A DNA stretch of 46,873 nt, taken from Candidatus Methanovirga aequatorialis (lineage in GTDB: Archaea > Methanobacteriota > Methanobacteria > Methanobacteriales > Methanobacteriaceae). The stretch spans positions 1 through 46,873 of the forward strand of contig JAITEE010000066.1 in NCBI GenBank assembly GCA_031282205.1, read 5' to 3'. The translations under genes and the position numbers were made by a program. The notes under the pieces were generated by a model. It worked only from the letters and a program-made list of their open reading frames with translations. It was not told the DNA's origin and searched no databases. Below are positions 1 through 46,873 of this stretch, in pieces. Numbering within the stretch: position 1 is the first letter of the stretch; every line of letters starts with the position of its first letter.

Positions 1-480
1 TTATTTTTTAATATTAAATATATAGACATAAGCATAAAAATCGACTAGTTTCCTTGCTTAGGTTTAGTTTTAATGGTATACACCATTGTTTTCTTCCTCC
101 TCATAATATGGAATGTTGATAAAGTCAATAGCAAAAATATTTACGTTTCCTAGGAACGGTTTTAGCTGCATGAATCTTCGCACTATCATTTAAAGCCTCT
201 TGAATTCCATCTAAATCAAGATTACGAAGCCTATAATCTAATGGTTCCTTCAGAGAGCATCAATACAAAGATCACTAACGTTATTAACACTAGTTTTAGA
301 CACAGGCGTTAAGAAGATGGTAAACAATAGTTCTATCATTATACACAACATTAGGGGGCTGAATTCAACCCTAACAAATCTTTAACCACATTCACCGAAA
401 GACTTAATACATCATCATTCAATAATAAACTACGTGGGGTTTTTTTTTCTTTTTGTCATATTATATAATACAACCCCACA
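1..480 (-). pseudogene. Degenerate DDE transposase remnant, truncated by window edge
   Basis: Minus-strand fragments in shifting frames: ...IVYHLLNACVSKTSVNNVSDLCIDAL..., LDYRLRNLDLDGIQEALNDSAKIHAAKTVPRKRKY, FAIDFINIPYYEEEENNG, TIKTKPKQG; transposase-like but interrupted by stops and frameshifts. Confidence 0.65.
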
Positions 481-505
481 ATTATAATACTTTACGAACT
501 ACTGA

Positions 506-1675
506 TTATTGTTTAAAGTAGATGTCTAAGGTTGTTTGTTTTGATCTTAGATGTTCTTTTAAAAGACTGCTTTTTTTCACGTACTTATGGATTGGGATTT
601 TCAACTTACTTTTAAGATATTCAAGGGATTGTTTTAAGGTTTCAAATTCGGTGTATTCTCTTTCCATTGCATGTTTGATGTTTTCTCTGACGTTGAAGAC
701 TCCTAGTGGAACATATCCTTCATACGCTTCTCTTAAAACTATGGCACCAGACTGTATTTTTTTTTTATTTAAGTGGTCCAAAATGGACATTTTACAGGTA
801 TAATAGCAACCACCAACAGAGGAGTACTCTGTTTTATCTTTGTTGGTTTCATAGTCTGAGAATATCATCTCTTCTTTTCCTAATATCTGAATAAATGCTT
901 CCATCCATTCATACTGCCATTCCATTGGTAGTAACATAATTGCATAATAGTTTTTTAAGCTTTGAAATTCATAGACTCTGTAGGTATCTAAAATTGAGTA
1001 GTGTCTAACTTCTTTTAATAGGTTGTTAGCTATTGTTGAATCACATGCTGTAATTGACCATCGTGTAGGCACTAACTTCCTTTTTTTACCTGTTCCAATA
1101 GCTCCAACGGAGAGTGCTTTCTGAAAACGAGAGAAGGGAACATCTTTATCATGTAGATTCATTAAAGCTTCACTTGCTTTTAAATCTGTATCGTAGTAAG
1201 TTTTCTCTAACTGTCTGTCCCATCTCACGGTATCAATATCAAATTTTTCTATAACTGCACTTGGGCCATGTGGGGTACTGTCCTCACTAAGTGTGGTTCC
1301 ACGAGGAATTTTTCCAAATTTAGCTTCACCATCTATTGATCTGGATGCAAGAGAAATATCTTTAAGCTTTTCGATTAAAGGATTATTTAAATCATCAATA
1401 GATAACAATTGTTTTCCACGAACAAGATTAAGACGATACTTTATGATATCTTCCTGTGTTTTACCTTCACCAATCCATGATTCAGGCGAGTCTACAATTG
1501 CAGTGTCTCCATGTTCAGGAACCATCATTGGTCCTACATAGACTTTTGGGTAATTCCACCTTCCGACAAATACTGATGGAGGTGTACTTCCTTCTAATTC
1601 TTTACCTACCTTAACAGATTTCATTTGAATCTTATTGGTAAGTTTTTTCAAATATGCATTTTTAGATTTTATCAT
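506..1675 (-). CDS. nreA: Archaeal NreA-like DNA repair protein
   Basis: 389 aa; [20 protein letters not shown]-terminal motif; C-terminal PCNA-interacting (PIP) box [10 protein letters not shown]. Confidence 0.8.
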
Positions 1676-2223
1676 ATTAACGTGGGGATGTTTTTATTAA
1701 AAGAAATTCCTTTGATTGGGATCAAGATATTTTTATCTTTTTAATTAATATCGTCATAGTATTAAATACTCTTAATGGTGACGTTGTGGTATTAATATTT
1801 TTTCATTCCACTATGAATTGAATATAGGATCATATAAAAATTCATCCACAATGAATTTATCATAAAGTATATATATGATGAAAAATATAACTCTAAAAAA
1901 TGATTTATTATTAAAATATACTATGATCATGGTTACCATATAAAAATTGAATGTTTTAATATTGATTTAGAATAGAAAAATTTTTGATTTAATAATAATC
2001 ATAAAAATTAAAGTTGGTATACTTCATTTTAACATAAGAACTTTTTATTTTTTAAAAAATTTTTATACTTTTATAATCTTAAAAAATTGATTTTTTTATT
2101 GTATGAGTTTCTTTTCATTGAAGCTGAAAAAAAACTTATTTGTTTTAAAAGATTCTTTGTATAACTAACTTGTTCTATATCGTTCAAATATTTCAATCTT
2201 TTAAAATATTAACTGAGGATTAA

Positions 2224-2490
2224 ATGAAGTTTATAGGAAATGTTGTTCACGTTGCTAAATCTGGAAAATTAATTGGGAGATCTTCTCAAAGTCCTCCTGT
2301 TGGAGCAACAGTTTATAATAAAAAAAAGAGTAGGATTGGGAAAATCTATAACGTTTTTGGACCAACCAAAAATCCTTATATCTCAATAATTCTTAAAGTT
2401 AAAAAGTTTAAATATGATGTTAATGATGAGTTGTATATTTCAAAATCTTCTAAAGATAAAAGGAGGAAGAAGTTACGAAAGAAAAAATAA
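2224..2490 (+). CDS. gar1: H/ACA RNA-protein component Gar1
   Basis: 88 aa; [18 protein letters not shown] Gar1 fold motif, basic C-terminus; next to TFB. Confidence 0.85.
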
Positions 2491-2588
2491 ACAATGAAAT
2501 TCTTCAGGATAGTGGAATTCTTAACGATAATGTTTTTAGTAATGAAAAATCTGTAGGTGATGATCCAGATAAAAAAAGTGATTATTTC

Positions 2589-3503
2589 ATGGTTGAAAGA
2601 CAAGTTAAGTGTCCTGAATGCGGATCTGAAAATTTAATAGGTGATTATGAACGAGCTGAAATCTTTTGTGCTGAATGTGGTCTTGTTATAGATGAGAACA
2701 TAGTGGACATGGGACCTGAATGGAGAGCGTTTGATCATGAACAAAGAGATAAACGTACAAGAGTGGGTGCTCCAGTAACCTACACAATTCACGATAAGGG
2801 TTTAAGTACGATGATCGATTGGAAAAATAAGGATATTTATGGTAGAGATATTCCTGCAAGAAGTCGTGCTCAATGGTATCGTTTAAGAAAATGGCAAAGA
2901 AAAATAAGAATCTCCAACTCTACTGAAAGAAATCTTGCCTTTGCTTTAAGTGAATTGGATAGAGTTTCTTCAAGATTAGGTCTCCCAAGAAGTGTTAGAG
3001 AGTCTGCCTCTGTTATTTATAGAAATGCACTTGAACGAAAGCTGATTCGTGGTAGAAGTATTGAAGGTGTCGTTGCTGCTTCACTGTATATTGCTTGCAG
3101 AAGGTGTAACGTTCCAAGAACTTTGGATGAAATATCTGAGGTTTCAAGAGTAACTAAAAAAGAAGTTGGAAGGACCTACAGATTTTTATCAAGAGAGTTA
3201 AGTATTAAGTTAATGCCGACATCTCCAGTTGATTATGTTCCAAGATTTGCAAGTGAATTAGGACTTTCAACTGAAGCTCAAACACGAGCTATTGAAATAA
3301 TTAAAAAAGCCATGACAAAAGGTTTAACTTCAGGTAGAGGACCTAATGGAGTAGCTGCGGCGGCACTATATCTTGCATCAGTTTTACTCACTGAAAGGAA
3401 AACTCAAAGGGATGTTGCTGAAGTGGCTGGTGTTACAGAGGTCACCATTAGAAACAGATACAAGGAACTTACAGAAAACCTTGAAATAGGAATAACATTT
3501 TAG
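2589..3503 (+). CDS. tfb: Transcription initiation factor B (TFB/TFIIB); true N-terminus may lie further upstream
   Basis: Zn-ribbon [29 protein letters not shown], two cyclin-like repeats. Confidence 0.97.
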
Positions 3504-3539
3504 TTGTTCTACTTAAATTTAATATTTCCAGTGGATTGT

Positions 3540-4355
3540 ATGCTTTACTTGATTGGGTTGGGTTTATCGGATCATGAAGATATTTCCTTGAAAGGAATGA
3601 AAGTTTTAAAAAATCTTGACTTTGTTTATGCTGAATTTTTCACTTCAAAGCTATTTGGAACAAGTATTGAACTAATTGAGGAAGTAATTGGTAGAGACGT
3701 TGTTTTGCTAAATCGTATGGAAGTTGAAGAAGAAAGTATATTCTTAAATAAAGCAAAGAAATATAACGTTGCATTAATAACTGGGGGAGATCCTTTAATA
3801 GCCACGACCCATACCCAGTTTTTAGTTGAAGCAAAAAAACAAGGAATCAAAACGGAGGTAATTCATGGGTCTTCGATCTTATCAGCTGCAGAAGGAATAT
3901 CAGGTCTTCAACCTTATAAGTTTGGAAAAATAACTTCAATACCCTTTCCAGATAATAACTTCTTTCCCCATTCTCCGTATTTAACAATTGAAAATAACTT
4001 AAAAAATAACGCTCACACTCTTGTTCTTTTAGATATTCAAGTTGATAAAGATAGATTCATGACCATTAACCAAGGATTGGAGTATCTCCTAAAAGTTAGA
4101 GATGAGTTACTAAACGAAGGAAAGGAAAATTTTCTTGTTACCGAAGAAACTTTAGCTATTGGGGTTGCACGAGTTGGTTCAAAGGATTTAAAAATAAAAG
4201 CAGGTAAAATATCTGATTTAATAAATTCTGATTTTGGAAGTCCACTTCACTGCATTGCAATACCTTCAGAGCTCCAAGTTGTTGAAGCAGAATACTTAAT
4301 AGCCATTGCAGGAGCAGATGAATCTATCAAACTTTTAAAAACTAAAAATTTTTGA
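3540..4355 (+). CDS. dph5: Diphthine synthase
   Basis: MLYLIGLGLSDHEDISLKG..VALITGGDPLIATTH; tetrapyrrole-methylase fold. Confidence 0.95.
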   Translation: MLYLIGLGLSDHEDISLKGMKVLKNLDFVYAEFFTSKLFGTSIELIEEVIGRDVVLLNRMEVEEESIFLNKAKKYNVALITGGDPLIATTHTQFLVEAKKQGIKTEVIHGSSILSAAEGISGLQPYKFGKITSIPFPDNNFFPHSPYLTIENNLKNNAHTLVLLDIQVDKDRFMTINQGLEYLLKVRDELLNEGKENFLVTEETLAIGVARVGSKDLKIKAGKISDLINSDFGSPLHCIAIPSELQVVEAEYLIAIAGADESIKLLKTKNF

Positions 4356-4688
4356 TTATTATTGCCAAAAACCGTTTTAGGAAACAAAAAAAAATTTAAA
4401 AGACTAAATACAAGTCTAAAAACGAAAAATAAATTTAAGAAACGGAAAACAAGTTTTCCTAAGCTTATTTTGCAATAAACGAGAAGTAAACTTCTCTAAA
4501 TTACCTTCGATAATAATCAAAGATTTGTTATCAGAGATAACTTAGAAGAATTTCTGATAGGAAATTGGAGGAATTTATTCCCTTGTTTTGTTCTCTGGTT
4601 CTAACGTTAAGCATTTAAGTTTCCTTAAGTCAATTACTTCGTAGACAAGATTTGATCAAAAAATTTACTGAAGTCGTATTAAAACAAG

Positions 4689-5009
4689 TTGTGTGTTAAG
4701 ATGGAAAATGATTTATATGCCTTTGATACAAGTTGTCCAAAATGTGGTGGGAAAACGACTAAAAAACAAATTGGATTGGCTGTTTTTATAATGTGTCAAG
4801 ATGTTATGGATTGTGACCACTATGAAATTGAAAAAATTGACTCCATAATTGATAACCCCTCTGAAAAAAGAATTAATTGGGAAAAATTGTGGTATAAAGA
4901 GAGACTCAACATTTTTATTAGGAAAGAAAAAAATAAAATTAAAAAAGAGTTCATTGCAAAAGAAATGGAACGACTGAGAAAAGAGTCTTTAAAAACAAGA
5001 CTTTCCTAA
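4689..5009 (+). CDS. Small zinc-ribbon protein, unknown function; last host gene before provirus
   Basis: CPKCGG..CQDVMDC motif; basic coiled C-terminus. Confidence 0.55.
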   Translation: MCVKMENDLYAFDTSCPKCGGKTTKKQIGLAVFIMCQDVMDCDHYEIEKIDSIIDNPSEKRINWEKLWYKERLNIFIRKEKNKIKKEFIAKEMERLRKESLKTRLS

Positions 5010-5629
5010 AAAAAGATTTTACCATGCGATTTGGATTCTTTTACTAAATATAAAACACAACTTTTTCTAATAAACAGACTATTTTCAAAGAATCACACAC
5101 ACACAACATATATTTGTTTTTGCAGTATTTAAAGATTTTGTTTTTTCACAGATCTTTTCGCGAAAAAATATTTCAAAAAATATTTCAAAAAATCATTCAG
5201 TTACGAAAAATCAAAAAAGTAATACTATAGTAATACAAAAAACAAAAAAAATAATGAAAAGAAAAATATCACAAAAAAAATCGCAAAAAAAACTACAAAA
5301 ATGGAAGCAAGAAAAAAAAGAATAATAATATATATATAATAAGTAAAATATTACAATATTACAATAATTACATTAATTTTATTATTTATTATTATTATTA
5401 TTATATATAAGGAGTCCTCTCTAAAATAACTGCTTTTTCAAAATGACTTTTTGTAATATGCAATATCCTCAAAACGAACTAAAAAATTTTAGCACATACA
5501 TATCTACTATGTTATTTTTACATCAACACGAAAAGACCCTAAAAATACATTCATTTGCCTTCAATTATCTTAATGTTTTTCATCATCAAATCATAGAATA
5601 ATTATATGTTTCTTCAATTTAAATGCATG

Positions 5630-5648
5630 AAAATTTTCTCTGTTTTCT
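5630..5648 (+). repeat. attL: Candidate attL core
   Basis: AAAATTTTCTCTGTTTTCT matches 37918-37936 at 18/19. Confidence 0.35.
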
Positions 5649-5700
5649 CCTTTTTTTAGAAGATTGTGTGAAAATTTCATTTTTTCATGATTGATCACAC

Positions 5701-5731
5701 CCACGACAACACGACAACACAACAAGAACAC
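5701..5731 (+). repeat. Short tandem repeat (CACGACAA)2 CACAACAA-like
   Basis: ccacgacaacacgacaacacaacaagaacac next to the 3' end of the terminase operon. Confidence 0.5.
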
Positions 5732-5772
5732 ATCGACACAGAATAAACTTTTATACACCCCTGAATAAGTAT

Positions 5773-6258
5773 TTACTCACTTCTTTCATCTTCTTCCATC
5801 TTTTTTAAAGCCGTTAGAATTTTTGATTCTCCTTTCTCGATATGCATTTTCTCTATATCAATGTATGTCATATTTTTCTCAATGGCCGTCTCTAAAGATA
5901 GTAATGAAGGTAACACCTTCTGAATATAAGAAGCATAACCATTACGAGCACTACGAACATCCTTATCCTCAAAACCCTTAGGATCCGATAGATCACAGAT
6001 AATATTCTCAGTCACCACTTCAAAAACTGGTTTCAACCGCAAAAACCTCTTAGAATCCTCATACTCCCTTTCTCGCCTTCTTCTTTTCTTCACCTCTGTG
6101 ATGCGGTTAGGTTCAATATCTCTAAAATCGCATTTACTAATGAATGTCTTCTTATTTTTTATATTATGAATTGTTTTACAGTTATTGTATAAATCATCAA
6201 GTGTCCAATCCAGATTATCACAATAAATATTGTATAGTTCTTCCCATTTCTTTTCCAT
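5773..6258 (-). CDS. Provirus protein downstream of terL; possibly terminase-associated
   Basis: 161 aa, basic central region KKRRRREREYE, same strand directly after terL. Confidence 0.45.
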   Translation of the reverse strand: MEKKWEELYNIYCDNLDWTLDDLYNNCKTIHNIKNKKTFISKCDFRDIEPNRITEVKKRRRREREYEDSKRFLRLKPVFEVVTENIICDLSDPKGFEDKDVRSARNGYASYIQKVLPSLLSLETAIEKNMTYIDIEKMHIEKGESKILTALKKMEEDERSE

Positions 6259-6398
6259 GATCTTTACCTCAAATATTTCATGATTTTCACCCGAGACTTT
6301 TTCGTGTTTTAGTAATACTCAAATAATACTTTTCTAGGTGATCGTAACTGGTATTTATAGACATATTCAAATATAAGAAAATAGCTAAAAGAAAACAA

Positions 6399-7658
6399 CT
6401 AAAACCCACCATGCAAACCAGGAACAAACTCCTCATACCTAACAAACGACCCAACCTGCTTATCAATCCAAGCTAAACCATTACGAAAAGCATCACAACA
6501 ATGATCATCCAATTTCAAAGGCACATCCTCCCCCACCTCAGACTTCTTCTCATTCCATCTATAATCAGCCAATTGACTTATCGTATTCTCACACCTTTCA
6601 TGTATATGCACCCACTCATTTGCGAAGTATTTGCGGACTGTTTCCACATCCTCAAAGAAACGTGTCATATAAGTGATAGTGTTAAAATTATTCTCACGAA
6701 ATAATGATTTCATGCTCGCAGCGTCATGAGGCACAACAATAGTTGCAAACTTATCTAAACCAGGGAAACACTCCCTCACCCGATCAAATAATTCCTGATC
6801 AGTTAATGTCCTATTACTCCTCTTAGCATCATAATAAAATTCTCCAGACAGAATAATATTATTTTCAAACTGATCATAGGCAAATTCAAGCACCGTACTA
6901 ACATTACTAGCACCATAATCAAGAGAATAAACTAAATGATCATTATTCGCCCTAGAATAAGTATTAGGAACCACATGATTGTTTTCATTGAAATTAGGAT
7001 AAATTAAACCACTAGCAGCACTACATATCCCCAAAATATACCTGTTATACTCCATACTCCCCTCAGGATACTGCGCATACAACTGATCAACATAAAAATC
7101 AGGAAGAGACAGATTATCCTCCAACGTGAAATGCCAATTCATTTTATCCGTCTTAGGATTGTCAATATAATCAACCTGCGCCCAAGACCTCTTACCCATC
7201 GGATTATTAGTCGTGATAATCTTAGAATCAACACCACGACAACGACTAAACAACATTTTACAACCAGCCTTATCATAGATGTTGAATTCATCAGCAAACA
7301 AAACACCATCCACGGTTAAACCTTTAATCTTCGATTCTGAACGGTCATCATTAACACCAATCATAAACACCGTTCTACCCCCAATAATGAGTTTTTGATC
7401 TCCTAATCGTTCTTTGTAGCTTAGTTCTAAGTCTTCACAGATCTCGCGTATGTAAGGCAATAGGTTTCGTTTGATGTTCTGCAATGATTTAGAGGCTAAA
7501 GCATGCTTCACAGACTGATCAGATAAACCAACTTCACGTATAAAAACAATTAAGCCATTAATAGTTTTACCAGAGGATATGGAGCCGTGTAAATGGTTGA
7601 AATATTTCAGTGGGGTGAATATGAATTCACTTGCTTTTCGGCCAAATTCGAATTCCAT
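6399..7658 (-). CDS. terL: Terminase large subunit
   Basis: HGSISSGKTINGL Walker A-like, VDGVLFADEFN Walker B, KIITTNNPMG, nuclease region VYSLDYGAS / VPHDAAS / LDDHCCDAFRNGLAW. Confidence 0.93.
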   Translation of the reverse strand: MEFEFGRKASEFIFTPLKYFNHLHGSISSGKTINGLIVFIREVGLSDQSVKHALASKSLQNIKRNLLPYIREICEDLELSYKERLGDQKLIIGGRTVFMIGVNDDRSESKIKGLTVDGVLFADEFNIYDKAGCKMLFSRCRGVDSKIITTNNPMGKRSWAQVDYIDNPKTDKMNWHFTLEDNLSLPDFYVDQLYAQYPEGSMEYNRYILGICSAASGLIYPNFNENNHVVPNTYSRANNDHLVYSLDYGASNVSTVLEFAYDQFENNIILSGEFYYDAKRSNRTLTDQELFDRVRECFPGLDKFATIVVPHDAASMKSLFRENNFNTITYMTRFFEDVETVRKYFANEWVHIHERCENTISQLADYRWNEKKSEVGEDVPLKLDDHCCDAFRNGLAWIDKQVGSFVRYEEFVPGLHGGF

Positions 7659-7760
7659 TCTTGTTCACACACTCATTACTTCTTCTTTCTATGATACTTA
7701 CTTATTTTGTTCATACTATTTAAAATTTTAACAAAAATATATATATAATAGAAATTATAT

Positions 7761-8390
7761 ATGAGTAATATGAATCTTAACCTTATAACAAATATTCATA
7801 ATAATTATCGTAACAAAGCAGAATCAAGTGTTTACATTAAAAATGATGATGAAGCCTCAGAATTCAGCTTATTAAGACGATGGAATTTCAACAGCTGGGA
7901 GACCAGTACGGAGAAGTTTGATCTTGATGATGAGCAAGATTTGTTGCAGGTTATTCGTTATCCTGTCACAGACTGTTTCAACGGCATGAAAGACGGTATC
8001 CTGCGAGGGAAATGCGTAAGAGCATACGAAGAAACCCAAAACACGAACGCTCTACTCGTTCACACATGGCTATCACCATCACCTATACAAAACTTCGACT
8101 ACCCAATAATAGACAGCACAGGAATCCAAATCCTACTAAAAAATAATGAAAGCACAACAATAGCCACAGGAGAAACCACACGCCTCCCACAATTAGGAAC
8201 AAGCGAGAATGAGTACGGTACAGGATACGAACTACTAACATTCCCATTCATAGAAAACGAAGCACCATACATACTCACACTAACCAATGGAGACACCACA
8301 ATGACAAGAACAATAAACCATATACCACCAGAAACTGGCTGGACATTCGAAGAAAGATACACACCAGACACCGCAGGAGAAATAGCATGA
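7761..8390 (+). CDS. Provirus structural protein (tail/fibre associated), unknown
   Basis: 209 aa beta-rich, first of a + strand structural operon; ATGA overlap with the next gene. Confidence 0.45.
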   Translation: MSNMNLNLITNIHNNYRNKAESSVYIKNDDEASEFSLLRRWNFNSWETSTEKFDLDDEQDLLQVIRYPVTDCFNGMKDGILRGKCVRAYEETQNTNALLVHTWLSPSPIQNFDYPIIDSTGIQILLKNNESTTIATGETTRLPQLGTSENEYGTGYELLTFPFIENEAPYILTLTNGDTTMTRTINHIPPETGWTFEERYTPDTAGEIA

Positions 8391-9628
8391 GCTGCGGAAA
8401 TACTGAATACACAGAAAGATACTTAGACGGGCAAAACGGAGACGACACACAAAACGGGAAAACACCAGAAACCGCCTGGAAAACATTAACATATGCACTA
8501 CAAGAACTAAGAGAATCCAACAAAAATTATGGCGGCATGTACCGTCTCAAAATAAACCCCGACAACGAAACCAACCCACAATACAAAATAACCTACACAG
8601 AACTAAGCAACCTAAAAGACATAATACTAGACGGCACAGATAACACAGCAAACATACAAATAACAGATGATACAAATAATAACGATAAAAACATTCTTAA
8701 TAGTGATATTGAATTCTACAACATAACAATTAATTGCCTAGCCGCATTCACAAACAGTAACTTACAATTCAGTAACTGTTACAGCATAAGTATGCGTGGA
8801 TGCGAAGTTAAAGGAACAATACTACTAAACAGAAGCATACTGAACATTAACAACACTAACACCCTCACCACAACCCTATACAGTGGATTGAAAGGAGATC
8901 AGACAGCAGATAACTGCATAATCATGAGCAACGGAGCAATAGTTAACGTAGGCGCAACAATAAACGCCTACAGCACAAACAACTGCATAACCAACCAAAA
9001 CAACCTAGGAACACTAATAACAAACCTAAAACTACCACAAAACCCTGAAGGACATGAACCCACAACAAACAACACAAACATAGGCTACTACAGCTCCACA
9101 ACAACCGACACTGTCACACGAATGCTTAACACAACACAATTAACACCAACCACACCCACAAGCGGAACAAAGTACATACCCGTAACAACAGGGAACAGCA
9201 CAGGAGGCGGCACCCTTAACTGGGTACCCTTTCAGCTAAACATATACAAACGAAGGACAATACAACTGTTTAACCGAGGCAGGCTAACAGGGTATTGTGT
9301 TATGATTTGTTATGAAATGGCTGGAGAATACTATGTTACAGCCACATCAAGCTGGATAAGTGTTACTGATGGTATGAAAGACACTCAATTAAACACCACT
9401 GAATCAATGGGTGATTGGGCACCGTCCACTTCAGTATATCAAGGACCAATAGCATGGAAGTTATATAATGATTGGGATAACGGTATTGACCCCGTAGCTG
9501 TGGAATACGGTTCAGATGGTAGGATAAACTACAGAACACAAGGATGTCAATCATGCAGCATGAATGTTAATCAGACATGGATACAGCACGTAGCGGCAGT
9601 TTGGAAATTGAATAAAAAACCATCATAA
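8387..9628 (+). CDS. Parallel beta-helix-like tail fibre/spike protein
   Basis: GNDGDDTQNGKTPETAWKTLTYAL-type start and repeated Asn-rich beta-helix rungs. Confidence 0.6.
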   Translation: MSCGNTEYTERYLDGQNGDDTQNGKTPETAWKTLTYALQELRESNKNYGGMYRLKINPDNETNPQYKITYTELSNLKDIILDGTDNTANIQITDDTNNNDKNILNSDIEFYNITINCLAAFTNSNLQFSNCYSISMRGCEVKGTILLNRSILNINNTNTLTTTLYSGLKGDQTADNCIIMSNGAIVNVGATINAYSTNNCITNQNNLGTLITNLKLPQNPEGHEPTTNNTNIGYYSSTTTDTVTRMLNTTQLTPTTPTSGTKYIPVTTGNSTGGGTLNWVPFQLNIYKRRTIQLFNRGRLTGYCVMICYEMAGEYYVTATSSWISVTDGMKDTQLNTTESMGDWAPSTSVYQGPIAWKLYNDWDNGIDPVAVEYGSDGRINYRTQGCQSCSMNVNQTWIQHVAAVWKLNKKPS

Positions 9629-9675
9629 AAAAAAATACTCGTAAGAAGCGGCCATTATTTGGCCATTTCAGGAAC

Positions 9676-12063
9676 ATGATAATGGATATAACTAACAGCT
9701 TTGATTATGCGGACGTGTTCATTGGAAACTTCCGAACAAAATCGCCTGAAGACATACCAGACACCAGATTCGGCGATACTTACATCATAGACGCAGCAGG
9801 ATTTGACGTTGCTTATGTTGGTTGTGTTAATCGCGTTAACAGTGCATTAGACTCATGCACAACACTCCGTGATGGGGATTACAGATTCACAACCTACGAC
9901 AGTGCTGGTGAAGGATTACGATCAGACAAATACCGCACACAAGGAATTATAACATTCCTAACACCAACAAACATACAACAAAATTTTGATTACACGGACG
10001 TGACCGTGAAAACAATACAAATAAACATTAACAATTGCAACCCAATCATCTACCAAAACAAAAACTTAATACACTACACAGAAGACGACCTACTTTTCAC
10101 AGCGTACCTAACAGACGACACAGGAACGATAAACGAACAATTTCTATTTGAATGCCAACAATGCGATGAAAAGAAACAAACACGTTACACTACAAACCTA
10201 CTCGATTATGAAGCAACTAACGTAGTCTTATACACCAACACATATCAAATACTCCTCACAAAGACACATGATCCTGAAAAGAATAACTCAACACAACACA
10301 TATTCCTAGATGCAGATGATAAAGTCCTTAATTATGTTTATCATCAGCCTATGACGATAAAATTCGAGGATAAAAGACATAAAAAAGAACCATTCACCTT
10401 ATCCTTACGAGGGTCCTGTGTTGATTGTATGGAGAATGAAAGGGTGATTAGGGAAGTTTTCCAACCCGGAGAAGTGAAAACATTAGATCTCCCTGTTTTT
10501 TTCTGGAAAATCAACACGAACCCTAATTTCTTCTTCAATTGGACTGACAACACAGAACCAATCATAATAACTGCAACTGACCAATTATTAGGTTGTTACT
10601 TAGCATTCGGAAGACAGCACAACAAAACAAGGCATAACATAGATGGGCTAGGGTTAAGTAACCTCATATTCAATGCAAAACAATTCTTATCAGAAAATGT
10701 TCAATTCCCTGAAATGTACACGTACAACACTAGCACGTGCAAAATATACCTCCGCTCATCTCAAAGACAAAATAAAATCATGGTCATCTATGATCTGGAA
10801 GAAATACCCTACCCCATAGAGTTTTGGCATACGAACAAGACTGAAGAAGTGACTTTAGAAGTAGTGAACCTCATACAAATAGGCGATCGGAGAACGATTA
10901 ATAACCCGTGTGGAACAAGCCTAATAACTGTTAAAGGATCATCATATTTCCGTTTATGGTTTAATGTTTATTCGATGAACAATTTTAATATGATTGTGCA
11001 AGTTAATATGTATGATGAGGATAAAACCGACCCTGAAACACCATACAAGACAGTTAACAGTCCCATTATACTTGTTGATGGTGATTTCACATTTTTCGAG
11101 ACTTTTTGGTTAGAATCAAATATAAGCCACATATCCATTAAAATTTTGCTTGTTAACCCCACGAACCCTTTAATAATTTATTTCGACACTGTTCTTGGGA
11201 CGATAGCTGATTCTTTGGACGAATTTGAGTTAATATCTGAATGCTATTCCTATGAATGCTTATACTTCCTACTTAAGAATGTTCCTTCCTTCCTATACAA
11301 TATAGTGATTGACGCACCCGAAATAGAACTATTAAGCAAATTTAAAACCACAAACTATGATAACATCAAAGACGGTGAACTACTCACAAAAGGACATAAA
11401 GAACCCAGCACAATCACCATACCCTGCAGCATGCACGGAGTGAACCCTGACATACCAATACAATCTGATGGTAACGCGGTTGAGAAATTTGAATGGTTAG
11501 AGCAAGCAACAACAGAATACTTACTAAATCCACGTGATAGCGATTATAACTTGAAAGAAAGGCAAATACAATTCAGTTTTGATAAAACATGTTATGACGT
11601 GTACAGAATAGACAATATAAAACCCGATTTGATGAATAAGAAAGGAATAAGTTTCGATCTGGGCTTATCAGTTGCCGCGGGTAAAGGATACACAAACTTC
11701 AGCATACCTTTAGGTAACCCGAGCAGCCGAATAAAATACAATATTAAGCCTAATAACACATGCAGACTGTTTAAAATAAACTTAAAATACATTGGTGTGG
11801 TTGAGAGGACTATCAGATTCTTCACGTTAACTAATAATTGGAACGAAGCGATAATAATTTTTGATGAGACGATAATAAAACCAGATCTAGAAAGCACTGT
11901 TAACACGATAGAACTTAATTTATATGAGAATCAATTATACGTTAACGGAGAGTATACAGATTATTATATGATCGGTGATTTGCATTTGGAAGGGATTATA
12001 AACTTATCAGCACCTTCTGATTTTAATATAACTGGTTTTAACGGGAGAATGGAGTTAGTTTAA
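9676..12063 (+). CDS. Large tail/baseplate-type virion protein
   Basis: 795 aa, no TM, in tail module. Confidence 0.5.
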   Translation: MIMDITNSFDYADVFIGNFRTKSPEDIPDTRFGDTYIIDAAGFDVAYVGCVNRVNSALDSCTTLRDGDYRFTTYDSAGEGLRSDKYRTQGIITFLTPTNIQQNFDYTDVTVKTIQININNCNPIIYQNKNLIHYTEDDLLFTAYLTDDTGTINEQFLFECQQCDEKKQTRYTTNLLDYEATNVVLYTNTYQILLTKTHDPEKNNSTQHIFLDADDKVLNYVYHQPMTIKFEDKRHKKEPFTLSLRGSCVDCMENERVIREVFQPGEVKTLDLPVFFWKINTNPNFFFNWTDNTEPIIITATDQLLGCYLAFGRQHNKTRHNIDGLGLSNLIFNAKQFLSENVQFPEMYTYNTSTCKIYLRSSQRQNKIMVIYDLEEIPYPIEFWHTNKTEEVTLEVVNLIQIGDRRTINNPCGTSLITVKGSSYFRLWFNVYSMNNFNMIVQVNMYDEDKTDPETPYKTVNSPIILVDGDFTFFETFWLESNISHISIKILLVNPTNPLIIYFDTVLGTIADSLDEFELISECYSYECLYFLLKNVPSFLYNIVIDAPEIELLSKFKTTNYDNIKDGELLTKGHKEPSTITIPCSMHGVNPDIPIQSDGNAVEKFEWLEQATTEYLLNPRDSDYNLKERQIQFSFDKTCYDVYRIDNIKPDLMNKKGISFDLGLSVAAGKGYTNFSIPLGNPSSRIKYNIKPNNTCRLFKINLKYIGVVERTIRFFTLTNNWNEAIIIFDETIIKPDLESTVNTIELNLYENQLYVNGEYTDYYMIGDLHLEGIINLSAPSDFNITGFNGRMELV

Positions 12064-12065
12064 TT

Positions 12066-14042
12066 ATGAGTGAAGAATATTTACGTCTAGAAACCCTAAA
12101 AAGAGTTCTTAAAGACGCTAATAACCTAACAGGAACAATAACATACTCAAACACACTATTCAGCATATACGCTGAAAGATGGAACCGATTCATAAAAGAA
12201 AAACAAACAACAACACCAGAAAACAATCCGAACATCGAAATCACACCAAACAACAAATACAACCAATGCACAAGAATAATAACAGACATAAACCACCTAC
12301 TTGACTTAATAGACCCACCAACATACGTCGCTGACACAGGAGTGAAGCAAAAATACTTAACCGCACTAAAAAACTTACAACGATTCGTGCAAGGCTTACA
12401 CAACCCCACATTACAACAAACACAAGACAAAAGAACAGCATACAAAACAGGATTCAACCAAATACCCACGAGCATAACTGGATTAGACATACTAAACTAT
12501 ATTAACACCTCAGAATGCAGAAACCTACTCACAAACAACATAAACTCCGCTTTCACAGATTTTAACACAACCATACACTACAATGAATATTGGAAATACG
12601 CGGGTAACGTTATGGGCTTAGTATTCAGACTAATAACAGGATTAACATATTGTGATGATTTGTACTTCTCAGCCATGAACCCACAAGACCCAGACAAACC
12701 CGTAACAGGATACTTGATTGATAAACTGGATTTATTACATTACATGAGCTTGTATGATTTTCAGATATGGAATAATTACGGCGTACCATGCGGAAACCTA
12801 AACCTCATACAAGACAGTTTAACCGTGACAGAATATAATGAAGCTAAAAACAGTGTTGATTCTAAAAACTACTTAGAATTAACTCTCCCCATCACCAAAA
12901 AAACTAATCTTGAGCTTTTACAGGTAGGTAATTGGATTGTTAAAAAAGAAAATCTCAACGGGGAAGGGATGCGTTACCTAATAACGGAAGTAGAGAAAAC
13001 AGATCAGAAAATAAAAGTTATAGCAGCTGATTTGAGTGTTGCAACTCTTTTAACTGTTCAGAACACGAGATCAGACGCTGTTATAGGTTCAACTGACCCT
13101 AAAATACTGTTTAAAGACATTATACTTATAACTGGGAACCCTCCAACCATACCTTCATCCGACGTTGGAACAAGCCCCATATACAATTTAAAAAAATATT
13201 TAGACTACTGCACACTAGCAGGATACGATTACGTGTTCGAATTCACAGGCGACACCGAATCATTAAACATAAACAAAAAAGAAACACGGCAAAACATCAT
13301 CTTCCTCTCCGAAGCAAGCATAACCGAGAAAAAAACAGAACAAAAAATAGAGGACATGATACAATCAACACGCAACGTGTACGAATCAAGAAGATTAGAA
13401 CGAGATGAACACGTTTACACTCTAAGCAGAGATGCTACATATAATGTAGGGAATATAATAGCTGCTGGCCAAGGTGCATGGTGCAGTAAACCAGATGGAG
13501 GGTTTGAAAACTGCCCAACACCCATAAACAGTCTTGTTTGGAAACAGAACAGCTACCACCTAGGAGAAGATGAAATACACTACAAAACACTAACCAACAA
13601 CCTGGGGGATAGACTAGTGTTCAACACAGACGAATATAACACCTCCACAAACCCTGATTTATCCACAACAGAAAAATCCGACGACTATTTTTATAAAACA
13701 ATACAAAAAAACCGCAGAACCAATTATGATAACTTCATTAAAACTAAATCAACAATCAAAGAGTTCAAATTAGACTTAACACTTAATATGATGGAATACT
13801 ACGCCCTAAAACAAAAACAAGATGTTAATATTGGAGATATTATTATTCTTGAGCGTGCTGATGAGTCTTATCAAATAGCCGAAGTTGTGAGCACAGTTAA
13901 GAGTTATAATAACCTACTGGACTCTGAAATTGTTTTAGGTTCTCTTTTAAAGAATTTCACGGATAGTGGGGAGTATGTTCAAGCACCTTTACTTAACACA
14001 ACACTCACTAACATTCTACAGTACATTGGGGTTGAAATATAA
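12066..14042 (+). CDS. Tail protein (Dit/Tal-like or baseplate hub)
   Basis: 658 aa directly before the tape-measure gene; QVGNWIVKKENLNGEGMRYLITEVEKT / LKQKQDVNIGDIIILERADESYQIAEVV hub-like regions. Confidence 0.5.
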   Translation: MSEEYLRLETLKRVLKDANNLTGTITYSNTLFSIYAERWNRFIKEKQTTTPENNPNIEITPNNKYNQCTRIITDINHLLDLIDPPTYVADTGVKQKYLTALKNLQRFVQGLHNPTLQQTQDKRTAYKTGFNQIPTSITGLDILNYINTSECRNLLTNNINSAFTDFNTTIHYNEYWKYAGNVMGLVFRLITGLTYCDDLYFSAMNPQDPDKPVTGYLIDKLDLLHYMSLYDFQIWNNYGVPCGNLNLIQDSLTVTEYNEAKNSVDSKNYLELTLPITKKTNLELLQVGNWIVKKENLNGEGMRYLITEVEKTDQKIKVIAADLSVATLLTVQNTRSDAVIGSTDPKILFKDIILITGNPPTIPSSDVGTSPIYNLKKYLDYCTLAGYDYVFEFTGDTESLNINKKETRQNIIFLSEASITEKKTEQKIEDMIQSTRNVYESRRLERDEHVYTLSRDATYNVGNIIAAGQGAWCSKPDGGFENCPTPINSLVWKQNSYHLGEDEIHYKTLTNNLGDRLVFNTDEYNTSTNPDLSTTEKSDDYFYKTIQKNRRTNYDNFIKTKSTIKEFKLDLTLNMMEYYALKQKQDVNIGDIIILERADESYQIAEVVSTVKSYNNLLDSEIVLGSLLKNFTDSGEYVQAPLLNTTLTNILQYIGVEI

Positions 14043-16844
14043 ATGGCTGAGAACAGAATAGAGATAGAATTCACAGGATCAGACGAAATATCAGAGATAA
14101 TAACAGGTATAACTGATCTGTTGCTGGATTTGCAATCCACTGTTGAAAATATTGATTTCAGTAGTTTGGAGTCGTTAGATGTTGACACGAGTAGTATTAC
14201 TAATGCTTCTGAGGATGTGACTACTTTAGGTGATGAAATAAGGAATATTCCTGATGATACAGTAGTAAATGTTGACACTAGTAGTATAGATAATGCAGCC
14301 GCTGATGTTGAAGAGCTTAATTCGGGAATAAACAATATTGAGACATTCATACAAATAAATATAGACGTTAGTGACTTGGAGAACGCTAAAAACGCAATGG
14401 AAGAAGTGAAATCAGCTGAGGAAGATATAACGAGCATGGACCTCTCTTCCCAATTCGGTGACTTAGCAGGGGCAATTGGGGACGCGGCTGTGGCTGGTGT
14501 TGGTCTTGGTTCGTCTTTAAGCGCGATACAACTCGGTATTGCCTCTGCTGACAGTTCACAAATATTTTACAATATTGCAGACGCAGCAGGATACTCTAAA
14601 GAATCAATGGATGGTATGTTAAGCTCTATGTCATCTATTAACACACAAGGAGTGAAGGTTAGGGGTGTTGCGACTGTATGGGCCGATTTCGGAAGAACGG
14701 TCGGTTTGAGCGAATCATCAATAGTCCAGATGGGTGATTCGATGTTAAAAGTTGCTGCAAACGCATCAAACTTAGGTAAAGATGGTGTGGGAGCTGTAAA
14801 TAGTCTTACAGGAGCAATGCTGCGATGGTCGAATGGAACACAACTACAAGGTAGAATGTTAGCAAATCTTGCTAAAACGACAGGATTAACAAAAGATCAA
14901 ATATCTGAATTACAAGCAGTTGCCTTAGAGTATGGCGAGGACAGCCAAGAGTTCGTTGATGCAACAAACAGAATGACGGGGAGTATGGATACAGATAAAC
15001 CCTTAACATTCGCACAAACATTCCAACAAATGAAAAACGAAATCGCTGGAGCTGCCCGTACAATACTTACGGACGTTAAACCAACCTTTGATTGGATAGT
15101 TAAAGAAGCAAAAGTTGTATATGGTGCACTAGAAGGGTTAACAGGAGGGAATACAGCTGAGCTGGTCGTTGGGGGAGTAATGGCGGGTGGATTAATAGTT
15201 GGATTAAAAAAATTAATAAGTTTTTTCACGAGCCTTAAAAACATATTCGGAAAAGTAAGCGATGCAGCAGGTAAAGTTAAAACCGATACAGTTAGTAAAT
15301 CAATTACAAGTTTGAAGGATTCTTTGAAAAATATGGGGAAGATATTCGTACAAGCCGCTGTTGCAATGGCTATAGCAGCAGCGTTAATAGCTGAAGGGAT
15401 GTTATTAGTAGCTGGGATTGGTGTGGTGTTCAAGGCTGTTGAACCACAATTTAATCAAGGAACAGAGGGTATAAAAGCAGTGGCTAAACTTTTAACTGAA
15501 ATAGCAATACCATTAGCGGCTCTTATACTAGCAGGAATAGTATTTAACAAATTAGGGTTAAGTTTCATTGGTGCGTTGTCTGGTGTGGCTGAGGTCATGA
15601 CCCTTATAAGTGAAACATTATTATTCTTCGTAGTTCCGATGCTAGCAATCGCAGCTAACGGCGCATTATATACAAGCATACAAGGACAAGTTCAAGATGG
15701 AATTGAAGGCATTAAAATAGTATCGCAACTATTAACAGACTTAGCTGTTCCTTTAGGTCTTATAATAGTTGCTGGTGCTTTGCTTGGTAGTATAGGTTTA
15801 GAAACATTACCAGAAATGATACTTGGAATCGCAGCAGTCTTCACACTAATATCTGAGACATTACTAGGATTCACACTCCCATTACTAGCACTAGCAGCGG
15901 TAGGTGCGGTCTACGAAGAGATAAAAGACCAGGTAAATGACGGAATAACAGCAGTACAATTATCAATCACCTCGATAGGCTTAACAATACAATTATTAAT
16001 ACTCACATTACAACAAATCATCGAAACAATCATTAACACGGCAGTAAGCGTAATAACAACCTTCATAAGTGGAATAACAACTGTTATACAGGGTATTTCG
16101 GATGGTGTTAACACAATCAGCAGCATGACAATAAACAGCACAGGATTATGGGGTGTGGCAGCTAGCATAACACTAGCTGGTATTGGGTATGCGGCTATTG
16201 GATTCGCACTTGCAGGGTTTGCTGCAGGATTAGTAGGTGCAGGATTAGGAGCTATGGTAGCAAAAGGAGTTAGCTGGATTCTCTCAGTCCTGGGCGGGAA
16301 TCCGCAGAATGTTATACAAGGTATACAGAATAATATTAATAATATGAAAAGTGTTGATAGTGGAAAGCTTGATGGGATAAAAGACAGTATTAACACTGCC
16401 AGGGACAAATTCAAGGATTTAACAAGGGCTCTTGATGATTTAAATAGTGCGATCAGTGATTGGAATAACAAGACGATTACAACACCTGAAAATAAGACTA
16501 TTAAAGCTCCAAGCGTGACTAGGGAAGCATTGCCTGCCGTTCCACGGTTTATTGAGCCAACAATCCCTACGAGCACACAGGATTATGTGAATGATTTAAT
16601 TAGTCCAATAGCTCCATTAACTGCTACGAGTAAGAATAAGAGTGTTGTGGGAGGTAATAATGTTGTTAAAAGAAGAATAGAAATAGACACAACCTCAGAC
16701 GTAAGATTAACTGCTGAGGATAATGTTCAAATTAATCAGGAGAATTTGGATGATTTAGAGAAGAAATTATTAGCTCAGCAAAAAGATTATTTGAATAGTA
16801 GGAAATTCAGGGATTTGCTTAATAAGCAACTAGCAACATTTTAG
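14043..16844 (+). CDS. Tape measure protein
   Basis: 933 aa; N-terminal coiled region, hydrophobic repeat core, Ala/Gly-rich TM-like segments. Confidence 0.85.
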   Translation: MAENRIEIEFTGSDEISEIITGITDLLLDLQSTVENIDFSSLESLDVDTSSITNASEDVTTLGDEIRNIPDDTVVNVDTSSIDNAAADVEELNSGINNIETFIQINIDVSDLENAKNAMEEVKSAEEDITSMDLSSQFGDLAGAIGDAAVAGVGLGSSLSAIQLGIASADSSQIFYNIADAAGYSKESMDGMLSSMSSINTQGVKVRGVATVWADFGRTVGLSESSIVQMGDSMLKVAANASNLGKDGVGAVNSLTGAMLRWSNGTQLQGRMLANLAKTTGLTKDQISELQAVALEYGEDSQEFVDATNRMTGSMDTDKPLTFAQTFQQMKNEIAGAARTILTDVKPTFDWIVKEAKVVYGALEGLTGGNTAELVVGGVMAGGLIVGLKKLISFFTSLKNIFGKVSDAAGKVKTDTVSKSITSLKDSLKNMGKIFVQAAVAMAIAAALIAEGMLLVAGIGVVFKAVEPQFNQGTEGIKAVAKLLTEIAIPLAALILAGIVFNKLGLSFIGALSGVAEVMTLISETLLFFVVPMLAIAANGALYTSIQGQVQDGIEGIKIVSQLLTDLAVPLGLIIVAGALLGSIGLETLPEMILGIAAVFTLISETLLGFTLPLLALAAVGAVYEEIKDQVNDGITAVQLSITSIGLTIQLLILTLQQIIETIINTAVSVITTFISGITTVIQGISDGVNTISSMTINSTGLWGVAASITLAGIGYAAIGFALAGFAAGLVGAGLGAMVAKGVSWILSVLGGNPQNVIQGIQNNINNMKSVDSGKLDGIKDSINTARDKFKDLTRALDDLNSAISDWNNKTITTPENKTIKAPSVTREALPAVPRFIEPTIPTSTQDYVNDLISPIAPLTATSKNKSVVGGNNVVKRRIEIDTTSDVRLTAEDNVQINQENLDDLEKKLLAQQKDYLNSRKFRDLLNKQLATF

Positions 16845-16851
16845 ATATTTT

Positions 16852-17187
16852 TTAATCATCTTTTTTTCTTAAACCAATATAACACTTATAAGTATTTATT
16901 CCCTTATTTATTAAAGGATACATTTTCTTCATTACTTTAACGTGCTTAAATTGTTTTATTAATCTAAGGAAACCAAAATCACATAATATTGTGAACAACA
17001 AGAGTATATCCAAGACCAGATGCATACTAAATTTTTTATGAAGTGTTAAAGCATATACAATATCTATTAAGAATATTATAGACAGAATCAACCCCAAATT
17101 AGGTAAAGTAATATAATTAAACAAACTACAAATATCTAAAATTGAAATTGTCCATATAAAACAACCATACGCAGTTTTAATCCCCAT
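16852..17187 (-). CDS. Small integral membrane protein (moron)
   Basis: 111 aa, about three hydrophobic segments, opposite strand to the structural genes. Confidence 0.6.
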   Translation of the reverse strand: MGIKTAYGCFIWTISILDICSLFNYITLPNLGLILSIIFLIDIVYALTLHKKFSMHLVLDILLLFTILCDFGFLRLIKQFKHVKVMKKMYPLINKGINTYKCYIGLRKKDD

Positions 17188-17205
17188 TTTCAGAACACGA
17201 AAAGG

Positions 17206-17832
17206 TTAATTCAATAATTTGCGTTTTAATTCATCAAACTCTTCTTGAGTTAAAACGCCTCCATCTAATAGTTCTTTTGCTTCTTTTAGTTGTGTTACAA
17301 TATCTTTATTATTATTGTCTTTATTTTTTCTTCTTTCTTGAATAAAATTAAAAGCATGCTCTAATTCTTTTTGTTTTGCTAAAACAGCATCGTCACTTCC
17401 TTCCCATGAATGATCCCATTTTTCTTCTTTCCCATTACACATATAATATATGACAATCCCCACAGTAGCTTTTGTTTGACCTTTGTATGTCGCATGTCCT
17501 GGATGCCATCCAGTGAAAACGTCGTAAGTCCCCCATTTTGTTTTACTACCATTTAGGGTAAATTGGACATCAGTTATGTTATTTAGAGGAATAAACTTAT
17601 TTTTAGTAAAATCTTTTTCATCATAAACAAAAACGAGACCTTTTTCTCTAAGATGAACACCATTATCGAGCTTATATTTGAATTCACCATAATTTTCATT
17701 CATTTTTTGTTTAAATATTTTCTTTTGTTTTTCTTCTTCAGCTTTTCTGAGTTTTCTTCTTTCAAAATATCCTTGTCCAACCGTTTCTGATTCGGCTATT
17801 CCTGCGTCTTTTAAAAAGTTCATAAGTCCCAT
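17206..17832 (-). CDS. SHOCT-domain protein with PH-like central region (moron)
   Basis: C-terminal TQLKEAKELLDGGVLTQEEFDELKRKLLN is a SHOCT motif; N-terminal GLMNFLKDAGI.. Confidence 0.75.
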   Translation of the reverse strand: MGLMNFLKDAGIAESETVGQGYFERRKLRKAEEEKQKKIFKQKMNENYGEFKYKLDNGVHLREKGLVFVYDEKDFTKNKFIPLNNITDVQFTLNGSKTKWGTYDVFTGWHPGHATYKGQTKATVGIVIYYMCNGKEEKWDHSWEGSDDAVLAKQKELEHAFNFIQERRKNKDNNNKDIVTQLKEAKELLDGGVLTQEEFDELKRKLLN

Positions 17833-17883
17833 TTTTTTACATCCTTTTTTTGAAAATGATAAATTATAATAATTTTGTACATT

Positions 17884-18036
17884 TTATTCTCTCACTTTTC
17901 TCTTATTTTCTTCATACAAATAGAATATGTGCAATACGAATTCCTTCAAAAACATGTCTTCCTCAACAGCTTCTTTTTTCATCTGTTTTAAAGCTGATTT
18001 TGGTATATTAACGTTCAGCTTAACTTCTTGAGTCAT
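17884..18036 (-). CDS. 50-aa ribbon-helix-helix-like regulator (not in ORF track)
   Basis: Manual translation MTQEVKLNVNIPKSALKQMKKEAVEEDMFLKEFVLHIFYLYEENKRKVRE. Confidence 0.7.
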   Translation of the reverse strand: MTQEVKLNVNIPKSALKQMKKEAVEEDMFLKEFVLHIFYLYEENKRKVRE

Positions 18037-18208
18037 AATTCTCAACAACCTTTTTGACATTTTATAATATATTATTGTGTTTTATATTATATATATGTTT
18101 TCATACAAAAAATACAAAATATAATAATGTATTAAATGTACTTAAACTACCTACAAACACGAAAACAGTAGATATATATACTATAAAACACAAAAAACAA
18201 CACATAAT

Positions 18209-18649
18209 ATGATCAACTCAAAAAAAAGCCGTTTTCAAACCATCGTAGAAAAATTAGAACTTATTTTGCGAATGGAATATCCAGACATCCCCTTATTCAG
18301 CATAGGAAAATCCTCAGAGTATGTTCGTTCAAATCAACCTGTTGGTTTCACAATAATGAAAAAAGAGGATGTTTTAATTAGAACAACGAATATTTGCCAG
18401 TCCAAAGAGGCTAAATTTGATATTGGGGTGTTGTTGAAGTTGGATAGTGAGCATGCGACTTATGAATTATCTGAGATAGCTGAGAACCTTATTGATAAAT
18501 TCAATACTGATGATGGGTTCAAAACTCTTGATAACACGGTTATTGAATGCGGATTAGATGATAGGTTGAATACGAGTTATAATTTCGTTAACAGTCAAGG
18601 AAAACGCCTTAACACACTAACAATCCCAATGCAAGTACGATACGCATGA
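18209..18649 (+). CDS. Head-tail joining/tail-terminator-like protein
   Basis: 146 aa, ATGA-overlapped with the next connector-like gene. Confidence 0.5.
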   Translation: MINSKKSRFQTIVEKLELILRMEYPDIPLFSIGKSSEYVRSNQPVGFTIMKKEDVLIRTTNICQSKEAKFDIGVLLKLDSEHATYELSEIAENLIDKFNTDDGFKTLDNTVIECGLDDRLNTSYNFVNSQGKRLNTLTIPMQVRYA

Positions 18650-19134
18650 ATACTAATGTTAAATTCCGTGAACAATCCGTAATCCGATGGGGTGACCGCC
18701 AAACCGTGAAACGTCATCTCGGATATGGTAAAGACTTCCTATCTGATGATAAACTCATAACAAGCTGTCTCCTGTACGCGAATAACGATATAGAATCAGA
18801 ATTAATAAATGAAGGTTTTTGTGAAGGTGACATAGAACAATTACCAAATTGTAATTTGCAATTAACCCAAATAGCCGAGTTATTAGCTGCGAGCTACGCG
18901 TACTTAGATAGTGAAACTTATAATGCTCAGATTGAAGATATGAAAACTGATAAGTTCAGGAAAATAGCAACAGACAAATTACAGAACCTACTCGGGAACC
19001 TGCGTGGGAAATGTGAGGACATAAGGAATTATGATGATTATGTAATTACTGAATACAGACACAGAAGTCAACATAACGAATTATGTAATGATACATGTTA
19101 TAATTGTGTAGATTGTAGTTTCAAACAATTTTAG
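18646..19134 (+). CDS. Mu gp36 (DUF1320)-like head-tail adaptor with C-terminal Cys cluster
   Basis: LLYANNDIESEL..LTQIAELLAASYAYLDS pattern; CNDTCYNCVDC tail. Confidence 0.5.
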   Translation: MNTNVKFREQSVIRWGDRQTVKRHLGYGKDFLSDDKLITSCLLYANNDIESELINEGFCEGDIEQLPNCNLQLTQIAELLAASYAYLDSETYNAQIEDMKTDKFRKIATDKLQNLLGNLRGKCEDIRNYDDYVITEYRHRSQHNELCNDTCYNCVDCSFKQF

Positions 19135-19166
19135 GTATTCAAAACAATTTAAAAAGAAGGAAAAAC

Positions 19167-20723
19167 ATGGAAAATGAATGCGAAGACATAAACGAATTCC
19201 CTACGATAGAGGAGATGCAACGGAACCGTTATTTGTATTATTGCTGGTTAAAATACGTGTATGAGAATGGAGGAGGTGGTGGTCAGCCAACATTTATTTT
19301 TAGTGTTGATGATACTTTAACAGTTACTCAAACAGATTATGAGGCAGACATAAGTCTTGCTGAGGGGAAAGTTGAAGGTAAACATTTAAAAGATGCTACA
19401 ATCACCTCTTCTAAGATAGCTAATAATCAGATAACTGGTGGTCAGTTTAATCCTAAAATAGCTGAAGCAACAGTAACCAATCGTGAATTAGCAGGTAATT
19501 CAGTCACAAATAGTCAAATAAGTAATAATGCAGTCACTAGAAACAAATTAGACGGTGATGTGGTTGATGGAGATAGCAGTAATTTATTAGAATTCAGAGA
19601 TGATGGCTTATACGTCCCCAATATTGCATCATCAAATTCTATTAGTGTATTGAAAGGGCAGAATACTATTACTCCTTCTGCTAAAATAGCTGCTGCATCA
19701 GACAATAATTTAGAAATATTAAGTGATGGTTTGTACAGTAAATTGGTTGATAATCGTTTATGGCATTATATCGGTGATTTAAATGATTTCACTGACTTGG
19801 AAAAGTTAAGCACTCCCCAAATCAACGGAACACTCATAAAAGTGTTTAATCCTGATGCAACCACTCAAATGTATGAGTGGAATGCTACCGATGAAGCATG
19901 GGAAGAATCTAGTGAAACAACAGGTGAAATAGCATTATTACAAGGAGTAGATTACCTACCACCCGCCGATGGTTACGGTAACGAGCAAATGTTCTGGATC
20001 CTCCACATACTCGAATCCAGTCCGACTCATGGTGGTGAGGGATGGTACTGGTTCACAGACCATTGGAATCAGTTAGACGCAACAATCAACGTTGTTAATA
20101 GTGTTAATATTGGTGATATGAATCCAGTAACTAGTAATGCCGTTGCACAAGTCATTGAAAATATTAATCCTGAATCTGACGTTTATTATAATGATGGGGA
20201 TGAAATAAAACCTTTACCAATCGAATTGAATAATCATAAACAATACGTCCCCCTAATGAACGAAACAGTTAATTATAGTTTTAATCACCACATCAAAAAC
20301 GATACAGTATTCACTAAACTAAACATCCAATTACCCTCCGATTTCAAAGATTATACTGTAGATATATACTCTTCAGAATCAGGATCATTTGCTGTTAAAT
20401 TTGATGAGGAACAGAATATTATTAGTTTAACCAGCCAGGACCCAGCAATCAACGATTTCATCTTTTGGGATGGGGAATGGACTGGCCCTGCAGATATTCT
20501 TGGTATAGGAGTATGGACTGGTTCACAATTAATCGCTCATCCTGAGTATGCATATTTTATATTATACGAGGAGGAACCGTTCCCTGTTGCTCCTGATCCT
20601 GATTACATATCATATGTTTCTGTGGCTGATGCGGGTCTTATTTCTAAATCTAATGTCGATACTGATTGTTTCACTTTCAATAGTGATGGGAAATTGACTT
20701 TAGGATATACCTGGGATGATTAA
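19167..20723 (+). CDS. Tail fibre with repetitive stalk
   Basis: Repeats GKHLKDATITSSKIANNQITGGQFNPKIAEATVTNRELAGNSVTNSQISNNAVTRNKLDGDV. Confidence 0.7.
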   Translation: MENECEDINEFPTIEEMQRNRYLYYCWLKYVYENGGGGGQPTFIFSVDDTLTVTQTDYEADISLAEGKVEGKHLKDATITSSKIANNQITGGQFNPKIAEATVTNRELAGNSVTNSQISNNAVTRNKLDGDVVDGDSSNLLEFRDDGLYVPNIASSNSISVLKGQNTITPSAKIAAASDNNLEILSDGLYSKLVDNRLWHYIGDLNDFTDLEKLSTPQINGTLIKVFNPDATTQMYEWNATDEAWEESSETTGEIALLQGVDYLPPADGYGNEQMFWILHILESSPTHGGEGWYWFTDHWNQLDATINVVNSVNIGDMNPVTSNAVAQVIENINPESDVYYNDGDEIKPLPIELNNHKQYVPLMNETVNYSFNHHIKNDTVFTKLNIQLPSDFKDYTVDIYSSESGSFAVKFDEEQNIISLTSQDPAINDFIFWDGEWTGPADILGIGVWTGSQLIAHPEYAYFILYEEEPFPVAPDPDYISYVSVADAGLISKSNVDTDCFTFNSDGKLTLGYTWDD

Positions 20724-20725
20724 AA

Positions 20726-21193
20726 ATGGAAATTAAGCAAAATATAAGTTTTCAAGGTGATGCTAATAGTTCACACAGTATTTTCTCAATTGATCAAAAC
20801 GATGAAATTGCGAAATTTTTTGGTATTCGTGATGGGTTCTGCTGTCTTGGAGATGATTTTGATAATTTAACACGATTCCCAGTGGTTAAAAACCCAGATT
20901 TTAGTGTTCCTTTGTTTTTTGATGGGGTGAAGTGTGGTCAGTTCTCAGTTTTTAATAATACCGTATATATTTATCTTAATAAATTTATTGATAAGTTTGC
21001 AAAGGGTGAATATGTTCTCTCTGAGGAAAACATAAATTCTGCCTATTTCCCTAAAAATTTAACAATTTTAGTGATGGATGTTGCAACAGGTGTTTTAAGT
21101 TTAGATGAAAACAATTATTTGAAAATGAAAATCAATTTATCTACAAGTGTTTATATAGATTATTTGACTATAAGGTGTTCCTATGAACTATAA
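20726..21193 (+). CDS. Putative fibre-tip/receptor-binding accessory protein 1
   Basis: 155 aa, directly after tail fibre. Confidence 0.45.
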   Translation: MEIKQNISFQGDANSSHSIFSIDQNDEIAKFFGIRDGFCCLGDDFDNLTRFPVVKNPDFSVPLFFDGVKCGQFSVFNNTVYIYLNKFIDKFAKGEYVLSEENINSAYFPKNLTILVMDVATGVLSLDENNYLKMKINLSTSVYIDYLTIRCSYEL

Positions 21194-21740
21194 CAAAGTT
21201 AAAATCACTAAAGACTATAATGAAGCAAATATAGGATTAGAATATAAAAATAATAGAAATATTTCGGGTTTGAGGATTAATCATGATTCCAATACGGGCA
21301 CATACTCTAATCAATTCAAAACACTTGATGATGATGAATATGAAAATTTTATGAATGAAGATATAAATAACGGTATTACGGCTATAATCAACCGTGACGA
21401 TGTGAATGCAGGCCTTTTAACGTTAACGGAACAAAAATTAATTATTTTAGCAGGTGGATTAGTCAATTATTCAGGTATCCTACAATATAATGGAAGTATG
21501 AGTGGCTTAAATGAGTATGCTCCATCATTCACGTATTTAAATATGTATCCTCCAGCATATCCTACTATTAGTAATATTAGCACGGTTCCTGGTTCTTCTT
21601 TTGATAGGGTTAAAAATTCTCTCCTTATTCTTAATAAACTTGGACGAATGAGATTATCCTGGTACTTTGCCTCTGATTTTACTATTAGTCCTAATTATCC
21701 GTTCTTTTTCAATTTCACGTATAACAGGGGGAGTCTTTAG
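21183..21740 (+). CDS. Putative fibre-tip/receptor-binding accessory protein 2
   Basis: 185 aa; N-terminus KVKITKDYNEANIG resembles KFKITKDIEGNPSG of the next gene. Confidence 0.45.
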   Translation: MNYNKVKITKDYNEANIGLEYKNNRNISGLRINHDSNTGTYSNQFKTLDDDEYENFMNEDINNGITAIINRDDVNAGLLTLTEQKLIILAGGLVNYSGILQYNGSMSGLNEYAPSFTYLNMYPPAYPTISNISTVPGSSFDRVKNSLLILNKLGRMRLSWYFASDFTISPNYPFFFNFTYNRGSL

Positions 21741-21741
21741 C

Positions 21742-22272
21742 ATGAAAAAAGGCAAATTTAAAATCACTAAGGATATTGAAGGCAATCCATCAGGTTTTTA
21801 CATTAATGACCGTGATTATGAGGAAAAGAATGGAGCATGCTTAGGAATTTCTGATAATGGTGAATTACAATATAAACATAAAAATATGGATGGATTAGAA
21901 CCAATTTTTACAGGTTTCCCCAACCCAATTAATGATTTTGTTAAATGGGGAGGAGACGACTCATTTTTTCACGTTGACATTATCGGCATACATTACTCGA
22001 ATAATTTTAAAGAATTGTTTTTCAATATAAAAACAAAATTTAGTATGAGCGGGACTAGTTGGTACGTATTCAATTTAAATGAGTTAGGATTCGACCCAAC
22101 GGAATGGATTAATCCTAAGGGATTACCTACTCAAATGTGTGCGGATTATTTTACAAATACTATTGCTTATTTTTACACAGGAGGGCTGCTATATGTGAAA
22201 AATTATAATAACAGAGTAACTATCCCTTCAGGAACGACAATGCATTGTAATACGAGATGGTACCATGAATAA
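21742..22272 (+). CDS. Putative fibre-tip/receptor-binding accessory protein 3 (start MKKGKFKITKD)
   Basis: ATG start in 'ctttagcatgaaaaaaggc'; shares KxKITKD N-terminus. Confidence 0.45.
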   Translation: MKKGKFKITKDIEGNPSGFYINDRDYEEKNGACLGISDNGELQYKHKNMDGLEPIFTGFPNPINDFVKWGGDDSFFHVDIIGIHYSNNFKELFFNIKTKFSMSGTSWYVFNLNELGFDPTEWINPKGLPTQMCADYFTNTIAYFYTGGLLYVKNYNNRVTIPSGTTMHCNTRWYHE

Positions 22273-22675
22273 TTTAAATTTAATCGACACATTCGACTAT
22301 GATCTATATCCCTGGGGCAGCTCATTAGGGAATGTTAAAATACAGGCAAACCTATATGATCTAAGTGAAATTAACGATGATTTACTCCTAAAAGAATTAA
22401 AAATAACACTTAATGTCCTTACTGGTATGGATCATGGAATGTGGGGTGGAAACCTTCTTAATATTGATAATAGATTTAAACCTCAAGATTATAACAATCC
22501 TTCGATCATCTTACCATCCTGGACTATTGCTTCTAATGTTCCTTCTCCTTCGTACTCAAACAGTAACAGTTTATTGATTTACACGAATAGTAACAAGGAG
22601 TTATACATAATTTTAACTTGTTATAATTCTGTAATTGCATCTGGACGTTATAATTTTTACTTCAAATACATATGA
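22265..22675 (+). CDS. Putative fibre-tip/receptor-binding accessory protein 4
   Basis: 136 aa; overlaps upstream gene. Confidence 0.4.
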   Translation: MNNLNLIDTFDYDLYPWGSSLGNVKIQANLYDLSEINDDLLLKELKITLNVLTGMDHGMWGGNLLNIDNRFKPQDYNNPSIILPSWTIASNVPSPSYSNSNSLLIYTNSNKELYIILTCYNSVIASGRYNFYFKYI

Positions 22676-22754
22676 AAAATATAAAATACAGGTAAAATGG
22701 TAGTTTCAAAATATGTTTAACCTAGATTACTTCACAATCGAAGAAATAATAGCA

Positions 22755-22777
22755 GTTACCCGGAATTTCCGGGCAAC
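22755..22777. repeat. 23-nt near-perfect palindrome
   Basis: GTTACCCGGAATTTCCGGGCAAC. Confidence 0.6.
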
Positions 22778-22791
22778 TGAATGGTGATTAA

Positions 22792-23172
22792 ATGATGCAA
22801 GTTAATATTCATATAGATGAAACAATAAGTAATCTAGCAAGAATCAGTGCAGATCTGAACAGTCGTATGAATTTACTCGCTCAAATAGGGCGTGAAATAC
22901 AGAATGTATTGTTTGAGGAGGCTCCTGTGGTCACTGGTAATTTCGCTGCTAATATTATTGCTGAGATTGAATCTGATGATTTATTAATAGTCACAGAACC
23001 ATCAGAAGCAGAAGGTGGCTTACCTTATGCGATGAGGGTGTTAGTGGGCACGCGTAAAGACGGAAGCCCATTTTCAGAGAAAGGTTTTGAACTATTCACA
23101 CGGAACATGCCTTATGCGGAAGAAACAGCCATTAACGAAACCCAAAATTGGATAAGTGAGATATTAGCATGA
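22792..23172 (+). CDS. HK97 gp10-like / head-tail completion protein
   Basis: 126 aa; EEAPVVTGNFAANI..PYAMRVLVGTRKDG. Confidence 0.55.
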   Translation: MMQVNIHIDETISNLARISADLNSRMNLLAQIGREIQNVLFEEAPVVTGNFAANIIAEIESDDLLIVTEPSEAEGGLPYAMRVLVGTRKDGSPFSEKGFELFTRNMPYAEETAINETQNWISEILA

Positions 23173-24218
23173 ACAAGGATCTATTTATTAATCAAATTAA
23201 CAAAAATCAAACATTACTCTCACAATTGAATCAAAACCCTAATTGGAGTAAGAATTATAAGTTATTAGAGGATTTAATTAATTATGATGCTTATTTCAAC
23301 TCACTAATCACTCTCTGCAATTTCATCTCCAAACAACCAATAACGTTCAAGTGTGATGATAAACGGTTTGAAAACATTGTTAATGAATCAATACAGAATA
23401 TTAACTTTCAAGACTTCGTCAATCTGTTTTTAAACTATTTATCTTATGGTTATGTTGTCTTTGAAGTTATTTATAAGAAATCAGGTGCTGATGATATTGT
23501 TACTGTCTCGGAGTTAAGTTTTATTGATTATAATTTCAGCATACTCTTCCAGGAAGATGATGATGGTTCGCTTTATTCTATTAGGGTTGGGAACACGGAA
23601 TTAAATTATTTAAAATTTCAAAATGCTTCATTTAATTCAAAGAAGAACAAATATTATGGTAATAGTATTTTAACGAAGGATATTGCTAATACTATAATGT
23701 ATGCTAGGGATGCTTTGCTTAATCTTAATATTGCTAATTATCGTTTTGGTAACCCGTTATTCGTGACGAAAACTGATAGTTTTAAGAATAAGAATAGGTT
23801 AAAGGAAGCTTTCAAAAACGTGAAGGATGGTTTAACAAGCATATTCATATCAACTGATGAAGAGGTCACAACCGTACAATCAAACCATAATGAGGACAAT
23901 TTTATTAAATCGATAGAATTGTATGATAAGAAGATAGCTAAAAGCCTATTTATAGGTGATATGCTTTATGGGGGGTCGAATTCTAAGGGTTCGTATAATC
24001 AAGGAGAAATACAATTAACTATGTTATATGCTAACCTGGATTCTATTATCAAGGATATTGAGGAGTTTTGGATAGAGATCATCAAGAAATTATATTTGAT
24101 CAATATTTCGCCTGATTTAGAAAAATTCCATGGACTACATGCTGATTTTAGTATTGTTAAGTTTTCTGACACAGACTCTTTAAATATACAGTCAATTGAG
24201 AAAGATTTGGTGGTTTGA
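23169..24218 (+). CDS. Portal protein, DUF935 (Mu-like)
   Basis: 349 aa; DIANTIMYARDALLNLNIANYRFGNPLFVTKTD; next to MuF. Confidence 0.8.
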   Translation: MNKDLFINQINKNQTLLSQLNQNPNWSKNYKLLEDLINYDAYFNSLITLCNFISKQPITFKCDDKRFENIVNESIQNINFQDFVNLFLNYLSYGYVVFEVIYKKSGADDIVTVSELSFIDYNFSILFQEDDDGSLYSIRVGNTELNYLKFQNASFNSKKNKYYGNSILTKDIANTIMYARDALLNLNIANYRFGNPLFVTKTDSFKNKNRLKEAFKNVKDGLTSIFISTDEEVTTVQSNHNEDNFIKSIELYDKKIAKSLFIGDMLYGGSNSKGSYNQGEIQLTMLYANLDSIIKDIEEFWIEIIKKLYLINISPDLEKFHGLHADFSIVKFSDTDSLNIQSIEKDLVV

Positions 24219-24221
24219 AAA

Positions 24222-25382
24222 ATGGATTTGGATGAGTTTTATAATTACTCTATTGACTCGGCGATTGAGGATGATAACGGGCAGGTTAACTCTAAAATGC
24301 TATATTCTATTTTAGCAGCTTTAGTTTTGAAAAATTATCCTCGTGATAGTTTTGATGATGCTTACCGGCTTAGTGTGACTGAGGATTTGTTTAAAAAGAA
24401 TTATTCTCAATTACAAAAAATGATCGATGATATAATCTCAATTAAACTAGGGATAGATTTCACAGATTATAATCCGGATGGGGATGATGACAGATATTTG
24501 ATTATAAAATCAGTGGTTGCAGCAAGCCTAACGAATGATTTGATTGATATAATCGGGATTGACAGATTAACTCAGGAAATCGTGGATAAAGCAACGAACA
24601 ACTTCATGCAAGAGCAAGGGATAAGAAAGGACTGGAGGAACAGTAAATTGAATCAGGAGTTCGTAGAAGGGTATCTTGAGAATAGATCTGATATGGATGT
24701 TGCTGTTCTTAATGGTTTCACTCACAAATTGTGGCGATGGACTGGAGAAGGAGCTACAACGAGACATGAATCAAATGACGGTTTGATAGTTCCTATAGAT
24801 GAAGAATTTGAGATAATTAACGATGCAACAGGAGAAACAAGCAATTTAATGTTTCCACGTGATGATTCTGGTTCAAATCTGAACGGTGATGAGTGGAATT
24901 GTTATTGTGAGGTTGAATATTTGAATACTGTTGAATTAGCAAGGACTATTAAGCCTATTAGTGATATAAACGGTACAATACTCATAGATAATCGTCCTAT
25001 TTTCGCTGATGATGGTGAGGCACTAACTGACCTGCAATTGATGAATACTTATACTTTACTCAAAGAGAATTTACCTATTCCAATAAATCTCACACATGCG
25101 TCCTCAGCTGTTGGTGTGGATGATAAAGAATTAGTGTCTGACTTATTGGATGATGTTGGGATGATTACAGATGTGGGATTGTTTATTGATGATGAATCGG
25201 GTTACATGTTTATAAAAACACTTGATTCTGAAATAACAAACGATACTATCACAGATTATATAAATGAGGGCAGGATTAATGGTATTAGTCTTGAAGGATT
25301 GCGATTAAAGGATAGTATATACATAAATGCATTTAGTCTTGTTAAGGAACCAGCATGCCCTAAATGCACAATAAATCATTAG
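24222..25382 (+). CDS. MuF-like head morphogenesis protein fused to a prohead protease-like C-terminal domain
   Basis: MuF: WRWTGEGATTRHESNDG..WNCYCEVEYL; C-term: INLTHASSAVG..YINEGRINGISLEG..INAFSLVKEPACPKC. Confidence 0.7.
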   Translation: MDLDEFYNYSIDSAIEDDNGQVNSKMLYSILAALVLKNYPRDSFDDAYRLSVTEDLFKKNYSQLQKMIDDIISIKLGIDFTDYNPDGDDDRYLIIKSVVAASLTNDLIDIIGIDRLTQEIVDKATNNFMQEQGIRKDWRNSKLNQEFVEGYLENRSDMDVAVLNGFTHKLWRWTGEGATTRHESNDGLIVPIDEEFEIINDATGETSNLMFPRDDSGSNLNGDEWNCYCEVEYLNTVELARTIKPISDINGTILIDNRPIFADDGEALTDLQLMNTYTLLKENLPIPINLTHASSAVGVDDKELVSDLLDDVGMITDVGLFIDDESGYMFIKTLDSEITNDTITDYINEGRINGISLEGLRLKDSIYINAFSLVKEPACPKCTINH

Positions 25383-25395
25383 GAGGAATCATATA

Positions 25396-25953
25396 ATGAG
25401 AGAAAAACAAATAGACATTGCTAAAATGAAAAACGATATCTTGGCAGAAACCTACGTCGATTCGTTAATCGAGGAAGGTAAAATATCTGAAGATATGAAA
25501 GAAGAACAACTATTGCTAGCAAGAACCGATTTAAATAGTTATAAAACATTAACAGCACAATTTAGCACAACAATAGCAGAAGATAGTAGTGATGCAGACG
25601 AAGATATTCTTAAAAGAGCTATGAAAGAAGAAAACAGTGAATTAAGTCCTGTTGAATTAGCTAAAAAGGAAGCGCGGGCTGAGATCGAAGCTGAAATGTT
25701 CGTGCAAAAACAAGTTGATGATGGTGTTATATTGCCATCTGAAGCCAGGTCACATGTTTTATTTGCAAAATCACATTTAAAAGCCTATAAAACATTATTA
25801 AATCAAAGAAATGAATTAAATCTTGGTAAGAAAGTCGTTAACAGCTTTAAAAAAGATGAGGGGAATGAGTTGAGTTTCGTTAATCTTTGCAAACATTTGA
25901 ATAACGAGTTTGAGAAACAATCAAAACCGTACAAAACCTTAGGAGGTAGTTAA
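25396..25953 (+). CDS. Capsid scaffold-like protein with internal duplication
   Basis: 185 aa, acidic, helical; two copies of ..aExxVxxxxxxGxIxxxxxxxxLLARxxLxxYKTL.. Confidence 0.55.
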   Translation: MREKQIDIAKMKNDILAETYVDSLIEEGKISEDMKEEQLLLARTDLNSYKTLTAQFSTTIAEDSSDADEDILKRAMKEENSELSPVELAKKEARAEIEAEMFVQKQVDDGVILPSEARSHVLFAKSHLKAYKTLLNQRNELNLGKKVVNSFKKDEGNELSFVNLCKHLNNEFEKQSKPYKTLGGS

Positions 25954-25955
25954 GA

Positions 25956-26516
25956 ATGGGATTATTCGATTTAGGCGATAAAGGAAAAGTATTAGTCTCA
26001 TTGGATGAGGGACCTATCACCCTAGTGAAATTCCCCGCCGTGCCATTACCAGCTGAGACTTATCGTGCAAGACCAGGTGATATTGTGTATTTTGCTCCTG
26101 TTCAAACGGGGAAAGCAACACAATACATCTCAGCAACAGCACAAATGATAAAAACCTATGCTAACGGCACATACGTACCCGCAGGAATAGTGCTAACCGA
26201 ACCAAAATATAATAACAGTTTAGGGATGAGGGAAGCAGATATTGCATTATTCGGGATCATAGAAGAAGCATTGTTCGAAGGAACCCAACCTGCCTTAGCA
26301 ACAAGACAATTTGCAGCTCAATTTGTCGCAGCAAAAGCAAACCCTACAGTGGAATTACCTAGATTCAGTGTAACATCTACAGTAGGCTCTAACCCTATCA
26401 TTTATCAAGATGGAACTGACGTATCAACCGCCCGAGTATTCATAACTAGTCTACCGAACATTGTGAATAGCAGCGGAGTTCAAGAAACAAACGAAGAAGA
26501 TGAGGAGGAATTATAA
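25956..26516 (+). CDS. Capsid decoration-like protein
   Basis: 186 aa between scaffold and major capsid genes. Confidence 0.5.
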   Translation: MGLFDLGDKGKVLVSLDEGPITLVKFPAVPLPAETYRARPGDIVYFAPVQTGKATQYISATAQMIKTYANGTYVPAGIVLTEPKYNNSLGMREADIALFGIIEEALFEGTQPALATRQFAAQFVAAKANPTVELPRFSVTSTVGSNPIIYQDGTDVSTARVFITSLPNIVNSSGVQETNEEDEEEL

Positions 26517-27460
26517 TGGCTGAATACATAAGCACAAAAGCACCAACAGATTTCATACTCGAAAACGACGTACTACCTTTATTTGTGGAAGAGAGAGTGA
26601 GAACAAGCTTACAATTACTACAAATCGTAGGTAGAAGACAGGCAAAAGATGGGCAGTTCGATGTTGTGGTTGAGGAACCAACATACAAAGAATTTAAAGC
26701 AGCGAATAAAAAACAGAGAGCTGGTGAAGCTTCTGATTTCAAAAGGTTGAAAGGATTAAAGCCTGTTTATGATAGTGATAAAACAAAGCTTAATAAGTAT
26801 TATGTTGAATATACGAAGCTTAAAAGAGAAAACGACACGATGGGTGATATTCCGCGTGAAATTGCTGACACTGCACTTATGTTAGCTGAAGATTTGAACG
26901 ATGAAATATTGGATAAGACAATAGCTTATGCTCAAGGTTCAGCTATTCCTGTAGGGCAACTTGATTGGGTTAATAATCCAATAGAAGCTAACGTGTTGAT
27001 TAAAAACTATTTACGTGATCAGGATGGTCACAAATACAACCTTAATCAAATGTTCATCGTTGAAGAGCGTTATGAAGAATTCATAAAAGCATTATATCAA
27101 CCCGATTATCACATAGCCTTCAGTAACGTTTATGGGACTGAATCAGCTTTAATCGTTGGTGAAGATGGAGTTTTGATGAAAATTAACAAATTAGACCTTA
27201 AATACGCCGATATGGGTGCTGATTACTTCGCAATTGATGATACAGCTGAATATGGTGCAATTTACAGTAACTTGGAGAACTGGGGATTCAGTTATAATAC
27301 ATCAGCCCTCACAGAACAAGGAGATGTGCCAATAGCTTATGCTGAGGAAGAGACGCAGAATTTTAATGTGACTGACATGAGAACAAGCGTCCTATCCGAT
27401 GCTGGTTTCGGTATTCGTGCTCCTAGAGCTGTTGTTAAAGGAGATTTAGTTGCTCACTAA
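26516..27460 (+). CDS. Major capsid protein (HK97-fold, Mu-like)
   Basis: 314 aa, position in head module; KLKRENDTMGDIPREIADTALMLAEDLNDEILD. Confidence 0.75.
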   Translation: MAEYISTKAPTDFILENDVLPLFVEERVRTSLQLLQIVGRRQAKDGQFDVVVEEPTYKEFKAANKKQRAGEASDFKRLKGLKPVYDSDKTKLNKYYVEYTKLKRENDTMGDIPREIADTALMLAEDLNDEILDKTIAYAQGSAIPVGQLDWVNNPIEANVLIKNYLRDQDGHKYNLNQMFIVEERYEEFIKALYQPDYHIAFSNVYGTESALIVGEDGVLMKINKLDLKYADMGADYFAIDDTAEYGAIYSNLENWGFSYNTSALTEQGDVPIAYAEEETQNFNVTDMRTSVLSDAGFGIRAPRAVVKGDLVAH

Positions 27461-27499
27461 ATCCCTTACCTTAATATTTTAAATGGGGGAGGATTATAA

Positions 27500-29095
27500 A
27501 TGGTTTTACCGAATAAGAATAGTAAATATTTCCTTATAGTTAATGAAGATAATTTTGGTGTTGAGAAATGGAAAAGTTTTGTTAATAATCTTGCAACAGG
27601 TGATAAAACCTCACCTCCGACTAATGCACAACAATACCAAGATTTTCTGAGTGTTGATTTCTCTGGTGGTGGGGTTGATTCTGATTCTGGTGATTCGGAT
27701 ACGTATGAGGATGCTAATCTCTCACCTTCTATTGTTGTTGAGGGAGTGAGGTCGAAAACTGTGAATCCTGAACTGTTAATTGATTTCAGGGATTTGTTAT
27801 TCCTTTTGTATCAAAATGGGAGATTATGGGGTCTTGATACTAGTGGTGATTTATCGGATGTTATCACCGGGACGAGCGTGTTCCTGTATGGGGCGTCTGA
27901 TTATGATAAGACTGGTTCGTTCAGTTTGTATGTTGGTAAGTATGTGAATGAAGAGTTTCGGTTGAAAGGGTGTCAGATAAGTAGTTTGGAGTATAGTATT
28001 AGTGAGAATCAGGTTATTCCGTTCACTGTGAGTATGCAGAGTCAGGATGATAGCACGGACCTTTTAAAAAATCAGGGGAGTGTTACTGCTAGTAGTAGTA
28101 TAAAATATCCGAGTATTCCAGAATTGGGTAAAGCAGCATATTCAACTCCGATAATGGGTAACTATTTGCAAGGAATATATTTGTACACTGGTTCAGCCCC
28201 ACTCAACCTTCAAGACGTCTTAGATTTCGCTGATACAGATAATGATGATATAGATGACTTAAACCCGTACATAAGACAAATTGGATGTAGTGTTACGGAA
28301 TCATCATTCAATTATGATTTAGATTTATCTGATGCTTCAGAATTCACGGCTTGCAGCAGATTCAGTAGGGATGCTCCAACAACACAATTAAAAGGTGAGG
28401 CTACGAGCGGTTCACCGACTTTGGAAATAGAATTAACTAATAAGCAAACAACAGCACTATTCCTGAACCTATCATATGGTGCGGAAGGATTAGCTGAGTA
28501 CATTAAAACTAATGCTTCAGCTATCGTGCAATTATACGCAAACAGTCTCGGTGAGATTGTTGTTTTTGCAATGAGTGCTAATCTGGTTGTTACAAGCCCC
28601 AATTTTGAAAAAGACCCTACAGAAAACTTAACGTTCACAGGAGGAGGGAGAACAAGTTTCATCGTTCCAAACGGTGAATCATCCGTCACACAACCACATA
28701 CACCCTATGCGTTATGGTATCAGGCAGGAGGAGCTAATAATATGAGTGGAATAGGATACGCAACAATAACATTCACCTCAGCGAATATTGGGGAGAATAT
28801 GATGATCCGGAAAACCGATAGTGCGAGCACACACTACCAAGATTATAACGACGCTATATTCATCACTGAAATTAATAATGCGCGTAGTTTCAACTTCCCT
28901 TTATGGCAAAGAGGGGTTGCGGCAACCGATAAGAAATATAATTTGATTAGTCTTGCTCTTGATGAGTCTGAGACTGTTAAAGGTAGTTTCATTATTAACG
29001 CAAGCACAGACACGGAAACAAACCCGAAGGATCTGACGAGCTTGTGGAATAGTGACGTGCAAGCAGAAAAAAGTGATGAAGATGAAGGAACATGA
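27500..29095 (+). CDS. Major tail tube-like protein
   Basis: 531 aa; tail-tube signature LKGCQISSLEYSISENQVIPFTVSMQSQ. Confidence 0.55.
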   Translation: MVLPNKNSKYFLIVNEDNFGVEKWKSFVNNLATGDKTSPPTNAQQYQDFLSVDFSGGGVDSDSGDSDTYEDANLSPSIVVEGVRSKTVNPELLIDFRDLLFLLYQNGRLWGLDTSGDLSDVITGTSVFLYGASDYDKTGSFSLYVGKYVNEEFRLKGCQISSLEYSISENQVIPFTVSMQSQDDSTDLLKNQGSVTASSSIKYPSIPELGKAAYSTPIMGNYLQGIYLYTGSAPLNLQDVLDFADTDNDDIDDLNPYIRQIGCSVTESSFNYDLDLSDASEFTACSRFSRDAPTTQLKGEATSGSPTLEIELTNKQTTALFLNLSYGAEGLAEYIKTNASAIVQLYANSLGEIVVFAMSANLVVTSPNFEKDPTENLTFTGGGRTSFIVPNGESSVTQPHTPYALWYQAGGANNMSGIGYATITFTSANIGENMMIRKTDSASTHYQDYNDAIFITEINNARSFNFPLWQRGVAATDKKYNLISLALDESETVKGSFIINASTDTETNPKDLTSLWNSDVQAEKSDEDEGT

Positions 29096-29244
29096 GTAGT
29101 GTTTTAACATGCCCCTATTGCGGTAGTAAAGAAGTGCACAGTTTCGGTAAACGTGAACAGGATAATTATAAGTGTCATGCTTGTAATCGGTTCATTGTTG
29201 GTGAGAAATTAATAATTATGAGGGATTATGGTTACAACAGATAA
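29092..29244 (+). CDS. 50-aa zinc-ribbon protein (not in ORF track)
   Basis: MSSVLTCPYCGSKEVHSFGKREQDNYKCHACNRFIVGEKLIIMRDYGYNR; ATGA overlap with upstream gene. Confidence 0.75.
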   Translation: MSSVLTCPYCGSKEVHSFGKREQDNYKCHACNRFIVGEKLIIMRDYGYNR

Positions 29245-29407
29245 ATTTAAGAGAAGGGAAGTGAATACTTGCCCTTACTGCGGATATGAAAACCTAACAA
29301 CCACAGGAGCGTATTATTTAAATAAAGACGGTTTACGGGTTAAGGATTTTAAATGCCTTAAATGTGGGAAGTTCATATTAAATAGTAAAGTTTGGAATAG
29401 GAAGTAG
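29228..29407 (+). CDS. 59-aa zinc-ribbon protein (not in ORF track)
   Basis: MVTTDKFKRREVNTCPYCGYENLTTTGAYYLNKDGLRVKDFKCLKCGKFILNSKVWNRK; overlaps preceding ORF. Confidence 0.75.
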   Translation: MVTTDKFKRREVNTCPYCGYENLTTTGAYYLNKDGLRVKDFKCLKCGKFILNSKVWNRK

Positions 29408-29434
29408 AGATAGAGAAAAGGAGATGGATCAGGA

Positions 29435-30409
29435 ATGAGTGAAATAGAAGAATTCAAAAAAGCAGTTAAAGAATTCATTGATAATTATGAAAATGAAACC
29501 CTTACCCCTGAGGGTGAAGAACATCCAGATAATTGGCCTTACATAAGAGATATAAGTGATTCAACTAATACATATATTCATCGTGAAGCATTAGTTGACA
29601 TGACCAAAAGATTCGACGCTTATAATGAGGATCATGGTAACTCACCATTGGTCATTAGCAGACGTGATCCTTTACGTGATGGTTTATTGGATTGGCGTAT
29701 TGGTGATGATAGTTCTTGGAGTTTAACTGGTGATTATTTAAGATTGGATAAATATTTGGAGATCTGGCAACGATTAGATGTTTTCGGGGGAGTGTTAAAT
29801 CCTTACGTGCAAGATGATGTTAATCAAATACCTGAATGGATACCTATCATTATAGAAGGATCATCAACACCCTCACCTGAACCTGTACCTCCTGAAAGTA
29901 CTGATTGTAATGGTGAGGTGTGGCAGTGGGGTGGAACTAGTACTATTTATGAACCTCATCACCAGGTAACTGATTGGAATTGTAGTATACATGCATTTTG
30001 CGAGGTTGCCTTTAAATGTAATGACCTGGATTTATCTGAGGGTAATGTGACTGATGATGCATTTAATAAGGGTTGGATTAGTTATTCTGGGGCTGGTCAT
30101 GATATTTTCTATAAGTTAAGAGATAAGTACACACCTAACTTAGATATTACTGAGCGGAATTTATCAGATTTAACTTGGTGTGGTTTAGCTAAACTGATTG
30201 CATCTAAGGATTCTGCCGTGATTCTCCATGGTATGTATAAAAATACGTGGGGTCATTATTTCCGTGAGGGTGCGGTTGATTTCGACAATGGTACTGTTTA
30301 TGATTTAGGCAGTTTGAGTGATGGGTTGATGTGGCGTGGTATGTATGAAGTAGAGTCATGGTGTGCTCAAATCAGCCAACCATCTTGTATAATATTCAAA
30401 AGAAAATAA
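29435..30409 (+). CDS. Putative pseudomurein endoisopeptidase/lysin (C39/C71 papain-like)
   Basis: Cys DWNCSIHAFCEVAF, His NTWGHYF, Asp TVYDLG order; precedes holin-like ORFs. Confidence 0.7.
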   Translation: MSEIEEFKKAVKEFIDNYENETLTPEGEEHPDNWPYIRDISDSTNTYIHREALVDMTKRFDAYNEDHGNSPLVISRRDPLRDGLLDWRIGDDSSWSLTGDYLRLDKYLEIWQRLDVFGGVLNPYVQDDVNQIPEWIPIIIEGSSTPSPEPVPPESTDCNGEVWQWGGTSTIYEPHHQVTDWNCSIHAFCEVAFKCNDLDLSEGNVTDDAFNKGWISYSGAGHDIFYKLRDKYTPNLDITERNLSDLTWCGLAKLIASKDSAVILHGMYKNTWGHYFREGAVDFDNGTVYDLGSLSDGLMWRGMYEVESWCAQISQPSCIIFKRK

Positions 30410-30419
30410 GGAGTGTTAA

Positions 30420-30614
30420 ATGGTGGAATTGAAAGAACTAATGCAATTAATCGTACTATGCAGCTTAATATTATTCGCTGGATTCATATTAGTTATCAGT
30501 TACTTCATACCAGCTGAATTTAATCAGGAGATGTTCACTATACTTAATTTGATTATTGGTGCGTTAATTGGTATTGTGTCTGTGAAAGGCAATGATATCA
30601 TAAATAAAAAATGA
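30420..30614 (+). CDS. Holin-like two-TM protein
   Basis: 64 aa with two hydrophobic segments after lysin. Confidence 0.55.
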   Translation: MVELKELMQLIVLCSLILFAGFILVISYFIPAEFNQEMFTILNLIIGALIGIVSVKGNDIINKK

Positions 30615-30628
30615 ATAGAGGAAGATAA

Positions 30629-30823
30629 ATGAACTTATCAGACACATTATTCATAGACTCAAGCGTGATCGTAGCTGTCATCACGTTCATTGGAGTATAC
30701 CTCAAACAGAAATTAGAAACGCAACATGATACTCAAATACAACAATTCACCTTAGCATTAGAGCGAATAAGCTTGTTGGAGGAAAGATGGGAAGAATGCG
30801 TGGAAAAATTAACAAAAAGATGA
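30629..30823 (+). CDS. Small TM plus coiled-coil protein (lysis accessory?)
   Basis: 64 aa, one TM then helical tail. Confidence 0.5.
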   Translation: MNLSDTLFIDSSVIVAVITFIGVYLKQKLETQHDTQIQQFTLALERISLLEERWEECVEKLTKR

Positions 30824-31263
30824 GACTACGAGACTTCTTTAGAAAAAAGAACAAAGAAATAAAGATAAACGAGATATACTACATAATATCTTCGCTTAAA
30901 TGGCATGTAGATATTCAGGATATATCAGAAGTTATAATGAACAGTATTGTGTCCGATTCGCTTGATTATGAAACGGTTGAATTATTATTTGGTTATGAGG
31001 ACGAGCAAAAAATCTACGAAGAGATAATCAAGCACACATTCAATGATTTCACAACTCAGGACATTGAAAAATACTTCAAAGAAAATGAAACTGAAGCACT
31101 GAACTTTTTCAGTTTATTCAAGAATAATCTGGGTTTTAAGGAGGTTTCGGATTTCACTTGTTTAGAATTTATCTTCGTGCAGAAATGTTTACAACTAGAA
31201 TCAACTGGTGAAGCAGGAAAATCGAATAAAAAAGAATCGTTAATTGGTGGGGTTAGAATATGA
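30820..31263 (+). CDS. Tail-assembly-chaperone-like or unknown late protein (ATG at 30820)
   Basis: ATGA overlap with preceding ORF supports the shorter start than the track's 30787. Confidence 0.45.
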   Translation: MRLRDFFRKKNKEIKINEIYYIISSLKWHVDIQDISEVIMNSIVSDSLDYETVELLFGYEDEQKIYEEIIKHTFNDFTTQDIEKYFKENETEALNFFSLFKNNLGFKEVSDFTCLEFIFVQKCLQLESTGEAGKSNKKESLIGGVRI

Positions 31264-31622
31264 GAGAAGAATTATTAAAATTAATAGAGGAAAGAAAAGA
31301 AGGAAAAAAAATAACTGTTGAAGGGATAAATATACATGTTAGGTATCTTAAGAGTCGTGAAGAATTAGAAATACAGAAAAGTTTATTTAAAGCAAAACAA
31401 TTAGAAAACATTGACCTTAAAACAAAATTAGGTGATGGTAGTGATATTGGTGGTTTTCTAATGGAGCAATTTACGTTAGATGACCTTATAGATATTGAAT
31501 TTGATAGGAATGTTAAGATCATTGAATTAACGAATGAGGAAGGCCTCACGAAGGATGAAATTGAATTATTATGGTCTGTTGAAGGAATAAAGGAAATTGT
31601 ACAAAAAATAAAAGAAAAATAA
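31260..31622 (+). CDS. Second small late protein, tail-assembly-chaperone-like
   Basis: 120 aa, ATGA overlap with preceding gene. Confidence 0.45.
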   Translation: MREELLKLIEERKEGKKITVEGINIHVRYLKSREELEIQKSLFKAKQLENIDLKTKLGDGSDIGGFLMEQFTLDDLIDIEFDRNVKIIELTNEEGLTKDEIELLWSVEGIKEIVQKIKEK

Positions 31623-31707
31623 TTAGAAAATTAATTGGAAAATATGAAAATAAAATCAATAATAATTTTAAGGAAAAAAGTAATACTTTAAAAATTAAAA
31701 AAAAAGA

Positions 31708-31775
31708 AATATTAAAAATATTCAAATATTAAAAATATTAAAAATATTCAAATATTAAAAATTATTAAAATACTT
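31708..31775. repeat. AT-rich iteron-like repeats (ATATTAAAAATATTCAA)
   Basis: aatattaaaaatattcaaatattaaaaatattaaaaatattcaaatattaaaaattatt. Confidence 0.6.
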
Positions 31776-31865
31776 CATCATTCATTCGATTATATGCTTT
31801 ATCATTCATATTTTTTGCTATTTTTCAATTTTTATTTTCATACTTTTTTTCCTCCTTTTGAACTA

Positions 31866-31887
31866 CCATGACTGATTTCAGTCATGG
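31866..31887. terminator. Perfect 10-bp palindrome at convergent late/early junction
   Basis: CCATGACTGA-TT-TCAGTCATGG, spans the stop codon of the 31878-32132 gene. Confidence 0.6.
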
Positions 31888-32132
31888 CTCAAGATGGTCT
31901 TGTGTGCAGCAGACAGAATTTTATTCCATCTGCTGTCATTAATCCTCCAAGAGGAGGATTTTATGATTTTTTCAACCTCTTCCTCAGAGATCAAGCCTTC
32001 AGCTTGATCATAGAAGAGTTCTGCCCAATCTTCTACGTCTGCGGTGTTGAACCACAGCGTATCGGGGGTTAATTTTTCGATTTCGTCGTTAAATTTGCAA
32101 GTGGTATTATTTGCGAATTCTTTTTCAAACAT
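31878..32132 (-). CDS. Small acidic early protein, unknown
   Basis: 84 aa; LWFNTADVEDWAELF motif shared with 32809-33036. Confidence 0.55.
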   Translation of the reverse strand: MFEKEFANNTTCKFNDEIEKLTPDTLWFNTADVEDWAELFYDQAEGLISEEEVEKIIKSSSWRINDSRWNKILSAAHKTILSHD

Positions 32133-32158
32133 TTTTTTTCACCTTTTTTTAATTTCTT

Positions 32159-32350
32159 TTACTTATTCCATAAATTCTCCTCTTCTAATTCGTCTAACAT
32201 GTCCAGAAAACAAGATCTGATAACTTCAGATCTTTTATTTTTTGGAACGATTTCGTAGAATCGTTCTTTATCTTTCATCTGCACCCTGAATGTTATTTGA
32301 GTATTTTTCGCAAGTAACTTTCTTTTATTTTTTATTTCATCATCTCTCAT
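32159..32350 (-). CDS. RHH-like small DNA-binding protein
   Basis: TQITFRVQMKDKERFYEIVPKNKRSEVIRSCFLDML; SD-like GGGGGTG upstream. Confidence 0.6.
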   Translation of the reverse strand: MRDDEIKNKRKLLAKNTQITFRVQMKDKERFYEIVPKNKRSEVIRSCFLDMLDELEEENLWNK

Positions 32351-32451
32351 AAAACACCCCCATTTTTTTCTTTTTTCTTTAAGTTTTGTTTAAACTTTTC
32401 TTTCACAATCACTTTTTGTGTAATCTATATTATGTTCGACCTTTTTTGTTG

Positions 32452-32473
32452 TGAAATCTTTTAAAAAGGAAAA
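32452..32473 (+). repeat. 22-nt direct repeat, copy 1
   Basis: TGAAATCTTTTAAAAAGGAAAA. Confidence 0.6.
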
Positions 32474-32671
32474 GGAGGGTAATGGTGCTTTTTTTAATAA
32501 TTCTTTTTTCATCCTGAAAACCGATTAATGATTGTTTTTTTTAAAATGAACAATTGTACTTGTTTGTTTGGATATTGCTTTAAAGTATACCGAAAAACGT
32601 ACACGTTTGTGGAGGTTTAAAATAAAATAACAATAAATGTTAGACTTTTTAATGTTTTGATGAAAAAATCA

Positions 32672-32693
32672 TGAAATCCTTTAAAAAGGAAAA
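32672..32693 (+). repeat. 22-nt direct repeat, copy 2 (21/22)
   Basis: TGAAATCCTTTAAAAAGGAAAA. Confidence 0.6.
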
Positions 32694-32808
32694 AAAGGAA
32701 AAAGAAAAGGAAAAACGTGAAAAGAAGATGAAATAACCATACCCGCAAAACAGAAAAAATGAATGAAAAAAACAAAAAAAAATAATGAAAAAAAATAATT
32801 TTTTTTCT

Positions 32809-33036
32809 CTAATGTAATGCGAGATACGCTTGCTTCTTCAGATAATTTATTTGCTCATCTGTTAGGTTCCAGAATAATTGAATATAAGTTAAACTATCCC
32901 TAACCCCATCTTCAATGAATATTCGGGCCCAGGAATCAATATCTGAATCCGTCCAAAAAATATTCTCATAATCCTCCTCTAAACATTTTTTTAATTTGGT
33001 ACTGTACGTTATTTCGATTCTTTTATTATTCTTCAT
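32809..33036 (-). CDS. Small early protein, unknown
   Basis: 75 aa; IFWTDSDIDSWARIF motif. Confidence 0.55.
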   Translation of the reverse strand: MKNNKRIEITYSTKLKKCLEEDYENIFWTDSDIDSWARIFIEDGVRDSLTYIQLFWNLTDEQINYLKKQAYLALH

Positions 33037-33042
33037 ACTTTA

Positions 33043-33288
33043 TCACTCTTCCTTATTGTTTTTTAGACGGTCATAGTAACCTGCACTGTCTAAAAAATGA
33101 GGAAGATAACTCTCTAAGAATTTAAAAGCAGTATCATTCCCTTTTTTAAGGTGATGGTCTAATGCTATTGTGCATGCTGCTGCTAAGCATATTTCAGCTG
33201 CATCCTGCATATCCTCAACATTTCCTGATATATGTTTGATTAATTCGATTGTTTTTTCTTCTTTTTCTTTTTTACTTAGTTTATTCAT
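33043..33288 (-). CDS. Small early protein, unknown
   Basis: 81 aa; translationally coupled (ATGA). Confidence 0.55.
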   Translation of the reverse strand: MNKLSKKEKEEKTIELIKHISGNVEDMQDAAEICLAAACTIALDHHLKKGNDTAFKFLESYLPHFLDSAGYYDRLKNNKEE

Positions 33289-33386
33289 ACTCTCATCTTT
33301 TTATCATTTAATTCATCATCAAAACAAATTATAAGCATAGATATGCTTAGTATCCACCATCCAACAAATATTATTAGGTTTATCAT
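33285..33386 (-). CDS. 33-aa membrane micropeptide (not in ORF track)
   Basis: MINLIIFVGWWILSISMLIICFDDELNDKKMRV; ATGA overlaps both sides. Confidence 0.6.
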   Translation of the reverse strand: MINLIIFVGWWILSISMLIICFDDELNDKKMRV

Positions 33387-33514
33387 GAGAAAAACCTTCT
33401 GAATTTTAAATTACTCCTATACAGTTGATGGTTGAATCTCTTGCGTACGTATTCATGGAATTCTTCCCGTGTTCTTTTAGCTTTCATCATTTTCACCTTT
33501 TTATGATTTTTCAT
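33383..33514 (-). CDS. 43-aa basic micropeptide (not in ORF track)
   Basis: MKNHKKVKMMKAKRTREEFHEYVRKRFNHQLYRSNLKFRRFFS; ATGA overlaps both sides. Confidence 0.55.
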   Translation of the reverse strand: MKNHKKVKMMKAKRTREEFHEYVRKRFNHQLYRSNLKFRRFFS

Positions 33515-33774
33515 AACCACTCCTCGCCATATTCTTCGTTTAATTGTATTTCATGTTCATAGATTTCTTCTTCTAAATCATCAATAAAATCTTGTAATTT
33601 GTTGTTGTCTCCTCTTAATTTGATGTTTAGGATTTCAAGTGCTTCGTTTTTACTACGAAGGCGGATATTCTCTTCACATACACGACGATTTTCCCTTAGT
33701 ATTGCTTCTAGTTGCCGTTTTGTGTATATGAGACCATTGTATTCGATCTTGTTTTCATAGCTATGAGGATTCAT
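33511..33774 (-). CDS. Coiled-coil early protein
   Basis: 87 aa; LEAILRENRRVCEENIRLRSKNEALEILNIKLRGDNNKLQ. Confidence 0.6.
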   Translation of the reverse strand: MNPHSYENKIEYNGLIYTKRQLEAILRENRRVCEENIRLRSKNEALEILNIKLRGDNNKLQDFIDDLEEEIYEHEIQLNEEYGEEWL

Positions 33775-33905
33775 AAAACATCCTCCTCATACCATTTCAC
33801 AGGTTTTAAAGGATTTTCATCTTCTACTTCATCAACACGACTTTTTAACTTCGCTAACGATTTTGAAATATTTATACATTTTTCTTTCATCATCCTAAGA
33901 ATCAT
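33771..33905 (-). CDS. 44-aa early micropeptide (not in ORF track)
   Basis: MILRMMKEKCINISKSLAKLKSRVDEVEDENPLKPVKWYEEDVL; ATGA overlap with next. Confidence 0.6.
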   Translation of the reverse strand: MILRMMKEKCINISKSLAKLKSRVDEVEDENPLKPVKWYEEDVL

Positions 33906-33907
33906 AA

Positions 33908-34810
33908 TTATTCACCTGTCATATCGATTCTAACACCGTCTTTGATTTTCAATTCATTTTGAACTTCATCAAAAATAGTTTTCCACTCATTGAAGTAATA
34001 ATTCAGCTTTTTGAATATTTTAAGCTCAGTATAAGATTCTTTTAACCCTATGTCCTCATTTATTATCTTTTTTGCTAATTCCGCTTTGATCTTGTTAATT
34101 TTGTCGTTCATCTCCTTATTTTCACTACTCTTTTCTCCTTTTTCTTCCTTATTCTCTAAATCCTCCTTATTCTCCAAATCTTCCTTATCATCTAAACCAT
34201 AATTAATAGGCTCATATAAATCATCATCTAAATCATTAAAACTATCAGGGAGATGAATAGGTTTATTCCCACTCACTTCTTTAATTTCCTTAACCTCATC
34301 ATCTATTTCATGCTTCTCTCTGTATTCCATACCCAATAATCTTAATTGAGCACGATTAGTAGCCTTACTAATCGCAATTCTTGAAGCAAACGTTTTAGCT
34401 TTAGTCGTTTTCTCAAAAACACTAACAATCCCATCAGGAGTTAAATTAGGAACAAACCGCCCATTAACATCGATTGAAAAAGGCTCTGCAGGGTCCTTGA
34501 AGAATTTTAACATTCTTTTCTCGTTTGTCTTCGATTGTTTGAACAAGCTGAAAACTGCTTGCTGCAATTCAGAAGAGAAATCAATGATGATACCATCTTC
34601 AACACAAACTTCACCTAGACAGGATTTCACTCTTGCCTCAACACATTCACTTGTCTGCTTTAATTTCAATATTTCTGTGCTTATTCCTTTATTAACCGCT
34701 AATTTATTCACGATTTTGGCGGAAGGGATTGTTTTACCCCCAACAGAATACATGTCTCCTTCTATGTAGTTTTTAATATCCTTTTTCATTTTAGCAATAT
34801 TATTTTTCAT
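33908..34810 (-). CDS. Candidate single-strand annealing / ssDNA-binding recombination protein
   Basis: 300 aa; ASRIAISKATNRAQLRLLGMEYREKHEID resembles the Rad52/Sak-type 'KA..RA....LG' segment; acidic repeat region then basic/helical tail. Confidence 0.4.
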   Translation of the reverse strand: MKNNIAKMKKDIKNYIEGDMYSVGGKTIPSAKIVNKLAVNKGISTEILKLKQTSECVEARVKSCLGEVCVEDGIIIDFSSELQQAVFSLFKQSKTNEKRMLKFFKDPAEPFSIDVNGRFVPNLTPDGIVSVFEKTTKAKTFASRIAISKATNRAQLRLLGMEYREKHEIDDEVKEIKEVSGNKPIHLPDSFNDLDDDLYEPINYGLDDKEDLENKEDLENKEEKGEKSSENKEMNDKINKIKAELAKKIINEDIGLKESYTELKIFKKLNYYFNEWKTIFDEVQNELKIKDGVRIDMTGE

Positions 34811-34820
34811 TTTATCACCT

Positions 34821-35888
34821 TTATTCTTCGTTTAATAATTCATTTACCTTAATATCAATCTCTTTTTTTAACACTAACAAATCTTTAAGCTGCATATTTG
34901 AAATAGTCCCTAAATAATCATTATTTATAATTTTAATAGGGCTTACTTGCAACAAAGACATGTACTTCTCAATATACTTATTCCGAATGTGGGTAGGGTC
35001 CGTTTTAAAATACGCTTCAATCACAGGGCTTCTTTTCCTACCATGAATGGCGTTAACAAACTCAACATCCTTAATAATACAGGCATTCATCTTTCTAAGA
35101 GAATGAGATCGGAAAAACAATTGCTTGCCAACAACAGGAAAATTCAGAACCCTATTTACTCTCTTATAAAATGAATTCATCGTATTGAAACTCATAGAGA
35201 ACAAACAATCATCCAAATTTAAATCATGTCTCATTAACAAATGAGAGCAGATTCTCCTACTTGCTTCATCACTACAAAGAATATAATAAGGATAATTAGT
35301 CTTCCTTCTAACAAAACAGATTAATGGAACGAGCAAATCCCCCCTTAATAATTCTTTTAATGATAAAGATATTGCTTCTTTATTGTCCTCACAAACAATA
35401 TCAAACCCAGAGAAAAAATCACGTATTTTCAAATCAAAACACTCCATACGTGCAGTACCACTACTCGCCTGAAACAAGACAAGTGAGAGAAATTCAGGAG
35501 ACTCATTCTTCTCAACATACTCTACAACCTGCTTAACATGACTCATCGTTGGAATATCCTTAAAAAAGATATGATTGTCTTCTCTCAAGGATATTTTTGG
35601 GAGATATGGGATAAGCACGTCAAAATGACGTAGTATAGAGAGAAATGATTCCCAATACTTCTTTCTACTTGAAACAGCTAGGTTTTCATCCTTGTATAAT
35701 TTTGATCTGTAATTAATCAGAATCTTCCTAAGCTCAGAAATTGGCATTTTAATTACATGTTCTAATTCTAAACCTATTGTTTTAACGAACCATTTACACG
35801 AATTAGTGTATAGTCGTATTGTGGCATCAGATATGTTTCTTTCATCTTGAAATATCTTCAAATATTCTTTATTTGTTTTCATTAACAT
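34821..35888 (-). CDS. int: Tyrosine recombinase/integrase
   Basis: SGTARMECFDL (Arg I), HSLRKMNACII (HxxR), IHGRKRSPVIEAYFKTDPTHIRNKYIEKY (H, Y). Confidence 0.88.
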   Translation of the reverse strand: MLMKTNKEYLKIFQDERNISDATIRLYTNSCKWFVKTIGLELEHVIKMPISELRKILINYRSKLYKDENLAVSSRKKYWESFLSILRHFDVLIPYLPKISLREDNHIFFKDIPTMSHVKQVVEYVEKNESPEFLSLVLFQASSGTARMECFDLKIRDFFSGFDIVCEDNKEAISLSLKELLRGDLLVPLICFVRRKTNYPYYILCSDEASRRICSHLLMRHDLNLDDCLFSMSFNTMNSFYKRVNRVLNFPVVGKQLFFRSHSLRKMNACIIKDVEFVNAIHGRKRSPVIEAYFKTDPTHIRNKYIEKYMSLLQVSPIKIINNDYLGTISNMQLKDLLVLKKEIDIKVNELLNEE

Positions 35889-36138
35889 CGCCTCCGTTAT
35901 TTTTTGGACATTCGTGGTAAAAACCTTCCATTAATCTCGTACCATCTTCATAGAGATAAAATTTCTTACCATTCATCTCCCCAGTCTCAATAACTTTCTT
36001 TTCAACATGTAAATGCTTGTCTGTGAAAAGCAGTCTTCTTACTATTTCATTCATGCTCAAACCAGTTTCAAAACTCTTATTTTTAATAACTGTCTTCTCT
36101 TCATAGTTTAAAGCAACTATTAGTTGTTCTCTCCTCAT
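35869..36138 (-). CDS. RHH-like regulator overlapping integrase start
   Basis: MRREQLIVALNYEEKTVIKNKSFETGLSMNEIVRRLLF. Confidence 0.6.
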   Translation of the reverse strand: MRREQLIVALNYEEKTVIKNKSFETGLSMNEIVRRLLFTDKHLHVEKKVIETGEMNGKKFYLYEDGTRLMEGFYHECPKNNGGDVNENK

Positions 36139-36166
36139 AATAACCCCATTACTTTTACGAGTTTGT

Positions 36167-37867
36167 TTATTCCCATCCAGGCTTTAATTCATCCCAAAGA
36201 ACATTAAAAGGTATTCTAAAACCCCGAACAGTTCCATTATAAACCATATAGGATTTATATTCCGTATTAAAACCCAATTCATTTAATTTGTTCGAAAGAG
36301 AAGAGCAAGACATATTAATCTTGCTTTTAGGATACCCTGCCTTAACAAGAATGAACTCATGCTCCTTCACAAGATTATACATTAAATAAGACACTCTGTT
36401 ACTATTCAAAAAATCTTTAAAGGTGTCTATAGTATTCTCAACATGTTTCACTTCTTGATAACGATTATAATCATCTCTGACAAGATTCAGGAAATCAACC
36501 CATGATTTCTCTTTGTATTCTGTGTTTTGGGATTTTTTAACTATTAAATCCTTATTAAATAGTAATCCATGAATTAACCATTCTCTAGCTTCTTTAAATG
36601 AAGCTATTTTCGCCTCTAAATCATGCTCACTTAAATCATGCTTATTTTCTTCACGAAAGGCATCTACAAACTCTAGGAAATAGTCTTTATCGGTCCACGA
36701 CTTCATAAACTTAATGATTAAGTCATAAGGCCTTTTTTCAGTATAATCTTTTATGTTCTCTATCCAAAACCCGACGAACAACTTAGATATTGGTTTAAAT
36801 ACTTCTTTTAGGTCATTAACTTCCATGAGATGATTGTATTCTTTAATTTGATCTTTTTTTGGTTTTTCAGACATCGAAAAGCGTAATATTTCATAACGAC
36901 GATCAACACCATCATCAAGATCGTCCTGAAAATCAGAATTACGAGTAGTAATCATATAGCCGAAGCAATAATCAACACCCCGCTCCTCACCATTCATATC
37001 CAACGGTCTGCGAACCTCATAATCACTAACCATTAATTTCATAAGTTCATTATTATATTCCATGAATGTTTCACCCTCATCTAAGACAAAACAGCCAGAT
37101 GGTTGCCTAAGCCCCCTAAAAATCCTTGCCTGACTGCTGAAGTGACCACTGCTGAAGTGACCCATCAAAGGAACATTCATCTCAAACAAGTTATAATTTG
37201 TGATTAATTTAGCAACGCTTGTTTTAGAAACAGTGTTAGGACCAATTAGGATAAGATTAGGAAATATTAGATGCTGTTGCTTCATCAACATGCTGCATTG
37301 GCTCATCAAACCAAAAAAATGCAACTTGATATACTTCTCAGGACTTGCACCGAAAACATTATATAAGTCGTGCAATAGAAGAATATACGTGAAGATTTGT
37401 TTTTTCACCCCCAACGAAGAAATATATTCTTCATATTTCATCAATGAAGACAAATCATATTGTTCATTATCTTTTTGAACAATAAAACCTTCTTCATTTT
37501 TGAATACAGAGTCCAAAGGCATTCTTTTTAGATGAGGAATACCAAACTGGTCATCCATGAACCTTATAAGGAATTGTCGGGCGGTTAACCCGCAAACATG
37601 CGTAGGAAAAGTGAATCGTGCCTTATTCACTAATTCATTCAATCCCTTAAATCTATAAGAAATTGAATCTATTTTCATTTCAGAGAACATGTATTCATCA
37701 TCCTCTAAAATGTTATAATATTCTTTGTAATCAGATATTTTCTGATTAAACACTTTGTCATGACTGAGATTCACATCATCATTTATTTTTGATGATTTAA
37801 CCCAGCCATGATCATAGTAGAATTCTTTGTTGCCAATTTTAAGGCAACTCAATTCTTCTTTATTCAT
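36167..37867 (-). CDS. AAA+ replicative helicase, MCM/SF3-like (start MNKEELS)
   Basis: Walker A NLILIGPNTVSKTSVAKL, Walker B GCFVLDEGE, sensor YMITTRNSDF, Arg DRRYEILRF; GAGGTG SD upstream of ATG 37867. Confidence 0.75.
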   Translation of the reverse strand: MNKEELSCLKIGNKEFYYDHGWVKSSKINDDVNLSHDKVFNQKISDYKEYYNILEDDEYMFSEMKIDSISYRFKGLNELVNKARFTFPTHVCGLTARQFLIRFMDDQFGIPHLKRMPLDSVFKNEEGFIVQKDNEQYDLSSLMKYEEYISSLGVKKQIFTYILLLHDLYNVFGASPEKYIKLHFFGLMSQCSMLMKQQHLIFPNLILIGPNTVSKTSVAKLITNYNLFEMNVPLMGHFSSGHFSSQARIFRGLRQPSGCFVLDEGETFMEYNNELMKLMVSDYEVRRPLDMNGEERGVDYCFGYMITTRNSDFQDDLDDGVDRRYEILRFSMSEKPKKDQIKEYNHLMEVNDLKEVFKPISKLFVGFWIENIKDYTEKRPYDLIIKFMKSWTDKDYFLEFVDAFREENKHDLSEHDLEAKIASFKEAREWLIHGLLFNKDLIVKKSQNTEYKEKSWVDFLNLVRDDYNRYQEVKHVENTIDTFKDFLNSNRVSYLMYNLVKEHEFILVKAGYPKSKINMSCSSLSNKLNELGFNTEYKSYMVYNGTVRGFRIPFNVLWDELKPGWE

Positions 37868-37917
37868 TCTAACACACCTCAGCAATTTTAAACGGTGTGT
37901 GCGTGTTCTGTTTACTT

Positions 37918-37936
37918 AAAATTTTTTCTGTTTTCT
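37918..37936 (+). repeat. attR: Candidate attR core
   Basis: AAAATTTTTTCTGTTTTCT, 18/19 with 5630-5648. Confidence 0.35.
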
Positions 37937-38227
37937 AAATATAAACAATAATTATCATAACGTCATTCATTGAATAGATGTTTTACAATATTTTTGAAAG
38001 TATTTATATTAGGTTTGTCATAGTACTGATGATAAATACTTTGGTATTTTTTTGATTTTTTCACACCGTTATAATTTCTACCTGATTAAAGATTTATAAT
38101 GACAAAATGATTTAATGAAAGTTATAAAGATATCTAAACGATTTAAAATTATTAAATGAATTAAAAAAGTTGTTGTTTTAAGTGATAAGGAGTTTTATAT
38201 ATTTATCAATAGTTTATAGGTGATAAG

Positions 38228-39013
38228 ATGGATTTATTGTTTTTTTCTTTTGCTTTGAAAAATATTTTTAGAAATAAATGGAGATCAACGTTTATTATAG
38301 TTCTTTTAGTAATTGGTGTTTTTGCATTATTTGCGAGTGTGACCTCAAGTGAAATCAGTGGGATTTTGTTGGATAAGATGATCAATGGATCAATTGGGAA
38401 TACAAGTTTTGGGGACAACAATAACTTTTCTTCCTTGATGGAAAACTATTCAAACTTAGATTATTCTTCACTGAATTCTTCTGATTTAGATACTGAGAAT
38501 TCATCTGTAAATACGGGTATATTTGCTAACTTCAATGGTTCCAATCCTCTGAACAACTCGAATATTTCCAGTATTGAAGACCTAAGGAAGGAGATGACTG
38601 AGGGCATAAAAACCTTGTTCTTTTATTTGACTGTTTTCCTTGTTATTATGGGTTCTCTTGTTATCATGATTGCAATGTTAAAAGCTGTAGGTGAGAGAAC
38701 GAGGGAAATTGGTGTTTTAAAAAGTATTGGCTGGACTAATTCCAGAGTTTCTGGCTTAATCTTGTTAGAATCTATTTTTCAGTTGTTCATTGCTTGGATT
38801 GTGGTTATAATCTTACTACTAATTCTTTATGTGATGAATGGTCAATCTATTAATGAGTCTTTTGTTAATACGTTACATATGAATATGGACATAGTCTATA
38901 GAATTTTTGCAATAACCTTCTTAACATCTTTACTCGTACCTATAATTGGAGTTATAATCCCCTTGTTGAAAGCATTCCGTATAAAACCAAGTGAAGCAAT
39001 GAGATATGAATAG
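38228..39013 (+). CDS. ABC transporter permease, FtsX/MacB-like
   Basis: N-terminal TM, AVGERTREIGVLKSIGWTNSRV, C-terminal TMs, LLKAFRIKPSEAMRYE. Confidence 0.9.
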   Translation: MDLLFFSFALKNIFRNKWRSTFIIVLLVIGVFALFASVTSSEISGILLDKMINGSIGNTSFGDNNNFSSLMENYSNLDYSSLNSSDLDTENSSVNTGIFANFNGSNPLNNSNISSIEDLRKEMTEGIKTLFFYLTVFLVIMGSLVIMIAMLKAVGERTREIGVLKSIGWTNSRVSGLILLESIFQLFIAWIVVIILLLILYVMNGQSINESFVNTLHMNMDIVYRIFAITFLTSLLVPIIGVIIPLLKAFRIKPSEAMRYE

Positions 39014-39070
39014 TTGATGGGTTTTTTGCTGTTTTGAATCAAAACTTTTTTAAAGAATGATCAAGGAGCT

Positions 39071-39730
39071 ATGATATTAATGATAAGCATTAGAAATTTA
39101 ACTAAAATATATGATAAGGGAAGAACGATAGCTTTAAATAAAGTTGATTTAGATGTTGAAGATGGTGAATTTGTTTCCATAATGGGTACCTCTGGTTCAG
39201 GTAAATCGACTTTGTTGAATATGATTGGAGGGTTGGATGTCCCAAATGAGGGAACTGTGGATGTTATGGGAGAAAACTTATCTAAGATGAATTTGAGTAG
39301 GTATAGGCGAGAAACTGTAGGATTTGTTTTTCAGTTACATAACCTTGTTCCTAATCTTACTTGTGTGGAAAACGTTGAATTACCTTTGTTTGGTAGTGCA
39401 AGATCATCTGAGATGAAGAGTAGAGCAATGGATCTTTTAAAGGCTGTAGGATTAGATCAATATTCTAATAAACACCCGAATAAATTATCTGGTGGGCAGA
39501 TGCAGAGAGTGGCTATTGCACGGGCTTTGGTTAATAATCCTAAAATTATATTGGCTGATGAACCAACAGGACAGCTTGATAGTGAAAATAGTGATTTGAT
39601 CATGGATTTGTTACAGGAAAAACAAAAAGAAACAAATGCTGCACTTATAGTCGTCACTCATGATTTTGAAATAGCTAAAAGGGCAGAAAGAATAATTAAA
39701 ATTAGGGATGGACAGATAGAAGAGTCATGA
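39071..39730 (+). CDS. ABC transporter ATP-binding protein (LolD/MacB type)
   Basis: GTSGSGKST, LSGGQMQRVAIARAL, ILADEPTG. Confidence 0.97.
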   Translation: MILMISIRNLTKIYDKGRTIALNKVDLDVEDGEFVSIMGTSGSGKSTLLNMIGGLDVPNEGTVDVMGENLSKMNLSRYRRETVGFVFQLHNLVPNLTCVENVELPLFGSARSSEMKSRAMDLLKAVGLDQYSNKHPNKLSGGQMQRVAIARALVNNPKIILADEPTGQLDSENSDLIMDLLQEKQKETNAALIVVTHDFEIAKRAERIIKIRDGQIEES

Positions 39731-40388
39731 TTTTTGTTAGAATAATTTGAATTAATAAATGTTTCGTATAGTTTGTTTAAATATCTATCAATTTTCCAAA
39801 AAGGTTTCTATATTCATAATTCAATGTTCTCACTTTAAAAAATAAAATTTTATCCATGTTTATATTATAAAATTGGAATATGATTTTAAATTAAAAAAGA
39901 AATAAAAGGATATTATACCTACTAAATTTGATTTTGAACTGAATACTAATTTAGGCATGAGAGTTAATTTTGCAAGTTTTGAACGTTAAAAAACATTTTA
40001 ATTTTTTTAAAATAACCATTTAATGTTATAGTGTATTAAATAATGTTTGTAAGTAATAAAAATGTTTAATTATTTATTATAAACATTAAATTTTTAATTA
40101 AAGAAATTATAATTGATATTTTTAAAAATAAAAGTATTTATAAATATCTTATTATAGTGATAATGGTAATGTTTATCAATATTAATCTAATTATTTCTTA
40201 TAAAAATTCTCTAAATTAAATTTGAATAGATTATATTGGATATTGATATTTTATAATTGACAAACTTTACCAAAATCATTATAATAGCTATTTTATAGTA
40301 TTTCTTATATTTTTTAGTTTTTATTTATATGTTTAATTAGCTAAAATTTGCGTTTAGAAGATGTTATATAAATAGTTTGCTATAAAAA

Positions 40389-40488
40389 GAGGATGTAAAA
40401 AAGTGTGGAGTTTTTCATGAAAATCAACAATTTACTTATAAAGAAAATGTGAAAAATCAAAAAAAACTCCACAAAAATTTACACCCTC
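40389..40488. mobile_element. 100-bp MITE-like element with TIRs and 8-bp TSD (TATAAAAA)
   Basis: GAGGATGTAAAAAAGTGTGGAGTTTTT ... CTCCACAAAAATTTACACCCTC; TATAAAAA at 40381-40388 and 40489-40496. Confidence 0.75.
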
Positions 40489-40602
40489 TATAAAAATAAA
40501 GAAAAAATAAAATTATAAAATATACAAATCACTATAATTTATAAAATCTTAAATAGATAATTTTCATGGAAATTAAAAATAATTTTATAAGTATTAGGTT
40601 TT

Positions 40603-41880
40603 TTAACTAAATAGCTGTTCTAACATCCATTCTGGATCATATTCGACAATATCATCGTATCCTTGACCTACTCCTAAAAACATGATTGGTTTTTGAATGA
40701 CGTAGGATATTGAAAGTGATGCTCCACCTTTTGTGTCGGCGTCTGCTTTGGTTAGAATAACTCCGTCAATATCAATTTTAGCATTGAATTTAATTACTTG
40801 TTCGACGGAGTTGTTCCCCGTTAATGCATCGCCAACGAATACGATTATGTCTGGTTTTGTGACTCTTTTTATTTTTTTCATTTCGTCCATAAGATTGGTA
40901 TTTGTTTGCATTCTACCTGCGGTATCTATTAATACTAATTCTTTTCCTTTAGATTTCGCATGTTCAATAGCGTCATATGCAACTGCCGCAGGATCAGAAC
41001 CTTTTTGATGTTTGATCACTTTGATTTTGAGTTTGTCGGTGTGGTGTGTTATTTGTTCGATGGCTCCTGCTCTGAATGTGTCTGAAGCTGCGACGACTGG
41101 GGTGTAACCTTTTTTTAAATAGTAATTGGCTAATTTGGCTATTGTTGTTGTTTTTCCAGTTCCGTTTATTCCAACGAACATTACAATTAATGGTTTCCCT
41201 TTTTTCTTTGCTTCTTCTAACATTTCAGTCATTTTTTTGCCATCGACATCGATGATTTTTAAAACGGCTTTTTTTAATGCTGCGTAGGTGACATCGGCGA
41301 TTTCATCACTTCTTCCAATTTTTGTTCCAAGAAGGTCTTTTTTCACGGATTCAATGACTGTGTTAGCTACGTCAATGGCCACATCTCCTTCTAAAAGGCC
41401 TAACTCGAGTTCCCATAGAACCTCTTCAATATCTTTTTCTGATATGGTTTTTTCTTTAATAAAAGATAGAAAATTTAATTTGCTTTTTTTTTCTTTTTCT
41501 CCTTCAACTGTAACATCATCGTGTTTTATGTCTTCTTCACTATCCTCTTTCTTTTTAAAGGAGGGTAGCCATTTTTTGAATGAGCTTTTTTTCTCAGTTT
41601 TCTCTTCATCTGATTTTTTTTGTGTTGTTTCGTTATTTTTGGAGATGGTTTCTTTTTCGTTTATTATTGATGTTGGTTTTTCTTCTGGTTTTTTGGTTTT
41701 ATCTTCATCGACTTTAGATGGTTTTTCTTTTGGAGGTTCTTTACTATCGACCTTAGTTAATTCTTCAACTTTCTTTAAATGTTTTCCTTCTATGTTGTTC
41801 TCTTCTTTTGCTTCATCTGAAATTTTCTTTGTTAGCTTATTGGTGGCATCACTGAATTTCTTTTTTAATGATTCAAACAA
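40603..41880 (-). CDS. ftsY: Signal recognition particle receptor FtsY
   Basis: FVGINGTGKTTTIAKLA, DTFRAGAIEQ, LIDTAGRMQTN, TKADADTKGG; acidic N-terminus. Confidence 0.97.
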   Translation of the reverse strand: MFESLKKKFSDATNKLTKKISDEAKEENNIEGKHLKKVEELTKVDSKEPPKEKPSKVDEDKTKKPEEKPTSIINEKETISKNNETTQKKSDEEKTEKKSSFKKWLPSFKKKEDSEEDIKHDDVTVEGEKEKKSKLNFLSFIKEKTISEKDIEEVLWELELGLLEGDVAIDVANTVIESVKKDLLGTKIGRSDEIADVTYAALKKAVLKIIDVDGKKMTEMLEEAKKKGKPLIVMFVGINGTGKTTTIAKLANYYLKKGYTPVVAASDTFRAGAIEQITHHTDKLKIKVIKHQKGSDPAAVAYDAIEHAKSKGKELVLIDTAGRMQTNTNLMDEMKKIKRVTKPDIIVFVGDALTGNNSVEQVIKFNAKIDIDGVILTKADADTKGGASLSISYVIQKPIMFLGVGQGYDDIVEYDPEWMLEQLFS

Positions 41881-42072
41881 GATCTTGACCTCCTATGTTA
41901 TGATGATGTGTGTTTAAGTGATGTTTGTGTAGATTTTTTGGCATGGTACGTTGATACGGTGTGTTTGGTGAGGAAGAATAAAATTAGGAGATAGTATTGG
42001 TATGACATTTTTTCATTGAATTATGGGGTTGGTTGAGGAATAAAAATATTGGTGCTTGGATTAGGAGTAATA

Positions 42073-42513
42073 TCACATGTTTTGGGGTTGTTGATTTCTT
42101 TGGGTTTCTATCATAAGCTTTTCGGCTTTTGGTGATAGTTGAGAGATAACTTGACTTATTTTTTCTAGGTTGGTTAGCATTTTACCGATACTTTGTTGTA
42201 ACTCTTTTTTTTGTTGGGCGATAGTTTTTTTAGCTTCATCAATATTTTTTTTAATGGCTACACCAGCACCAATGCTCATGATGACTTCGTTGGTATTGTT
42301 GATCTCGGCTTCCATAAAAGAGCCTGCTCCAACAGGTACCAATGTATTTAATCTACTTTTTCCCTGCACATCTTTTATGGTTGTTTCTAGGATCTCGACT
42401 TCATTTAAAGATGCTTGAATGGTGTCAATTTGTTGTTGTACTACTTCTGCTTGATTTTTATAGATATTTATTTGAGTCATGATATTTTCTAATTCGTTTT
42501 GTTGATTTTCCAT
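42073..42513 (-). CDS. pfdA: Prefoldin alpha subunit (start MENQQNE)
   Basis: Coiled coils plus LVPVGAGSFMEAEI..VIMSIGAGVAIKKN. Confidence 0.93.
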   Translation of the reverse strand: MENQQNELENIMTQINIYKNQAEVVQQQIDTIQASLNEVEILETTIKDVQGKSRLNTLVPVGAGSFMEAEINNTNEVIMSIGAGVAIKKNIDEAKKTIAQQKKELQQSIGKMLTNLEKISQVISQLSPKAEKLMIETQRNQQPQNM

Positions 42514-42586
42514 TTGATTACCTTCGTTTATAATTTTCATGGATATATTGTAAAAAAAGAGATAGTGGAATTTTTAAGGACAGGGT

Positions 42587-42811
42587 TTAAGCTATTGCTT
42601 TTATTAGTGGGTCTATAACTTCGTCTTTGTTTATTTCTTTAATTTTTTCTATTTTAATCATATTTTTTTTGATTCTGTGCTTGCTTCCAAATTCGGAATA
42701 TATTTTTTCGTAGATATCCTTTTCATTTGTTGCTTTGAGCTCTTTTGTAAAGATCTGAGTTTCTTCGCCTAATGCAAATTTACCTTTTATTCTATAAATT
42801 TTTGTTTTCAT
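42587..42811 (-). CDS. rpl18a: Ribosomal protein L18a/LX
   Basis: YRIKGKF..TKELKATNEKDIYEKIYSEFGSKHRIKKNMIKI. Confidence 0.92.
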   Translation of the reverse strand: MKTKIYRIKGKFALGEETQIFTKELKATNEKDIYEKIYSEFGSKHRIKKNMIKIEKIKEINKDEVIDPLIKAIA

Positions 42812-42903
42812 TCTATAATCCTCTTGTATTAATATTGATTATTTAAAATGTATTGGCATTTAGTAATCATTTTTTTATGTATCTTATTGATCTTAAGAAA
42901 CGA

Positions 42904-43572
42904 TCAACCATCAAGAAAACCTAACGCTTCTTCGATTTTTAACATTTCTGGTCCTGATGTCTCTTGGGGAACTATGGCTCCAAATGAATTGGCTATTGAA
43001 CATGCACCAACAAGAATGTTTCCTCTTCCGACAGTGCCAGTGCTGGCAGGAACTTTAAAAATTTTTTCAGTGAACTTAATCTCATCTTCTGATGTGTCGA
43101 CATGGAGAAGAGCACCTTTGTTGGTGATGTTGGCTAGAGATCCTAAGATATTAAATCCTGCAATGGATTTCCTCCCCACGTAGACATTTAGATTATCTTC
43201 AATAATATTAACTGAATCATCAGAAAGTAATGGACTAACCACGGCCCCATTATCGTTTGCAATGGCTATGTTTCCTATTGCAGTGTACTTATCTGGAAGT
43301 TTAGCAACGTTAATTCCAAAGTTTTCTAATGATTCAATTTCTCTATCGAATGTATATGGAGAAACAATTAGCCCGTTAGAATTACCTACTGTTAAAGCTC
43401 CTACTAAGCTGCTTCCTGCGATAGAAGTTTTTATAATATCTACGTTCAACACTTCTTTTAAAATTTCTTCCATTGATTCTTCAAGGTTTGTAGGAACAAT
43501 TGCAATTTCGTTAGTAACTGATATGTAAACGCCTAAATTAGGACTTCCCATGAGGTCAATTCTTTTAAGCAT
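42904..43572 (-). CDS. eif6: Translation initiation factor 6
   Basis: GSPNLGVYISVTNEIAIVP..NSNGLIVSP..NDNGAVVSPLLSD. Confidence 0.97.
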   Translation of the reverse strand: MLKRIDLMGSPNLGVYISVTNEIAIVPTNLEESMEEILKEVLNVDIIKTSIAGSSLVGALTVGNSNGLIVSPYTFDREIESLENFGINVAKLPDKYTAIGNIAIANDNGAVVSPLLSDDSVNIIEDNLNVYVGRKSIAGFNILGSLANITNKGALLHVDTSEDEIKFTEKIFKVPASTGTVGRGNILVGACSIANSFGAIVPQETSGPEMLKIEEALGFLDG

Positions 43573-43607
43573 TAATCTTTATCTCCTTTTAATAGATTGG
43601 TATTAAA

Positions 43608-43853
43608 TTATTCTTCTAATGTAGCTTTAACTACACTATCATCATCTTTAACAGCTTTAACTTTGATTTTTGAAGGTATTTTTTGAATACTTCTTGCCCA
43701 AATTTTTTCATTAACTTTTGCATCAAGTTTGACTTCTTCAGCTTTCATATGTTTCTTCAAGAAATTTTGAACTTCTCTAATGGCTCTTGGTGCTCTTATA
43801 GTTCTTTGAACATTTTTAACTTTTCTAAGTGGTATGGTATATACTCTTTCCAT
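43608..43853 (-). CDS. rpl31e: Ribosomal protein L31e
   Basis: [38 protein letters not shown]. Confidence 0.95.
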
Positions 43854-43983
43854 TATAAACACTCCTATATCCGAACTTTTTAATAGGTTCTCTAATTGTT
43901 TTTAGCAACGAAGGTTTGATCAAATAATCGTTATTTATTACTACCTGCAAATAATCTATGTTATAAAATATAGAATATACTCA

Positions 43984-44139
43984 CTATACTTTAAGACTAT
44001 TTCTTCTCCAATGTCTTGGTTTATGTTTGTATTTAACACTACGACTAGTTTTAACTACTGCCCATACGGGAACTCTTCTATTCTGTTTATAAGCTTTTGC
44101 AAGTCTCAATTTTTTACCTAACGGTCTATGTATACTCAT
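43984..44139 (-). CDS. rpl39e: Ribosomal protein L39e (not in ORF track)
   Basis: Manual translation [51 protein letters not shown]. Confidence 0.95.
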
Positions 44140-44733
44140 TTAATCACCTATTTTAAATCCAACAACTCTGGTTTGGTAATGTTCTGGAAATATTTCAGAA
44201 GATTTAAATCCTCTCTCATCAATTAAACATCTAATTTCAACTTCATAATCTGAACTATTTTCTTTGTTACTTTTTTCTTTTTTAAACTCAAAGAGATTGT
44301 TAACAATGGTGTCTATGGTTTTATAACCAAAACCATTTAGATTAAGGTACTGAATATTTTTTCTATCTTCCAAACTTTTAATTTCATTTTCATCTAATTT
44401 AGGAACTCTGTCATCTCTTCTGGTTCCATCAGCAATGATACCATATTCTAAATCAGATAGATTTTCAATTACTTCTTTATGAATATAATCAATACCATTA
44501 TTTGGAAATCCATCTTTGATGATCATGTCAACTCCTTTTTCAAGAATCTCTTTATCCAGCTCTAAAACATCAAAATCAAATAATAATGATTTTGCGGATT
44601 TCATAGCAGGGGTATATGATTTAAAAACTCCAAAATTAGCATTCATTAATTTGGGATTAAATCCCATTTTTTTTAGGATAATAGCTATTAAAGAACTATC
44701 TTTACCACCACTATATAGAACAGCAGTATTCAT
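44140..44733 (-). CDS. PP-loop ATPase family protein
   Basis: MNTAVLYSGGKDSSLIAIILKKMGF PP-loop. Confidence 0.85.
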   Translation of the reverse strand: MNTAVLYSGGKDSSLIAIILKKMGFNPKLMNANFGVFKSYTPAMKSAKSLLFDFDVLELDKEILEKGVDMIIKDGFPNNGIDYIHKEVIENLSDLEYGIIADGTRRDDRVPKLDENEIKSLEDRKNIQYLNLNGFGYKTIDTIVNNLFEFKKEKSNKENSSDYEVEIRCLIDERGFKSSEIFPEHYQTRVVGFKIGD

Positions 44734-44774
44734 TAGATCACATATCATAGCTATTTAAACTAGTTCATTGATTT

Positions 44775-45098
44775 TTATTTTCTTCTTATGTTGATCTCTC
44801 TTTTTGTGCCAGAGACTCTTTTTAAGAGATCTTTAAGTTGATCATCGGTTATTTTATTTTTAACAGTACCAGATTGAACAATTTGAATTAGTTGTAACTC
44901 AACTTGATTAACAAAATCAGGTTTGGTTAATTTTAGGTTGTTTAATCTATTTCGAGCTTCAGGAGTTAATATTTGAATCATTGCTTGTTTTTTTTGCATT
45001 TCTAATTCTTGCTGCATTTTTTGCTGATTTTCAGCAGCTATAGCTTGTTGTTGTAACTCTGCCATTCTTTTTTGTCTTAATTCATCAAGATCAGTAAT
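44775..45098 (-). CDS. PDCD5-family DNA-binding protein, proposed AUU start
   Basis: (I)TDLDELRQKRMAELQQQAIAAENQQKMQQE..ILTPEARNRLNNLKLTKP; track ORF starts at internal ATG 45065. Confidence 0.8.
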   Translation of the reverse strand: MTDLDELRQKRMAELQQQAIAAENQQKMQQELEMQKKQAMIQILTPEARNRLNNLKLTKPDFVNQVELQLIQIVQSGTVKNKITDDQLKDLLKRVSGTKREINIRRK

Positions 45099-45217
45099 AT
45101 TATTACTCTCCTAAACTACCATTAAACACAATATTTTTAGTTATTTAATATCATTTATTGGTAACATTAATTCAAATAATTTAGTTTTTTAGTGTATATT
45201 GAACTAATAATTATATA

Positions 45218-45673
45218 TTAAACTAATATTTTTTGAGAATATTTCTTGAGTTCTGGAATATCTTTAATTACCTCTGCAGAGGATTTATCTAGGAATGACA
45301 TGCCTTGTGGGGTAATAACTCTTCCACCATCGACTTTTTTAACGTAACCTGCTTCTTCTAATTGATGTAGTACTCCACGAATAATGGATCCACTTCCTTT
45401 TCTAAATTTTTCGGGGTCAACACCATTATCTTTTTTTCCACCATAGAAGGTTTTAAGACTGTTAATTCCAACGGGACCATCCATGTAAACTCTTCTTAAT
45501 ACAGCAGCACATCTTACATACCACCAATCAATATTGTCTGGTTTTCTTTCTTTGTGAACCCCTGTTTTAACAAAATTACCCCATTCAGGAGCTTCAATTT
45601 TGTTGTTGTTGTAAAAATCATCTGCAACATGCTTTATTAATAAATCTGCAGGAACATCATACACTGTAACCAT
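45218..45673 (-). CDS. rps19e: Ribosomal protein S19e
   Basis: [55 protein letters not shown]. Confidence 0.96.
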
Positions 45674-45806
45674 ATTATTATCTCCTATTAATTTAATTTT
45701 TTCATTTAAGTATGAATATTATTTTTTCATTGGTCTATTATCTAATTTATAGTTATGAATGAACTCATATAATTAGATGATATTTAAACTAACTACTACT
45801 TTTAAA

Positions 45807-46070
45807 CTAACTACTACCTTTTTTATAAATAACTACGACATTACCTCTTAAATCAACAATTTTTGACTTAGTGCTGGTAACAATCTTATCAGTATAATAT
45901 TCTTTCTTGTCTGCAATCCCTTTAGCAAATCGTAATTTCACGACTTCATAGGATTTTAGTTGACGCTTTATTTCTTCAGATATATTTTCATTAACACCCG
46001 ATTTACCTATGTTAATGGTTATTGTGGAAAGAGATTTGTTCATTAGTTCTTTCTTTGATAATGTGAGCAT
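45807..46070 (-). CDS. YhbY/CRM-domain RNA-binding protein
   Basis: LSKKELMNKSLSTITINIGKSGVNENISEEIKRQLKSYEVVKLRFAKG. Confidence 0.88.
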   Translation of the reverse strand: MLTLSKKELMNKSLSTITINIGKSGVNENISEEIKRQLKSYEVVKLRFAKGIADKKEYYTDKIVTSTKSKIVDLRGNVVVIYKKGSS

Positions 46071-46410
46071 TGATCTTTGATCTCCTTTTTAGTTTCTTTT
46101 CTTTCTTGTAAGGAACTATCATGACATTGTCACATTCATGACATTTGATATGTACTTCGCTTGAAATTAAACGGACATTAGAGTTTTTACCAGGAAATAA
46201 AAATTTATAACAATTTTTACAATAGCTGCGACTCCATTTTTGAGGAATTTTAGCCTTGTATTTTTTGGAAATATCTCTTGCTATCTCAACGTATCTGTGG
46301 GATCTTGAGGAATTTTTTGGAAATTCTTTCATGGCCAAAGTGAACAGAATATCCATACGTTCTTTCGCTATATTTCTCATCCATTTTGGTTTTTTACTTC
46401 CTCTCGACAA
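46012..46410 (-). CDS. rnp4: RNase P protein component 4 (Rpp21/Rpr2)
   Basis: RSHRYVEIARDISKKYKAKIPQKWSRSYCKNCYKFLFPG..KCHECDN. Confidence 0.93.
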   Translation of the reverse strand: MSRGSKKPKWMRNIAKERMDILFTLAMKEFPKNSSRSHRYVEIARDISKKYKAKIPQKWSRSYCKNCYKFLFPGKNSNVRLISSEVHIKCHECDNVMIVPYKKEKKLKRRSKINAHIIKERTNEQISFHNNH

Positions 46411-46873
46411 TATTGATCCTCTTTCGAGCTTTAGACAGTCATAGATTGAATTATTAATACATAGTCATTTAACATATATTCTATTGAACTACTATATCTT
46501 TAAAATGTATTATAAATATTATATTAAATAAATATTAATTTATTAATATTGTATATTTCAATATGATCATATTAACTCATTTTATCAAAATATATTATTT
46601 TATATTAAGGTTATATATCAATATTACTATCTAATCCTTGATATAAATAAATCGTCTTTTTTTTTAAAAAAATTAATGAACTTTTTAAAATTAATGAATT
46701 AGAAAAAATTAAATATTTAAGAATTAAACATGATTAAAAGTTTTTTTATATAACGAGTCATGGCCAAAAGTCGTTTCACTAAAATTTTGAATTTCTTTAT
46801 TTTAAATTCAATCGTTGAAATCACATTAAAATTTAATTTAAAGTTTTATTATAACTATATTCTTATAATTATG

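Follow-up and report, generated by a model that had tools for sequence, protein, structure and literature searches.

RNA structure within coding regions has been much studied in RNA viruses. For the DNA viruses of methanogens, no report of such structure was found in the literature searched. Across life, a bias towards strong folding in the middle of coding sequences is general, taking the form of a weak genome-wide average that fades near the end of the coding sequence (PMC7063772). Structured RNA is also known from elements of the IS200/IS605 type: the source of the ISDra2 reRNA is the 3' end of tnpB together with the right end of the element and about 16 nt of flank (PMC8612924), a position matched by that of the archaeal sotRNAs (PMC12558985), and core-deleted IS605 derivatives (PATEs) that retain the terminal palindromes have been described in Haloquadratum (PMC3119063). 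The run of inverted repeats considered here, located among the early genes of a methanogen provirus, is best explained as two joined parts, an IS200/IS605 right end (31858-31887) and a fold of the sense mRNA (31888-32066).

The window, that is, the whole stretch of 46,873 nt analysed from Candidatus Methanovirga aequatorialis (contig C178), contains a tailed provirus with terminase, portal and tape-measure genes, flanked by host genes on the left (Nre) and on the right (FtsX-like and LolD-like transporter genes and an SRP54-type GTPase). Late genes run rightward, reaching 31622, and early genes leftward, from 37867 to 31878, with the labels "early" and "late" taken from gene order alone. At the convergent late/early junction lie AT-rich tandem repeats with 17/26-bp units (31690-31770), which an earlier note on this DNA had rightly placed beside the run; they are T-rich on the minus strand and are a plausible candidate for the terminator region of the early operon. 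Close relatives of the provirus were sought via the head protein in 19 other genomes and via the portal, the latter leading to Bacillus phages, and in both searches the similarity was distant only. Close to the right-hand side of the provirus, an intergenic inverted repeat at 40381-40480, with arms of about 28 bp (GTGTGGAGTTTTT...AAAAACTCCACA), is found again at L163:181-480 and resembles a MITE, and the AT-rich stretch at about 40100-40290, which by eye is similar to the reverse complement of L037:240-400, is probably a dispersed repeat of the host genome.

The earlier note, made from the sequence alone, had reported strong inverted repeats at 31866-32318 in a density beyond chance, and both observations were borne out. 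The strong stems are all present, with perfect pairing at 31866 (10 bp), 31941 (8 bp), 31989 (8 bp), 32212 (9 bp) and 32245 (8 bp), and the stem at 31907 has 7 perfect base pairs, which in the minus-strand RNA become 13 when two G-U pairs are included. The items of 5-7 bp (31890, 32011, 32039, 32092 and 32292) are unremarkable when taken singly, the one at 32039 lengthening on the minus strand to UACG.CUGUGGU/ACCGCAG.A.CGUA. Perfect stems were counted in windows of about 450 bp if they had seven or more base pairs and three or more GC in each arm, over a background totalling 1.07 Mb. Six such stems were found in 31866-32266, against a maximum of three in 728 kb of host sequence (reached in 4 of 13,836 windows), and related provirus regions (about 340 kb, 6,951 windows) never exceeded two. 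Such density, together with the synonymous-codon shuffles described below, rules out a chance origin of the run. The view of the whole run as one dispersed element was also ruled out, only 31857-31887 recurring in the genome.

Part of the run lies in an 84-aa early ORF (P0001; 31878..32132, minus strand) with an AGGTGA ribosome-binding site. In the sense mRNA, the segment 31888..32066 (array A, minus strand) forms five consecutive helices, namely P1 (32024-32066), P2 (31973-32023), P3 (31936-31966), P4 (31907-31935, the 13-bp helix that includes two G-U pairs) and P5 (31890-31902), and its folding was compared with dinucleotide and synonymous shuffles. The minus-strand RNA has a minimum free energy (MFE) of -72.6 kcal/mol, versus -41.2 in dinucleotide shuffles (z -8.27), and a centroid nearly identical to the MFE structure, whereas the complementary plus strand reaches a z of only -4.44; array A and the right end taken together give a z of -9.0. 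The wobble count of the earlier note, which had favoured the plus strand, was reversed once whole helices were folded, with eight G-U pairs on the minus strand and two on the plus strand over 31858-32066, an asymmetry that is in part a matter of strand composition, for which the shuffles control. Synonymous shuffles within the gene, performed without the first hairpin, gave a P of 0.001 for the number of stems of at least 7 bp and an MFE z of about -5; the fold is therefore not imposed by the protein. GC content and GC3 are raised in this ORF, its GC3 of 0.47 being the highest among the ORFs tested. Among 36,406 windows of 300 nt, array A comes first or second according to how the background is fitted, its competitor for the top position being a low-complexity T-rich repeat (L056).

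A smaller early ORF of 63 aa (P0002; 32159..32350, minus strand) contains the stems 32212-32234 and 32245-32266, which are built on repeated palindromic AGATCT. The codon-preserving shuffles that the earlier note had proposed as a check were passed by the 84-aa gene, while the result for the 63-aa gene was only marginal (P 0.03 on stem count, sense MFE z -1.6); the two hairpins of the latter are weakly supported, far below those of the 84-aa gene. The 63-aa protein shows a weak match to the regulator CdrS (E 0.004) and an all-helix predicted structure (pLDDT 75), features suggesting that it is possibly a small DNA-binding regulator. Homologues of the 84-aa protein were found neither in phages and family genomes nor in viral contigs, those of the 63-aa protein neither in phages nor in family genomes, and a search with P0003 did no better. 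As neither the 84-aa nor the 63-aa protein yielded a homologue, array A offers no covariation.

A second array of hairpins is found in the early helicase-like gene (36167..37867, minus strand), which has primase-helicase relatives in two other genomes (G168 and G140) and in the virus vir080. This array B (37403..37867, minus strand) occupies the first 155 codons with helices of 22, 18, 16 and 13 bp, and just upstream of them the stem ACACACC/GGUGUGU (37872..37900, minus strand) covers the Shine-Dalgarno sequence of the gene. The segment 37400-37900 folds with a z of -9.3 in the sense and -5.6 in the antisense orientation, and G-U pairs number 16 in the sense strand versus 5. In synonymous shuffles codons 1-81 reach a z of -7.1 and codons 82-155 one of only -2.0. 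The other early genes had been described as sparser in hairpins, which is wrong for this one, since array B matches array A in fold strength, with fewer perfect stems. Of 133 coding chunks in the window, two are outliers, the 84-aa gene and helicase codons 1-81, the remaining ones having a mean synonymous z of about -0.3; both of the strongest coding blocks of the window are thus in early genes. In the scan of 300-nt windows array B is among the top five and outranks those TnpB right ends which also surfaced there and served as positive controls. The helicase-like protein resembles its primase-helicase-like relatives only from about residue 161 onwards, past array B, and the part encoded by the array is therefore lineage-specific; DNA-level relatives of array A or array B were sought in phages and none was found. 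Given the presence of array B in a second early gene, the hairpins are to be seen as a property of the early operon. The 18-bp helix of array B (37752-37818, minus strand) contains ATCTCAGTCATG, a 12-mer also present in the TnpB right-end palindrome of contig C10, possibly by coincidence.

Two tailed viruses assigned to Methanobacteriales, vir080 and vir249, were analysed in the same manner. Their most folded genes in synonymous shuffles are early genes near the operon start, folded in the sense strand: vir080_00005 (L169, 3061-3480; z about -5) and vir249_00001 (L170, 74-567; z about -6). The 5' end of the helicase-like gene vir249_00063 (DUF5906) stands out in folding as well. When the three viruses were pooled, early blocks were more folded than late ones (one-sided P 0.0017), a z below -4 being reached by 6 of the 71 early blocks and by 1 of the 115 late ones, in a comparison that is exploratory and post hoc, the three genomes having been chosen afterwards and their early and late genes told apart by gene order. 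Taken per genome, the P value is 0.014 for the window and 0.12 and 0.08 for the other two, which are not significant alone. These data hint that early-gene folding recurs in other methanogen viruses.

In both arrays the folds exceed what chance and protein constraint would give, and they are stronger on the sense strand. This strand asymmetry and the persistence of the signal against synonymous shuffles indicate selection on the sense RNA, and not on the DNA or the protein. We therefore favour RNA-level selection on the early sense mRNA, which would act in cis, and give this reading a probability of about 0.5. The cis effect would probably be on the stability or translation of the early mRNA. 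Among the roles that the earlier note had envisaged, control of early genes by mRNA structure fits best, with a sense-strand fold that goes beyond codon-preserving shuffles and recurs in a second early gene, while the greater strength of the sense strand disfavours a structured antisense non-coding RNA. The folding also differs from the mid-CDS bias mentioned above: that bias is a weak average fading near the CDS end, whereas here single genes reach z values of -5 to -8 and the fold of the 84-aa gene continues as far as its 3' end.

The strongest stem of the run, that at 31866, has another nature, unnoticed in the earlier note: it is the right end of an IS200/IS605-type element (31858..31887, minus strand), composed of the palindrome CCATGACTGA-AA-TCAGTCATGG followed by the element end TAGTTCAA. 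The corresponding sequence TTGAACTACCATGACTGATTTCAGTCATGG (31858-31887) is present again, with small loop changes, in five contigs of the same genome (C10, C52, C71, C133 and C157). Outside its own genome a copy was found in another genus (G028), the copies having the TCAGTCATGGTAGTTCAA end, and when the genome collection was searched for exact matches to the right-end terminus, one Methanobrevibacter MAG contig was returned. In C10 and C52 the right end immediately follows ORFs that carry the TNB domain of TnpB (PF07282), and the window sequence has both the subterminal palindrome and the element end common to such TnpB-linked copies; a Y1 transposase is encoded elsewhere in the genome (C143). 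Four copies served to define the left end of the element as TTTAT, then CTTGGACCTGAAAGAATACTATGACTGA...TCAGTCATAG; no such end is present in the window, which rules out an intact IS605 element or a PATE with both ends, and neither TnpB nor TnpA was found among the nearby ORFs scanned. The window copy, without left end or TnpB, is therefore a solo right end. As in PATEs, a terminal palindrome has been kept, but here the right end alone remains and a fused left-end sequence was not found. On the minus strand it adjoins the end of the 84-aa ORF and supplies the final codons and the stop of this ORF, the stop codon falling inside the palindrome. We infer that it was left after deletion of TnpB and the left end. 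Just beyond the right end, at 31808-31858 (minus strand), a strong AAGGAGG ribosome-binding site and an ATG open an ORF of 7 codons, probably what is left of a gene that the element interrupted. In another genome (G035), two right-end-like palindromes (ATAAACTACCATGACTGA...; L018 and L024) lie in AT-rich DNA with no TnpB end visible upstream, and are possible palindrome-only elements.

The identity of the right end raises the question of an omega RNA, the guide RNA of TnpB. With the reRNA and sotRNA type of molecule the window shares a near-identical right-end palindrome, an identical TAGTTCAA end and hairpins at the 3' end of an ORF; it differs in having no TnpB, no left end, no core and an ORF unrelated to TnpB. 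Six aligned TnpB right ends display a covarying hairpin and a conserved core (GGATTGCC, TTAGG...AATCC) present in nearly all of them, and a covariance model built from these six scores eight TnpB-type copies at 63-112 bits, the divergent G111 copy at 37 bits and the window at 27.5 bits, where the clear similarity is mostly that of the terminal hairpin. Upstream of this hairpin the core GGATTGCC...TTAGG...AATCC is missing, and on account of this and of the low score a canonical TnpB omega RNA was rejected. No Rfam family, introns and sotRNA included, scored above its gathering threshold at the locus, and true omega RNAs tested likewise matched no Rfam family either. The 3' part of the run is a possible diverged relict of an omega RNA, whose closing helix may be partly retained. 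A functional version of this idea is that the 3' part is an omega RNA of the TnpB type without TnpB, made from the early mRNA with a guide from the flank AAGGAGGAAAAAAAGTATGA, which would work in trans with a host TnpB or bind and block it. The covariance model does align end to end, with a partial closing helix (GGAUU/AGUUC) around three hairpins, and the layout is that of the true omega RNAs of this genome (ORF-3'-end hairpins, right-end hairpin, TTCAA); considering the 27.5 bits against 63-112, the missing core, an ORF that is not TnpB, and an array B that has no right end, so that both arrays are not explained, we regard it as quite improbable. RNA-based anti-CRISPRs (Racr) are viral RNAs that mimic CRISPR repeats (PMC10651486), a conceivable analogue should the right-end hairpin act as a TnpB decoy.

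The remaining explanations, like a trans-acting RNA, are each less likely than RNA-level selection in cis. If the 84-aa block were a viral non-coding structured RNA with a fortuitous or secondary ORF, the rise of GC and GC3 across it, its partly open plus-strand frames and a protein product with neither homologues nor a confident fold (uninformative prediction, pLDDT 47) would be understandable; the good ribosome-binding site and start, the 84 open codons, the weak similarity of residues 31-40 to a neighbouring early protein (32809-33036) and the position of array B in a clear coding gene make this unlikely. A neutral mutational origin, in which repeated template switching perfected imperfect palindromes, would account for the several perfect Watson-Crick stems with short loops and for the AGATCT-based stems of the 63-aa gene, but it should generate strand-symmetric Watson-Crick stems, whereas the observed folds are stronger in the sense strand and contain G-U pairs there; the clustering in two early genes, with the hint of recurrence in those of other viruses, also speaks against it, and we hold it to be improbable. 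The least probable reading places the function in the DNA, as ssDNA hairpins for viral replication, packaging or TnpA action. The right-end palindrome of IS200/IS605 elements is by nature an ssDNA signal, the adjoining AT-rich repeats would suit an origin, and the DNA itself folds with a z of -8.1. A DNA-level function would act equally on the two strands, yet in both arrays it is the minus strand that folds more strongly (z -8.3 versus -4.4 in array A, -9.3 versus -5.6 in array B), which disfavours the replication origin suggested earlier; moreover, there is no left end, the hairpins have no common sequence, and the strongest second site is in a coding region 5.5 kb distant.

Under RNA-level selection in cis, array A would have been built into the 84-aa coding sequence as an RNA structure of the early-operon sense transcript, with array B as its sister structure in the early helicase gene. 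By analogy, tandem hairpins in the 3'-terminal part of the early transcript, before the T-rich terminator-like sequence, would hinder 3' exonucleases. In the helicase gene, array B and the paired ribosome-binding site, being located at its 5' end, would restrain or time translation. It is tempting to extend this, although we consider the extension doubtful, to tailed viruses of Methanobacteriales at large, in which coding-region hairpin arrays in early genes (especially promoter-proximal ones and, in the replicative helicase gene, its 5' end) might be a general strategy for stabilising, timing or protecting early mRNA, with a TnpB right end capping one of the arrays in the present case. The locus provides a case of a transposon end incorporated into a viral gene and, with strong sense-strand folds in two genes of the early operon, a testable case of RNA-level control in the early expression of an archaeal virus.
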